Positions 1-55,037 of a stretch of DNA of 55,037 nt are shown piece after piece. The stretch is from NCBI GenBank assembly GCA_013152435.1, contig JAADGJ010000081.1, positions 1 through 55,037 on the forward strand. Reading direction: 5' to 3'. The stretch comes from Chloroflexota bacterium (GTDB taxonomy: Bacteria > Chloroflexota > Anaerolineae > DUEN01). Position 1 is the stretch's first letter; each line of letters opens with the position of its first letter. The notes below the pieces were generated by a model that was not told the origin of the DNA, did no database searches, and saw nothing but the letters and a program-made list of their open reading frames with translations. A program made the position numbers and the translations under genes.

Positions 1-98
1 GCCCCTGCCTGTCGCTTTTTCCTTCCACGGGCGGCCGCACCTGAAAGGGGAGGTGCGGGGCCACGTTTCCGTATCGCTTAACTTGATGCCAATAGGGC
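1..98 (+). repeat. Repeat A1: internally deleted copy of structured repeat family A
   Basis: The left part (hairpin CCGCACCT...AGGTGCGG at 35-58) and the right part (about 59-98, ending in a TATCGCTTAA-type end) match the longer copy at 54645-54937, but the middle is missing. The break lies exactly at an AGGTGCGG octamer (51-58). In the full copy this octamer occurs twice, 157 bp apart (54731 and 54888), so a deletion between short direct repeats explains it. The copy may begin before the window. No protein is expected here. Confidence 0.75.
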
Positions 99-119
99 GG
101 CCCGGTGGGCCGCCCCTAC
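93..119. repeat. REP-like palindrome
   Basis: Perfect 9-bp arms GGGCGGCCC (95-103) and GGGCCGCCC (107-115) surround a 3-nt loop, flanked by TA and TAC. Related GGGCG...CGCCC palindromes abut the repeat ends near 24701, 30069, 54530 and 54631, so this is an interspersed palindrome and not a gene-specific terminator. Confidence 0.7.
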
Positions 120-137
120 AGAACCCCGCTATTTCAT

Positions 138-395
138 AAGAGCGTGTCTGGAAATTTACCGGTAAGATGTCTGAGGGACCTCCTCAGTTACTAGCTCCAC
201 GGGGGAGGTGTGGAGGGGAGATCCCCTCCACGGAAACCCCACTTTTCCGGCCTGCACCTGCCTTTCTCGGCCCTTCCCGAAGGACCCGGGTCGAGGCCGG
301 ATAGCTCGAAGACGGAAGAAGGGCTTTTCCGGAGGAGCGGAGCCCCTCCGGGGCCTCCCCAGAGCAGGGATAACGGCATTTCCCAGGCACTCTCT
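138..395 (+). repeat. Repeat B1: MITE-like structured repeat, subfamily B
   Basis: About 258 bp, homologous to 24854-25095. The left end begins AGAGCGTGTCTGG. The right end, read inward on the other strand, begins AGAGAGTGCCTGGG, giving imperfect terminal inverted repeats. Inside are hairpins with arms GTGGAGGGG (210-218) and CCCCTCCAC (223-231), and a further CCGGAGG/CCTCCGG-type hairpin. The order of hairpins is the same as in repeat A. Short open frames across it on both strands follow the repeat and have no protein features, so I do not call genes. Between 396 and 522 I see only the upstream region of the heat-shock gene. Confidence 0.7.
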
Positions 396-522
396 AACGC
401 ATGACATATGCTCGTCTTATGATTTACTTATACACGATCACGAAAATAAATAAGGGAGGAACAGACGAGCGAAGCGTGGACAGGATCGCATTGGGCTGAG
501 GTGAGAGAAGGAGGTGATGGAC

Positions 523-1071
523 ATGACCAACATCATGAGGTGGGATCCGTATCGGGACCTGATGACCATGCGAGAGGCGATGGACCGCCTGTTTGAGGAG
601 GCGTTCGTGCCCGTGCGCGGCAGCCTGTTCGACTGGCCGATGTGGCCCACCCAAGCAGGTCTCTGGCGATGGGGCGACAACCTGCCGGTGGACATGTACG
701 AGACCGATGATGCCATCGTCGTGAAGGCAGCGTTGCCCGGTGTCCACGAGGACGACATCGACATCGAGGAGCGCGATGGCATCCTGACCATCCGGGCCGA
801 GAGCAAGGCCGAGGATGAGCGCCACGAGTTCGGCTGGCACATCCGGGAGCGGCGCTACGGCCTGTGGCAGCGCAGCGTGCGCCTGCCGACCGAGGTCAAG
901 GCGGACAAGGCCAAGGCCGAGCTGAGCGATGGGATCCTGACGATCACGCTCCCGAAGGCCCGCACGGGCAAGCGGCTGGTGAACAAGATCAAAGTCAGCC
1001 GCATCCTGCCGAAGATCAAGCTCCCCAAGATCGGCAAGCGGGAGCGCGAGATCAAGGTGCACGAGCGATAA
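523..1071 (+). CDS. Hsp20/alpha-crystallin small heat-shock protein
   Basis: An ATP-independent holdase that binds unfolding proteins as a cytoplasmic oligomer. The protein is 182 residues. It opens with the typical R-W-D-P-Y-R-D-L segment. An alpha-crystallin beta-sandwich follows at about residues 45-145, including the A-L-P-G turn and the G-I-L-T-I-T-L-P strand signature. The C-terminal tail is long and basic, rich in K and R with I-L-P-K-I. GTG 514 and ATG 517 are also in frame, but the strong Shine-Dalgarno sequence at 508-514 sits on top of them and is correctly spaced from ATG 523, so 523 is preferred. The gene is followed by a second Hsp20 gene, with an intercistronic hairpin. No CIRCE operator was seen upstream. 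Confidence 0.95.
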   Translation: MTNIMRWDPYRDLMTMREAMDRLFEEAFVPVRGSLFDWPMWPTQAGLWRWGDNLPVDMYETDDAIVVKAALPGVHEDDIDIEERDGILTIRAESKAEDERHEFGWHIRERRYGLWQRSVRLPTEVKADKAKAELSDGILTITLPKARTGKRLVNKIKVSRILPKIKLPKIGKREREIKVHER

Positions 1072-1077
1072 CCGGAT

Positions 1078-1108
1078 CGATCGGGGCCGGGTCATTCGGC
1101 CCCGATCG
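1078..1108 (+). other. Intercistronic 12-bp perfect hairpin between the hsp20 genes
   Basis: Arms CGATCGGGGCCG (1078-1089) and CGGCCCCGATCG (1097-1108) surround a 7-nt loop. It begins 6 nt after the first stop codon and ends before the Shine-Dalgarno of the second gene. There is no T tract, so it looks like an mRNA processing, stability or partial-attenuation element and not an intrinsic terminator. Confidence 0.6.
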
Positions 1109-1133
1109 GTGAACCACGATAAGGAGGCGACCC

Positions 1134-1565
1134 ATGGATAACACCTTCCCTGCCGACGTCCTGTCGTTACGTGACGCCATCAACGAGCTATTGGAGCAGA
1201 GCTTCATCGATCCTCGCCTGCAGGAGCGACGCCGTGAGCGCACCATGCAGATCCCCATCGACGCGTGGGTAACGGATGACGCGCTGGTCATCAAGGCCAA
1301 CCTGCCCGGAGCGGAGCCGGATCAGGTGGAGATCACCCTGGAGGGGGACACCCTGACCATCACGGCGGAGGTACCGAAGCCGGATCCGCCCGGCCGGGTG
1401 GTGGCGCTGGAGCGCCCTCACGGCAAGATGACCCGCACGCTGACGCTGAACATCCCCGTCCAGGCGGATAAAATCGATGCCGTCTTCCGGAACGGTGTGC
1501 TCACGCTGACGTTGCCCAAGGCGGAGCAGCTGAAGCGACGTACCATCCAGGTGCGCACGGCGTGA
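1134..1565 (+). CDS. Second Hsp20/alpha-crystallin small heat-shock protein
   Basis: A 143-residue small heat-shock protein. The alpha-crystallin domain covers about residues 37-138, with the A-N-L-P-G turn and the terminal G-V-L-T-L-T-L-P strand; a short tail follows with R-T-I-Q-V, fitting the I-x-I/V docking motif. The N-terminal arm is short and unlike that of the upstream paralogue, and similarity is confined to the core domain, so this is an old duplication or an independent member. AAGGAGG lies 7 nt before the ATG. It is probably co-transcribed with the 523-1071 gene, and expression would end at the hairpin at 1592-1634. Confidence 0.95.
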   Translation: MDNTFPADVLSLRDAINELLEQSFIDPRLQERRRERTMQIPIDAWVTDDALVIKANLPGAEPDQVEITLEGDTLTITAEVPKPDPPGRVVALERPHGKMTRTLTLNIPVQADKIDAVFRNGVLTLTLPKAEQLKRRTIQVRTA

Positions 1566-1591
1566 TGTCCTGAGACCCATTCGGAGGGAAG

Positions 1592-1634
1592 AAAAAGCCC
1601 TCGTCCCGACCATGGCACGAGGGCTTTTCGTTTT
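1592..1634. terminator. Bidirectional intrinsic terminator
   Basis: AAAAAGCCCTCGT (1592-1604) pairs with ACGAGGGCTTTT (1617-1628) around a 12-nt loop. T-rich sequence follows on the + strand, and an A run precedes the stem so that U's follow on the - strand. It lies between the convergent hsp20 pair and the oxidoreductase gene and can serve both. Confidence 0.85.
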
Positions 1635-1651
1635 CCCGATCCGTCCGCCGC

Positions 1652-2731
1652 CTATCGGGCCACCCGTATCGCGGGCACCCCATCATAGTAAGGGTCATCG
1701 GGAGAAATGGGCAGCACAACCCGCTCGCCCGTCGTCGCCGACTTATAGATGGCCGTCAGCACCTCATGGGTATGGCGAATGGCCTCAACGGAGACGGGCG
1801 GGCGACGTCCCTCCCGCACACAGGCCACGAAGTCGGCGATCTGCGCCTCGTGCCCCTCCCGCCTGGCCTCCAGATCCAGTTTCCCCAGCGCCTCCCGGAT
1901 CGCGGACTCCTGCGCGGGATCCGCCGACTCGAGCGTCCAGGGCAGGCCGAAGGGATCGTAGGGACGCTGATGGGAGGTGGCCGTGCAGCGCTCGAAGATG
2001 AATCGGCATTGGCTCATATTGCGATGGTTACAGGAGGTGACGTGGATCGCTCCCAGCGCCCCGCTGGTGAAGCGAAGGGTGACGCTGGCCGTATCCTCCA
2101 CCTCGATATCGTGCCCCAAGGTGGCTACCTCCGCGGCCAAACGATCCACCTGCCCTGCCAGCGCCAGCAGGGCGTCGATGCTGTGGATGGCCAGCGTGGT
2201 CAACGCGCCGCCCAGCTCCGTCGCCCACTTCCCACGCCACGGGACGGCATAATACGCATCATCCCGATGCCATAGCACGGCGACATCCGCCGAGATCAAC
2301 GCCCCCGTCAGCCCATCCTCCATCAAGATGCGAAGCCCATGGAACATGCGGCCATAGCGGTACTGGAACACGCAATTCAGGGGTCCTCCATGGGCGGCCT
2401 CCAGCTCGGCCAGGCGATCCAGTTCCCGCAGAGAGCCGACCAGCGGCTTCTCACACAGGACCGCCTTACCCGCCCGAAGCGCATCGGCGCTGATGGAGAA
2501 ATGGGTGAAGGAGGGGGTGCAAATGCTGACGATGCGAACGTCCTCACGAGCCAGGAGCTCGTGATAGTCAGAATAGGGCTCCGCCCCCAGGTCCGAGGCG
2601 AACTGCTGGACCCGCTCCTGATCCACGTCGCACACGGCGACCACGCGCACGCCCTGGTCCGCCAGCTGCATGTACGCTCGCGCATGCGCGTGTGCGATTC
2701 CCCCCGTGCCGATGATTCCTACGCCGATCAT
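1652..2731 (-). CDS. Gfo/Idh/MocA-family NAD(P)-dependent oxidoreductase
   Basis: A 359-residue protein of the glucose-fructose oxidoreductase/inositol dehydrogenase family, which oxidises or reduces sugars, inositols and related compounds using NAD(P). The N-terminal Rossmann domain starts with G-V-G-I-I-G-T-G-G-I-A. The catalytic lysine signature C-E-K-P-L is at about residues 95-99. A C-terminal alpha/beta domain of about 230 residues completes the usual length. AAAGGAG lies 6-7 nt before the ATG, and a consensus promoter lies at 2770-2798. It is a single-gene unit between two terminators. The substrate cannot be told from the sequence, and the neighbouring genes give no pathway. Confidence 0.88.
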   Translation of the reverse strand: MIGVGIIGTGGIAHAHARAYMQLADQGVRVVAVCDVDQERVQQFASDLGAEPYSDYHELLAREDVRIVSICTPSFTHFSISADALRAGKAVLCEKPLVGSLRELDRLAELEAAHGGPLNCVFQYRYGRMFHGLRILMEDGLTGALISADVAVLWHRDDAYYAVPWRGKWATELGGALTTLAIHSIDALLALAGQVDRLAAEVATLGHDIEVEDTASVTLRFTSGALGAIHVTSCNHRNMSQCRFIFERCTATSHQRPYDPFGLPWTLESADPAQESAIREALGKLDLEARREGHEAQIADFVACVREGRRPPVSVEAIRHTHEVLTAIYKSATTGERVVLPISPDDPYYDGVPAIRVAR

Positions 2732-2769
2732 ACCTCACTCCTTTGCCCGTAGAGATGTAGACCAGCGCC

Positions 2770-2798
2770 ATTATCGGAGGGAGGGACGAGCATGTCAA
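2770..2798 (-). promoter_or_regulatory. Housekeeping promoter for the Gfo/Idh oxidoreductase
   Basis: On the minus strand TTGACA (2798-2793) and GATAAT (2775-2770) are separated by exactly 17 nt, 39 nt before the ATG at 2731. Confidence 0.8.
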
Positions 2799-2819
2799 GC
2801 CCCACGAGCAGCCCATAAC

Positions 2820-2850
2820 AAAAAAGGCCGACGCGCCCTCGCGCCGGCCC
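2820..2850 (-). terminator. Intrinsic terminator after nrdJ
   Basis: Read on the minus strand, a GC-rich stem GGCCGGCGCG/CGCGTCGGCC with a 4-nt loop is followed by a run of T's. It lies 27 nt past the nrdJ stop codon and ends the dcw-nrdR-nrdJ transcription direction. Confidence 0.85.
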
Positions 2851-2876
2851 TTCCAATCGGAGCACACCCTATGGGA

Positions 2877-5324
2877 TCAGCACTCACTAAACCCGCAAGA
2901 CAGACACCGCTTGCACCCTTCCTCGTACACAAAGGTGGCCTGCCCACACTCCGGGCACAGGTCCCCACCCACCGGCTGGTTCAGGGGCAGGGAGAGCTGC
3001 GCGACGTCTACCTTGGCGGGCTCCCGATGCGGGGCCTCGTCCAGGTGCTCAGCCAGGATCTGCGCGATGGCGTCGGGCAGCGACCGCACCTGATTGGGGC
3101 CGAAGCCCAACGGCCGCCCGCCGCCGATCCCCGCGAGCTGCTCCACCACCTCCTCCAGGCGCTCACGCGGGGAGAGGGACGAGGGCAGGCGCAGGATCAG
3201 GGAGATCAGACGGCCCAGCGCCTCGGACACGGCGGCCACGTCCGATCCCGCCTTGCCGACGTTCAGGAACACCTCAAAGGGCTGCCCGCCGCCATTGTCG
3301 TTCACGGTGACGTAGGCGGTGCCCAGAGGGGTCACCCGCCGATACGTGCTGCCGTGTAACACCCGGGGCCGGGGCTTCTTCTGATAATAGCCATCCGAAG
3401 AGGGCTTGCCGGTCATCTCAGGGGCCTGGGCGAGCGCCGCCTTCGCCTTCCGCTCATCCTCCACGGCCCCCTTCCCGGTGTTCTTGGTGCCCGCATGCAG
3501 CACCTGCACCCCCTTGCAGCCATCGCGGAACACCGTGATCCCCAAGCAACCCTCCCGATAGGCCAGCAGGTAGGCCTCCGCCACGTCCTCCACGGTGGCA
3601 CTGTTGGGAAGATTGATGGTCTTGCTCACCGCGTTGTCCGTGTGGGCCTGGAACGCGGCCTGCATGCGCACATGCCACTCCGGAGCGATCTCATGGGCGG
3701 TGACGAACACCCGCTTGAGATCCTCAGGAATGCCCTCAACGTCATGCAGGGTGCCGGTCTCCGCCACCTTCCGCATCAGCTCCTCAGAGTAGAAGCCGCT
3801 CTCGCGTGCGATCTGCTCGAACACGGGATTGATGAAAGTGAGGTGGCGGTCCCCCACGATGTGTGAGAAAGCCAAAGCGAAGATCGGCTCGATCCCGGAG
3901 GACGCGCCGGCGATGATGCTGATCGTACCCGTGGGGGCAATGGTGGTCACCGTGGCGTTGCGCAGCGGCCGATCGTCCGCGTAGATCGACTGCGACCAGT
4001 TGGGGAAGGGGCCGCGCTCCTCCGCCAATCGCGCCGACTCATCATGCCCCACCTCGTTGATGAACCCCATCACCTGGTGGGCCAGCTCCAGCGCCTCCTC
4101 GCTATCATAGGGGATGCCCAGCGAGAAGAGCACATCCGCCCACCCCATGACGCCCAGGCCGATCCGCCGGTTGCCCCTGACCGCCTCGGCGACCTCGGGC
4201 AGCGGATAGGGGTTCACCTCGATCACATCGTCCAGGAAGCGCACGGAGAGCCGCACGGCCTGCTCCAGGCCGTCCCAGTCGATGCCGGGATGGCGCTTGG
4301 GGCGATGACCGTTGTGGTGGGACTCGGCCGCCTCCCCGCGCCTGACAAACCGAAGCAGGTTGATCGAGCCCAGATTGCACGCCTCGTTGGGCAGCAGGGG
4401 CTGCTCCCCGCACGGGTTGGTGGCCTCGATCTCTCCCAACGCGGGCGTGGGGTTCGCCGGGGAGGCGTTCACGCGATCGATGAAGATCATGCCGGGGTCC
4501 CCGGTGCGCCAGGCGGCCTCCACGATCTTCTGGAAGACGTCCCGGGCGCGCTTGCGGCCGATCACCTCGCCGCCCTGATAGGAACCGCCCTCCTGGTTCG
4601 GCCACCCCGGCTGCGCCAAAAGCTCGTACTCCGTATCCTCCATGACGGCGCACATGAAGGCATCCGTAGCCGCCACCGAGATATTGAAGTTGGTGATGCT
4701 GCCGTCCAGCTTACAGGTGATGAACTCCTCGATATCCGGATGATCCACCCGCAGGATCCCCATATTGGCCCCCCGGCGGGTGCCCCCCTGCTTCACGGCC
4801 TCCGTGGCGGCATTGAACGCCCGCAGGAAGCTGACGGGGCCGCTGGCCTTGCCCCCCGACGAGCGGACCAGGCTGCCAGCGGGGCGCAGTCGGCTGAAGG
4901 CGAAGCCTGTGCCGCCGCCGGATTGATGGATCAACGCGGCGTTCTTGATGGCATCGAAGATCTCCACCATCGAATCGCCGACGGGGAGCACGTAGCAGGC
5001 CGAATATTGCAGGTTATTCCCCTTGCCCGCGTTCATCAGCGTGGGGGAATTGGGCATGAACTTCCGTTCCACCATGAGCCCATAGAATCGCTCCGCCCAC
5101 ATGCGCACGGTGGCCTCGTCCGCCCCATGGTTGGCCTCCCCCTGCGCGATGGCCACAGCCACGCGCCAGCACATGTCCTCGGGCGCCTCGATGACCTCGC
5201 CGGCTTCGTTCCGAAGCAGATAGCGTTCCCGCAAGACGCGCAACGCCGCTTCACTCCACTGACCTTCCATGGCCGGACGCTCTGCAAATTCGTGGGCTAT
5301 ATGGATGTGATCGGCAATGCTCAT
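2877..5324 (-). CDS. nrdJ: Class II (adenosylcobalamin-dependent) ribonucleotide reductase
   Basis: Reduces ribonucleotides to deoxyribonucleotides using adenosylcobalamin instead of a separate radical subunit, so it works with or without oxygen. The protein is 815 residues with no intein. Visible signatures are the active-site cysteine segment Q-Y-S-A-C110, the N-P-C305-G-E loop with the thiyl-radical cysteine, C316-N-L-G-S-I-N-L, and P-T-G-T-I-S near the phosphate site. The last 26 residues form a C-P-E-C...C-x-x-C-x-x-C zinc-ribbon-like tail typical of long NrdJ proteins, likely the redox-shuttle tail. The frame stays open upstream to 5522, but GGGAGGAG is correctly spaced only from ATG 5324, where homology begins. 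It lies behind nrdR, its likely repressor. No B12 riboswitch was recognised. Confidence 0.95.
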   Translation of the reverse strand: MSIADHIHIAHEFAERPAMEGQWSEAALRVLRERYLLRNEAGEVIEAPEDMCWRVAVAIAQGEANHGADEATVRMWAERFYGLMVERKFMPNSPTLMNAGKGNNLQYSACYVLPVGDSMVEIFDAIKNAALIHQSGGGTGFAFSRLRPAGSLVRSSGGKASGPVSFLRAFNAATEAVKQGGTRRGANMGILRVDHPDIEEFITCKLDGSITNFNISVAATDAFMCAVMEDTEYELLAQPGWPNQEGGSYQGGEVIGRKRARDVFQKIVEAAWRTGDPGMIFIDRVNASPANPTPALGEIEATNPCGEQPLLPNEACNLGSINLLRFVRRGEAAESHHNGHRPKRHPGIDWDGLEQAVRLSVRFLDDVIEVNPYPLPEVAEAVRGNRRIGLGVMGWADVLFSLGIPYDSEEALELAHQVMGFINEVGHDESARLAEERGPFPNWSQSIYADDRPLRNATVTTIAPTGTISIIAGASSGIEPIFALAFSHIVGDRHLTFINPVFEQIARESGFYSEELMRKVAETGTLHDVEGIPEDLKRVFVTAHEIAPEWHVRMQAAFQAHTDNAVSKTINLPNSATVEDVAEAYLLAYREGCLGITVFRDGCKGVQVLHAGTKNTGKGAVEDERKAKAALAQAPEMTGKPSSDGYYQKKPRPRVLHGSTYRRVTPLGTAYVTVNDNGGGQPFEVFLNVGKAGSDVAAVSEALGRLISLILRLPSSLSPRERLEEVVEQLAGIGGGRPLGFGPNQVRSLPDAIAQILAEHLDEAPHREPAKVDVAQLSLPLNQPVGGDLCPECGQATFVYEEGCKRCLSCGFSEC

Positions 5325-5705
5325 TGCAGCTTCTCCTCCCGAGAAGATGGCCCTCGACCTGTTGCGATGCCGAGGGACCACTTCGGATACGTCTCGTCTC
5401 TTGGAGTGATGGAGATCCGGGCCCGTGGGCGCGCTCCGCCACGTCCCGATCTCATGTGATCTTGCAGCCTGTCGCCCGGAGGCGAAAGCCCCACCCGATG
5501 TGGCCCGGCGCCATGCGCTCACTGCGTCCGGGGGTTGAGCACACGGCTGCGCCGAACCTGGTCTTTAAACCGACTTCAGGAAAGTTGATCTCGGCCGTCC
5601 TGATGACCCAACGGACTTCCAACGCTCACTACGTGGGCATCCCACGATGGATGTGGGTGTGGACGATCCCCGTCGGGATGACGGGGTCTGGGGAGCCCGC
5701 AGACG
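5325..5705. other. nrdR-nrdJ intergenic region, 381 bases, with a short hairpin
   Basis: No gene found. CCCCGTC (5668-5674) and GACGGGG (5680-5686) form a hairpin just after the nrdR stop, without a T tract. A second small palindrome, CCCAC/GTGGG, lies near 5641-5657. I could not find a convincing minus-strand promoter or the B12-box of a cobalamin riboswitch. Confidence 0.5.
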
Positions 5706-6149
5706 TCACCCCTCCAACAGGCGATCGATCTCCGCTCGAAGGGCATGCAGATCGGGCAGATCCAGATAAACGGAGGCGAAACGGATGTAGGCCACAGGGT
5801 CGAGCAGCTTCAGCCCCTCCAGGATCTTCTCGCCCACCACCTGGCTGGGGATCTCAGCACGCCCCAGGCTGAGCACATACTCCTCCACCTGATCGACGAG
5901 CCCCTCGATGTCGGCCATGGCGACCGGTCGCTTGGTACAGGCGATGCGAATCCCATTGAGCACCTTCTGGCGATCCCACGACTCCCGCCGCCCATCTCGC
6001 TTCACGATGCTCAGCGTCGGCGCAAGATGCTCATACGTGGTGAACCGCTGGCCGCACTGCTGGCACTCACGCCGCCGACGGATGCTATCGCCCGTAGCGC
6101 GAGTATCTATGACCCGTGTTTCAGTCCCGCTGCAGTGTGGACATCGCAT
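5706..6149 (-). CDS. nrdR: Transcriptional repressor NrdR
   Basis: Zinc-finger/ATP-cone regulator that senses ATP/dATP and represses ribonucleotide reductase genes. The 147-residue length is standard. The N-terminal zinc ribbon uses C3, C6, C29 and C32, with the family segment R-R-R-x-E-C-x-x-C-G-x-R-F-T-T-Y-E. The ATP-cone follows at about residues 49-139, starting I-V-K-R-D-G. It sits between ftsZ and nrdJ on the same strand. Its likely target is the nrdJ gene downstream, and possibly itself through the palindromes at 6244-6290. Confidence 0.96.
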
Positions 6150-6243
6150 GTGACGTCCTCAGGCTAGAAAGAAATCCCTACGTGGCCGATCGATACATGC
6201 TGGCTGGACCATGGCTTCCAGCAATCTGGTGAAAAGAAAAGAA

Positions 6244-6321
6244 TATATGCCGGAATTCCTGCATATAGTACCCCATCAGGAGAGGGGTACGAGATGTAGG
6301 GTCATCAGCAGGACCAGTATA
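6244..6321 (-). promoter_or_regulatory. nrdR upstream region: extended -10 promoter and two palindromes
   Basis: On the minus strand TG-A-TATACT (TATACT at 6321-6316) is an extended -10. Downstream of it come a perfect 7-bp hairpin GTACCCC/GGGGTAC (6268-6274, 6284-6290) and then a 24-bp palindrome with one mismatched pair (6244-6267, core GGAATTCC). A pyrimidine-rich TTCTTTTCTTTTC tract follows it in the minus-strand direction. The second hairpin plus U-rich tract resembles an attenuator or the ftsZ terminator. The palindromes could also be operators. Neither matches the usual NrdR box well. Confidence 0.5.
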
Positions 6322-6409
6322 TCACATGTTCTGAGCACAACGGCCGCCAGAACGCGTTCACGCTCGAATTTTAAGATTTACCGTCGGGCTGGAGATATGG
6401 TTTTTCTCG

Positions 6410-6443
6410 CCCCGGAGACCCACCGATCGGTGAGCCTCCGGGG
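6410..6443. other. Hairpin directly after the ftsZ stop codon
   Basis: CCCCGGAG (6410-6417) pairs with CTCCGGGG (6436-6443), and CACCGA/TCGGTG (6421-6432) forms the inner stem. Beyond it on the minus strand the sequence is A-rich, not T-rich, so an intrinsic terminator is not supported. An mRNA 3'-end or processing structure is possible. Confidence 0.5.
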
Positions 6444-6449
6444 GTGATC

Positions 6450-7526
6450 TCACTGGCTGCGAGCTCGGCGTAGGAAGGCAGGCACGTCCAGATCGTCCCG
6501 ATCAAACGTGCGGACCGGGAAGTCGATCGTCTTGCCGTCACCGCGACGGGGTTGGCGTTGCTCGGCGATGGCTTCGAAGCCGGTGGCGATTACGGTGATG
6601 CGGATCTCGTCCTGCATATCGGGATCGACGACGGCGCCGAAGATGATGTTGGCCTCGGGGTCGGCGGTGGCGCGAATGATCTCGGCCGCCTCGTTCACCT
6701 CGAACAGGCTCAGGTCGTTGCCGCCGGTGACGTTGAACAGGATGCCGCGAGCGCCGTCGATGGTCACGTCCAGCAGCGCGCTGCTGATGGCCTGCTGGGC
6801 GGCCTCCTGAGCCCGCCCCTCGCCCTGAGCCCGACCAATCGCCATCAAAGCGGCCCCGCCCTCATTCATGATCGCACGCACGTCGGCGAAGTCCAGGTTG
6901 ATGAGGCCGGGCACCGTGATCAGCTCGGAGATCCCCTGGATACCTTGGCGTAGCACATCGTCCGCTACCCGGAAAGCGGTCTGGATGGACGCCTTCTTGT
7001 CTACGATCTGCAGGAGCCGGTCATTGGGGATGGCGATAAGGGTGTCCACCGCCTGCTGCAGCATCTCCAATCCCATCTCGGCGACCTGACGCCGGCGGCT
7101 GCCCTCAAAGGTGAAGGGCCGGGTGACGACCCCGATGGTCAAGGCTCCCAGGTCCTTGGATATCTGCGCGATCACCGGGGCGGCTCCGGTGCCGGTGCCC
7201 CCGCCCAGGCCGCAGGTCACAAAGACCATGTCGGCCCCCTTGAGCAGGGCCTTGATCTCCTCGGCGGATTCCTCGGCGGCCCGCTGGCCGATCTCGGGAT
7301 CTCCACCGGCGCCCAGCCCCTTGGTGAGCTTATCCCCGATGCGCATCCGTTGGGGCGCGTTGGACAACATCAACGCTTGGGCATCCGTGTTCACGGCGAT
7401 GAATTCCACGCCCTGGATCCCCTCTTCAATCATGCGATTCACGGCATTGGAACCACCGCCACCTACTCCGATGACTTTGATCTGAGCCGGGTTTTCCACG
7501 TGGGTTGTGTCCGCTCTCCGAGCCAT
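6450..7526 (-). CDS. ftsZ: Cell division protein FtsZ
   Basis: Tubulin-like GTPase that polymerises into the Z-ring at the division site. The protein is 358 residues. It carries the nucleotide-binding loop G-V-G-G-G-G-S-N near residue 20, the tubulin signature G-G-G-T-G-T-G at 108-114 and the T7-loop segment N-L-D-F-A-D-V. The C-terminal peptide [10 protein letters not shown] is the conserved tail that binds FtsA and other tethers; the linker before it is unusually short. An upstream in-frame ATG at 7550 exists, but AAGGAG lies 7 nt before ATG 7526 and would overlap the coding part of the longer form. The 214-nt gap from ftsA probably contains its own regulatory sequence. Confidence 0.96.
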
Positions 7527-7740
7527 CTCCTCGCTCCTTTCCATGGGCATCGCGCAGGATTATCCCTGTCTCTTCCCTTGCTTCATAGTCGTTGAGATCG
7601 GCTCATCCGTGAAATGTGTGGCGGTGGGAGCACAAAGCGCCGTGCCCCACGAACCGCTTGCCCTTGGAAGATGAGCCCCAAATCACCTCGCGAAGCCGAT
7701 GATATCAGCTCCAGGTACAACGACGGATCGTCCGTCCGGA

Positions 7741-8955
7741 TCACCCGGGCAGCAACGTGCGCAACCAGGTGATGATGCGATCCAACAGCGGCGATGTGGC
7801 GGTCCGGCGGAACGGGCGGGTCCGCCGCTGCCTCAGCCCCCAGATGATCAGGCCCACGGCCGTGGCGTAGGCCGGGTTGGCCAGCTGCGCCCCGCCGAAC
7901 CCGTTCGGAACACCGATGCGCACGGGCAGTTGCAGCACGTCCCGGCTGAGGTCGCGCAGGCCCATCGTCTGCGCGGCCCCCCCCGTCAGCACCACGCCGG
8001 CGGGGAGGAGGCCATCGTACCCCGACCGCTTCACCTCCCGCAGGATCAGCTCCAGGATCTCCTCCGCCCGAGCTTGCAGGATCTGCGCCAGAAAGCGCCG
8101 GGATACCGACTGAGCGCCGTTGTCGCCGAACAGCGCCGCCGTAAGCTCCTCATCGGCGGCGACCCGATCCGGCAGCACGTTCCCGTAACGGACCTTCAGC
8201 TCCTCGGCGGTCTCAAACGGGGTCCGCAACCCGACGGCCACATCCTGAGTCATGTGGTTGCCCCCCACATCCAGCACCACGGTGTGCCAGAGGGCCCCCT
8301 CCAGGAAGATGGCGATATCCGTGGTCCCGCCGCCGATATCGGCCAGGGCGACCCCCATCTCCTGCTCGGCGTTGGTCAACACCGCCTGCCCGGAGGCCAG
8401 CGGCTGCAGCACCAGGTCATCGATCTCCACGCCGTGCGCCTGTACACAGCGAATCAGGTTCTGAACGGACGAGGAGGCGCCGGTGATGACCTGAGCGTCC
8501 ACCTCCAGCCGATAGGCGATCATGCCGATCGGATCGTGCACCCCCTCCTGGTCGTCCACCGTGAAGGAGCGGGCGATCGTATGGATGATCTCCCGATTGT
8601 GCGGGATCGCGATGGAACGGGCAGCCTCCAGCGCCCGCTCCACATCGTCGACGGTGATCCCACGCCCGCGTCCCACGGCGACCACGCCGCGGCTGGGTGT
8701 GGCAGCGATATGCGCCCCCGAGATGCCCACGTAGGCACTCTGCATGGGCATCTGGGCCGCTCGCTCGGCCTCCTCGATCGCCTCACCGATGGCTGCCGTA
8801 GCCTCGGCGATGTTCACCACAACGCCCCGGCGCATCCCCCGCGATCGCACCTCGCCTACGCCGAGGATATGCACCCGATCCTCGTCGTCGACCTCGCCGA
8901 TCACGGCGCAGATCTTGGTTGTACCGACATCCAAGCCAGCGATCAGTTCCGTCAT
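7741..8955 (-). CDS. ftsA: Cell division protein FtsA
   Basis: Actin-like ATPase that tethers FtsZ filaments to the membrane and recruits division proteins. 404 residues, standard length. It begins I-A-G-L-D-V-G-T-T-K-I, the phosphate-1 motif of actin/Hsp70 ATPases. A 1C subdomain (SHS2) follows at about residues 80-160, and the phosphate-2 segment A-D-I-G-G-G-T-T-D-I lies near 205-215. The C-terminus (R-I-I-T-W-L-R-T-L-L-P-G) is an amphipathic helix suited to membrane tethering. The start overlaps the ftsQ stop by 4 nt (ATGA), implying translational coupling. Confidence 0.95.
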   Translation of the reverse strand: MTELIAGLDVGTTKICAVIGEVDDEDRVHILGVGEVRSRGMRRGVVVNIAEATAAIGEAIEEAERAAQMPMQSAYVGISGAHIAATPSRGVVAVGRGRGITVDDVERALEAARSIAIPHNREIIHTIARSFTVDDQEGVHDPIGMIAYRLEVDAQVITGASSSVQNLIRCVQAHGVEIDDLVLQPLASGQAVLTNAEQEMGVALADIGGGTTDIAIFLEGALWHTVVLDVGGNHMTQDVAVGLRTPFETAEELKVRYGNVLPDRVAADEELTAALFGDNGAQSVSRRFLAQILQARAEEILELILREVKRSGYDGLLPAGVVLTGGAAQTMGLRDLSRDVLQLPVRIGVPNGFGGAQLANPAYATAVGLIIWGLRQRRTRPFRRTATSPLLDRIITWLRTLLPG

Positions 8956-9758
8956 CGCACGAATGGGTTGTTCGGATAACGGATATCGATTACGCGCACC
9001 ATGCGGCCTTCTTTTTCGACCTGCTGCTTGATGGCCTCGAATACCCGGACCTTATACGCCATATCCTGCCCATCGCCCAGGTAGACCTGAACCCCATTGG
9101 GGGTGACGAATTGCAAGCCATGGGTGCGATTGTAATAGAACAGGTCCACTTCGGGCAAAAGCTGGTGGATGCGTTGTATCCCCAAGACGATGTCCGGGTT
9201 CATCCCACCCTCAGGCCCCGCAGCATCCCCCTGTTCGTCCTCCACCTGGATCAGGCCGGGGAGATCGATGGTCGGCTGCATGGTCCCCCCATCCTCCCCC
9301 ACCCAGAGGACCTCTCCCCGAGCACGCCACAAGAGGATGGGCTCCCGCTCCGTGACGTAGATCTCCACCCGGTTGGGCAGCCAACAACGCACCCTGGCGT
9401 CTTCCACATAGGGCAAAGCCTCAAGCGACGCCTCCACGGCCTCCGGCTCGATCCAAAAGATGCTGTACCCATCAATCCCGCTGGCCTCATACAGCACAGC
9501 ATCCGATAGAAGCCGATTCCCGTACACCTCCGCGCCGTATACGAAGAACGAATAGTTCGAAAAACACCCGACCAGGGCCGCGACCAGGCCGACGAACAGG
9601 AGCAGGCTCACCACCCGCCCGGCACGCCGACTCTCCACGATCAGGCGCCGAATTCCCAACCGCCGCGCCAGCGTGCTGGTCAGCCGGCCCCGAGGTCTAC
9701 CCCCAATGGGACGGATAAGCACCATCGAAGATCGGCGGCGACGTCGTCTTTTGCTCAT
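8952..9758 (-). CDS. ftsQ: Cell division protein FtsQ/DivIB
   Basis: Bitopic membrane protein of the divisome that bridges FtsL and other partners. 268 residues: a basic cytoplasmic N-terminus (six consecutive arginines, residues 4-9), one transmembrane helix at about 48-68, an external POTRA domain at about 75-145, and the FtsQ beta domain to about 250. It lies between ddl and ftsA, as in the classic dcw order. The Shine-Dalgarno sequence is weak, but the start is the only one that keeps the cytoplasmic tail. Confidence 0.9.
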   Translation of the reverse strand: MSKRRRRRRSSMVLIRPIGGRPRGRLTSTLARRLGIRRLIVESRRAGRVVSLLLFVGLVAALVGCFSNYSFFVYGAEVYGNRLLSDAVLYEASGIDGYSIFWIEPEAVEASLEALPYVEDARVRCWLPNRVEIYVTEREPILLWRARGEVLWVGEDGGTMQPTIDLPGLIQVEDEQGDAAGPEGGMNPDIVLGIQRIHQLLPEVDLFYYNRTHGLQFVTPNGVQVYLGDGQDMAYKVRVFEAIKQQVEKEGRMVRVIDIRYPNNPFVR

Positions 9759-9796
9759 ATATCTTCACGAGGGCCCATACCCCTCCCCAAAGCCAC

Positions 9797-10891
9797 TCAA
9801 ACCACGGCCGCCACGCTCTCACACCGCGAGCGATCCGCATGCCGCTCCAACGCCAGATCGATGAGCCGATCGATCAGCTTAGGATAGGCCAGGCCGCTGG
9901 CCTCCCACAGCTTGGGATACATGCTGATGCTCGTGAACCCGGGGATCGTGTTCACCTCATTCACGTAGATGCGGCCGTCCTCCCGAGAGAGCAGGAAGTC
10001 CACGCGGGCCATCCCCGCGCCGTCCAGCGCTTGAAAGGCCGCCACGGCCAGCTCCTGGATCAGACGCGTCTGCTCCTTGGAGAGGGGCGCCGGGATCAGC
10101 AGCTCGGAGGCGTTGTCCAAATACTTGGCCGCGTAATCATAGAACTCCCGGCTGGGCACCACCTCGCCCGGCAGCGACGCCTCCGGAGCATCGTTGCCCA
10201 GCACGCTGCATTCGATCTCCCGGGCGCGATCCACGCCCTCCTCCACGATGAGCTTGCGGTCATACCGGGCGGCCTCCTGCAACCCGGCGGCCAACTCATC
10301 TCGATCATGCGCCTTGGTGATCCCAACGCTCGATCCCAGGTTGGCCGGCTTCACGAACATCGGATAGGCCAACGCCGCCTCGAGCTCGTCGACCACCTGC
10401 TCTGGCGCCGTCTCCCAACGTCGCCGCAGCACGACGCGATAGCGCACCTGGGGCAGTCCATGCGCGGCGAAAATGGCCTTCATCATCGCCTTATCCATGC
10501 CCACCGCCGAGCCCACCACGCTACACCCGACGTAAGGCACATCGATCAGTTCCAGCAACCCCTGTATGGTGCCATCCTCCCCATAGGGGCCGTGCAGCAC
10601 CGGGAAGATCACATCCAGATCGGCCAACGCGGCGACGTCCGGGAGCGGATTCCCGTACGCCTCCAGCCGGGCCTCCACCTCGGCAGCGCTGATCTCGCTG
10701 CCCACCGCCGCCTTGAGCATCTCCAGGGACCACTCCGACGTGATCCAATAACCGGAGCGGGTAATGCCAATGGGCACGATCTCATAGCGATCCGGGTCCA
10801 TCGCGTTCATCACCGAGCGCGCGGACGCCAGGCTGACCTCATGCTCGCCCGAACGGCCGCCGAAAAGCACACCTACCCGTAGTTTCTTCAT
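9797..10891 (-). CDS. ddl: D-alanine--D-alanine ligase
   Basis: ATP-grasp enzyme that joins two D-alanines to make the dipeptide added by MurF to the peptidoglycan stem. 364 residues. The N-terminal domain has the family start [13 protein letters not shown]. The central ATP-grasp region contains M-D-K-A-M-M-K and [13 protein letters not shown], and the C-terminal catalytic segment has [11 protein letters not shown]. It sits between murB and ftsQ, all on one strand with 38-53 nt gaps. The DdlB-type position within the dcw cluster supports a housekeeping role, not vancomycin-type D-Ala-D-Lac ligation. Confidence 0.95.
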
Positions 10892-10944
10892 CTCTCGTCC
10901 GATCCCGATCCGTCGTTATCTTCAACCGTCTCGCCGCCTATCGT

Positions 10945-11886
10945 CTAGGCGGGAGCCGGCTCCCACTCCCCCACGAACAGGACCTCCGGCTGCAGCTGAA
11001 TGCCGAACTGTCCTCGTACCACCCGCTGCACCCGTCGGATCAGCCGTAAAACGTCGTCCGCGGTAGCCTCCCCCAGGTTCACGATGAAGTTGGCATGTAC
11101 CAGGGAGACCTGAGCCTGTCCCTCTCGGGCCCCCTTCAGCCCGGCCGCCTCGATCAGGCGCCCCGCATAATCACCCGGCGGATTGCGAAAGATGCTGCCG
11201 ATGCTGGCCTCGGTCGGCTGGGTGCGCCGTCGATAGGCCAGATAGGTGTCCGCTCGCGTCCTGAGCGTCTCCGTCGCCTCCGGTTCCAGCTGGAAGGTCG
11301 CGCTGAGGACGACGCCGGGCAGATCTCCGGTCTTGAGGCGGCTACTGCGGTAGGTGAGCCCAAGCTCCGAGGAGGGATAGGTGATGCGCTCACCGGATGG
11401 GTGGAGGATGTCAGCCGAAAGCAATCGATCCGCGATGCAGCCACCATGAGCGCCAGCGTTCCCAACCACCGCTCCGCCCACCGTCCCGGGCACGCTGACG
11501 GCCCACTCCAGGCCCGCCAGCCCCGCCTGCACGGCCTTTCGCGCCAGCCCCGCCAGGAGGACGCCGGACTCGGCCCGGATGCGGTACCCCGCCTGTACCT
11601 CGATGCGCTGGCAGCGATTGAGGATGGTAAGCCCCCGCACGCCCGCGTCGCTGACCAGGATATTGCTCCCCCCTCCCAGGATCCACCATGGCACGCCGAC
11701 CCGCTCGGCCGCGCTCACCGCGTGCGCCAGATCATCGGCCGTGTGGGCCACCACCATGAGGTCGGCAGGCCCGCCAATGCGGAAGGAGGTGTGCAGACGC
11801 AGAGGCACATCCCGCTGCGGCTGCAATCCCGCAGACTCCAGAGCCCGCTGCAACGCTGCAAGCTTCGATGCGACCGCCACACTCAT
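10945..11886 (-). CDS. murB: UDP-N-acetylmuramate dehydrogenase MurB
   Basis: FAD enzyme that reduces UDP-GlcNAc-enolpyruvate to UDP-MurNAc with NADPH, the second committed step of lipid II synthesis in the cytoplasm. 313 residues. The FAD-binding part holds G-G-G-S-N-I-L-V at about 70-77. The catalytic serine lies in G-S-I-F-R-N-P-P-G, and the C-terminal glutamate in L-Q-P-E-V. It lacks the extra loop of the E. coli type, fitting the short (type II) MurB of many Gram-positives. It follows murC by 24 nt and precedes ddl, without a strong Shine-Dalgarno. Confidence 0.95.
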   Translation of the reverse strand: MSVAVASKLAALQRALESAGLQPQRDVPLRLHTSFRIGGPADLMVVAHTADDLAHAVSAAERVGVPWWILGGGSNILVSDAGVRGLTILNRCQRIEVQAGYRIRAESGVLLAGLARKAVQAGLAGLEWAVSVPGTVGGAVVGNAGAHGGCIADRLLSADILHPSGERITYPSSELGLTYRSSRLKTGDLPGVVLSATFQLEPEATETLRTRADTYLAYRRRTQPTEASIGSIFRNPPGDYAGRLIEAAGLKGAREGQAQVSLVHANFIVNLGEATADDVLRLIRRVQRVVRGQFGIQLQPEVLFVGEWEPAPA

Positions 11887-11910
11887 GGCCCAACCCCCTG
11901 AACGACCTCT

Positions 11911-13374
11911 TTAGGATGTGGGTACATTGGGAGAGGTTAACCGTTGCAGGGCGGCCAGCACACGCTCGCCCACCTGGTATCCGTCACCCGCCCCTAGCGT
12001 CAACAGGACATCACCAGGCCGCAACTCCGCTACCAGGATCGCAACCGCATCGTCCAGCCCACCGACGTAACGGACATCCGGGTGCCTGCGGCCGGCCATC
12101 TCCGCCAACTGGGAGGAGTGCACCCCCAGCGTATCTCGCTCACGTGCCGCATAGATGTCCGTTACCAGGACGTGGTCCGCCTCTGCGAAGCAATCCGCGA
12201 ACGCCTCCAGAAGCGCCCGTGTGCGGCTATACGTATGGGGTTGAAACACGGCCCAGATCGCCCGATCGGGGTATCGTTGTCGGGCGGCAGCGAGAGTGGT
12301 TCGCACCTCGCTGGGATGATGGGCGTAATCGTCGATGATTATTATACCATGGGCCATCCCCTTGAACTCGAACCGACGGCGCACTCCTGCAAAATTATTA
12401 AGGTTTGAAGCAGCATTTTTTGGATGAATCCCGAAGCGATCGGCCACGGCCAGGGCGGCCAGCGCGTTGAGCACGTTGTGATTCCCGGGGATTCGCAGGC
12501 GAAGCTCGGCGACCTCCTCCCCATCACGCCACACCCGGCAGCTCACGCCTCCCCGGTCGTTGACCGCCAAGCCGTCGGCCCGCCAGTGGGCATCCGGGCG
12601 GAACCCGTAGGTCGCCACGGGGCGTCCGGCGCGCGCCCGCTCCGCCGCCAGCTCCCGCGCCGTCGGGTCCTCCGCACACGCCACCAGCAGCCCATCCTCC
12701 GGCAGCCGCTCCACGAACGCCCGAAAGGCCTGCACGAGGTCCTGAGGTGAGGGATAGCAATCCACGTGATCCCATTCCACGTTCGTGATGACGATGACCT
12801 GCGGGCTCAGCCCCAGGAACATCCGGTCGTATTCGTCCGCCTCGATGACGAAGATGCCCCCACTGCCGGCCCGGGCGCTGCGCTCCAGCCCGGGGATCGT
12901 CCCCCCGATGATGAAATCCGGATCCAGCCCCGCGGCCCACAGCGTGATCGCGGTCATGGCGGTGGTGGTCGTTTTGCCGTGCGTGCCAGCGATGGCGACG
13001 CCGACGCGACCGTGCATGAGGGCGGGCAGGAACTGCGCCCGCTTCACCACCGGGATGCCCGCCTTCAGGGCGGACTGCAGCTCCGGGTTCTCCGGCGGCA
13101 CGGCGGAGGAGATCAAAACCAGATCAGCCCCTCGCTCCTGTCCGGCCCTATGCCCAATGCGAACGGCCGCTCCCGCGGCCGCCAGTCCTGCTGTGATCGA
13201 CGTCTTGTGTAGATCGCTGCCGGAGACGCGATAGCCCCGCTCCAGCAGCACCGTCGCGATGGCCGACAAACCGGCCCCGCCGATGCCGATGAGGTGGATA
13301 TGCGCACCCCAGCGGGCGAGAACCTGTCGGGCCACATCGGCGGAAGCCAACGGAATCGCCATTCTGTCCTTCAT
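11911..13374 (-). CDS. murC: UDP-N-acetylmuramate--L-alanine ligase MurC
   Basis: ATP-dependent Mur ligase that adds the first amino acid to UDP-MurNAc. 487 residues. The Rossmann-like N-terminal domain has H-L-I-G-I-G-G-A-G-L-S at about 27-37. The ATP loop G-T-H-G-K-T-T is at 130-136, followed by the central ligase and C-terminal domains (D-D-Y-A-H-H-P segment). The ATG at 13374 overlaps the stop of the upstream membrane-protein gene by 4 nt (ATGA) and has GAGGA 7 nt before it. A longer frame to 13503 exists but reads through the end of that gene. Confidence 0.95.
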   Translation of the reverse strand: MKDRMAIPLASADVARQVLARWGAHIHLIGIGGAGLSAIATVLLERGYRVSGSDLHKTSITAGLAAAGAAVRIGHRAGQERGADLVLISSAVPPENPELQSALKAGIPVVKRAQFLPALMHGRVGVAIAGTHGKTTTTAMTAITLWAAGLDPDFIIGGTIPGLERSARAGSGGIFVIEADEYDRMFLGLSPQVIVITNVEWDHVDCYPSPQDLVQAFRAFVERLPEDGLLVACAEDPTARELAAERARAGRPVATYGFRPDAHWRADGLAVNDRGGVSCRVWRDGEEVAELRLRIPGNHNVLNALAALAVADRFGIHPKNAASNLNNFAGVRRRFEFKGMAHGIIIIDDYAHHPSEVRTTLAAARQRYPDRAIWAVFQPHTYSRTRALLEAFADCFAEADHVLVTDIYAARERDTLGVHSSQLAEMAGRRHPDVRYVGGLDDAVAILVAELRPGDVLLTLGAGDGYQVGERVLAALQRLTSPNVPTS

Positions 13375-13919
13375 CTTCGAATCCTCAAAAACATCAAGAT
13401 CCCGATCAGGCCGATAAGCGTGGTGGAGTCCAACACACGCTGGGGGAGATATTTCACCATCTCTTGCGCCAACGGCGTCAACGGTGGCTGGAACAGGTTC
13501 CACCGCTGAAGCGGATAATCATAGCGGTCCAGGAAATACCACAACGTCCCATTGATCAGATAGCCGTTGACCAGCCCATTGGCGATGCTGATGAGCACGC
13601 CGATGCGCCCCTTGGTCGGCTTCCCCTTGAACGTCAACGTCTCCCCCGCATAGGATGCGAAGACGACGAACAGGAAGAGCCCCGTGTAGATGAAGAACTG
13701 AGCGAGATCGCCCTCCGGCTGCTGCAGGATGCGAATCCCCAGGACCGGCCCCACCTGCTCGTCCAGGATCTTGATGAGGGGGGTCCCGAACTCCTGCAGG
13801 ATCAGGATGGCGACCAGCATCACCGTGGTCACGCCCAGCTCCCGTGGATATCCCCGGGCCGCCCCGATGAAGCCGAAGACGATGGTCAAGGTGATCCACA
13901 AAACTTCGATCGGGCTCAT
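13371..13919 (-). CDS. CvpA-like integral membrane protein (second of a pair)
   Basis: About 182 residues with roughly four hydrophobic helices (near residues 5-20, 30-48, 75-95 and 115-135) and a last helix close to the C-terminus (L-I-G-L-I-G-I-L-M-F-L). The N-terminal pattern, a helix followed by G-F-I-G-A-A-R-G-Y-P-R-E-L-G, resembles the start of CvpA-family proteins, which affect envelope maintenance in some bacteria. I infer the family from topology and this pattern only. A GTG at 13943 is also in frame; ATG 13919 has AAGGA at good spacing. It sits between its paralogue and murC, coupled to murC by a 4-nt overlap. The function is unknown; the location suggests the cell wall or division. 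Confidence 0.7.
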   Translation of the reverse strand: MSPIEVLWITLTIVFGFIGAARGYPRELGVTTVMLVAILILQEFGTPLIKILDEQVGPVLGIRILQQPEGDLAQFFIYTGLFLFVVFASYAGETLTFKGKPTKGRIGVLISIANGLVNGYLINGTLWYFLDRYDYPLQRWNLFQPPLTPLAQEMVKYLPQRVLDSTTLIGLIGILMFLRIRR

Positions 13920-13932
13920 ACGTGTGTCCTTA

Positions 13933-14562
13933 TCACGACCCACCCCCCTTCTCGGGTCGGATGGAGTTCACCACCAGGAATAGGATCCCACCGATCACAG
14001 CCAGAGCGAGATAGCTGCCGTACTCGCCCACGAGCCCCCGTATCGGGGCCGTGGCGGCCCGGATCTGGTCGCCCCCGGTGACGGAGGAACGCCCGGCCAC
14101 CAGGGCGAGCGGCTCCGGCAGCTCCCGGGGCAACAGGCGCAGGAAGAACTGAACCACGACATATCCGTTGATCATCCCCACCAGCGCCCCCAGAAGGGAC
14201 GATCCCGTCCGGAACAACGGCAGGCGGCTGATCGCATAAGCCAGGATGATGGCGAGCACGGAGAGGCCCACAAGATAGGTCGGCTTGAAATCCGCCGAGA
14301 TCAAAGGAGGCGCCTGGCGGATCGCGACGAAAACCTGTCCCGGATCCTGGGCGCTCAGCCCCCCCTTCAGGACGAACAAGGCCCCCCGGTACAAGTTGTT
14401 GGTCCACCACACGATCTGATCGCCCCACCGGCTGATCAGCACGCGAGAGCTGATGATCAGCATCAACGTGCTGATCTCAGCCCGAAGGCCGCGCTTGAAG
14501 CCGATCCAGCCGAAGACCAGCAGGATCGCTCCCAGGGCGATGGTGGCTCCCGTGTTGCTCAC
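13933..14562 (-). CDS. CvpA-like integral membrane protein (first of a pair)
   Basis: 209 residues. The N-terminus has an L-V-F-G-W-I-G-F-K-R-G-L-R-A-E pattern, closely resembling CvpA-family proteins. There are four to five hydrophobic segments, including about residues 5-22, 27-40, 100-120, 130-160 and 180-200. The preferred start is GTG 14562: its G-T-G-A overlaps the murG stop by 4 nt and GAGGGA precedes it. A longer ATG-started frame to 14622 would lie inside murG. The gene is sandwiched between murG and the next membrane protein, on the same transcript. A role in the envelope is inferred from place only. Confidence 0.72.
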   Translation of the reverse strand: MSNTGATIALGAILLVFGWIGFKRGLRAEISTLMLIISSRVLISRWGDQIVWWTNNLYRGALFVLKGGLSAQDPGQVFVAIRQAPPLISADFKPTYLVGLSVLAIILAYAISRLPLFRTGSSLLGALVGMINGYVVVQFFLRLLPRELPEPLALVAGRSSVTGGDQIRAATAPIRGLVGEYGSYLALAVIGGILFLVVNSIRPEKGGGS

Positions 14563-15698
14563 GATCCGTCCCTCGACATGTCCGCCATCAGGCGGACGAT
14601 CCGCTGCGCCGCATTCGGGCACGCCAACGCCCGGGCGGCCTCTGCCATGCGCCCCCGTGTAACCTCATCTTCCAGCAGGGATAACACCGTCGGCACCAAC
14701 TGGTGCGGGAGCGCCTCGTCCTCCACCAACCGGGCCGCTCCATGCCGAACCAGGAACTCGGCATTGGCATGCTGATGACGTCCGGCATGGGGATACGGCA
14801 CCAGCACCGCGGGCAATCCCATCACCGGCAATTCGCCCAGGTTCGACGCGCCGGCCCGGTTCACCAACAGGTCCGCGGCCGCCAGAGCGTCGGCCAGCTC
14901 CTCATGGAGATAGGGAAAGGGATGATACCTGCGACGCAGCTCAGGAGGCAGGGCCTCCCCCTCACGCTCCACCCAGGGCCAGTCCAAACGGCCGGCGACA
15001 TGGATCACCTGCGCCCGCTCCAAAAGCGCCATCAGCCCCGCACATACCGCCCGATTGATGCTGCGGGCCCCGTGGCTCCCCCCCATCACCAACAGGACGG
15101 GCATATCCTCCCTCAGGCCGAGCCGCCGTCTGGCGCCAGCCCGGTCGGCGGCGGCCGCCACCAGCTCCGCCCGTACGGGATATCCCGTCACCACCGCCTT
15201 GTCGGGGAAGTACCCCGCGGTGGGCTCGAAAGTGACGGCAACGTGCTGCGCCAGGCGGCTGAGCCAGCGCACGGCCAGCCCCGGCACCAGGTCCGGTAAA
15301 TAGATCAACAAGGGAACCCCCGCCTGGCGCGCGGCGATGGCAACGGGCACGGCCACATAGGCGCCGGTGATGAACACCACGTCCGGGCGAAACTCGCGCA
15401 TCAAACGCGCCGCCTGGCGCACCCCTCGCTGGATGCGCCAGACGCTGGCAGCCATGGCCCAGGGCGCCCGCCCGCGCAGCTGGCCGCTCTCCACCGCGGC
15501 AAAGGGCAGGCCCGCCCGCTGCACCAGCCCCTTCTCCACACCATTGGGGCTGCCCACATACAGGACGCTATGGCGTCCGGACGCGGGGCTTGCGGGGTTG
15601 ACTCCCCTGCCTCCTTCGGCTTCCACCAGTGCGCGAGCGACGGCCAGACCTGGATACACGTGGCCGCCAGTCCCCCCGCCCGAAAGCAACACGCGCAA
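14559..15698 (-). CDS. murG: Lipid II synthase MurG (GT28 glycosyltransferase)
   Basis: Membrane-associated GT-B transferase that adds GlcNAc from UDP-GlcNAc to lipid I, giving lipid II. About 379 residues. The donor/acceptor loop S-G-G-G-T-G-G-H-V-Y-P-G is at the N-terminus, M-G-G-S-H-G-A-R-S-I-N lies in the middle, and the sugar-nucleotide site R-A-G-A-S-N-L-G-E follows in the C-terminal domain. The start is uncertain: TTG 15698 gives the family-typical M-R-V-L-L-S-G-G-G and is preceded by GGAGGG, while GTG 15725 adds nine residues. Either way the N-terminus overlaps the end of ftsW in another frame by at least 131 bp. Confidence 0.94.
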   Translation of the reverse strand: MRVLLSGGGTGGHVYPGLAVARALVEAEGGRGVNPASPASGRHSVLYVGSPNGVEKGLVQRAGLPFAAVESGQLRGRAPWAMAASVWRIQRGVRQAARLMREFRPDVVFITGAYVAVPVAIAARQAGVPLLIYLPDLVPGLAVRWLSRLAQHVAVTFEPTAGYFPDKAVVTGYPVRAELVAAAADRAGARRRLGLREDMPVLLVMGGSHGARSINRAVCAGLMALLERAQVIHVAGRLDWPWVEREGEALPPELRRRYHPFPYLHEELADALAAADLLVNRAGASNLGELPVMGLPAVLVPYPHAGRHQHANAEFLVRHGAARLVEDEALPHQLVPTVLSLLEDEVTRGRMAEAARALACPNAAQRIVRLMADMSRDGS

Positions 15699-16812
15699 GA
15701 TCCTCTTCCCTCCGATGCGTGCCACGGGACACGCTCAATAGCAATCCGATCCCCGTCATCGCCGCGACCATCGAAGAGCCGCCGTAGCTGATGAACGGCA
15801 ACGGCATGCCGGTGAACGGGATCACCGCCGTCACCACGCCGATGTTGATGATCGCCTGGAACACCAGCCAGAAGGTGACCCCGGAAGCCAACAACGTGCC
15901 GAAGTTATCGTCCGCATGCAGCGCGATGCGAAACCCCCGATACATCAGCCCGGCGAACAGCCCCACGACCAACAACGTGCCGATCAACCCCGCATCGCGC
16001 CCCACCACGGCCAGGATCGCATCGCTCCACCCGAGGGGGAGATACACGCTCGGATCCAGCTGAGTGGCCCCCGGCCCATCCCCCACGATCCCCCCCTGTG
16101 CCAGCAGCAGGACGGCCAGGCGGACATGGTCGCTGCCGCCTTTCGTGGGATCCCGCAAGAACTCGATGTGCTGCTGCACACGGGCGAGCGCGTGCTCGGA
16201 CTGACTGATCAGCAAGGCAAAGGTCAATCCCAACACGACCACCGCGATCCCCACCTGCTTCAAATCGGCGCCGGCGATGAAGAACATGGTCATGGCCGTG
16301 GCAACCACCAAAATCGAGGTGCTGAAATCCGGCTCCGACACGATCAACATCGTGATGATCCCCAACAACACGGAGAAGGGGATCAAACCCAGACGGATAT
16401 CCCGCAACGTCTTCTCCCGACTGGCCAGCCAGGCGGCGATGTAGATCACTACGGCGAGCTTGGCCAGCTCGCTCGGCTGGACGCTGCCGTTGAAGAGGGC
16501 CCGACGGGCGCCGAAGCGCTCGGTGGGCATGATCAAGACCAGCACCAACAGGATGAGCGCCACGATCATAATCGGGATCGCGAACTGGCGCCACACGGTG
16601 TAGTCGATGGCCGCGACGACCCCCATGGCCATGACCCCCAATAACGCCCACCGGATCTGCCGGATGAGGAGACGCGTCGGTTCTCCCCACCTCTCCTGCG
16701 ACGCCGCGTAGCTGGCGCTATACACGGAGATCACTCCGAACGCCAACAGGCTGACGATGATCGCCAGGAGGAAGAGGTCAACCCGATGCAGGGTGTCGCT
16801 TTCTCCACGCAT
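15568..16812 (-). CDS. ftsW: Lipid II polymerase FtsW (SEDS family)
   Basis: Polytopic SEDS glycosyltransferase that polymerises lipid II at the septum with its partner transpeptidase (FtsI here). 414 residues with about ten transmembrane helices. Family landmarks are the V-Y-S-A-S segment near residue 30, G-A-R-R-A-L-F near 104, Q-P-S-E-L-A-K-L near 113 and, at the end, G-M-P-L-P-F-I-S-Y-G-G-S-S. The family core ends near residue 365. The last 50 or so residues are an Arg/Gly/Ser-rich basic tail, and its coding sequence overlaps the start of murG in a different frame. It starts 10 nt after murD. Confidence 0.94.
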   Translation of the reverse strand: MRGESDTLHRVDLFLLAIIVSLLAFGVISVYSASYAASQERWGEPTRLLIRQIRWALLGVMAMGVVAAIDYTVWRQFAIPIMIVALILLVLVLIMPTERFGARRALFNGSVQPSELAKLAVVIYIAAWLASREKTLRDIRLGLIPFSVLLGIITMLIVSEPDFSTSILVVATAMTMFFIAGADLKQVGIAVVVLGLTFALLISQSEHALARVQQHIEFLRDPTKGGSDHVRLAVLLLAQGGIVGDGPGATQLDPSVYLPLGWSDAILAVVGRDAGLIGTLLVVGLFAGLMYRGFRIALHADDNFGTLLASGVTFWLVFQAIINIGVVTAVIPFTGMPLPFISYGGSSMVAAMTGIGLLLSVSRGTHRREEDLARVAFGRGDWRPRVSRSGRRSRTGGSRRRQGSQPRKPRVRTP

Positions 16813-16821
16813 AGAGCACCC

Positions 16822-18258
16822 TCACAGCGCCCGAACGAGATGACGAAAGTGCTCACCCCGCTCGGCGAAATCTCGATAGGCGTCGAAGCTGGTCCCGCCC
16901 GGCGCGAGCAGGACCACCTCACCCGGCCGCGCCGTGCGGGCCGCCGCACGCACCGCCGAAGCCAGATCCTCGCAGATGGAGACCCCCTCCAGCCGACCGT
17001 TCGCCATCCCCTCCGCCTCACGCCGGACCACGTCCGCGATCATGGGACCGGCCTCGCCGAAGCAGATGAGATGACGCACGCGTCGCCGCACCTCCCGAGC
17101 GAACACATCCCAGGGCAGTTTCTTATCCCGTCCTCCAGCCAGAAGCACCAAAGGCTGCTCGAACGAACGCAACGCCGCGATGGCGCGCTCCGGCGCCGTC
17201 GCAATGGAATCGTTGACCCAGAGCACGCCGTTCCACTCCCGCACCACCTCCAGGCGGTGCTCGACCCCTCGAAAGGCCCGCACCGCCTCCGCCATGGCCG
17301 CCACAGGCACCCCAACGGCCCCGGCGATGGCGCACGCGGCCAACACGTTCCACACATTGTGTTCGCCGCGCAGCCGGATATCCGCTAGCGGCAACACCGG
17401 CTCCTCATTCCCCTCCCGCCGCAGGATCACCCGGCCATCGCGCACGAAAGCCCCCTCGGGCACCTCCCGACGGGCGCTGAACCCCACGCGGCGCGCGGCC
17501 AGCGGGAACTCGACGGCCGGCTGGCCGCGGCCGGCCGGGATCTCCACCCGCCCGGTCCGCCACCAGGGGCCGGTCACGGCGTCGTCCGCGGCGAGAACGG
17601 CCACATCCCCCGATCCCTGCCATCGCAAGATATGGGCCTTGGCGGCCGTGTAGTGGCTCATGGACGGATGGCGATCCAGATGATTCGGCGTGACGTTTAA
17701 CACGGCCGCGATGTGGGGGCTGCGCGTGCACAACTCCAGCTGGAAACTGGACAGCTCCAACACCAGCCAATCCGTGGCGGCGACATCCTCCAGCCGGTCG
17801 ATCAGCGGCAGGCCGATGTTGCCCCCCACGTGGGCGGTGATCCCCGCGGCCCTCAGGATCTCCCCCACCAGCGCGGTGGTGGTCGTCTTCCCCGCCGATC
17901 CGGTGATCCCGATCACCGGGGCCGGCGATCGCTCCAGGGTGAGCTGGGTATCGTTGCTCAGCGGGATGCCGCGCGCCCGGGCGGCCCGGACGATGGGCAG
18001 ATCGGTGGGGACCCCGCCGCTCAGGCAGAGCAGATCGCAGTCATCCAGCAGTTGCTCCGGATGCCCGCCCAACGCATACCGGACCGGCAAACCCTCCAGG
18101 GCCGCCATCGCCTCTCGCAGTTCGGAGACGGGCAGCCTGTCGCTGACGGTCACCCGGGCGCCCTGCGCGACGAAAAAGCGAGCCAGCGCCATACCCTGGC
18201 GGGCCAACCCCAGGATGACCACCGATTTCCCTGCCCAGGTCGTCACGGCCTTCCCCAT
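16822..18258 (-). CDS. murD: UDP-N-acetylmuramoyl-L-alanine--D-glutamate ligase MurD
   Basis: Mur ligase that adds D-glutamate to UDP-MurNAc-L-Ala. 478 residues. The N-terminal domain starts with V-V-I-L-G-L-A-R-Q-G. The ATP loop G-I-T-G-S-A-G-K-T-T-T is near residue 115, N-V-T-P-N-H-L-D-R-H is in the central domain, and V-N-D-S-I-A-T in the C-terminal domain, which is characteristic of MurD. ATG 18258 has GAGG 8 nt upstream and lies 10 nt after mraY. Longer in-frame starts would intrude into mraY. Confidence 0.95.
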   Translation of the reverse strand: MGKAVTTWAGKSVVILGLARQGMALARFFVAQGARVTVSDRLPVSELREAMAALEGLPVRYALGGHPEQLLDDCDLLCLSGGVPTDLPIVRAARARGIPLSNDTQLTLERSPAPVIGITGSAGKTTTTALVGEILRAAGITAHVGGNIGLPLIDRLEDVAATDWLVLELSSFQLELCTRSPHIAAVLNVTPNHLDRHPSMSHYTAAKAHILRWQGSGDVAVLAADDAVTGPWWRTGRVEIPAGRGQPAVEFPLAARRVGFSARREVPEGAFVRDGRVILRREGNEEPVLPLADIRLRGEHNVWNVLAACAIAGAVGVPVAAMAEAVRAFRGVEHRLEVVREWNGVLWVNDSIATAPERAIAALRSFEQPLVLLAGGRDKKLPWDVFAREVRRRVRHLICFGEAGPMIADVVRREAEGMANGRLEGVSICEDLASAVRAAARTARPGEVVLLAPGGTSFDAYRDFAERGEHFRHLVRAL

Positions 18259-18268
18259 ATGCACTGCC

Positions 18269-19273
18269 TCATAGCAGCGCCAAGGCGATCCCCAACATGG
18301 CACACAGAATAGAGACCAGCCAAAACCGCTGCACTACCTGGGTCTCCGACCAGCCGAGCAACTCGAAGTGATGATGGAGCGGCGCCATCTTGAACAGGCG
18401 ACGTCCCTCGCCATAGCGATGCTTCGTGTACTTGAAATAGGCCACCTGCAGGATCACCGACATCGCCTCGGCCACCGGGATAAAGGCGATAACGGGCAGC
18501 AACAGCCACTGACCGGTCATCAGCGCCACGACGGCCAGCGTGGCCCCCAGGGCCAGCGAGCCCGTGTCGCCCATGAAAAGCTCCGCCGGATGCGCGTTGT
18601 ACCACAGAAAGGCCAGCAAAGCCCCCACGACCGTGAAGGTGAAGGCGACCAACCACGCCTGCCCCTGAAGATACGCGATGACGCCATAAGCTACGAAGGC
18701 GATGGCCGATACGCTCCCCGCCAGCGCATCGAGCCCATCGCTCAGGTTGATCGCGTTGGAGGTGCCGACGATGATGAACACCGAGATGGGGAGGATGAGC
18801 GGGCCCACATGCACGAACTCCCGCACGGTGGGGATGCCCACATAATCCAGCTCCGGCGGCCCGAAGTAGAGCACCAGGGCGATGACCGTGGCGAACACGA
18901 CCTGCCACCAGGCCTTGGATCGAGCCATCAGCCCCTCTCCCCGGGCCCTTCGGCCGCGCACCCCCTCCAGATCGTCAATGAACCCCAGCAGCCCGAACAT
19001 CACCATGCACCCCATCAGGAGCAGCGTAGACTGCCCGATGTAGTTGAACCCCAACAGGTTCGCCACGTTCAAAGCGCCGGTGATGAGCACGACGGGGATC
19101 ACGATCATCAATCCGCCGGTGGTCGGCGTCCCGGTCTTGACCTGATGACTGCTCGGGCCCTCGATGCGAATCTGCTTGCCGATGCCGTATCGCTGTAGCA
19201 GGTTGATGAGCGGCCGCCCCCAGATCACGGCGAGAAAGAAAGAGATCGTCCCCAGGGTCAGCGAATAGGCCAT
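18269..19273 (-). CDS. mraY: Phospho-N-acetylmuramoyl-pentapeptide transferase MraY
   Basis: Integral membrane enzyme that transfers phospho-MurNAc-pentapeptide to undecaprenyl phosphate, forming lipid I. 334 residues with about ten helices. Catalytic motifs are present: G-F-I-D-D-L-E-G with the paired aspartates, [13 protein letters not shown], and the cytoplasmic H-H-H-F-E-L-L-G-W loop. ATG 19273 shares one base with the murF stop (TGATG). A TTG three bases upstream is a minor alternative. Confidence 0.96.
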
Positions 19274-20763
19274 CAACCGTTACCCCGTCGGCTGAGCGCG
19301 TTCACGATCTGCTCCATCTGCTGCGCACGCGAGCCCTTGACCAGGATGATGTCCCCTCGGCGGATCAGCCCACGCAATGTCGCCAGCGCCTCCTCATTAC
19401 TCGCAACGATCACCACGTCGGATAGGGAGAGGCCGGAAGCGATCGCCTCCTGCCCGATCAGGCGGGCCCGGGGGCCTACCGTGATCAGCTTTTGGACCAC
19501 ATCGGCCGCCCGCCGGCCGACGATGATGTGCCCCTCCCGCTCATAGCTGCCCAGCTCCAACATGTCTCCCAGCACGGCGATGCGTCGCCCGCGATCCTCC
19601 GGCGTCAGATCGGCCAGCAGGTTGAGCGCCGCGATGGTGGAGGCCGGGCTGGCATTGTACGTGTCGTCGATGATCGTGGCCCCCCGCAGCCCCGGCACCA
19701 CCACCAGCCGGAGCTGGCCGGACACATCCTGCAGCCCCGCGATGATCTCGTCCCAGCCCATGCCCTCAACCAGGCCGACAGCCGCGGCGCGCAGGGCGGT
19801 GTGCACGCTGTGCCGCCCCAACAGCGGCACCTTCACATGCAAGATCTCGTCGCCGTGATGGAATCGGAACCGGATGCCCTGCAACCCGGCGCTCTCGATC
19901 TCGTCCGCCCACAGATCGCACTCCGGCGTCAGGCCGTAAAAGAAGACCCTCGCCCGGGTCTGATCCGCCATGGCGCGCACCCATGGATCATCATGATTGA
20001 GCACGGCCACGCCCTCGGGCGCCACCGGCAGCGCCTGCACGAGCTCCGCCTTGGCCTGGGCGACGCGATCGATGGTCCCCAGCCGCTCCAGATGGCTGGG
20101 CCCCACGTTGGTGACCACGCCGACGTGGGGGCAGCTGATGGCGCATAGCTGGGCGATCTCCCCCACGGCGTACATGCCCATCTCCAGAACGACGCGCTCG
20201 TGTTCGGGCTTCAGCGACAGCAGTGTTAGCGGAAGGCCGATCTCGTTGTTGTAGTTGCCCGCGCTCTTGAGCACGCGATAGCGCCGTTTGAGCACGCGGG
20301 CGATGAGCTCCTTGGTGGAGGTCTTGCCCACGCTGCCGGTAACGCCGATCACCCGCGGCGAAAACCGGGATCGCCACGCAGCCGCCAGCTGCTGGAGCCC
20401 AGCCAGGCTATCCGGGACGAGGAACAGCACCGCCTGGGAGTTGGCCGACTTCTTGATCCGGTGCTGCCATCGATGCTGCCACCCGCCCGCCTGGGTGTCC
20501 ACGACGCTCGCCAGGCGCTCCAATCCCTCCGGCACGCGCTGCACGATGGCGCCGATGGCGCCCGCCGCCAGCGCATCGCGCACGAAGTCGTGCCCATCGG
20601 CGCGCTCGCCGCGCAGCGCGACGAACAGACTGCCCGCCTGGGCCAGGCGGGAGTCGATCACGACGTCCGAGACGATCTTGGCGTTGAGCGCCCTGGGAGC
20701 GGGTCGCTGACAGAGCGCCGTCCAAACATCTGCTAAAGTGAGCTGGCTCACATCGCCCCTCAC
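19273..20763 (-). CDS. murF: UDP-N-acetylmuramoyl-tripeptide--D-alanyl-D-alanine ligase MurF
   Basis: Mur ligase that adds D-Ala-D-Ala to the stem tripeptide, completing the cytoplasmic precursor. 496 residues. MurF-type signs are S-R[13 protein letters not shown] near residue 40, the ATP loop [11 protein letters not shown] near 140, [14 protein letters not shown], and G-P-S-H-L-E. These distinguish it from MurE, which is not found in this cluster. A basic, polar insert lies at about residues 92-110. GTG 20763 gives the longest family-like start. GTG 20751, with AGGGG close upstream, is also possible. It begins 2 nt after ftsI. Confidence 0.93.
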
Positions 20764-20764
20764 C

Positions 20765-22510
20765 CTATGGGGTATGGTCCGGCGGTATGTGCAACATACG
20801 GACCAGCCGATTCGCGATGTTCTGGAACACGGGCACAGCTACCTGGCTCGCCCACATGGAACGCGTGGGGCGGTCCAACGTGACGAGGATGATGATCTGT
20901 GGGTCGTCCGCGGGCAGGAAGGCCACGTATGTGGTGATGACCTCGTCATCACTGTAGCCTGTCGAGGTAGGGATCTGGGCTGTGCCCGTCTTACCAGCTA
21001 CCTTATACCCCGGGACCAGGTTCGCGTCAATTCCACGGGCCGTGGCCTCGGCCATGAGCTGTCTCATATATCGGGCGGTCTCCACGGAGATGGCCCGTTG
21101 GTAAGGACGCGGGTGGGTGGGGATCACCCGCCCATGATCGACGACCATGCGCACCACACGGGGGTGCATGGCCACCCCGTCATTGGCGATGGCCGAAACG
21201 GCGGTGATCAGCTGGATGGGCGTGACCGTCATGCCCTGCCCGTAGGCGTTGGTCACCAGATCCGACGGGCTCCACATGGAGCTGTCCGGCGTCTTGATGA
21301 GGCCCGACACCTCACCCGCCAGATCGATCTCGGTCACCCGCCCAAAGCCAAACCGCTTGATGTAGTCGTAAAACGTCTCCGCGCCCATCTCCATGCTGAT
21401 CTTCGCGGCCCCAACGTTCAGGGATAGCGCCAGGATATCCGTCAGCGTGACGGTCCCATGAGCGCGATAATCGGAGTTGTGGATCTCTCGATCCCCAACC
21501 CGGAGGACGCCCTCGTCCTGGAAGGTCTGATCCGGGGAGATCTTCCCGGAATCGAGGCCGGCGGCCAGGGTGATCACCTTTACGACGGAGCCCGGCTCGT
21601 ACGGCCAGCTGATGGCCCGGTTAATCTGCTGCTGGTCCTCGCTCTCACTATAACGGTTGGGATCAAACGCCGGTTCATTGGCCATGGCCAGCACTTCGCC
21701 CGTCTTGGGATTCATGACGATGATCGTGCCAGCCTGAGCGCCGTAGTACTCCACCGCCCGGCGGAGCTCCTTCTCCACCAGGTGCTGAACGCCCACATCC
21801 AGCGTCAGGACCAGATCACGCCCCACCGCCGACGGGATGTACAGCGAGAAGTCCGCCGGGAGGGACACATCATCGACCTTTCCGCTGCGCATGACGCTGG
21901 CGCCGGTGAGGAATTCCTGGTAAAATCCCTCTACACCGAAGAACGCCAGGCCGTCGATATTCACGAACCCCAGCGCATGAACGGCCAGACTGCCCTGGGG
22001 ATAATAGCGCCTCGGGTAAGGAGTGACGCTCACGGGCAACCAGAGACTCCGTTCCTCTTCGCGCTTGCTATCCTCCGCCGCGCGCTTGCGGTCGGCGATC
22101 TTCTCGCCTTGGGGTTCTTCGATCCCTTTGGCGAGCACGACATAGGGGGCATCCGAGGGAGCGGACCGGATCCGCTCCAGGATCTCCTCCGATGTCAGCC
22201 CGATAAGCGGAGAGAGCGTCTGGGCCAGCGCCTCCTCGTCCGAGATCAGGCCAGGCGACACGTCCACCTCCCATAGAAAGATGTCGGTGGCCAGGAGACG
22301 GCCGGCCTGATCGACGATGTTGCCACGGGCCCGGCGGACGACGGCCGCGGAAGCGGAGTTGCCTTGACGCGCCGCCTCCAACAACGTGTGGCGCTCCAGG
22401 ACCTGAAGGCGCACGAGCTGAAGGACGAGCACGAACAGCAAAAAGGCCAGGCCGATCGCGGTGGCCAGGACGCGGCCCTGGGCGCGCGAGGACGATTCGT
22501 CGACGATCAT
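20765..22510 (-). CDS. ftsI: Class B penicillin-binding protein, FtsI/PBP2 type (D,D-transpeptidase)
   Basis: Septal peptidoglycan crosslinking enzyme that partners FtsW. 581 residues: short cytoplasmic N-terminus, one transmembrane helix (about 15-33), a dimerisation/pedestal domain with an R-G-N-I-V-D segment (62-67), and the transpeptidase domain. The three penicillin-fold motifs are intact: S308-V-V-K311, S363-L-N365 and K507-T-G-T510. A charged K/E-rich stretch at about 135-155 lies in the pedestal domain. It follows ftsL by 9 nt, with GAGGGG before the ATG. Confidence 0.94.
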
Positions 22511-22519
22511 GCAGGCCCC

Positions 22520-22996
22520 TCAGCGTCTTGCCTGGGCGTACACGGTCGGATGCAAGCGCTCGGTGATTCGATTCAGCGCCACCTCCCACCACGGCGCCCG
22601 TTCCGGAGCCGCGGGGGTGGGCGCCGCCCGGACGGTGGCCTCAGGCGCGTCCGCTGTGACGTTCATACGAACGATCATCCGGTTTTGAGGAGGCTGGTAT
22701 CCCAGCTCCCGGGCGCGTCTTTCGACGTAGTCTACGTCCGTGTACATCCCTATCTGCCGGATGATCTCGGCGTTTTCCCGCTGGATGCGGTTGTACTCCT
22801 CCCGGAGATTGCGAATCTCCATTTGGGTGGCCTTGATCTCGCTGGCGGACTGGACGTAGAAGGCAATCGCCGTACACAGGATGGCCAGGATAGCGAGGAA
22901 TCGGATGAAAAAGTAAAAGTCCTCGGAGATCGTACGGCGGCGAGACCCTGCCCACCAGGTCGTTGTTGGGAACGAGTTGGCTGCACGCTGTAACAT
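22520..22996 (-). CDS. ftsL: FtsL-like division protein
   Basis: 158-residue bitopic protein: basic N-terminus, one transmembrane helix (about residues 28-48, F-L-A-I-L-A-I-L-C-T-A-I-A-F), then an external heptad-like coiled coil (about 52-90, rich in E, I, R and N) ending in D-V-D-Y-V-E-R-R-A-R-E-L-G. That pattern is typical of FtsL/DivIC proteins. A Pro/Ala-rich C-terminal extension of about 45 residues follows, longer than usual. AGGAG precedes the ATG by 8 nt. The position between rsmH and ftsI supports FtsL. DivIC cannot be excluded from sequence alone. Confidence 0.85.
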   Translation of the reverse strand: MLQRAANSFPTTTWWAGSRRRTISEDFYFFIRFLAILAILCTAIAFYVQSASEIKATQMEIRNLREEYNRIQRENAEIIRQIGMYTDVDYVERRARELGYQPPQNRMIVRMNVTADAPEATVRAAPTPAAPERAPWWEVALNRITERLHPTVYAQARR

Positions 22997-23055
22997 GGCT
23001 CTGCTCCTACTGGCCTGCGATCGAAACCGCTCGCCTCACTCGGCAGTCGCCTTGG

Positions 23056-24015
23056 TCACCCAGGCGAATCGGGCAAACGCTCGGCGACGCGCAACCGGGC
23101 GCTGCGGCTCCTGGGGTTCCGGGCCACCTCCTCGGCGCTCGGCCGCTGCGGGCGTCGGGTGATGACCCGTAGCGTGGCCTTATGGCCGCAGACGCATTCC
23201 GGTATGTCCGGCGGACAGATGCAGTCTTGCGATTCCCGCCGAAAAAACTGCTTGACAATCCGATCTTCCAGCGAATGAAAGGAGATGACGACCAGTCTTC
23301 CACCCGGCCGAAGCAGGCTGACCGCCTGCGGCAACACGGACGTGAGCGCCTCCAGCTCCCGGTTCACGGCGATCCGAAGCGCCTGAAAGGTGCGCGTCGC
23401 CGGATGGATGCGGTCCCGTCGACCGCCGACGGCGGCCTGGATCACCTCCGCCAGGTGGGCGGCGTCCCGGATCGGGCGGGCCCGCACGATGGCCCTGGCG
23501 ATGCGGCGGGACCGACGCTCCTCGCCGTAGCGATAGATCAAATCGGCGATCTCCTCCTCCGGCAGCCGGTTGACCAGATCGCCGGCCGATGTATCCTGGG
23601 TCGGGTCGAACCGCATATCCAGCGGGCCGGCAGCCCGGAAGCTGAAGCCACGACGCTCGTCCGCCAACTGAAAGGAGGAGAGTCCCAGGTCCAACAGGAT
23701 CCCTCCGACGGCGGTGAAGCCATGCGCCAGGGCGACCTCGTGTAGCCGGGCGAAGTTCGCATGCACGAGCACCACACGACCGGCCGCAAGCTCGGCCTGG
23801 AACCGCCGCCGACAGCGGTCGATGGCGGTCGGGTCCGCATCCAGTCCCAGGAGGCGTCCATTCGGGGCGATCGCCTGCAGAATAGCCGCCGCATGCCCCC
23901 CGCCCCCCACGGTTCCGTCGATGGCGTCGTCCCCGGGGCGCAGGGCCAGCCCCTGGAGCACCTCGGCCAGCATCACCGGCTGATGATCGACCGTCTCGGC
24001 AGCGTCTTCGGACAT
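23056..24015 (-). CDS. rsmH: 16S rRNA (cytosine(1402)-N(4))-methyltransferase RsmH
   Basis: Methylates C1402 of 16S rRNA with SAM, in the decoding site; encoded with mraZ at the head of most dcw clusters. About 319 residues. Signatures are H-Q-P-V-M-L-A-E-V near the start, the SAM loop [29 protein letters not shown], and [15 protein letters not shown] 24015 lies 6 nt after the mraZ stop; GTG 24018 immediately precedes it in frame. Translation is probably coupled to mraZ. Confidence 0.95.
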
Positions 24016-24021
24016 CACAGA

Positions 24022-24450
24022 TCAGATTTCCAGCGCCGCGAAGTAGTCCCTGGAGAAGGAGCCGTCCTCGAACTGGGACTCGATCTCACGCCACGCATCG
24101 GGCGCCCACAGCTCGATGTACGTGTTCAAGCCGACGATGATGACCTCCGAGTCGATGTGGGCGTACTGCCGCAGGCGGGGCGGCACGATGATCCGCCCCT
24201 GCCGGTCCATACTCAAATCTTCTGCAAAAGCGTACAGGAGGCGACGGATATTACTGGCTCGTGTGTCCAGCTTCGGCAGCGCATCGATACGCTCGGACAG
24301 CGCACGCCACTCGGTTAGAGGATAGAGGACAATCTGACCCTGGTGGCCGCGGGTGGCGACCATCCCATCCGCCAGGTCTTCGCGGTACTTGGCGGGGATG
24401 GTCAGGCGGCCCTTCTCGTCGAGGTTGTGGGTGTACTGTCCGAGAAACAT
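24022..24450 (-). CDS. mraZ: Transcriptional regulator MraZ
   Basis: DNA-binding regulator of the dcw operon, built from two SpoVT-AbrB-like halves; it forms rings that contact repeated TGGGN boxes. 142 residues, standard length. The family start M-F-L-G-Q-Y-T-H-N-L-D-E-K-G-R-L-T-I-P is at ATG 24450, and the second half repeats the pattern as D-R-Q-G-R-I-I-V-P-P. Longer in-frame starts to 24684 run through the promoter and operator and are rejected. There is no strong Shine-Dalgarno. Three MraZ boxes lie about 60 nt upstream, so autoregulation is expected. Confidence 0.96.
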   Translation of the reverse strand: MFLGQYTHNLDEKGRLTIPAKYREDLADGMVATRGHQGQIVLYPLTEWRALSERIDALPKLDTRASNIRRLLYAFAEDLSMDRQGRIIVPPRLRQYAHIDSEVIIVGLNTYIELWAPDAWREIESQFEDGSFSRDYFAALEI

Positions 24451-24477
24451 TTGTTCTGCCGTGTCCCGAGTAGCAGA

Positions 24478-24512
24478 GAGGGTTGCGCCCTCCACTTTGG
24501 GCAACAACCCTC
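24478..24512 (-). other. Strong 5'-leader hairpin of the dcw transcript
   Basis: On the minus strand GAGGGTTG-TT-GCCC pairs with GGGC-G-CAACCCTC around an 8-nt loop, giving 12 base pairs with small bulges. It lies between the MraZ boxes and the mraZ start codon, within the predicted leader. No T run follows, so it is not a simple terminator. Confidence 0.65.
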
Positions 24513-24535
24513 CCATACCGCACCACTTTGTCCCA
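24511..24535 (-). promoter_or_regulatory. MraZ operator: three direct repeats at 10-bp spacing
   Basis: Read on the minus strand TGGGA (24535-24531), TGGTG (24525-24521) and TGGGA (24515-24511) are separated by exactly 5 nt. This matches the known MraZ-box layout of TGGGN repeats every 10 bp. They cover the predicted transcription start region of the promoter at 24541-24569, as expected for an autorepressor. Confidence 0.85.
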
Positions 24536-24540
24536 CCAGC

Positions 24541-24569
24541 ATTATAACATGATTTAGTTGACCCGGCAA
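24541..24569 (-). promoter_or_regulatory. Main promoter of the dcw cluster (mraZ promoter)
   Basis: TTGCCG (24569-24564) and a perfect TATAAT (24546-24541) are separated by 17 nt on the minus strand. The predicted start near 24534 gives a leader of about 84 nt to mraZ. Confidence 0.88.
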
Positions 24570-24700
24570 GGGTTTTGTGTCGCCCTAGCCGAAATTTTAA
24601 GGTCTTTTCGCGGGGTACTGTAGTACTATTTATTGGATGATTTTCGAGTTTTGGAGAGGAAGAGAGGCTGATAGCCTCCCTCATGGGTGTTGCCGGGGCA

Positions 24701-24855
24701 GGGGCGCCGCATGAATCGCCCCATTCGCATCAACTTATAGATCTTCGCGTGGTGAAAGAAACATGCGGGCCGCGTCATTCGTTTCGGATAAGTAGGGGCG
24801 ACCCACTGGATCGCCCTTTCCTGAAGACCAGGGTTCATATGTTGCTTTATCTAAG
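24701..24855. repeat. Composite repeat with REP palindrome and 37-bp inverted copy
   Basis: 24713-24790 resembles 54541-54620 in direct orientation, sharing an ATTCGCATCAACTTAT block after a GGGGCG...CGCCCC palindrome. 24819-24855 is the reverse complement of 54576-54612 with one mismatch in 37. A second palindrome, GGGGCGACC...ATCGCCC, lies near 24797-24815. Together they form a nested island upstream of the dcw promoter. No gene is visible between 24570 and 25161. Confidence 0.7.
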
Positions 24856-25095
24856 AGCGTGTCTGAAAATTTACCGGCAAGATGTTTTGAGGGGTCTCCC
24901 TCAACGACCAGCTTCACAGGGGGAGGTGTGGAGGGGAGGACCCCTCCACGAAAATCCCACTTTTCTGGCCTGTACCTGCCTCTCTCGGCCCTTTCCGCAG
25001 GACCCAGGCCGAGGCCAGGCAGGTCGAGGGCAAAAGAAGGGCTTTTTCCGGAGGGGCTTCCCCTCCGAGCCATCCCAGAGAGGCGAGCATGCCCT
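24854..25095 (+). repeat. Repeat B2: second copy of structured subfamily B
   Basis: It begins AGAGCGTGTCTG like the copy at 138 and keeps the same internal order, including the hairpin GTGGAGGGG (24928-24936)/CCCCTCCAC (24941-24949) and CGGAGGGG/CCCCTCCG near 25045-25070. The right terminal repeat seen in B1 is not recognisable here, so the 3' end is approximate or degraded. Confidence 0.7.
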
Positions 25096-25161
25096 GCCCC
25101 ATGTCGTGTATTCCAATATGAGCGATCGAGAAGGGAACCACAGAGGAAAGGGAGAGAGGCG

Positions 25162-25560
25162 ATGAGCGCACAGATCCCCAGCGCGTTTATGGACCTGTTG
25201 ACGGAGAAGCGGGCGTTCGCCCATCTGGCTACGGTGATGCCCGACGGCACGCCGCAGGTGACGCCGGTATGGTTCGATTGGGACGGTACCCACGTGCGGG
25301 TGAACTCGGCCCGCGGCCGACAGAAGGACCGCAACCTGCGCCGGGTGCGCTACGCGGCGCTGTCCATCCAGGACCCAGACGACCCCTATCGCTACATCGC
25401 CATCCGGGGCCCGGTGGTGGAGATCACCGAGGAGGGGGCGGACGAGCACATCGACCTGCTGTCCCGGAAGTACACCGGCGCCGATTACGCCCATCGCCAG
25501 CCGGGCGAGGTGCGGGTCATCTATAAGATCCTGCCCGAGCACGTGGCGACCATGGGGTAA
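25162..25560 (+). CDS. PPOX-class F420/FMN-dependent oxidoreductase
   Basis: 132-residue split-barrel protein of the pyridoxamine-5'-phosphate-oxidase-like superfamily. Characteristic segments are A-H-L-A-T-V-M-P-D-G-T-P-Q-V-T-P-V-W-F near residues 19-37, the cofactor-side strand V-R-V-N-S-A-R-G-R-Q-K and the conserved Y-I-A-I-R-G-P-V-V-E-I. Small proteins of this shape usually bind coenzyme F420 or FMN; which one is not visible here. GGAGAGAGG precedes ATG 25162; the longer frame upstream is repeat B2. It converges with the glucanotransferase gene, stopping 5 nt from it. Confidence 0.87.
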   Translation: MSAQIPSAFMDLLTEKRAFAHLATVMPDGTPQVTPVWFDWDGTHVRVNSARGRQKDRNLRRVRYAALSIQDPDDPYRYIAIRGPVVEITEEGADEHIDLLSRKYTGADYAHRQPGEVRVIYKILPEHVATMG

Positions 25561-25565
25561 CGCCC

Positions 25566-27077
25566 CTACCCCGCCTCGTCCTCGGGCGCCCGGCCGTAGA
25601 GCGCCGTCATCTCCGCCAGACGCGCCCGCATCCACGGCTGCACCTGCTCCCAGCGCAGCCGCCACGTCCAGTTGCCGGACGCCCGGCCGGGCGTGTTCAT
25701 GCGCGCCTCGGAGCCTAGGGAGAGCACATCCTGCATGGGCACGATGGCCATCTCCGCCACCGACGACAGGGCCGCCCGAATGAAGTCCCAGGCGACGTCC
25801 TGCCCATCCCGGGCCAGGTAACGACGCACGTGGTCCTGCACCTCCGGCAGCGCGCTGCGGTACCATCCGACCGTGGTGTCGTTGTCGTGCGTGCCCGTGT
25901 ATACGACGCAATGCGGGATGTGATTGTGGGGCAGGTATGGATGGCTGGCCGGCCCGCCGAAGGCGAACTGCAACACCCGCATGCCCGGGAACCCCAGACG
26001 ATCCCGTAACGCCTCCACCTCCGGCGTGATGAGGCCCAGATCCTCGGCGATGATGGGCAGCTCGCCCAGGGCGGCGCGGACGGCGGAGAACAACGCCTCG
26101 CCCGGGGCCTCCACCCAACGGCCGTTGACGGCCGTATCCTCCCCGGCCGGGACCTCCCAATACGCCTGAAACCCCCGAAAGTGGTCGATCCGGACGATGT
26201 CCACCATCTGGAACATAGCCCGAAAGCGTTCGATCCACCAGGCATACCCCTGCTGCGCCATCACGTCCCAGCGATAGAGCGGGTTGCCCCACAGCTGGCC
26301 GGTGGGACTGAAGTAGTCGGGCGGCACGCCGGCCACCACCGTAGGGCGCCCCTCCTCGTCCAGATGGAACAGATCCGGATTGGCCCACACGTCCGCGCTG
26401 TCGTAAGCCACGAAGATGGGAAGGTCGCCGATGATGCGCACACCCCGCTCATGGGCATAGGCGCGCAACGCCTGCCACTGCTCGAAGAAGCACCACTGCA
26501 CATACCGATGGAGCTGCATCTCCTCCGCCAGCCGGCCGGACCATTCGGCCACCGCCTCCGGCCGATGCGTGCGGATGGGTAGCGGCCACGCGTCCCAACG
26601 AGCGCCACCAAAGTGCGCCTTCAGCGCCATGAACAGCGCGAAATCATCCAGCCAGGCGGCCTGCTCCCGGCAGAACGCCTCGAAGCGGGCCCGCTGCTCA
26701 CCGCCACCATGCTCCCGGAAGTGGGCGAAGGACCGCTCCAGTAAGGGCATCTTCCACGCGATCACCTGGCCGTAGTCCACGCGGCCATCGGGGAAGGTGG
26801 GCGCATCATCCAGCGCGTCGGCGGGCAGGAGCCCGTGTGCCATCAGCCGCTCCGGGCTGATCAGCAGCGGGTTGCCGGCGAAGGCGGAGAGGGCCTGATA
26901 GGGCGAGTCGCCGTAGCCGGTGGGCCCCAAAGGCATCACCTGCCAGAGCCGCTGGCCCGTCTCCGCCAGGAAATCCACGAACCGACACGCCTCGTCGCCC
27001 AGATCGCCGATGCCGAAGCGCCCGGGCAGGGAAGTAGGATGCAGCAGGATGCCGCTGGATCGGGGCAGACCGAACAT
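25566..27077 (-). CDS. malQ: 4-alpha-glucanotransferase (GH77, MalQ/amylomaltase), copy 1
   Basis: Transfers alpha-1,4-glucan segments between maltodextrins in the cytoplasm, as part of maltose/glycogen use. About 503 residues, GH77 without extra N-terminal domains, as in thermophile enzymes. The N-terminus has S-G-I-L-L-H-P-T-S-L-P-G. Catalytic signatures are R-I-D-H-F-R-G-F (nucleophile Asp), I-A-E-D-L-G-L-I-T (acid/base Glu) and T-H-D-N-D-T-T-V-G-W (Asp). GGGAGG lies 7 nt before ATG 27077; ATG 27083 is too close to it. Copy 2 immediately precedes it, end to end. Confidence 0.95.
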   Translation of the reverse strand: MFGLPRSSGILLHPTSLPGRFGIGDLGDEACRFVDFLAETGQRLWQVMPLGPTGYGDSPYQALSAFAGNPLLISPERLMAHGLLPADALDDAPTFPDGRVDYGQVIAWKMPLLERSFAHFREHGGGEQRARFEAFCREQAAWLDDFALFMALKAHFGGARWDAWPLPIRTHRPEAVAEWSGRLAEEMQLHRYVQWCFFEQWQALRAYAHERGVRIIGDLPIFVAYDSADVWANPDLFHLDEEGRPTVVAGVPPDYFSPTGQLWGNPLYRWDVMAQQGYAWWIERFRAMFQMVDIVRIDHFRGFQAYWEVPAGEDTAVNGRWVEAPGEALFSAVRAALGELPIIAEDLGLITPEVEALRDRLGFPGMRVLQFAFGGPASHPYLPHNHIPHCVVYTGTHDNDTTVGWYRSALPEVQDHVRRYLARDGQDVAWDFIRAALSSVAEMAIVPMQDVLSLGSEARMNTPGRASGNWTWRLRWEQVQPWMRARLAEMTALYGRAPEDEAG

Positions 27078-27079
27078 GG

Positions 27080-28636
27080 TCATCCTCCCGTGTCGGCGTC
27101 CGATTCCAGCACATGGATCGAACGCCTGTGTGTGTGCGCGGCGGGGTTCCGGCCGCAGATGTCCGTCATATCCCGCAACGCCGCGGTCAGCTCATCGGTG
27201 AGCGCGCCCGGCGGACACCGCCACTGCCAGTTGCCGCCGAAGCTGCCCGGCAGGTTCATGCGGGCGTCGGAGCCCAGGCGGAGCAGGTCCTGCATGGGCG
27301 CCACCGCGGTATCGGCCACGGAGGTCCACGCCAGGTGCATCATGTCCCAGGCGATGTCGGAGCCGTCCGAGCGCAGATAGCGCAGCGCGAGGTCGCGCTC
27401 CTCTGGCGTGGAGCTATGCCGGAACCAGCCGACGGTGGTGTCGTTGTCGTGGGTGCCCGTATAGACGACGCAGTTGCGCGGGTAGTTATGGGGCAGATAG
27501 GGGTCGAATCCGTCCGTGCCGAAGGCGAACTGGAGCACCTTCATGCCCGGGAAGCCGAACTGATCCCGCAGGGCGGTCACCTCCGGCGTGATGAACCCCA
27601 GGTCCTCGGCGATGATGGGCAGTTCGCCCAGGGCGGCCAGCACCGTCTCGAAGAAGTCGGCCCCGGGCCCCTTGACCCAGCGGCCGTTGACCGCCGTATC
27701 CTCTCCGGCCGGGACCTCCCAGTACGCCTCGAAGCCGCGAAAGTGATCCACCCGGGCCACGTCCACCAGCCGGAAGATGGCCCGAAAGCGCTCGATCCAC
27801 CAGGCGTACCCGTTCTGCTTCATCACGTCCCATCGATAGAGCGGATTGCCCCACAGCTGGCCGGTGGCGCTGAAGTAGTCGGGTGGCACACCGGCCACCA
27901 CCGTGGGATGGGCCTCCTCGTCGAAATGGAACAGGTGCGGATTGGCCCAGGCGTCCGCGCTGTCATGGGCCACAAAGATGGGGATATCGCCGATGATGCG
28001 CACGCCCCGCTCGTTGGCGTACGCCTTCAGCGCCCGCCACTGACGGAAGAACAGCCACTGCTGGTAGCGATAGAAGCTCATGGCGTCCGCCAGACGGCCG
28101 ACGGCCTCCCGAATCGCCTCCGGCTGACGCATGCGCAGCGGCCGATCCCATTCCCACCACGGAGCGCCGCCGTGCTCATCCTTGAGCGCCATGAAGAGCG
28201 CGAAGTCCTCCAGCCACCCGGCCTCCTCCCGGCAGAACCGATCGAACTCGTCGCGCAGTTGCGGCGCGGCGCGCTGCTGGAAGTGATCGAAGGAGGCGCT
28301 CAGTAGCGCCCGCTTCCAGGGGATGACGCGGCCGAAGTCGACACGGCGCGGGTCGAACGTGGGGATATCGGCCAGAAGCCCGGGATCTAGCAGTTCCTCC
28401 TCGGCCAGCCGGTCGGGGCTGATCAGGAGCGGGTTCCCGGCGAAGGCCGAGAAGCACTGATAGGGGGAGTCGCCGTAGCCGGTGGGGCCCAGGGGCAGCA
28501 CCTGCCAGTAGCGCTGGCTCGCCGCGGCCAGGAAATCGACGAATCGGTAGGCGGCAGGGCCCAGATCGCCGATGCCGGGCGAGTCGGGAAGGCTGGTCGG
28601 ATGCAGCAGAACGCCGGAGGCGCGGGGAAAGCGCAT
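27080..28636 (-). CDS. malQ: 4-alpha-glucanotransferase (GH77, MalQ/amylomaltase), copy 2
   Basis: 518 residues, clearly paralogous to the next gene over its whole length, with long shared blocks such as G-E-D-T-A-V-N-G-R-W-V and L-G-P-T-G-Y-G-D-S-P-Y-Q. All GH77 catalytic motifs are intact: R-V-D-H-F-R-G-F, I-A-E-D-L-G-F-I-T and T-H-D-N-D-T-T-V-G-W. GGGAGG precedes ATG 28636; upstream in-frame codons (to 28738) lack homology. The copies differ in surface loops (for example the C-terminus), so different chain-length preferences are possible. The two genes form a tandem operon. Confidence 0.95.
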   Translation of the reverse strand: MRFPRASGVLLHPTSLPDSPGIGDLGPAAYRFVDFLAAASQRYWQVLPLGPTGYGDSPYQCFSAFAGNPLLISPDRLAEEELLDPGLLADIPTFDPRRVDFGRVIPWKRALLSASFDHFQQRAAPQLRDEFDRFCREEAGWLEDFALFMALKDEHGGAPWWEWDRPLRMRQPEAIREAVGRLADAMSFYRYQQWLFFRQWRALKAYANERGVRIIGDIPIFVAHDSADAWANPHLFHFDEEAHPTVVAGVPPDYFSATGQLWGNPLYRWDVMKQNGYAWWIERFRAIFRLVDVARVDHFRGFEAYWEVPAGEDTAVNGRWVKGPGADFFETVLAALGELPIIAEDLGFITPEVTALRDQFGFPGMKVLQFAFGTDGFDPYLPHNYPRNCVVYTGTHDNDTTVGWFRHSSTPEERDLALRYLRSDGSDIAWDMMHLAWTSVADTAVAPMQDLLRLGSDARMNLPGSFGGNWQWRCPPGALTDELTAALRDMTDICGRNPAAHTHRRSIHVLESDADTGG

Positions 28637-28756
28637 ATGGGACCTCCCGTGGGAGATGGGATGGATGACGAAGGACGAACGACGAAAAGATCGGCTTCGT
28701 CCGTAATTCGCGCCTTGTGAGGCGGGACCATAGCGCATTATAACACACCCTCATAG

Positions 28757-28792
28757 CAAAACCCCCGGCCTCTTCGAGAAGCCGGGGGCTTA
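28757..28792 (-). terminator. Intrinsic terminator after the UroD-like gene
   Basis: On the minus strand CCCCCGGC...GCCGGGGG arms (28762-28769, 28781-28788) are followed by TTTT. It lies about 85 nt beyond the stop at 28875 and upstream of the MalQ operon, separating the two units. Confidence 0.8.
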
Positions 28793-28874
28793 TTGCACCT
28801 ACCATTGGTTGAGCGGTAATCACCCACATCTAGCGCTCATAGGTAACCACCACTTGGCTGGAACTGCACAGGCC

Positions 28875-29924
28875 TCACGTATACCGACCATAGCGGCGGG
28901 CGGCCTCGATCATCGCGTGGACGTTCTCGGGTGGGGTCTCAGGCGGCAGGGCACATCCAGGCCCCAGGATGAAGCCCCCTCCCGGCGCCAGGATCTCGAT
29001 CGCCTCCCGACACTTCTCCTCCACCAGATCCGGCGTACCCAAAGCCATCACGTTGTTGGGATCGACCGGCCCCAGGACGGTGGTCTTCCCCCGAGTGGCC
29101 TCCTTCACCTTGCGCATATCGGCCTTGTAATCCAGCTCCAATATCGCCGCGCCCGTCTCCACCATCTTGTGCACAATCGGAGTGGTGTCACCACAGATAT
29201 GATACGCCAGGAGGATGCCCCTCTCCTTCAACCGCTCCACCAGCCTCTTGGCATAAGGCCATTCGTATTCCAGGTAGACCCTAGGCGAGCAGACATCGGG
29301 GCCGGCCAGCGATTCGCCGATGGAGGTGACGTGTGCTCCCTGCTCGATCTGCGCCACCGCGTACCGACAGCAGACTTCCAGGCTGAACTCCAGCAGGCGA
29401 TGGATCTGCTCCGGCCTCTCGTTGAGGCTGATCTGTAACAGGAACTCCTCCATCCCCAGGAGAAGCGAGGCCAGGGAGAACGGCCCCTGATCGGCCCGCC
29501 CCAGGATGAAAGCCCTGTCGCCGATCTCCTGCGCGACGATGCGCGTGGCCTTCAAAAGCTCCGGCAAGGGGTGGTCCTTATAGGGATCGGGCATTCTCAG
29601 CTTATCCACGTCATCCAGGCTCTTGAGGACGGGCTCTTTGACCACGGGGGCGCTGTCCTCGAGATATTCGACGCCGCAGCCGCAGGCCTCGGCCAGGGCC
29701 GCCGTGCCGTTCTCGATCAACAACATATCGTGGCCGAACTCGCGCCAGGCCCGGATCTGTCCCTCAGCCATGGCCTCGCCATCTTGGAGGAACTCAGGGA
29801 ACGGGATGCCAGAGGCGTAGGCCGTCATCATGAAGTTATGTAAATCCACCGGGACCCGGTCGGGGATCCCCCCACGCAGGACCGTCCAGGTCCGCTCTAC
29901 TGAGTTCATGGCTTCCGTCGTCAT
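28875..29924 (-). CDS. Uroporphyrinogen-decarboxylase-family protein (MtaA/CmuA-like)
   Basis: 349 residues with the URO-D TIM-barrel fold. H-I-C-G-D-T-T-P-I near residue 240 and a C-terminal G-P-G-C-A-L-P-P-E-T-P-P-E-N are the histidine/cysteine motifs of zinc-dependent corrinoid:coenzyme methyltransferases such as MtaA and MtbA, not of heme-pathway HemE. It therefore more likely handles methyl groups or an uncharacterised methylated substrate. No corrinoid protein or substrate-specific methyltransferase is adjacent, so the partner is unknown. It is a single-gene unit. The first of two possible ATGs, 29924, is used. Confidence 0.82.
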   Translation of the reverse strand: MTTEAMNSVERTWTVLRGGIPDRVPVDLHNFMMTAYASGIPFPEFLQDGEAMAEGQIRAWREFGHDMLLIENGTAALAEACGCGVEYLEDSAPVVKEPVLKSLDDVDKLRMPDPYKDHPLPELLKATRIVAQEIGDRAFILGRADQGPFSLASLLLGMEEFLLQISLNERPEQIHRLLEFSLEVCCRYAVAQIEQGAHVTSIGESLAGPDVCSPRVYLEYEWPYAKRLVERLKERGILLAYHICGDTTPIVHKMVETGAAILELDYKADMRKVKEATRGKTTVLGPVDPNNVMALGTPDLVEEKCREAIEILAPGGGFILGPGCALPPETPPENVHAMIEAARRYGRYT

Positions 29925-30081
29925 TTATCCTCACCCCTCCCCGCACAGTGGCCACTGCATTAACATGGATACTCGCGCCGACCAGGAGATCACCGCCGGT
30001 GTGGGAAGCAACAGCCTCATCAAATTATAAGATCGCGCAACTGGCGGTGTCAAACGACCCCATGCGTGGGCGCATTTCAGT

Positions 30082-30367
30082 TCGCCCATATTGGCAAACT
30101 AAGCGATACGAAAGCGTGACCCCGCATCTCTGGGGTGGCTCGGAGGGGCTGCCGCCCTCCGAAGAACTCTACTTTCAGCCCCTCACCTGCCCCGTGGGGC
30201 CGGAGGCCACCGGCCAAAGCCCCAACCAGGCAGGTAAAGGGCGAGAAAAAGAGTTTTTCTGCGGAGGGGGGGGCTTCCCCTCCGCGCCTCCCCTTCCAGG
30301 TGCGACCGCCCGTGGAAGGAAAAAGCGACAGGCGGGGGCCTCGCTCATGCTGTTAAGTTGATCGCCT
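30082..30367 (-). repeat. Repeat A2: full-length structured repeat, family A, inverted
   Basis: About 286 bp, the reverse complement of the 54645-54937 copy. It includes the GCGGAGGGG/CCCCTCCGC hairpin (GCGGAGG and CCCCTCCGC around 30261-30285), the CACCTGCC...GGCAGGTG long hairpin and both ends (CGCCCATATTGG... and ...TTAAGTTGATCGCC). A GGGCG...CGCCC palindrome abuts the left end near 30069. It fills the 29925-30403 gap; I see no gene in that stretch. Confidence 0.75.
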
Positions 30368-30403
30368 GTTCCAAACATGAGCGTTTCAGTTTAGTAGCGT
30401 GGG

Positions 30404-30432
30404 TTGCCTCCCGTACGCGGGCGTGTTATATT
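30404..30432 (+). promoter_or_regulatory. Promoter of the 2,4-diaminopentanoate-dehydrogenase-like gene
   Basis: TTGCCT (30404-30409) and TATATT (30427-30432) at 17-nt spacing, 21 nt before the ATG, with GGGAGGTG as ribosome binding site between them. Confidence 0.82.
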
Positions 30433-30453
30433 CCCCCGCTGGGAGGTGAACTC

Positions 30454-31449
30454 ATGACCGATCTCATTCGTGTGGTGCAATACGGCCTTGGCCCTATCGG
30501 CAGCGCCATCGCCCGGCACGTGGTGGAGCGCCCCGGGCTGGCGCTGGTGGGCGCGGTGGATATCGACCCGCAGAAGGTCGGCCGCGACGCCGGTGAGGTG
30601 ATCGGCCTGGGGCGACCGCTGGGCTTCCCCGTGCACGCTCACCTGTCCGAGGCGCTGGCCGGGACGGCCGCCGACGTCGCCGTGCACTCTACCGGCTCCT
30701 ACTTCGACCTGTTCAAGCCCCAGATCATCGAGATCCTGGAGGCCGGACTGGATGTGGTCTCCACCGCGGAGGAGCTATCCTTCCCCTGGATCGCCCATCC
30801 GGCAGAGGCGGAGGAGATCGACGCGGCCGCCCGGCGCTGCGGGAAGACGGCCCTGGGCACCGGCGTAAACCCCGGCTTCCTCATGGACACGCTGCCCATC
30901 ACCCTGACCGCCATCTGCCAGTCCGTGGATCACATCGCGGTGACCCGGGTGATCAACGCCTCCAACCGGCGGGGGCCGTTTCAGCGCAAGATCGGCGCGG
31001 GCATGACGCCCGAGGCGTTTCGGGAGAAGATGGCGGCCGGCCGGATGGGGCACGTCGGCCTGCGGGAGTCGATGGATCACATCGCCGACACGCTGGGGAA
31101 ACGGCTGGTGCGCTACGAGGAGCGCGTGGAGCCCGTGCTGGCCGAACGACCGATCCGTACCCCCTACGTCGATGTGGCACCGGGACAAGTACGCGGCCTG
31201 AGGCAGGAGGGGCGCGGGTACACGGAGGCCGGCGAGTTCGTCGTGCTGACGTTCGTGGCGGCACTGGAAGCCGGCGACGAGCAGGATACCATCACCATCA
31301 CGGGGAAGCCGGATTTGGAGGTCGTGCTGCGGGGGACCAACGGGGATCTGGCGACGGTGGCCATGGCGGTGAACGCCATCCCACGCGTGGTTGCGGCCCC
31401 GCCCGGCCTGGTCACCATGCGGGACCTGCCGCCGGTACACCATTGGTAA
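30454..31449 (+). CDS. NAD(P)-dependent oxidoreductase, 2,4-diaminopentanoate dehydrogenase / dihydrodipicolinate reductase-like
   Basis: 331 residues. N-terminal Rossmann domain with Y-G-L-G-P-I-G-S-A (G11, G13, G16). The middle has G-T-G-V-N-P-G-F-L-M-D, a signature of the 2,4-diaminopentanoate dehydrogenase family of ornithine fermentation, also known from related reductases of unknown substrate. The length is right for that family and too long for DapB. GGGAGGTG precedes ATG 30454. The partner enzymes of the ornithine pathway (OraSE, OrtAB) are not in the window, so the physiological substrate is open. Confidence 0.8.
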   Translation: MTDLIRVVQYGLGPIGSAIARHVVERPGLALVGAVDIDPQKVGRDAGEVIGLGRPLGFPVHAHLSEALAGTAADVAVHSTGSYFDLFKPQIIEILEAGLDVVSTAEELSFPWIAHPAEAEEIDAAARRCGKTALGTGVNPGFLMDTLPITLTAICQSVDHIAVTRVINASNRRGPFQRKIGAGMTPEAFREKMAAGRMGHVGLRESMDHIADTLGKRLVRYEERVEPVLAERPIRTPYVDVAPGQVRGLRQEGRGYTEAGEFVVLTFVAALEAGDEQDTITITGKPDLEVVLRGTNGDLATVAMAVNAIPRVVAAPPGLVTMRDLPPVHHW

Positions 31450-31454
31450 CGCCA

Positions 31455-31491
31455 ACGGGAGCTCGGCTCCCAGCGAGGGCCGGGCTCCCGT
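31455..31491 (+). other. Hairpin after the dehydrogenase gene
   Basis: ACGGGAGC (31455-31462) pairs with GCTCCCGT (31484-31491), and a smaller GGGAGC/GCTCCC alternative lies inside. It starts 6 nt past the stop codon. No T tract, so it is a weak terminator candidate only. Confidence 0.4.
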
Positions 31492-31531
31492 CGCTCAGGA
31501 AGGATCTTCTATCGCCGCCTTCCCCCCCAAA

Positions 31532-31720
31532 GCGGCCGCCCCTGAAAGGGGAGGTGCGGAGGCGAAGCCCCTCCGCACAGAAAATGCTTTTTCCCGCCTT
31601 TACCTGCCTGATTGGGGTTTTAGTCTGCGGCATCCGGCCCCACGGGGCAGGTCAAGAGCTGAAAATGGGGTTCTTCGGAGGGGCTGGCGCCCCTCCGAAG
31701 AACCCCATGGATGCGAAGCC
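31532..31720 (+). repeat. Repeat A3: diverged core of family A with a perfect 20-bp hairpin
   Basis: Keeps the core hairpins (GCGGAGGCG/CCCCTCCGC near 31556-31576, ACCTGCC/GGCAGGT) but lacks the outer ends seen in the other copies. The last hairpin is extended to a perfect 20-bp stem (31665-31684 and 31689-31708) with a 4-nt loop. It lies between convergent genes and could stop transcription from both sides. Nothing else is visible in 31450-31767. Confidence 0.75.
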
Positions 31721-31767
31721 ACACCTCCATACCAGCATATAAGGCAACGCGACCTCGCCTCCACCCA

Positions 31768-31870
31768 TTATGACCGATTAAGAATCTGAGCCAGTTCGTC
31801 CAGGAGGCGATGGAACGTCTCCACGTCCTCGCAACGGAGCAGGGAGTGGCGGAGGCGACGGATCCGATAG
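31768..31870 (-). pseudogene. Out-of-frame 3' remnant of the tRNA-dihydrouridine synthase gene
   Basis: Immediately past the TAA at 31871-31873, another frame reads Y-R-I-R-R-L-R-H-S-L-L-R-C-E-D-V-E-T-F-H-R-L-L-D-E-L-A-Q-I-L and stops at 31768. This matches in character and length the usual C-terminus of DusB-like proteins after the R-K-H-x-x-x-Y-L-K-G motif. Removing one base around the TAA would join the frames. Confidence 0.65.
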
Positions 31871-32758
31871 TTAGTAGCCCTTCAGGTAGCACGGGATGTG
31901 CTTCCGCATCAGGATGATCCCCAACGGCTCGCCATAAAAGTCCAGCATCTCCCGCAGATGGCGGCGGATCATCGCGATCTTCTCCTCAACGGACACCTGC
32001 TCGCGATCGATCCGCTGGAAGATCCAGGGATGCCCCATGGCACCACGCCCGATCATCACGGCATCACAGCCGGTCTCGGCAAACATCCGGTCGATATCGG
32101 CCACCGTGACCACATCGCCATTGCCGATAACGGGCACGGAGACCGCCTGCTTGACCTCGGCGATGGCCTCCCAGGCGGCCGGATGGCTATAATCCTGATC
32201 CCGCGTCCGGGCGTGCACGGCGATCAACGCCGCCCCGTTCTCCTCCATCGCCCGGGCGACCTCCAGATAGTTGCGGCTCTGGACGTCCCATCCCAGACGG
32301 ATCTTGCCCGTGACGGGAACCGACAGCGCGGCCGTCAGCTTCCGGAAGATGCGGGCGATCTTGACCGGATCCCGCAGGAGGGCAGCCCCAGCGCCCCCCG
32401 AGCACACGCGTCGCGCCGGGCACCCCAAGTTTAGATCGATGATGTCCGGCCCCAACCCCTCGATGCGCTTGGCGGCCTCCACCAGGGAATCCTCCGAGGA
32501 GCCGGAGATCTGGAACACCACCGGGCGCTCCTCCGGCTTGTAACGCAGCCGCCGCAGCGCATGACCGGTCAGCGCCCGCTGATGGGAAATGGTGTTGGCC
32601 GGGACGAACTCCGTGTAGCTCATGGCCGATCCGAGTTCCCGACAGATCGACCGATAGGGCAGGTCGGAGAACCCGGCCATGGGCGCCAGGATCAAATCGC
32701 CGTAGACGGGGACATCGCGAACCCAGAAGCGAGGTCGAGTGACCTCAGTCCCGCTCAT
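31871..32758 (-). CDS. dusB: tRNA-dihydrouridine synthase (DusB-like), C-terminally truncated by frameshift
   Basis: FMN enzyme reducing uridines in tRNA D-loops with NADPH. 295 residues visible. The TIM barrel starts L-A-P-M-A-G-F-S-D-L-P-Y-R. The catalytic cysteine is in N-L-G-C-P-A-R-R-V, followed by G-A-A-L-L, with G-N-G-D-V and G-R-G-A-M-G-H-P-W-I-F for FMN phosphate. The helical tRNA-binding end stops right after R-K-H-I-P-C-Y-L-K-G-Y, about 33 residues early (see 31768-31870). The start overlaps the end of the S9 peptidase gene by 14 nt. Confidence 0.9.
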   Translation of the reverse strand: MSGTEVTRPRFWVRDVPVYGDLILAPMAGFSDLPYRSICRELGSAMSYTEFVPANTISHQRALTGHALRRLRYKPEERPVVFQISGSSEDSLVEAAKRIEGLGPDIIDLNLGCPARRVCSGGAGAALLRDPVKIARIFRKLTAALSVPVTGKIRLGWDVQSRNYLEVARAMEENGAALIAVHARTRDQDYSHPAAWEAIAEVKQAVSVPVIGNGDVVTVADIDRMFAETGCDAVMIGRGAMGHPWIFQRIDREQVSVEEKIAMIRRHLREMLDFYGEPLGIILMRKHIPCYLKGY

Positions 32759-34712
32759 GCTCCTCTTCTCGACCCAGAACCCACCGCTCCAGCCACTCCG
32801 TCGCCCGCCGCTTGACGTCGATAGACAGCCGCGGCTCGGTGATGCCGTGCTCCTGTCGTGGGTAGATCACCATCTTCACCGGCACGCCCTGCCGCTTCAG
32901 CGCGTTGTACAGCTCATGCCCCTGGCCGACCGGCACCCGCTTGTCCACCTCCCCGTGTTGGATCAACGTCGGCGTGCTCACCCCCTTCACGTGGAAGATG
33001 GGGGAGTGATCCAGATAGGGCTGCAGATTGTCCCAGAACTCGTAATCGAAGTAATCCGGCAGGAAGCTGGGGATGTCGCTGGTGCCGTTCATGGCGATCA
33101 GGTTGGTGACGCCGGCTCCCACGCACGCGGCCTTGAAGCGATCGGTGTGGCCGATGATCCAGGACGTCATGTAACCACCGTAACTCCACCCGAGCACGCC
33201 CAGCCGATCCGGATCGGCGATCCCCTGCTCGATCAGGTGATCCACCCCGGCCATGAGGTCGGCATAGTCACCGCCGCCCCAATCGGCGTGATTGGCCAGC
33301 CGGAACTCCTTGCCATAGCCGGAGGAACCGCGCGGGTTGGGGCGCAACACGGCGAAGCCACGCTCGGCCAGCGCGGCGGCGTTGGCGTACCGCTCGGGCG
33401 AGGCGATGAAGCCCCGGGAGAAGACCCCCGCCGGCCCCCCGTGGATCTCCAGGATCAGCGGATAGCGCCGCCCGGGCTCGTAATCCAGCGGATAGATCAA
33501 GATCCCCTCGATCTCCAGACCATCGGGCGCCCTCCAGCGGATCACCTCGGCCTTGGGTAGCGGCGCATCGGGCCAATCCTCGGGCATGGCCGGCCGGGTG
33601 ACGCACGAGGTCTCCCCGGCCGCCGGGTCCAGCAGGTAGACCGCGTTCGGCTCGTGGAAGTCCTGGCCGACGAAGGCGATCTGCCCGCGGCGGTTGATGG
33701 CCGGGAGCGTCTTGAGCCGCTCGTCGTCGGTGATGGGACGCCCGGGCTCTCCCGTGACGGGCAGCGCCCAGATCTGCGATGTGACGCCGCTGGACTCCCA
33801 CGCGTACACATCCTGGCCATCCTCCGACCAGCCGATCAGGGACGACTGGCCATCCGGGGTGTAGGCCAGAGGCCTCGGCTCGCCCCCGTCCACCGGATAG
33901 AGCACGATGCGCCCGACGAAAGCCCAACGGATGGGCCGATCGCTGGTGGCGCAGGCGATCCACTGGCCATCCGGGGAGACGGCCGGCTTCGCCTGCCAGT
34001 CGGCGATCACGGCCAGCTCCCGCGGCGTCGCGTCATCCTCGTCCGCGGCGATGAGGGACAGCCGGGTCTCCGGCCAATCCTCGGCCACGGGCGTCGGCCG
34101 ATGGGTGAAGGCCAGCGTGCGACCGTCGGGCAGCCAGTCGAAGTCCACCACGTGGAAGCGACCGCGCGTGATCTGCCGGGCCTCGGGCAACGTGCGCGGC
34201 CCTTCGACGAAGGGCACCACGTACAGATGCTGGAAGTCGAAATCCTCATCCCACAGCTTGGGATCGTCCTTCGCCTTCTGCGCCCTCTCCTCTTCCTCAG
34301 ATGGCGGTTCGACCATGGTGAAGGCGATCTGCTTGCCGTCGGGGGACCACTTCAGCGCGGACACGTCCGTCTTCTCATACCGGGTCAGCGCCCAGGCCTC
34401 GCCCCCGTCGGCGCGCATGACGTAGACGTTGGACTTGCCGTCGCGAGTGGAGAGGAAGGCGATATATCGACCATCCGGCGACCACTGAGCGCCGCGGTTG
34501 CTGTACTCGCCAAAGGTGAGCTGGAGGGGATGGCCCCCGTCCGCCGACGCCAGATAGAGATGGGTCAAGAACTCGCTCTTCTCGTCGGTCATCAGCGGCT
34601 CCCGCACCGCGTAAACGACCCGCCGGCCATCCGGCGATGGCATGACCTCCGTGATCAGGGGATAATGGACCTGCTTCTCAGCCATCCATCGATATGCGGT
34701 CTTCTCGGCCAT
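32745..34712 (-). CDS. S9-family prolyl oligopeptidase / acylaminoacyl-peptidase-like serine peptidase
   Basis: 655 residues. The N-terminal two-thirds is a beta-propeller with WD40-like/TolB repeats, visible as recurring W-S-P-D-G-R/K motifs. The C-terminal alpha/beta-hydrolase carries the triad: G-W-S510-Y-G-G, Asp590 in H-G-E-V-D-K-R-V-P, and His622 in Q-E-H-G-I. No signal peptide is seen, so it is probably cytoplasmic and trims short or N-acylated peptides. A consensus promoter lies at 34754-34782. It is the first gene of a two-gene unit with the Dus gene. Confidence 0.93.
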   Translation of the reverse strand: MAEKTAYRWMAEKQVHYPLITEVMPSPDGRRVVYAVREPLMTDEKSEFLTHLYLASADGGHPLQLTFGEYSNRGAQWSPDGRYIAFLSTRDGKSNVYVMRADGGEAWALTRYEKTDVSALKWSPDGKQIAFTMVEPPSEEEERAQKAKDDPKLWDEDFDFQHLYVVPFVEGPRTLPEARQITRGRFHVVDFDWLPDGRTLAFTHRPTPVAEDWPETRLSLIAADEDDATPRELAVIADWQAKPAVSPDGQWIACATSDRPIRWAFVGRIVLYPVDGGEPRPLAYTPDGQSSLIGWSEDGQDVYAWESSGVTSQIWALPVTGEPGRPITDDERLKTLPAINRRGQIAFVGQDFHEPNAVYLLDPAAGETSCVTRPAMPEDWPDAPLPKAEVIRWRAPDGLEIEGILIYPLDYEPGRRYPLILEIHGGPAGVFSRGFIASPERYANAAALAERGFAVLRPNPRGSSGYGKEFRLANHADWGGGDYADLMAGVDHLIEQGIADPDRLGVLGWSYGGYMTSWIIGHTDRFKAACVGAGVTNLIAMNGTSDIPSFLPDYFDYEFWDNLQPYLDHSPIFHVKGVSTPTLIQHGEVDKRVPVGQGHELYNALKRQGVPVKMVIYPRQEHGITEPRLSIDVKRRATEWLERWVLGREEEHERD

Positions 34713-34753
34713 GAAAGCACTCCTTTACGCGTGACGATGATCAACCCGCCTCC

Positions 34754-34782
34754 ATTGTAGAGGGAAGGGACGGGCCGGTCAA
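34754..34782 (-). promoter_or_regulatory. Promoter of the S9 peptidase gene
   Basis: On the minus strand TTGACC (34782-34777) and TACAAT (34759-34754), 17-nt spacing, 41 nt before the ATG at 34712. It is back to back with the GH32 promoter. Confidence 0.8.
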
Positions 34783-34800
34783 GAACAGGCCGCCGGCGAG

Positions 34801-34829
34801 TTGCCCCCCGCGCCCATCGGCTGTATCAT
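34801..34829 (+). promoter_or_regulatory. Promoter of the GH32 gene
   Basis: TTGCCC (34801-34806) and TATCAT (34824-34829), 17-nt spacing, about 70 nt before ATG 34900. No obvious operator palindrome was seen between it and the start. Confidence 0.78.
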
Positions 34830-34899
34830 GCTCCAGCCGATACGCGCGCTCGATGGTCCCCCGGCCGGTGAACGGCCGAAGGGACAGAGGGAGGATACC

Positions 34900-36366
34900 A
34901 TGTCCCCATCCGAAGGCGGTGAGATCACCACGCTACAGGCGGAAAAGTTCCCCGCCATCCGACGCCGAATGGCAGCCGATGGACACAGGCCACGATATCA
35001 CTTCCTCCCCCCTGCCAACTGGATGAACGACCCCAACGGCCTGATCCAATGGCGGGGCCGGTATCATCTCTTCTACCAGCACAACCCATACGGGGCCTAC
35101 TGGGGATACATGCACTGGGGCCACGCCGTGAGCGACGACCTGATCCACTGGAGCGACCGGCCCATCGCCCTGGCGCCGGAGCCGGGGACCCCGTGGAGCG
35201 ATGGATATTGGACCGGATGCGCCGTAGACGACGACGGCGTCCCCACGCTGGTGTTCACGAAGCGCGAGGAGGGCCGCGAGCTCGTCTGCCTGGCCACCAG
35301 CCGGGATGAGGAGCTGCTAAGCTGGCAGGAGGCCCCTGAGAACCCCGTGATCGACGCGCCGCCAGCGGGCATGAACGTGGTGGGATTTCGCGATCCGTAC
35401 GTCTGGCGCGAGGGCGACGCGTGGTATATGGTCATCGGAACCGGAATCGTCGACGTGGGCGGCGCCGCCCTGCTCTACAGCTCGCCTGACCTGCGACGCT
35501 GGGAATATCTGGGCCCCCTGCTCGTCGGTGAGGCGGCCAGGCACGGGACGATGTGGGAGTGTCCCAATTTCTTCCCGTTAGGCGAAAAGCACGTGCTGAT
35601 CGTCTCCATCTGGAAGCAAGACCACGTGCGCTACTTCGTGGGCACCTATGCGGATCGCCGGTTCACCCCGGAGCGAGAGGGGGTGATCGACGGGGGGTTC
35701 CGCCTCTTCGCGCCGCAGGTGATGCGGGACGATCGAGGACGACGCCTGATGTTCGGGTGGGTGATGGAGGGACGCGCCGAGGCGGCGTGCCGGGAGGCCG
35801 GATGGGCGGGCGTCATGTCGCTCCCCCGGGTGCTCTCCCTGTCATCGGATGGGACGCTGGCCACCGCACCGGCTCCCGAGATACGCGCGCTGCGAGGCGA
35901 ACACTTCCACCTCGGCGCCTCCCCTATCACACCGGGGGCCGAGCGCGTGATGCCCATCTCCGGCGATTGTCTGGAGATCGCAGCCGAGTTCGAGTCAGGC
36001 GAGGGGACGCTGGGACTGAAGCTGCGTTGCGCGCCCGACGGCAGCGAGCAGACGATCATCGGATACGACGGCACGACCGGCCGGCTCTTTCTCGATGGCC
36101 GACGCACCAGCCTCTCCCCGGATGCCCAAGGCGACTACTACGAGATGCCCTTCTCCCCTCCCGACGACGAGCCGGTCCGGCTCCACATCTTCCTGGACCG
36201 CTCCATCGTGGAGGTCTTCGGCAACGATCGCGTCTGCCTGACCGGCCGCGTCTACCCCGAGCGAGCGGACAGCCAGGAGGTTCGGGTGTTCGCCGAGGGA
36301 GAAGGGGCACAGCTGAGATCGCTGGACATCTGGCGCATGCAGGCGATCTGGCCGGATGGATCCTGA
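34900..36366 (+). CDS. GH32 beta-fructosidase (sucrose/fructan hydrolase)
   Basis: 488 residues. Five-bladed propeller plus C-terminal beta-sandwich. The three catalytic acids are present: D44 in W-M-N-D-P-N-G, D165 in F-R-D-P and E220 in W-E-C-P. It hydrolyses terminal fructose from sucrose, sucrose-6-phosphate, inulin or levan; the exact substrate is not visible. There is no signal peptide, so an intracellular sugar-utilisation role is likely. GGGAGG precedes ATG 34900; the longer frame to 34801 runs into the promoter. No sugar transporter or fructokinase is adjacent, unusual for a sucrose locus. Confidence 0.93.
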   Translation: MSPSEGGEITTLQAEKFPAIRRRMAADGHRPRYHFLPPANWMNDPNGLIQWRGRYHLFYQHNPYGAYWGYMHWGHAVSDDLIHWSDRPIALAPEPGTPWSDGYWTGCAVDDDGVPTLVFTKREEGRELVCLATSRDEELLSWQEAPENPVIDAPPAGMNVVGFRDPYVWREGDAWYMVIGTGIVDVGGAALLYSSPDLRRWEYLGPLLVGEAARHGTMWECPNFFPLGEKHVLIVSIWKQDHVRYFVGTYADRRFTPEREGVIDGGFRLFAPQVMRDDRGRRLMFGWVMEGRAEAACREAGWAGVMSLPRVLSLSSDGTLATAPAPEIRALRGEHFHLGASPITPGAERVMPISGDCLEIAAEFESGEGTLGLKLRCAPDGSEQTIIGYDGTTGRLFLDGRRTSLSPDAQGDYYEMPFSPPDDEPVRLHIFLDRSIVEVFGNDRVCLTGRVYPERADSQEVRVFAEGEGAQLRSLDIWRMQAIWPDGS

Positions 36367-36467
36367 AGCCGAGAGGCGTTCGGGGAATTCACCGTGAAGG
36401 CATCAGGGCACCCAGGGATGCAATCCAGGGGAGGATCGGATCCGCCCTTCCCGACCCGGTAGGCTCT

Positions 36468-37094
36468 TCAGGCGGATGCTTCATTATGTTCCTGACACAC
36501 CCGCCTGGCCAGGGCCAGGAAGTAGCGATGAAAGCGGGTATCCATCGTAAGCTCGGGGTGGAAGGCGGTCGCCAGGAGGTTCCCCTGCTGGGCCGCCACG
36601 ATGGTCCCGCCCTCCAGCCGGGCCAGCGTGGTCACACCATCGCCCACCCGGACGATCTGGGGCGCTCGAATGAACACGGCGTGGAAGGGGCGCCCCCGCT
36701 CCCCCGGGTCGGCGACCGCGTCCAGGGCCGGGACCGACAGCTCCGCCTCAAAGCTGGCCACCTGCCGGCCGAAGGCGTTCCGGCGCACCCGGATGCCCAT
36801 CAGCCCCAGGCACGGCGGAGCGCCCCCCTCGACCTCCCGAGCCAGCAGGATCAACCCGGCGCAAGTGCCCCAGACGGGCTTCCCTGCCTCCGCCATCCGA
36901 CGGATGGGCTCGAGCAGCCCATAGGCCGCCGCCAGCTTCCCAATGGTCGTGCTCTCTCCGCCCGGGATGATCAGCCCATCGAGCCCCTCCAGCTCCACCG
37001 GGAGGCGAACCGGCTCCGCCCCCACCCCCAACGCCTGCAGTATCTGGATGTGCTCGATGAAGGCGCCCTGTAGCGCCAGCACCCCGATCCTCAT
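36468..37094 (-). CDS. pdxT: Pyridoxal 5'-phosphate synthase glutaminase subunit PdxT
   Basis: Glutamine amidotransferase that feeds ammonia to PdxS for vitamin B6 synthesis. 208 residues, class I-like triad: C78 in W-G-T-C-A-G, H179 and E181 in F-H-P-E-L-T. The N-terminus [12 protein letters not shown] and the oxyanion segment P-G-G-E-S-T-T are diagnostic. It starts 3 nt after pdxS, so the two are co-translated as a complex. Confidence 0.97.
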
Positions 37095-37097
37095 GGC

Positions 37098-37985
37098 CTA
37101 CCAACCTCGCACGGCCAGTCGCTCCTGCGGCGGGATCGCGGCAATCTCCAGCCCACGCATCGGCTCGCCCAGGCCACGCGAGACCTCGGCTAGGACATGC
37201 GGGTCGTCATAGTGGGTCACGGCCTGCACGATGGCCTGCGCACGCCGCTCCGGATCGGCGCTCTTGAAGATCCCCGATCCCACGAAGACCCCATCTACCC
37301 CCAACTGCATCATCAGCGCGGCGTCGGCCGGGGTCGCGATGCCGCCAGCGGCGAAGTTCACCACCGGCAATCGCCCCAACTCCGCCGTCTCGTTAACCAA
37401 CGCATAGGGCGCGCCGATCTCCTTGGCGTAGGCCATCCGCTCCTCGGGAGCCATGGTCGTCAGCCGCCGGATCTCGCCCAGGACGGCGCGGGCGTGACGC
37501 ACGGCTTCCACCACGTTTCCTGTGCCGGCCTCGCCCTTCGTGCGGATCATGGCCGCGCCCTCGCCGATGCGACGCAGCGCCTCGCCCAGGTTGCGGCAGC
37601 CACAGACGAACGGCACCTTGAACCGGTGCTTGTCGATATGATGCTCCTCGTCGGCGGGGGTCAGAACCTCCGACTCATCGATGAAGTCCACCCCCAACGC
37701 CTCCAGGATCTGAGCCTCCACGAAGTGCCCGATCCGGCACTTGGCCATGACCGGGATGCTGACGGCCTCCATGATCCGGAGGATCCGCTCGGGGTCGCTC
37801 ATGCGGGCCACGCCGCCCTGCGCGCGGATATCCGCCGGGACGCGCTCCAGCGCCATGACCGCGCAGGCGCCCGCTTCCTCCGCGATCTGCGCCTGCTCCG
37901 GCGTGACCACGTCCATGATCACGCCGCCTTTGAGCATCTGAGCCAGACCTCGCTTGACTGTGACGGTGCCCGTTTCCCTTTCCAC
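37098..37985 (-). CDS. pdxS: Pyridoxal 5'-phosphate synthase lyase subunit PdxS
   Basis: TIM-barrel synthase that builds PLP from ribose 5-phosphate, glyceraldehyde 3-phosphate and ammonia, in a dodecamer with PdxT. 295 residues. K-G-G-V-I-M-D-V-V, the first catalytic lysine in M-A-K-C-R-I-G-H and the second in T-K-G-E-A-G-T-G are present. GTG 37985 has GAGGAG 6 nt upstream; ATG 37991 would abut that site, and more upstream starts reach the end of the regulator gene. It is the middle gene of the regulator-pdxS-pdxT operon. Confidence 0.96.
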
Positions 37986-38074
37986 ACGCATCTCCTCGTG
38001 CTCGGGTATCGATGCCCACGGCATGGGCACAGAGGCGATCCATGAATCGCCTACAGCCCCGGGGGGAGTCATCC

Positions 38075-39592
38075 TCACACCACGGGCCGGGGGGCGGAGC
38101 TTATCGACGCGACCGCCTCGGCGGCCCGACGCCTTCGCAGCCGACGGATCGCCCGGGCCAGCCGGCGGACGCCCTCCCCGATCTCGGCCTCCGAGGGATA
38201 GGAGAAGTTCAGCCGCAGGAAGGACTCACCGTCCCCATCGGGGAAGAAGACCTCGCCGGGCACGAAGACCACCCCCTCGTCGGCCGCTTCCCGGAGCAGA
38301 TCCCGGGCATGCATCCCGTCCGGTAGACGACACCAGTAGTAAAAGCCTCCCTGTGGGATCTCCCACGTGAGCTCGGAGGCCGCATGACGACGGAGGGCCT
38401 GTTCCATCGCGTCCCGCCGCCGTGCATAGGCACGTCGGGCCCACTCCAGATGGTCATCCAGCCGCCCCGTCCGCAACAGCTCGAGCGCCATCATCTGCAC
38501 CAGCGTGCCCGGGTGCAGATCCGCCATCTGCTTGAGAGCCGTCAACGCCCCCACGATGGACGTCGGGGCCACAAGCCAGCCCAGCCGCAATCCGGGCCCC
38601 AGCAGCGCCGAAAAGCTGCCTAGATGGAGCACCCCATCGTGACGATCGGAGGCCAACAGGGGCGCCGGAGGGGCCTCGTCGTAATACAGATCGCCGTAGG
38701 AGTCGTCCTCGAGAATCGGCACCTGGAATCGGCGGGCCAGGGAGAGGAGGCGCTGTCTTCGCTCCGGGCTCAACGTGGCGCCGGTCGGGTTCTGGAACGT
38801 GGGGATGGTGTAGATCAGCCGGGGGCGATAGCGGGCGAGCATCGGCTCCAGCAGATCAACCCGCATCCCCGCCTCGTCCACAGGCACGCCGATGAGCCGG
38901 GCCCCGGCCGCCCGGAAGACGCGCAGCGCGCCCAGGTACGTCGGCGCCTCGACGATCACGACGTCGCCCGGCTCCAGGAGCAACCGGGCCACGAGATCCA
39001 GCCCCTGTTGCGAGCCGGACAGGATGAGCACCCGGCTCGCGGAGATACGGCATCCCCTGAAGGCCAGATGTGACGCCAACGCCTCACGCAGCGACTCCAG
39101 CCCCTCCGTCGGGGAGTCGCGAAACACTCGGACCTCCTCGCGGGCGACGACGGTGCGCATGAGCTGCTGAAGGTCGACGACGGGGGATGCCTCCGGGGTG
39201 GGCACGCCGGTCGCAAGCCCGATGATGCCCTCCTGAGCGGCCAGGCGGGCAACCTCCTGGATGAGCGGATTGTGCAGCCGCCGCGCCCGGGACGTGAGAA
39301 GGTTCGACCAGGACAGGGGCAGGCCCAGATCCTCGTCCGCCTCAGAGGAGAGGACAGGCGCACAGACGGTCGTCCCTCGCCCCACATGGGCCTCGACCAA
39401 GCCGTCCGCCTGCAGCTCTCGATACGCGTTCACCACTGTAGTGCGGTTGACGCCGAGGGCAGCCGCGAGGGCCCGTTCGGCGGGGAGCCGGGTGCCGGGA
39501 GGCAGTCTGCCCGAGAGGATCATCTCTCGGATCTGGTGCCGGATCTGCTGGTAGAGTGGAACCCGACTGTGGCGATCCAGTGTCAGTTGCAT
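38075..39592 (-). CDS. pdxR: MocR/PdxR-family regulator (GntR winged helix + aminotransferase-like domain) lacking the PLP lysine
   Basis: 505 residues. An N-terminal GntR-type winged helix (1-75, V-P-L-Y-Q-Q-I-R...L-P-x-E-R-x-L-A) is joined to a fold-I aminotransferase domain. Known PdxR proteins activate pdxST and sense PLP through it. PLP-site residues D296 and Y299 (E-D-D-S-Y-G), N268-P-T-G and R336 are kept, but the Schiff-base lysine of G-S-F-S-K is alanine 329 ([12 protein letters not shown]). The gene precedes pdxS on the same strand. Direct CCAATTGG repeats flank its promoter. The symbol is by analogy. This is either an altered sensor or non-covalent PLP binding. Confidence 0.85.
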
Positions 39593-39608
39593 TTAGGAAG
39601 ACCTCGAG

Positions 39609-39692
39609 CCAATTGGATGGATCCACCCGCCATTGTATCACCGATCTTCCCGCTGTCAACGGCCAATTGGACGACATTTTACACAGTCCAAT
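39609..39692 (-). promoter_or_regulatory. Promoter and candidate operators of the pdxR-pdxS-pdxT operon
   Basis: On the minus strand TTGACA (39659-39654) and TACAAT (39637-39632) are 16 nt apart. A CCAATTGGA motif lies between promoter and start (39609-39617), a second CCAATTGGAC just upstream of the -35 (39663-39672), and an inverted GTCCAAT half at 39686-39692. This repeated-motif layout fits MocR-type binding and autoregulation. From 39700 to 39930 I see no gene and no further structure of note. Confidence 0.72.
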
Positions 39693-39930
39693 CCAGCACA
39701 TGGGTGAGCTGGCTTCAAGAGATGAAGGAGATGCGTGTGGAAGATCGGACAGGCGAGCTCTGAGGGAAAGCGCGGAGGGGATACTGTGCTGAAAAGACGA
39801 CCAACGATAGACAACCGCCGTTGGTTTTCGTCCGTGGTTCTGCGATCCGCAAGGTCCGCCACGGCGGCTGCCTTGCGGATGATCAGGAGGGAAAAGCGGT
39901 CGACTGCCCCTTGTCATATGAAGGGAGGGC

Positions 39931-40463
39931 CTACAGCATCGGCGCCCGGCCTCGCAGCCAATCGAGCACCCGATCGGGCAACGCGTCCCGGTTGCCCTGT
40001 GTGACGGTCCAGAGCTCGACGTCCTCGCGAGCCTTGATCCGATCACACCACGGGTGAGGACGATAGGTGATGGTCGCCAACACGGGCTGGACAGCATCCA
40101 GCGCTTCCACCACGGCCTGGCGGAAGCGTTCCGAGAACAGCTCCATCTTGCCGATCTCGTCGATGACGATGAGGCGACGGGCGACCAGCGCCTCCTCCAG
40201 CGCCTGCACGCCCACCTCCTCGAACGCCTCCACGTCCACCCCGTACCGCCCGACGCGATGGCGGGAGCGGATGTTCACGTGGGCCAAGGTGGCGCGTCGC
40301 CCGTCCAGCGTGCGCACCTCGAACCCGACGCGACGGCCACCCTCGCGTAGCTCGTGGGTCACGAAGCCGCCCGCCGCGCCCGACGGCAGCGCGGCGACGA
40401 CCTTCTCGACGACGGTGGTCTTCCCGCAGCCGGGCAGCCCGGTGAGCAACAGGTTGTGCGACA

Positions 40464-40467
<4 letters not shown>
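39931..40467 (-). CDS. THEP1-type nucleoside-triphosphatase (NTPase_1 family)
   Basis: 178 residues. P-loop G-L-P-G-C-G-K-T-T near residue 10, Walker B L-I-V-I-D-E-I-G-K-M-E-L at about 99-110, and the family's H-P-W-C-D-R-I segment. Proteins of this family (Aquifex and human NTPCR relatives) hydrolyse nucleoside triphosphates with unknown cellular role. ATG 40467 overlaps the stop of the RarA-fusion gene by 4 nt (ATGA), so it is translationally coupled to it. A link to DNA repair or nucleotide pool control is inference from that coupling. Confidence 0.9.
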
Positions 40468-42716
<2,249 letters not shown>

Positions 42717-42724
42717 ACACAGGT

Positions 42725-42730
42725 ATTCTA
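42725..42730 (-). promoter_or_regulatory. Candidate -10 element giving a leaderless rarA transcript
   Basis: TAGAAT on the minus strand (42730-42725) ends 8 nt before the ATG at 42716, so transcription would start within about 3 nt of it. No clear -35 and no ribosome binding site are seen. Confidence 0.5.
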
Positions 42731-42899
42731 GCACAGATGAGCGAATCGAAAAAGCGATCTTCACCACCGGGTGGCGCCACTGCCACAGCCCCGCCCGGGC
42801 CCGGGCCGCCATCGGGGCCGGGCCCGGCAGGACAGGCATCGCGAGCCGTTCCACGGGACTTCCACTCCTCCGGGACATACGACCGATGCGCCATCGCGT

Positions 42900-42928
42900 T
42901 TGGGGTGAAGGATCAGACATGGTATACT
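42900..42928 (+). promoter_or_regulatory. Promoter of the aldo/keto reductase-nagB pair
   Basis: TTGGGG (42900-42905) and TATACT (42923-42928), 17-nt spacing, 71 nt before ATG 43000. The 283-base region 42717-42999 between divergent genes holds this and the rarA promoter only. Confidence 0.7.
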
Positions 42929-42999
42929 GGCCCGCGTCACGCCCGGGCAACTGTGCCCTCGTGAAATCGGCCCGGCAAACAGCATGGAGGAGAAGCACA

Positions 43000-43947
43000 A
43001 TGCAGTATCGTCGTCTGGGAAACGCGGGGATGAAGGTCAGCGAGATCTCGTTGGGAGCGTGGTTAACGTTTGGGGAGAAGGTGGATGAGAAGGCCACCGC
43101 CGCGTGCATCGGCGCGGCCATCGATCAGGGGATCAACTTCTTCGATCTGGCCGACGCCTACGCCCGCGGCGAGGCGGAGCGCGTGGTGGGCAAGGTCATC
43201 AAAGCCTATCGCCGCAGCGATCTGGTGATTTCCAGCAAGCTATACTGGCCCATGAGCGATAATGTGAACGACCGGGGGCTCAGCCGCAAGCACATCATGG
43301 AATCCATCGAGGGCACGCTGCGCCGCCTGGGCACGGACTATATCGACATCTATTTCTGCCATCGGTTCGACCCGGAGACCCCCCTGGAGGAGACGATCCG
43401 CGCCATGGATGATCTGGTGCGCCAGGGCAAGGTGCTCTACTGGGGGACCAGCACGTGGACGGCCGCCCAGATCGAGAAGGCGGTGGGGATCGCCAACACG
43501 TTGAACCTCTACCGGCCACAGGTCGAGCAGCCCCGCTACAACATGCTCGATCGTCACATCGAGGCGGAGATCATGCCGGTGTGCGCCAGCCATGGGATCG
43601 GGCTGACGGTGTATAGCCCGCTGGCCCAGGGCATCCTGACGGGCAAGTACAACGACGGCATCCCCGAGGGCAGCCGGGCGGCCGAGCGCGAGTGGCTTCG
43701 CCAGTCCATCGAGGAGAACATCGACAAGGTGCGGCAGCTCACGGCCATCGCCCAGGAGCTGGGGATCCGCATGAGCCAGCTCGCGCTGGCGTGGATCCTG
43801 CGCCGCCCGGAGATCAGCAGCGTGATCACCGGCGCCAGCCGGCCGGAGCAGGTGATCGACAACGCGGCCGCCTCCGACGTCACGCTGAGCGAGGACGTGC
43901 TCGCCCGGATCGAGGAGATCCTGGGGAACGAAGCGCAATCGGGATGA
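43000..43947 (+). CDS. Aldo/keto reductase (AKR6-like, Kv-beta/YghZ type)
   Basis: 315 residues, (beta/alpha)8 NADPH oxidoreductase. The catalytic tetrad is intact: D49, Y54, K80 and H121. The R-R-L-G-N-A-G-M-K-V-S start, D-G-L-V-R-Q-G-K-type segment (here D-D-L-V-R-Q-G-K), W-G-T-S-T-W and Y-S-P-L-A-Q-G-I-L-T-G-K-Y resemble potassium-channel beta-subunit-like members. GGAGGAG precedes ATG 43000. It is followed by nagB at 42 nt. The natural substrate is unknown. Confidence 0.92.
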   Translation: MQYRRLGNAGMKVSEISLGAWLTFGEKVDEKATAACIGAAIDQGINFFDLADAYARGEAERVVGKVIKAYRRSDLVISSKLYWPMSDNVNDRGLSRKHIMESIEGTLRRLGTDYIDIYFCHRFDPETPLEETIRAMDDLVRQGKVLYWGTSTWTAAQIEKAVGIANTLNLYRPQVEQPRYNMLDRHIEAEIMPVCASHGIGLTVYSPLAQGILTGKYNDGIPEGSRAAEREWLRQSIEENIDKVRQLTAIAQELGIRMSQLALAWILRRPEISSVITGASRPEQVIDNAAASDVTLSEDVLARIEEILGNEAQSG

Positions 43948-43989
43948 GTCGCGTGAGGGCTGCCATCCTCACGGAAACAGGAGAGGGCC

Positions 43990-44742
43990 ATGGAGATCCA
44001 GATCTTTCCCACGAAAGAGGAGATGGGACAGGCCGCCGCGAAGAAGGCGGCGGAATGCCTGAACGAGGCCATCGCCCGCAAGGGACATGCCGTATTCGTG
44101 GCCGCCACGGGCGCCTCGCAATTCGAGTTCCTGGACGCGCTGACGTCCATCCCGGACATCGACTGGTCCAAGACCACCATGTTCCACCTGGACGAGTACA
44201 TCGGCCTGCCGGAGACGCACCCGGCCTCCTTCCGCCGCTACCTGAAGGAGCGCCTGATCGACCGCGTGCATCCGGGCACGGTATACCTGATCCAGGGGGA
44301 CGCGCCCGACCCGGAGGCGGAATGCCGGCGATTGAACCAGATCATCGCCGATTATGAGATCGACGTGGCCTTCGTGGGGATCGGGGAGAACGGCCACCTG
44401 GCCTTCAACGATCCCCCGGCCGACTTCGAGGTGGAGGATCCTTATATCATCGTGGAGTTGGACGAGGCCTGCCGGCGACAGCAGCTTGGAGAGGGATGGT
44501 TCGCCTCCTTCGATGAGGTGCCCCGGCGCGCCATCTCCATGTCCGTCAAACAGATCATGAAGGCCCGGAACATCGTCTGCACGGTGCCCGACCGCCGCAA
44601 GGCCCAGGCGGTGCGCGACTGCCTGACCGGCGAGGTGACCCCCTGGCACCCGGCCTCCATCCTGCAACAGCACGAGCGGGCCTACATCTTCCTGGACGCC
44701 GAGGCCGCCTCGCTGCTGAAGGGCGAACACGGCGAAGGATAG
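43990..44742 (+). CDS. nagB: Glucosamine-6-phosphate deaminase NagB
   Basis: Converts glucosamine 6-phosphate to fructose 6-phosphate and ammonia, linking amino-sugar recycling with glycolysis. 250 residues. A-A-T-G-A-S-Q for phosphate binding (38-44), the proton-abstracting D68 in F-H-L-D-E-Y, and the ring-opening region G-I-G-E-N-G-H-L-A-F-N-D-P (130-142). GGAGAGG lies 6 nt before the ATG. NagA is not adjacent; the reaction could serve peptidoglycan recycling. Confidence 0.94.
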   Translation: MEIQIFPTKEEMGQAAAKKAAECLNEAIARKGHAVFVAATGASQFEFLDALTSIPDIDWSKTTMFHLDEYIGLPETHPASFRRYLKERLIDRVHPGTVYLIQGDAPDPEAECRRLNQIIADYEIDVAFVGIGENGHLAFNDPPADFEVEDPYIIVELDEACRRQQLGEGWFASFDEVPRRAISMSVKQIMKARNIVCTVPDRRKAQAVRDCLTGEVTPWHPASILQQHERAYIFLDAEAASLLKGEHGEG

Positions 44743-44749
44743 GACGAAG

Positions 44750-44785
44750 AAGCGGGACAGGGCCGATGCCTTGTCCCGCTTTTTA
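44750..44785 (+). terminator. Intrinsic terminator after nagB
   Basis: AGCGGGACA (44751-44759) and TGTCCCGCT (44772-44780) with TTTTT following. The stem also sits directly past the hyuB stop on the other strand, where the downstream tract is less T-rich. Confidence 0.88.
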
Positions 44786-46393
44786 ACCCTCCCCGCCCGG
44801 CGAACCCCATCCGCCGCCACCCGGCGTCTCCACGATCAGCACATCCCCCGCGGCCACCTCCAGCGTGGCCTTCCCGGGCAATATCTCCTCCCGGTCCGCG
44901 CCGACCCGCCGCAGCCGATTGCGCCCACGCGCGCCCGGCCGGCCGCCATGCAACCCATAAGGCGCCAGCCGGCGGCGCTCGGTGAGCAGGCTGACCGTCG
45001 CCGGGGTCAGGAACTCGATCTCGCGCACCACGCCCTCGCCCCCGGGATGACGTCCGGGGCCGCCGGAGCCCTCTCGGAGCGCGTACCGTCGCACGCGCAG
45101 CGGCAACGTGAACTCGATCGCCTCCACCGGCGTGTTCAGCGTATTGGTCATGTGGCTGTGGCGTCCGGAGAGGCCTGGCCCCGACGGCCGCCCGCCGCCT
45201 CCCCCGCCCAGGGTCTCGTAGTAGGTGAACGGCCGCCCACGCTCCGGATCGAAGCCGCCCACTGCCAGGTTGTTCATCGTCCCCTGGCTGGCAGCCGGTA
45301 TGCGGCCGGGCAACGCCTGGGCCAGGGCCCCCAGCACCACATCGACGATCCGCTGGGACGTCTCCACGTTGCCCCCGGCCACCGCCGCGGGCGGCCTCGC
45401 GTTCACCAGGCTCCCCTCCGGAGCCAGCACGTGCACCGGCCGGCTGACGCCCGCGTTGGCAGGCACATCCCCCCCGATCAGACAGTGGACCACGTACAGC
45501 ACCGCGGACCGCGTCACCGCGAGTGGGCAATTGATCGGCCCCACGCGCTGTGCGGCCGTCCCCGTGAAGTCCAGGGTCATCTCCTCGCCCGAGACGGTGA
45601 TGGCGACGGAGATGGGCACCGGCTCATCCTCGCGGCCGTCGTCGTCCATGTAGTCCGTAAACCGGTACACGCCGTCCGGCACCTGCCCGATGCGCGCCCG
45701 CGTCAGCCGCTCGGCGTAATCCAGCAGCGCCTCCGCGTGCGCCTGCACCGCAGCCAGCCCATATCGGTCGATCAACTCCAAAACGCGCCGCTCGCCCACC
45801 CGATGAGCGGCGAGCTGCGCATCCAGATCGCCCCGCCGCTCCTCCGGCGTGCGTACATTTCGACAGATCAGCTCGATGAGATCGCGACGCAGCCGCCCGG
45901 CCTCGGCCAGGTAGATCGGCGGGATAATGAGCCCCTCCTGGTAGATCTCGCCGGCGGTCCCCATCGAGCCCGGAGCCATCCCGCCCACATCGGCGTGGTG
46001 CGCACGGCTGGCGACGAAGTACACGGGCTCCTCGCCGCCCTCGGCATGAAATACCGGTGAGACCAGCGTGATATCGGGCAGGTGGGTCCCCCCAAGGAAC
46101 GGATCGTTCAGGATGATCATATCACCCGGCCGCCAGCGCTCCACCGCCTCCAGCGCCGCCTGCACGGAGGCGGGCATGGAGCCCAGATGCACCGGGATGT
46201 GGGCAGCCTGCGCGATCATCTGGCCCCGATGGTCGAAGAGCGCGCAGGAGTAGTCCCGCCGCTCCTTGATGTTGGGCGAATAGGCCGTGCGCCCCAACGT
46301 GACGCCCATCTCCTCGGCCACGGCGGCGAAGAGGTGCCGGAAGATCTCCAGGCTGACGGGATCCGGACGCGGATCAGATCGATGTCTCGCCAT
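44783..46393 (-). CDS. hyuB: Hydantoinase B / oxoprolinase family subunit (HyuB-like)
   Basis: 536 residues. Opens with D-P-V-S-L-E-I-F-R-H-L-F-A-A-V-A-E-E-M, a start typical of HyuB. Conserved stretches follow, such as R-R-D-Y-S-C-A-L-F-D-H-R-G, H-I-P-V-H-L-G-S-M-P, D-M-I-I-L-N-D-P-F-L-G-G-T-H-L-P-D and a G-G-G-G-G-R-P-S-like glycine run. Forms with HyuA the ATP-dependent N-methylhydantoinase, acetone-carboxylase-like or 5-oxoprolinase complexes. The start overlaps hyuA by 20 nt. The true substrate (hydantoin, oxoproline or other) cannot be seen. Confidence 0.9.
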   Translation of the reverse strand: MARHRSDPRPDPVSLEIFRHLFAAVAEEMGVTLGRTAYSPNIKERRDYSCALFDHRGQMIAQAAHIPVHLGSMPASVQAALEAVERWRPGDMIILNDPFLGGTHLPDITLVSPVFHAEGGEEPVYFVASRAHHADVGGMAPGSMGTAGEIYQEGLIIPPIYLAEAGRLRRDLIELICRNVRTPEERRGDLDAQLAAHRVGERRVLELIDRYGLAAVQAHAEALLDYAERLTRARIGQVPDGVYRFTDYMDDDGREDEPVPISVAITVSGEEMTLDFTGTAAQRVGPINCPLAVTRSAVLYVVHCLIGGDVPANAGVSRPVHVLAPEGSLVNARPPAAVAGGNVETSQRIVDVVLGALAQALPGRIPAASQGTMNNLAVGGFDPERGRPFTYYETLGGGGGGRPSGPGLSGRHSHMTNTLNTPVEAIEFTLPLRVRRYALREGSGGPGRHPGGEGVVREIEFLTPATVSLLTERRRLAPYGLHGGRPGARGRNRLRRVGADREEILPGKATLEVAAGDVLIVETPGGGGWGSPGGEG

Positions 46394-48359
46394 GGGACTC
46401 GCTCAAGATCAGATTCCCCCAGTCGTCCACCCGGGCGGACCAGCCGGGCGGGATGGGCACCGTGCTGTCGAGCTGGACGACCAGTGCGGGACCCATCAGC
46501 CGGGCGCCTCGGGCCAGATCCTCCCGCCGGTAGAGGGGGGTATCGGCCCACCCCGCCTCCCAACGCACCGGGCGGACGGCGATCGCCTGCGGGGTGAGGG
46601 TCCCGCCCGACCAACGCAGATCGGGAGGAGAAGCGGGCAGGCGAAGGCGGACGCGCAACGTGATCGCCTCCACCGGCCGGTCCGGGTGCGCATGCTGGAA
46701 GCGCGCCTGATGGGCGGCATGGAACCGTTCCACTGCCGCCGTCCAGGGCTCCTCCCCCGGGACGTAAGGCACCGTCAGCTCATACGACTGCCCAACGTAA
46801 CGCAGATCCAGCGCCCGCTCGACCTGCACGCCCGCGGAGGTCAGGCCCTCCCCGCGCCATGCCCTCCAAACCTCATTCTCCAGCTCCTGATAAGCGGCCA
46901 GCAGCCGCTCATCGGTCACCCATCCCGGCTCCCACATCACCGTGCGAGAGTGATCCTTCACGACATCGGCCAGGAGCAATCCCAAAGCCGAGGTCAGCCC
47001 AGGATATCGGGGGATCAGCACGTACGGGATGCCCAACGCCGCGGCCAGAGCGGGCGCGTGCAGTGGCCCCGCGCCGCCGAAGGCCACCAGCGTGAACCGG
47101 CGGGGGTCGAACCCTCGCTCAACGGAGATCACGCGGATCGCCCGCTCCATGGTGGCATCCGCCACCCGCACGACGCCCAGGGCCGCCTGTTCAACGTCGA
47201 CGCCCATCTCCCGGGCGAGCTCCCCCATGGCGGATCGCGCCCGGTCCACATCCAGCCGCATGCGGCCGCCCAGGAAGTGATCCGGCTGCACCCGTCCCAA
47301 CAGCAGATTGGCGTCCGTCACGGTCGGGGCCTGTCCCCGGCCGTAGCACGCCGGCCCCGGGTCCGCCCCCGCCGACTCAGGGCCAACACGCAGCGCGCCT
47401 CCCACATCCACCCGGGCGATGGAGCCGCCCCCCGCGCCCACGGTGTGGATGTCGATCACGGGAACGCCCACCGGCCAGCCGGCGATGCGGTACTCGGTCG
47501 TGTACTGCAAATGCCCCGGGCATAGCGACACGTCCGCCGAGGTCCCCCCCATGTCCAACGTGATGATGTGATCGAACCCGGCCCGCTGGGCCAGGGCGAA
47601 GGCGCCCGCCACACCGCCCGCCGGGCCGGAGAGGATGGTGCGCACCGGCTGGCGGGCGGCCAGACCGGCGCTGATGCTCCCCCCGGAGGACTGCATGATG
47701 CGGAGATCGCCCGCCAGGGCGCCGGACAGCCGGTTCAGATAGCGGGCCATGAGCGGCATCACATAGGCGTTGAGCACGGTCGTGCTGGCCCGCTCGAACT
47801 CACGGAACTCCGGCAACACCTCGCTGGAGAGGGACAGCGGCCAGCGATCCCCCAGGCGTCGGGCGATCCGCCGCTCGTGTTCGGGGGCCAGGAAGGAGAA
47901 GAGCAGACATACGGCCACCGACTCCACGCCGGCGTCCGTCAGGCGCTGCGCGAGACGGTCGATCTCGTCCGGATCAAGGGGTTGCAAGATGCGGCCGCGG
48001 GCGTCTACCCGCTCATGGATCTCGAAGGACAACTCAGAGGGGACCAGGGGAGATGGGGGCAGTGCGTCCCAGTCGTACAGGGCGGGACGGTCCTGCCGAC
48101 CGATGGCCAGCAGGTCTCGGAATCCGGCCGTCACCAGCAACGCCGTCCGGGCCCCCTTCCCCTCCAGCACGGCGTTGGTGGCCACCGTGGAGCCGTGTAC
48201 CACCGGGATATCCGCGGGCAGTCCCATCTCGGAGAGGCCGTCCAGCAACGCCCTGGCGGGGTCGGATGGGGTGCTAGGGCGCTTATACACCCGCAAACGG
48301 CCGTCCCGCAGCGCCACGAAGTCGGTAAATGTGCCTCCGATATCCACACCCAAGGTCAT
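46374..48359 (-). CDS. hyuA: Hydantoinase A / oxoprolinase family subunit (HyuA-like)
   Basis: 661 residues. N-terminal actin-like ATPase segment G-V-D-I-G-G-T-F-T-D-F; H-G-S-T-V-A-T-N-A-V-L-E; and T-L-D-M-G-G-T-S-A-D-V in the second half, all standard for HyuA. Couples ATP hydrolysis to ring opening with HyuB. No Shine-Dalgarno sequence precedes the ATG at 48359; a -10 TATCAT ends 7 nt before it, suggesting a leaderless mRNA (promoter at 48366-48394). A longer frame to 48410 would contain the promoter. The gene pair makes a two-gene operon without a transporter. Confidence 0.92.
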   Translation of the reverse strand: MTLGVDIGGTFTDFVALRDGRLRVYKRPSTPSDPARALLDGLSEMGLPADIPVVHGSTVATNAVLEGKGARTALLVTAGFRDLLAIGRQDRPALYDWDALPPSPLVPSELSFEIHERVDARGRILQPLDPDEIDRLAQRLTDAGVESVAVCLLFSFLAPEHERRIARRLGDRWPLSLSSEVLPEFREFERASTTVLNAYVMPLMARYLNRLSGALAGDLRIMQSSGGSISAGLAARQPVRTILSGPAGGVAGAFALAQRAGFDHIITLDMGGTSADVSLCPGHLQYTTEYRIAGWPVGVPVIDIHTVGAGGGSIARVDVGGALRVGPESAGADPGPACYGRGQAPTVTDANLLLGRVQPDHFLGGRMRLDVDRARSAMGELAREMGVDVEQAALGVVRVADATMERAIRVISVERGFDPRRFTLVAFGGAGPLHAPALAAALGIPYVLIPRYPGLTSALGLLLADVVKDHSRTVMWEPGWVTDERLLAAYQELENEVWRAWRGEGLTSAGVQVERALDLRYVGQSYELTVPYVPGEEPWTAAVERFHAAHQARFQHAHPDRPVEAITLRVRLRLPASPPDLRWSGGTLTPQAIAVRPVRWEAGWADTPLYRREDLARGARLMGPALVVQLDSTVPIPPGWSARVDDWGNLILSESHGETSI

Positions 48360-48365
48360 GCGGCG

Positions 48366-48394
48366 ATGATACATGAAACGGAGGGGACACGCAA
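48366..48394 (-). promoter_or_regulatory. hyuA promoter, probably leaderless
   Basis: On the minus strand TTGCGT (48394-48389) and TATCAT (48371-48366), 17-nt spacing. The predicted start site coincides with the A of ATG 48359. Confidence 0.65.
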
Positions 48395-48409
48395 AGATGA
48401 GAGGACCCA

Positions 48410-48445
48410 CGAAAAGAAAAAGGCCACCTGCTCACAGGTGGCCTC
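48410..48445 (-). terminator. Intrinsic terminator after degV
   Basis: On the minus strand AGGCCACCTG (48444-48435) and CAGGTGGCCT (48430-48421) with a 4-nt loop form a perfect 10-bp stem followed by TTTTCTTTT. It isolates degV from the hyuA promoter immediately downstream. Confidence 0.9.
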
Positions 48446-48473
48446 TCGAATGGACCCCGAACCCGCGCCGGGA

Positions 48474-49319
48474 TCACTCCTCCTTTGGCAACAACACGAC
48501 GCCCAACGCGCCCGGCCCAGCATGGACGGCGAACGCAGGGCCCGCCTCCTCCACCAGGATATTCTCTCGCATGATATGAAACTCACGGGCCAGACGCCGG
48601 GCGGCCTCCTCCACGAGCTCAGGCAGCCGGGTATGCGCCACGGCGATCTGCTCGATTGATCCCCAGCCAGCGGCCTCCTTCTCAATGCGACGCAACGCCC
48701 CCTTGAGCGAGCGCGCTGCCCCCACCAGCTTCAGCTCCCCCTCGACGATGCCGATGACCGGCTTGATGCTCAGGGCGCGACACATGCGATCCAACGCCGG
48801 CATCAAACGATTCAGGCGCCCGCCGCGCCGCACGTATTCCAACGTGTTCAACACCAGGCGCACCCGCAGGCGGGAACGGACGTCCTCCACCAACTGGATG
48901 ATCTCGTCGGCCGTGCGTCCGGCCTGCGCGGCGATGGCCGCGGCCAGCACCTGAACGCCCATACCCAGGGAGATCGACCAGCTGTCGACCACGCGCACGC
49001 GGCCGGCGAACTCCTGCGCGGCCGCCCAGGCCGTGTTGAACGTGCTGCTATGCTTGCCGGTCAACGTGATGCACACCACATCGTGGCCGGCATCGACCAG
49101 CCGCTCGAACACCTGATGGAAAAGCCCGGGAGGCGGCCCGGACGTGGACGCCCGCTCATTGGGCAGGCGCTGCCAGAGGAGCTCCGGATCGAACTGCCCA
49201 TGATAGTATGTGTCGTCCCCGATCTGCACGATCAGGGGCACGATGGAAATATCATAACGTGCCAACAACTGCTCCGGCAGGTCACAGCCGGAGTCAGCGA
49301 CGATCTTCACCGACCCCAT
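48474..49319 (-). CDS. DegV family protein (fatty-acid-binding)
   Basis: 281 residues. DegV proteins bind a fatty acid; some (FakB) present it to the kinase FakA for phospholipid synthesis. It starts V-K-I-V-A-D-S-G-C-D-L-P. The family landmarks T-S-G-P-P-P, I-T-L-T-G-K-H-S-S-T-F-N-T-A and R-R-G-G-R-L are visible. ATG 49319 has GGGGAGG 5-6 nt upstream; upstream in-frame codons to 49364 are without homology. FakA is not adjacent. An extended -10 TG-G-TATAAT lies at 49404-49399. Confidence 0.93.
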   Translation of the reverse strand: MGSVKIVADSGCDLPEQLLARYDISIVPLIVQIGDDTYYHGQFDPELLWQRLPNERASTSGPPPGLFHQVFERLVDAGHDVVCITLTGKHSSTFNTAWAAAQEFAGRVRVVDSWSISLGMGVQVLAAAIAAQAGRTADEIIQLVEDVRSRLRVRLVLNTLEYVRRGGRLNRLMPALDRMCRALSIKPVIGIVEGELKLVGAARSLKGALRRIEKEAAGWGSIEQIAVAHTRLPELVEEAARRLAREFHIMRENILVEEAGPAFAVHAGPGALGVVLLPKEE

Positions 49320-49398
49320 CAACGGCCTCCCCAAGGAACGGACACTTGCCGGCCGAGCATCCAAACGGTTACACGGCTTAACCTATCCACCTGACACC

Positions 49399-49404
49399 AT
49401 TATA
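49399..49404 (-). promoter_or_regulatory. Extended -10 promoter of degV
   Basis: TATAAT (49404-49399) preceded by TGG on the minus strand; only a weak -35 (TTCTCC). The leader to ATG 49319 would be about 72 nt. Confidence 0.65.
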
Positions 49405-49447
49405 CCATCTCCCCACTCCGAGGAGAAGAGGGAAATGCCTCACAGGC

Positions 49448-49735
49448 AGGGTTTTTTCAAAGTCAGTGATGGAAATCGGGAAGGTAGGAACACCCCGCGT
49501 GTCGCCCGACGCAAGACATTCCCCTGATCATCGATCGAGGAAAAACGGCCCTCATCCCCCAACCCCCCTTCTCCCGGGCCCGGGAGAAGGGGGCTCAACG
49601 GTGGGTGGTGGGGCACATCTGGCCACGTCGTGTGCTGGGGGAAACCGAGAAGATGCGTATACAGACACGACACCTTGCCCCGTCCCTGCAGGCGCCATGT
49701 ATGCCAATATGGACGTTGGACTTTGAAAAGGCCCT
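49448..49735. mobile_element. 288-bp MITE with 17-bp terminal inverted repeats and 13-bp target duplication
   Basis: Left end AGGGTTTTTTCAAAGTC (49448-49464). The right end (49719-49735) is its reverse complement at 15 of 17 positions. The same 13 bp, ATGCCTCACAGGC, flank it on both sides (49435-49447 and 49736-49748), an intact target-site duplication. The element has no plausible coding frame and contains a perfect 30-bp palindrome at 49564-49593 (core CCCGGGCCCGGG). The target is itself symmetrical (GCC-N5-GGC). A transposase from elsewhere would have mobilised it; a 13-bp duplication fits some IS4-family elements (inference). Confidence 0.88.
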
Positions 49736-49836
49736 ATGCCTCACAGGCTCTTCACTATCGCGGTTCACGGGTCATTTAGCCCCAACGTACCACCGCTTTA
49801 CGCCACCCGCGGCCGATGAAAAAGGCTCAAGTAGGT

Positions 49837-49842
49837 TATAAT
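49837..49842 (+). promoter_or_regulatory. Candidate -10 of the small membrane-protein gene
   Basis: Perfect TATAAT about 115 nt before ATG 49957, with no convincing -35. Confidence 0.45.
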
Positions 49843-49956
49843 AATAGTAGGCGCAGTAGGTGGACGCCGTCCTCGCCCGTCCCCAATTCGCACACGCTTT
49901 TGAGGACGGGCTTTCCTGTCTCGCGGCGCCCACCCAGGAAACGGAGGAAACGATCC

Positions 49957-50199
49957 ATGAGTGCTCGCCTGTTCTACATGATCAGCGGCACGGTCCTCAT
50001 CATCATCCCAATATCTACACTTTCGCTGCTGGAGGCCACCGTGGGCAAAGCCCTGCTGATCGCGGTTGCGGCGGGGATCTTGCGCACACAGTCGATCCTG
50101 GACGTCCCACGATACGCGTTCGCCGGGAGCGTCGTCATCGAGTTGTTCGGGCTTTGCGTCGGCATACTGCTTTTGAGCCGCGCTATTCTGCATCGCTGA
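49957..50199 (+). CDS. Small two-helix membrane protein, function unknown
   Basis: 80 residues with two hydrophobic stretches, about 5-28 (V-L-I-I-I-P-I-S-T-L) and about 50-75 (A-G-S-V-V-I-E-L-F-G-L-C-V-G-I-L-L-L). GGAGG lies 8-9 nt before ATG 49957; the in-frame start at 49816 is not supported. I recognise no family. It converges on the lamin-tail gene and overlaps its last 17 nt. It lies 208 nt downstream of the MITE. Confidence 0.6.
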   Translation: MSARLFYMISGTVLIIIPISTLSLLEATVGKALLIAVAAGILRTQSILDVPRYAFAGSVVIELFGLCVGILLLSRAILHR

Positions 50200-53100
50200 C
50201 GGCCGCCCCGATATCCGGAAGGTACTCGGGCATCGGCGCCAGATCCCACTCGTAACGGGGCAACAGCCGATATCCCCCCGCATCCCCCTCCCGCACCACG
50301 TACTGACTGACGATCCCAATCGCCGACCACCATTGGCCTCGCTCCACCCACGGGCGTTTCCATCCCAGGCTCTCGCGCACGTAGATCCGCACCTGGCCTC
50401 GTCCGTCATCCAACCGCAGCTCGCGAGGGCCGAACCCGACCACCCGCCCGACCACCATCGCCAACATGCCCTCGTACGCCTCCCCCAACCTATCCCCGCG
50501 CAGCAACACAGGGGCCAAAGGCGGCCCGCCTCCTATCCGGCGAAGGCCACCCGGGGGACGGATCTTCAACTCCCGCTCGCCGTGGAAATCGGCCAGCCGC
50601 CCGCATGCCTCCACCCAATCCCCCTCCCGCAGATCAGGCCATTCGCCGCGGCCCATGTACACCTGAATGCCGCCGCTGGGATCCTGCACATAGATGCTCC
50701 GGCCGAACACGCGGGGCGGAGCGGTCACCTGCCCGCGCACACACGCCAAATCGCCATCCGCTCGCATGCGCGCCCGGGCGATGGAGACGACCTGCACCGG
50801 CCGCGGCGTGGGCGTCGGCGTGGGCGGGGACGGCGTCGGCGACGCCACGGTCGCGGCCGATCGGGTCCCCTCATCGTGATGCGGCACCGCGCGCGGCGGA
50901 TTCGGCCGGCCGGGGGACGGGAGCAACCCCTCCACCCACTCCCCACTGCCATCCGGCTGACGCCCGAAGGAGCGATCATACCCCGGGCTACGGTCCCACA
51001 CGTAGCGATCCACCTCCCGGCCATCTGGCAACAGCAGACGCGCCTGATCGCCGCCGTTATTCAGCGCCACACCGGAGTCCCGGCGGAACACCACCAGGTA
51101 CGCGCCCGGCTCCAGGATCGTCCCCTCCGGAAACGTGTAGGGTGCACTCCCCGTCTCCGGGATGTCATCCAACATCCAGCCGGCCAGATCGACTGACATC
51201 TCCCCCACGTTGACTATCTCCACCCACTCGTCCTCCGCCGTGACCTCCCCATCTCCATCCCAATCTCGCTCGCGCGGCGCGGGCAAGATCTCGTTCAGGA
51301 ACACGATCCTGGGGGCCGGCGTGGGCGAGGGCGTCGGCGTGGGCGGCTGGTTCGGCCCCCCGGGCGAGGGTGGGTACACATCGGTCCATTCGCCTGTGCC
51401 ATCCACCGCCCGGGCGAAGACAGCATCCGGCCGGACCTTGAAGTAAACGAAGCGATCACGCAGGGAGCCATCCGGCGCCAACAGCCGCACCTCGTCGGCA
51501 TCGTTGTTCAGCGCCACGCCCGTCTGCCGCCGGAAGAACAGGATGTACCCGCCCGGCGCCAGCCAGGTCTCCGACGGGATCACGTAGAGTGGGCTGCCCC
51601 GATCCGGCGCATCATCCAGCATCCAGCCGCCCAGATCGATGGGCACCGCTCCCATGTTGTATAGCTCGATCCACTCATCCTCGGCCGTGACTGCGCCATC
51701 CCCGTCCCAGTCCACCGAGCGCGGCGCCGCCAGGATCTCGTTGAGGCGGATCACATCCGGCATGGGCGTCGATGTCGCCGTCGGCGTAGGCGTCGGCGGA
51801 GGAGGACGGTTCGGCCCGCCGGGAGAGGGAGGATAATCCGTCACCCACGGCCCCACGCCGTCCACGCTGCGGCTGAAGGACCCATCAGGTGGTGGATCCT
51901 CGTAGGCGAACGCGTCCACCACCGTGCCATCAGGCGCCAGCAGCCGGACCTGATCGGCGTCATTGTTCAACGCCAGGCCGGTAACGTTCCGAAAGAAGAG
52001 GACATACCCACCCGCTAACAGCAGCGTCCCCGGCGGTATCACATAGGGATCGCTTCCCCCCTCCGCCGCGTCGTCCAGCGCCCAGCCGCCCAGGTCCACG
52101 GGCTGGGGGCCGGGATTGTACAGCTCGATCCACTCATCCTCGGCCGTGACCGCGCCATCCCCGTCCCAGTCCACGGCGGCCGGGCGCGGCAGCAGCTCGT
52201 TCAAGGCGACGGGCGGCCATCCTCCCGGCGGCGGCGTGGGAGGAGCGCCCGGCGATGGCGTCGGCGCGGGCGTCACCGTCGGCGTCGATGTCGGCTCCGA
52301 CAGCCCCGGGCCGCCCGGCGACGGGTGATCGCGCTCCACCCAATCCTCGGCGCGCCCCGTGTCCCGACCCACGGGCTCCCGCTCCAGCGAATGCCCGGCG
52401 GCCGGCGCCCGCGGGGCCGGGTCCAGCTCGCTCACGTCATCGCCGTAGGAGAGGGCATCCACGGGCATCCCGGCCGGATCGTACAGCACCAGGCGGTCGC
52501 CTCGATTCCCGAGCCCACTGCCGATCGCGCCGTCACCCACCGAGATCAGCGCGCCGGAGAAGTCGGGGAAGTTCTCCCGGAAGCGCTCCTCATCCGCGGC
52601 GAGGACGACGAACGATCGCGGGGGGAGCTCAATCGAGGGCAGCGGATCGGAGGATCGATTGTCGGCGATCGACCAGCCCGTCAGGGAGATCGTCCGGCCG
52701 CCCGGATTATAGATCTCCACCCACTCCCAGGGTGCATCGGCACCGGGCTGCGGCGGGTTGGGCTGAACCTCGTGGATCAGCAGCGTCCCCGGAGGCACGG
52801 GCGTCGGCGTGGGTTCTCGGGGGCGCCAGCCGAAATCGATCCCCACGCGCACCTCGCCCGCCGCCAGTCGCACGGTGCGCTCCTCGGGCGTCGTGCTCTC
52901 ATACCCCTCCAATGCGGCGACGGATACTCTATAGACGCCAGCTGGGAGCTCGTAGAAGCCGTACCACCCGCTGGGGAAGGTCCTGATGTCGGCTCCCGTG
53001 CTCAGGCGGACCTGGCCCCCCTCAATCCCCGGTTCGGCGCCCGGCTGGCGACGGCCGTCGCCGTTGCGGTCCAGGAAGACGTAACCCTGGATGCTGCCCA

Positions 53101-54388
53101 CCGAAGCGGACGCCGAAGGGGTGGCCGTCGGCGTCGAAGTCGGAGTCGGCGTGGGGGCAACGGTGGCCGCGGGGCCGGGCGGTGCCAGCCGTCCGGGGGA
53201 GGGCGGGAAACGGTCGGCCCAATCCGCCGCGGTGTCGGTGTCCACCCCCGGCGGCTCCCGCTCCAGCGAGTGCCCGGCCGCCACATCCGGCGCGGGCGGG
53301 GCGAGCCAGGCGGCGTCATCCCCGTACGAGAGCGCGTCCACCACCGCGCCGGCGGGGTCCAACAAGGCCAGTCGGTCGCCGTCGTTCGCCAATCCGCCGC
53401 CGATCCTCCCATCGGGCATCGGGATCAACGCTCCATCAAAGTCGGGGAAATCCCCGCGAAACGCCTCGACGTCGGCGGCCACCACCAGGAGCCCACCCGC
53501 CGGGAGGACCACATCGGGCAGGACATCCTCGGCGGTGTTGTCCACCAGACGCCATCCGGCCAGGGAGATCGGCCCCGGCCCGGGATTGTACAGCTCCACC
53601 CATTCATGGGCGGCATCCGGCCCCGGCTGCGACGCGTCGTAGAGCAACTCATGGATGAGCACGCGCCCAGGCGGCACACTCGTCGCCTCGGCCGTGGGGG
53701 AGGCGGTCGCCGTCGGCGTGAGGGTGGGCGTCGGCGACGGGGACGGGGGCTCGGCGGGCGTCGCTGTAGGGGTGAGCGAAGAGGGCCACGCCGAGTTCGG
53801 GCCGCCCGGGGTGCCGTTGATGGGCTGTCCGTCGGCGTCCAGCCCACGCCGGCGCACGCCATCATTGCTGGCCCAATTGTCATCGCGGTCGGGCGCGGCC
53901 GGATCGATTCGCTCCATGCTGAGATAGTCCGGCCCGGCGCTGCCGGCCGGCCAGGCGCCCCCATCCGCGTTAGCGCTGTCCACCACCCGGCCGCTCGCGT
54001 CGACGAGCAACAGTTGCTCGCCGCGATTGCTCAGCGCCCCGGTGTACACGATATCCGCGGGCATATCGCGAACCGTCTCGTCGTCGCTGCGCTCCAGCAA
54101 CAGAAAGGCGCCCGGCTCCAGCACGCCAGCCAGGTCGATGGTCGGCGTCCCATCGGCCGAGCGCAACTGCCAGCCGGACAGATCGACGGGGACATCGCCC
54201 GCGTTGTACAGCTCGATCCACTCATCGCGGCTGCTGGCCGCCGTCCCGCCCCACGCCACCTCGCTGATGACCACGCCGGGGCCATCGGCAATCGCCGCCG
54301 GGGAGAGAAAGCCGCCCCATGCGCTTCCAAGGGCCACACACGCCAGACATGCGATCCGGAGGAAGGAGGAGATACGACGCCTCATCAT
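50183..54388 (-). CDS. Secreted multidomain protein with six lamin-tail domains, an SdrD-B-like domain and an OB-fold-like end
   Basis: 1,401 residues from ATG 54388 (next ATG 54385; weak Shine-Dalgarno). A signal peptide covers about residues 1-34, ending A-I-A. Lamin-tail domains (LTD) then lie near 37-160, 243-375, 535-670, 726-850, 878-1005 and 1027-1155, each with an E-W-I/V-E-L-Y-N core. An SdrD-B-like beta-sandwich lies at about 430-520. Pro/Thr-rich linkers (runs of T-P) separate them, and an OB-fold-like region is at about 1197-1362. LTDs 4-6 carry a D-W-D-G-D-G-x-V-T-A-E-D-E loop resembling an EF-hand/dockerin calcium site. Bacterial LTDs are often found in extracellular proteins near nucleases; no nuclease motif is seen. 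Likely cell-surface or extracellular; function unknown. Confidence 0.88.
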   Translation of the reverse strand: MMRRRISSFLRIACLACVALGSAWGGFLSPAAIADGPGVVISEVAWGGTAASSRDEWIELYNAGDVPVDLSGWQLRSADGTPTIDLAGVLEPGAFLLLERSDDETVRDMPADIVYTGALSNRGEQLLLVDASGRVVDSANADGGAWPAGSAGPDYLSMERIDPAAPDRDDNWASNDGVRRRGLDADGQPINGTPGGPNSAWPSSLTPTATPAEPPSPSPTPTLTPTATASPTAEATSVPPGRVLIHELLYDASQPGPDAAHEWVELYNPGPGPISLAGWRLVDNTAEDVLPDVVLPAGGLLVVAADVEAFRGDFPDFDGALIPMPDGRIGGGLANDGDRLALLDPAGAVVDALSYGDDAAWLAPPAPDVAAGHSLEREPPGVDTDTAADWADRFPPSPGRLAPPGPAATVAPTPTPTSTPTATPSASASVGSIQGYVFLDRNGDGRRQPGAEPGIEGGQVRLSTGADIRTFPSGWYGFYELPAGVYRVSVAALEGYESTTPEERTVRLAAGEVRVGIDFGWRPREPTPTPVPPGTLLIHEVQPNPPQPGADAPWEWVEIYNPGGRTISLTGWSIADNRSSDPLPSIELPPRSFVVLAADEERFRENFPDFSGALISVGDGAIGSGLGNRGDRLVLYDPAGMPVDALSYGDDVSELDPAPRAPAAGHSLEREPVGRDTGRAEDWVERDHPSPGGPGLSEPTSTPTVTPAPTPSPGAPPTPPPGGWPPVALNELLPRPAAVDWDGDGAVTAEDEWIELYNPGPQPVDLGGWALDDAAEGGSDPYVIPPGTLLLAGGYVLFFRNVTGLALNNDADQVRLLAPDGTVVDAFAYEDPPPDGSFSRSVDGVGPWVTDYPPSPGGPNRPPPPTPTPTATSTPMPDVIRLNEILAAPRSVDWDGDGAVTAEDEWIELYNMGAVPIDLGGWMLDDAPDRGSPLYVIPSETWLAPGGYILFFRRQTGVALNNDADEVRLLAPDGSLRDRFVYFKVRPDAVFARAVDGTGEWTDVYPPSPGGPNQPPTPTPSPTPAPRIVFLNEILPAPRERDWDGDGEVTAEDEWVEIVNVGEMSVDLAGWMLDDIPETGSAPYTFPEGTILEPGAYLVVFRRDSGVALNNGGDQARLLLPDGREVDRYVWDRSPGYDRSFGRQPDGSGEWVEGLLPSPGRPNPPRAVPHHDEGTRSAATVASPTPSPPTPTPTPRPVQVVSIARARMRADGDLACVRGQVTAPPRVFGRSIYVQDPSGGIQVYMGRGEWPDLREGDWVEACGRLADFHGERELKIRPPGGLRRIGGGPPLAPVLLRGDRLGEAYEGMLAMVVGRVVGFGPRELRLDDGRGQVRIYVRESLGWKRPWVERGQWWSAIGIVSQYVVREGDAGGYRLLPRYEWDLAPMPEYLPDIGAAVSDAE

Positions 54389-54529
54389 GCCGCCCCACCC
54401 TCGAACACGCGAACAGGATCGGCCAAACCGAGGAGAAAAGCACGCGACGCTTCCCATTGCAGGCAAGGACGAGGATGCCCCATTGTCCGGATGAGAAGTC
54501 ACTGGGAACTCGCGAATTCGCTCCAACAG

Positions 54530-54650
54530 GGGCGATTCGTGAATCGCCCTATTCGCATCAACTTATTGATCTTCGCTTAGATAAAGCAACATATGAATCC
54601 TGGTCTTCAGGAAACAGCGGGATTCTGTAGGGGCGACCGGCCGGTCGCCC
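54530..54650 (+). repeat. REP palindromes and 37-bp repeat upstream of repeat A4
   Basis: Palindrome GGGCGATTC-gt-GAATCGCCC (54530-54549), then a block matching 24713-24790, the 37-bp segment (54576-54612) that is inverted at 24819-24855, and a perfect 20-bp palindrome of GGGCGACCGG and its complement (54631-54650). No gene is seen between 54389 and 55037. Confidence 0.7.
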
Positions 54651-54937
54651 TATTCGCATCAACTGAACAGCATGGGCGAGGCCCTCGCCTATCGCTTTTT
54701 CCCTTCACAGGCGGTCGCACCTGAAAGGGGAGGTGCGGAGGGGAAGCCCCTCCGCAGAAAAACTCTTTTTCTCGCCTTTCACCTGCCTGGTTGGGGCTTT
54801 GGCCGGTGGCCTCCGGCCCCACGGGGCAGGTGAGGGGCTGAAGATAGATTTCTTCGGAGGGGCTGCCTCCCCTCCGATCCACCCCAGAGGTGCGGGGCCA
54901 TGCTCCCGTATCGCTTAATTTGATACCAATAGGGCGA
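54645..54937 (+). repeat. Repeat A4: full-length structured repeat, family A
   Basis: About 293 bp. The left end CGCCCTATTCGCATCAACT and the right end, read inward, CGCCCTATTGGTATCAAAT are inverted repeats with a few mismatches. Inside: CGCACCT/AGGTGCG; GCGGAGGGG (54735-54743)/CCCCTCCGC (54747-54755); a long hairpin TCACCTGCC...GGCAGGTGA (about 54778-54832); and CGGAGGGG/CCCCTCCG near 54856-54875. This is the reference copy for A1-A3. Confidence 0.78.
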
Positions 54938-54969
54938 TTCGTGAATCGTCCCTTTTCCGATCTGATTTG

Positions 54970-55037
54970 GATGGACCGGGCCAGGCGAGGCGGGTAAGGG
55001 GCTAAAACGACGCGGTTCCTCCTGAGGGGCTGCGCCC
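54970..55037 (+). repeat. Partial further copy of repeat A, cut by the window end
   Basis: GGGCCAGGCGAGGCGGG... followed by AGGGGCTAAAA and GAGGGGCTGCGCCC matches the second half of family A (compare 31640-31690), diverged. It runs off the window end. Confidence 0.5.

Follow-up and report, generated by a model that had tools for sequence, protein, structure and literature searches.

Small non-coding mobile elements with a common cloverleaf core under different transposon ends in a Chloroflexota genome

The interspersed repeats of the Chloroflexota genome analysed here number in the hundreds; they are small non-coding pieces of mobile DNA and fall into two or more kinds, of which two are designated family A and family B. 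With a probability of roughly 0.8, they are non-autonomous selfish MITEs in which a common core has been joined to different transposase ends. The ends of the elements, their target duplications, the common core and the insertion sequences with matching ends identified in relatives are directly observed.

Copies in the window and in the draft genome

The window, a stretch of 55,037 nucleotides, forms contig C81 in a draft assembly that comprises 149 contigs and 4.97 Mb. Many of the contigs, C81 included, start or stop inside MITE repeats. The closest named protein relatives of the window were identified in Anaerolineae MAGs, with AUK314 showing 80% identity over the GH77 enzyme. The repeats are far more numerous in the genome than the window alone suggests, with no fewer than 40 copies each of A and B. 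A total of 81 repeat clusters were counted in 830 kb of contiguous sequence, among them about 40 near-complete copies of B and about 10 of A, and the whole genome contains 295 matches to the B-end motif and 128 to the A-end motif. According to a crude gene finder, 40 of 65 copies are intergenic, while non-coding DNA makes up only about 14% of the sequence. Like MITEs, the elements are thus numerous and interspersed; they are also short, carry terminal inverted repeats without a transposase gene and are flanked by target-site duplications.

The copies identified in the window are listed in Table 1. An initial annotation of this DNA had reported family B at 138-395 and 24854-25095 and family A at 30082-30367, 31532-31720 and 54645-54937; all five were recovered, with the limits of B1 and A3 corrected to those in the table. 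Two further copies of that list were described differently there. The copy at 1-98 is a remnant of A, but its whole core is deleted, so that it lacks both core hairpins, and the partial copy at 54970, which had been assigned to A, belongs instead to another end type, being a truncated copy with a C-like core.

Table 1. Repeat elements and their parts in the window
Feature	Position	Strand	Evidence
B1, full-length family B MITE, TIR GAGCGTGTCTG.../...CAGGCACTCTC	140..394	+	238 bits with B profile (1-256)
Left 3-bp target duplication TAA of B1	137..139	.	TNA duplication in 28/51 B copies
Right 3-bp target duplication TAA of B1	395..397	.	sequence
B1 cloverleaf core	202..360	+	CM R1, 152 bits; B1 among copies building R1
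B2, family B, left end intact (TAA at 24852-24854), right end lost	24855..25083	+	
B2 cloverleaf core	24920..25076	+	CM R1, 166 bits; B2 among copies building R1
A3, full-length family A MITE, TIR ATTCGCATCAACTGAA.../...TTAATTTGATACCAAT	54652..54930	+	301 bits
A3 cloverleaf core, alike on both strands	54727..54885	+	B-only R1: 78 bits (+), 82 bits (-)
Palindrome GGGGCGACCGGCCGGTCGCCC, left edge of A3	54630..54650	.	
GGGGCGATTCGTGAATCGCCC, outer direct repeat matching 54932-54952; encloses A-ended element and A3	54529..54549	.	
GGGCGATTCGTGAATCGTCCC, right direct repeat of block enclosing A-ended element and A3	54932..54952	.	
Short core-less element with A left end, immediately before A3	54551..54629	+	D12 repeat partner at 24699-24764
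A2, family A, outermost bases degraded	30092..30362	-	260 bits
A4, family A core copy, ends lost	31516..31731	+	153 bits
A1, A remnant truncated by contig start, core deleted	1..99	+	
Partial core, other end type (C-like), truncated by contig end	54971..55037	+	comparison with family C copies

An arrangement like that at 54529-54952 was also observed on another contig of the analysis (L006, C3, 1506-2050), where two A-ended elements adjoin within one palindromic direct-repeat pair, which suggests end-to-end or nested insertion. Among the neighbouring genes, an HSP20 gene (514-1071) lies directly downstream of B1 and is followed by a frame resembling a second HSP20 (1134-1565). The adjacent minus-strand frames at 25566-27083, which codes for a GH77 4-alpha-glucanotransferase, and 27080-28738 look like a tandem gene pair, since their DNA shares repeated blocks at 78-83%. 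A minus-strand frame of 1447 aa (50183-54526) contains six lamin tail domain repeats (Pfam LTD).

Ends, target duplications and related insertion sequences

Family B copies, aligned in orientation, are about 256 bp long, begin with GAGYGTGTCTGA and finish with its inverse. Identical 3-bp TNA target duplications were identified on both sides of 28 of the 51 copies. The end motif occurs about 295 times in the host genome, 30 times in a sister species and about 176 times in G015 (another family), and the B-ended elements retrieved from G015 and G050 have unrelated interiors. Such abundant short B-ended elements with TNA duplications but other interiors in genomes of the class were seen at L251 and L259 in G015 and at L239 and L250 in G050. 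A search for the exact B-end pattern in named genomes gave no match. In the relative G018, an 837-bp element (L232) was identified with ends of the B kind, GAGCCTGTCTGAAAA, a TTA/TTA duplication and transposase frames, broken or separate, that match DUF4096 (9.7e-13) and DDE_Tnp_1 (2.6e-6). Family B thus has its ends and its TNA duplication in common with an IS5-type transposase gene. It resembles IS5-family MITEs of the IS1031/ISL2 type in its GAG... ends, 3-bp TNA duplication and non-coding nature; the assignment to this subgroup is presumed from what is generally known of TNA duplications. B would be mobilised in trans by an IS5-type transposase that produces the 3-bp TNA duplication. While the ends of L232 and B are alike, the cloverleaf core of B is not visible in L232.

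Family A copies are about 280 bp long and have ends of the form ATTSGYATCAA, starting with ATTCGCATCAAC and finishing with TTGATACCAAT. Copies of 148-158 bp were also identified, which carry an internal deletion between two GGAGGGG hairpins. The flanks consist of copy-specific direct repeats of about 20-21 bp, mostly GC-rich palindromes with GG at the start and CC at the end. For 14 of 21 full copies, the two flanks match at 16-20 of 20 bases, compared to a mean of 9.0 of 20 after re-pairing of the flanks by shuffling, where 3% reach 14. Over 20 duplications, namely those of 19 A-type copies and of the L205 element described below, the mean palindrome score was 3.95 against 2.70 in shuffles that kept the three end bases, and none of 500 shuffles scored as high.

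A pattern search in relatives revealed in G025 an element, L205, with ATAGGTATCAAGTTAAG ends 1,428 bp apart and GGTGCTCATCATCGGGCACCC on both flanks. Its protein of 441 aa is an IS4-family transposase, matching the NCBIfam IS4 model NF033592 with 196 bits against a cut-off of 115. The ends of A are thereby common with those of an IS4-family element, and A is comparable to IS4-family MITEs. However, according to a review of the IS4 family, its members duplicate about 10 bp, and long, variable repeats are reported for only two IS1634-family elements (PMC2266710), so that the duplication of about 20-21 bp, often palindromic, found in both the A copies and L205 is unusual. The doubled and mostly palindromic duplication is one of two unusual points of the elements, the other being the common core. 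In G014, a 43% relative with similar ends was identified, which is flanked by two different palindromes. At L228 of the same genome (about 2780-2950), the right end of an IS4-like element is tandemly duplicated along with the flanking palindrome. A would be mobilised in trans by an IS4-type transposase duplicating a GC-rich, often palindromic target or stem-loop of about 20-21 bp.

Two other known systems are comparable to family A. IS1272, like A, targets stem-loop sequences or inverted repeats, but it replaces the target without duplication, whereas A duplicates it (PMC5678879). GTAG repeats have been reported in Chloroflexi, and GC-rich palindromes, some of them preceded by GTAG, lie beside several A copies, as in GTAG REP/RAYT systems; in contrast to these repeats, A and B are 250-290 bp long with long inverted ends and duplications (PMC3733652).

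Elements that combine ends matching A or B with a transposase were identified only in the relatives G025 (A) and G018 (B). In the host draft, with its 149 contigs and many breaks in repeats, neither an insertion sequence with A or B ends nor an A-type transposase was found. Two host matches to DDE_Tnp_1 were rejected as partners of A or B: L101 is an IS5 element with other ends, CTAGAAGCTGTTATGCACTT, and L102 is an IS701-type element beside a B copy. That B copy (L102, 527-885) carries an extra internal insert, and the IS701-type element abuts its right end, sharing the TAA. An empty site for B2 was sought in AUK314, the nearest named relative, where no flank homology was found. The suggestion of the initial annotation that the fold might be kept by a mobilising machinery came close, since the repeats are transposon-like, with terminal inverted repeats and target duplications.

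Pairing and loop inversion in the cloverleaf core

Between the unlike ends, a core of about 160 nt follows one plan. GGGGAGG and CCTCCCC form its closing stem; the other parts are a hairpin, NNGGAGGGG, a long central stem in which ACCTGCC/GGCAGGT enclose another hairpin, and the second of the GGAGGGG hairpins. The initial annotation had noticed a common order of hairpins in A and B in spite of their differing sequences, and this order was confirmed. The second-hairpin arms had been read correctly as GCGGAGGGG/CCCCTCCGC in A and GTGGAGGGG/CCCCTCCAC in both B copies, as had the T-A pair flanking the last hairpin of A, which is C-G in B1. Compared to shuffled sequences, the elements are more stably folded, with z values of -7.0 for A (54652-54930) and -2.8 for B1 as DNA. 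Mixed MAFFT alignments of A, B, C and D cores were rejected, because the hairpin arms came out of register; a covariance model, R1, was therefore built from ten copies of B only and then used to align the other cores. The first iterated profiles, which joined A and B via the core, were likewise dropped in favour of sets defined by their ends. With R1, both strands of the core were shown to fold alike, and a cloverleaf is the fold expected of this quasi-palindromic core in single-stranded DNA or in RNA, whichever the sense.

The compensatory changes had been taken as a sign that the fold is kept by selection. They are real between families, but by themselves they do not prove selection on an RNA fold, since correction at the DNA level can give the same pattern. 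In 54 diverse cores, the commonest pair accounts for 69.7% of the cells, double changes for 12.8% and G-U for 8.2%, and double changes drop to 3-4% when the partners are slid by 1-3 columns, in an alignment that was fitted to the structure, mixes strands for A and so leans towards pairing. The proposed covariation check was borne out across these cores, but not within family B, where 52 copies aligned without structure gave 10 double changes against 7.9 expected under independence. Covariation is thus strong between families and species, while within B there is no excess over independence and no clear G-U preference.

These counts bear on the rather unlikely reading that the MITEs have spread a structured RNA with a function, namely the core, and that selection on this RNA keeps its pairing. 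It would account for the strong covariation between families and species and for the lower variation of the B stems, which is 0.063 at paired and 0.154 at unpaired core positions and thus 2.4 times less. An RNA under selection is expected to show a clear excess of G-U in its hairpins. Among the half-changed pairs of the 52 B copies, G-U was counted 161 times and A-C 112 times overall, and the common half-changes of the central stem favour G-U (124 against 59), but the perfect hairpins together with the closing stem gave 37 G-U against 53 A-C, and half-changes seen only once or twice were nearly balanced (50 against 40). The lower stem variation and the lean of the central stem towards G-U leave room for an RNA role. 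Against it stand also the missing excess of double changes within B, the presence of the core in just 5 of 298 class genomes, and the result that no Rfam family matched at its gathering score, the best weak match reaching 29.6 bits against a cut-off of 96.5.

The equal folding of the two strands and the free flipping of the loops argue against RNA selection as well. When the orientation of each loop was fixed by the arms and the element ends, loops were found in both orientations. In the second hairpin of B, CGGAG was counted 11 times and CTCCG 9 times; in A, the first hairpin has AAG in 12 and CTT in 5 copies, and the second has CGGTAG and CTACCG in 4 and 3, and CGGCAG and CTGCCG in 4 copies each. 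In four sets of hairpins, 31 of 46, 24 of 36, 17 of 27 and 15 of 26 copies have a loop with a reverse-complement partner, while loops with a partner that is reversed only were absent from all four sets, and those with a partner that is complemented only numbered 9, 0, 0 and 0. Template switching is recognised by the inverted loops it leaves, and it can also write compensatory changes into stems during DNA replication; this was described for RNA genes across species, whereas the present case concerns many copies of one element in a single genome (PMC8794818). The loops in both orientations are a DNA-level signature, of template switching or of cruciform inversion. Together with the likeness of the core on both strands, they indicate that the fold has an effect in DNA, at least on mutation. 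The arms may at least partly have been kept complementary by template switching or cruciform inversion, either of which would also flip the loops.

Spread of the core among end types and genomes

The same core was identified under two further end types. Type C (GGTAGTGTATCC...TGGTGGAAAT) is present in the host, and the sister species has a copy that resembles it. Type D (GGTAGC...CTTAACCGTGG) occurs in host and sister species alike, and also in G003 and G021; the duplications of C and D may be 8 bp long. Among 298 genomes of the class, R1 detected the core only in G000, G001, G003, G021 and, weakly, G284, while the other 293 gave no match at E 0.001, and 400 genomes of the phylum added only short matches of about 80-140 nt in G319 and G500.

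It is quite improbable that the cores of A and B are non-homologous and have converged on similar GC-rich hairpins. The identity of the A and B consensus cores is modest, at 68% over 169 nt when they are compared in one sense and 79% over 66 nt in the opposite one, and the arms are of low complexity, as convergence would have it. However, R1, although built on B alone, gives 44-100 bits for the cores of A, C and D, and unpaired and linker stretches are alike too, for example GGCAGGT..A.GGGC.GAAAA...TTTCTT. The reach of R1 across end types and its rarity among genomes suggest that the cores are of common origin and make a household RNA unlikely. That the copies are merely decayed ends of a known insertion sequence is highly improbable, since the core is common to four end types and is visible neither in the sequence of L205 nor in the frames of L232, even though relatives have IS4- and IS5-type elements with matching ends.

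For MITEs with a common core, the core would have been joined to new ends repeatedly, giving A, B, C and D; the presumed route is nested insertion, or else recombination at the GGAGGGG hairpins, which recur in the core. The core may aid transposition, protect the element or be no more than ballast. In a limited literature search, no bacterial MITEs with a common interior but differing ends were found. A bolder version, which is conceivable but doubtful, makes the core a module that unrelated end systems take up because it helps them to move or to survive; it might do so as a small RNA, for example, or by folding as DNA at the replication fork. In this version, the IS4-like group of A also recognises stem-loops and duplicates them whole, at about two helical turns.

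The elements thus present one core under several transposon end types within a single genome. The A-type duplications, at twice the described length and mostly palindromic, would call for a new geometry of target joining. With many oriented hairpin copies in this one genome (28-52 full copies per family were used), loop inversion becomes countable, and the families offer a natural test of how far template switching in DNA mimics RNA covariation.
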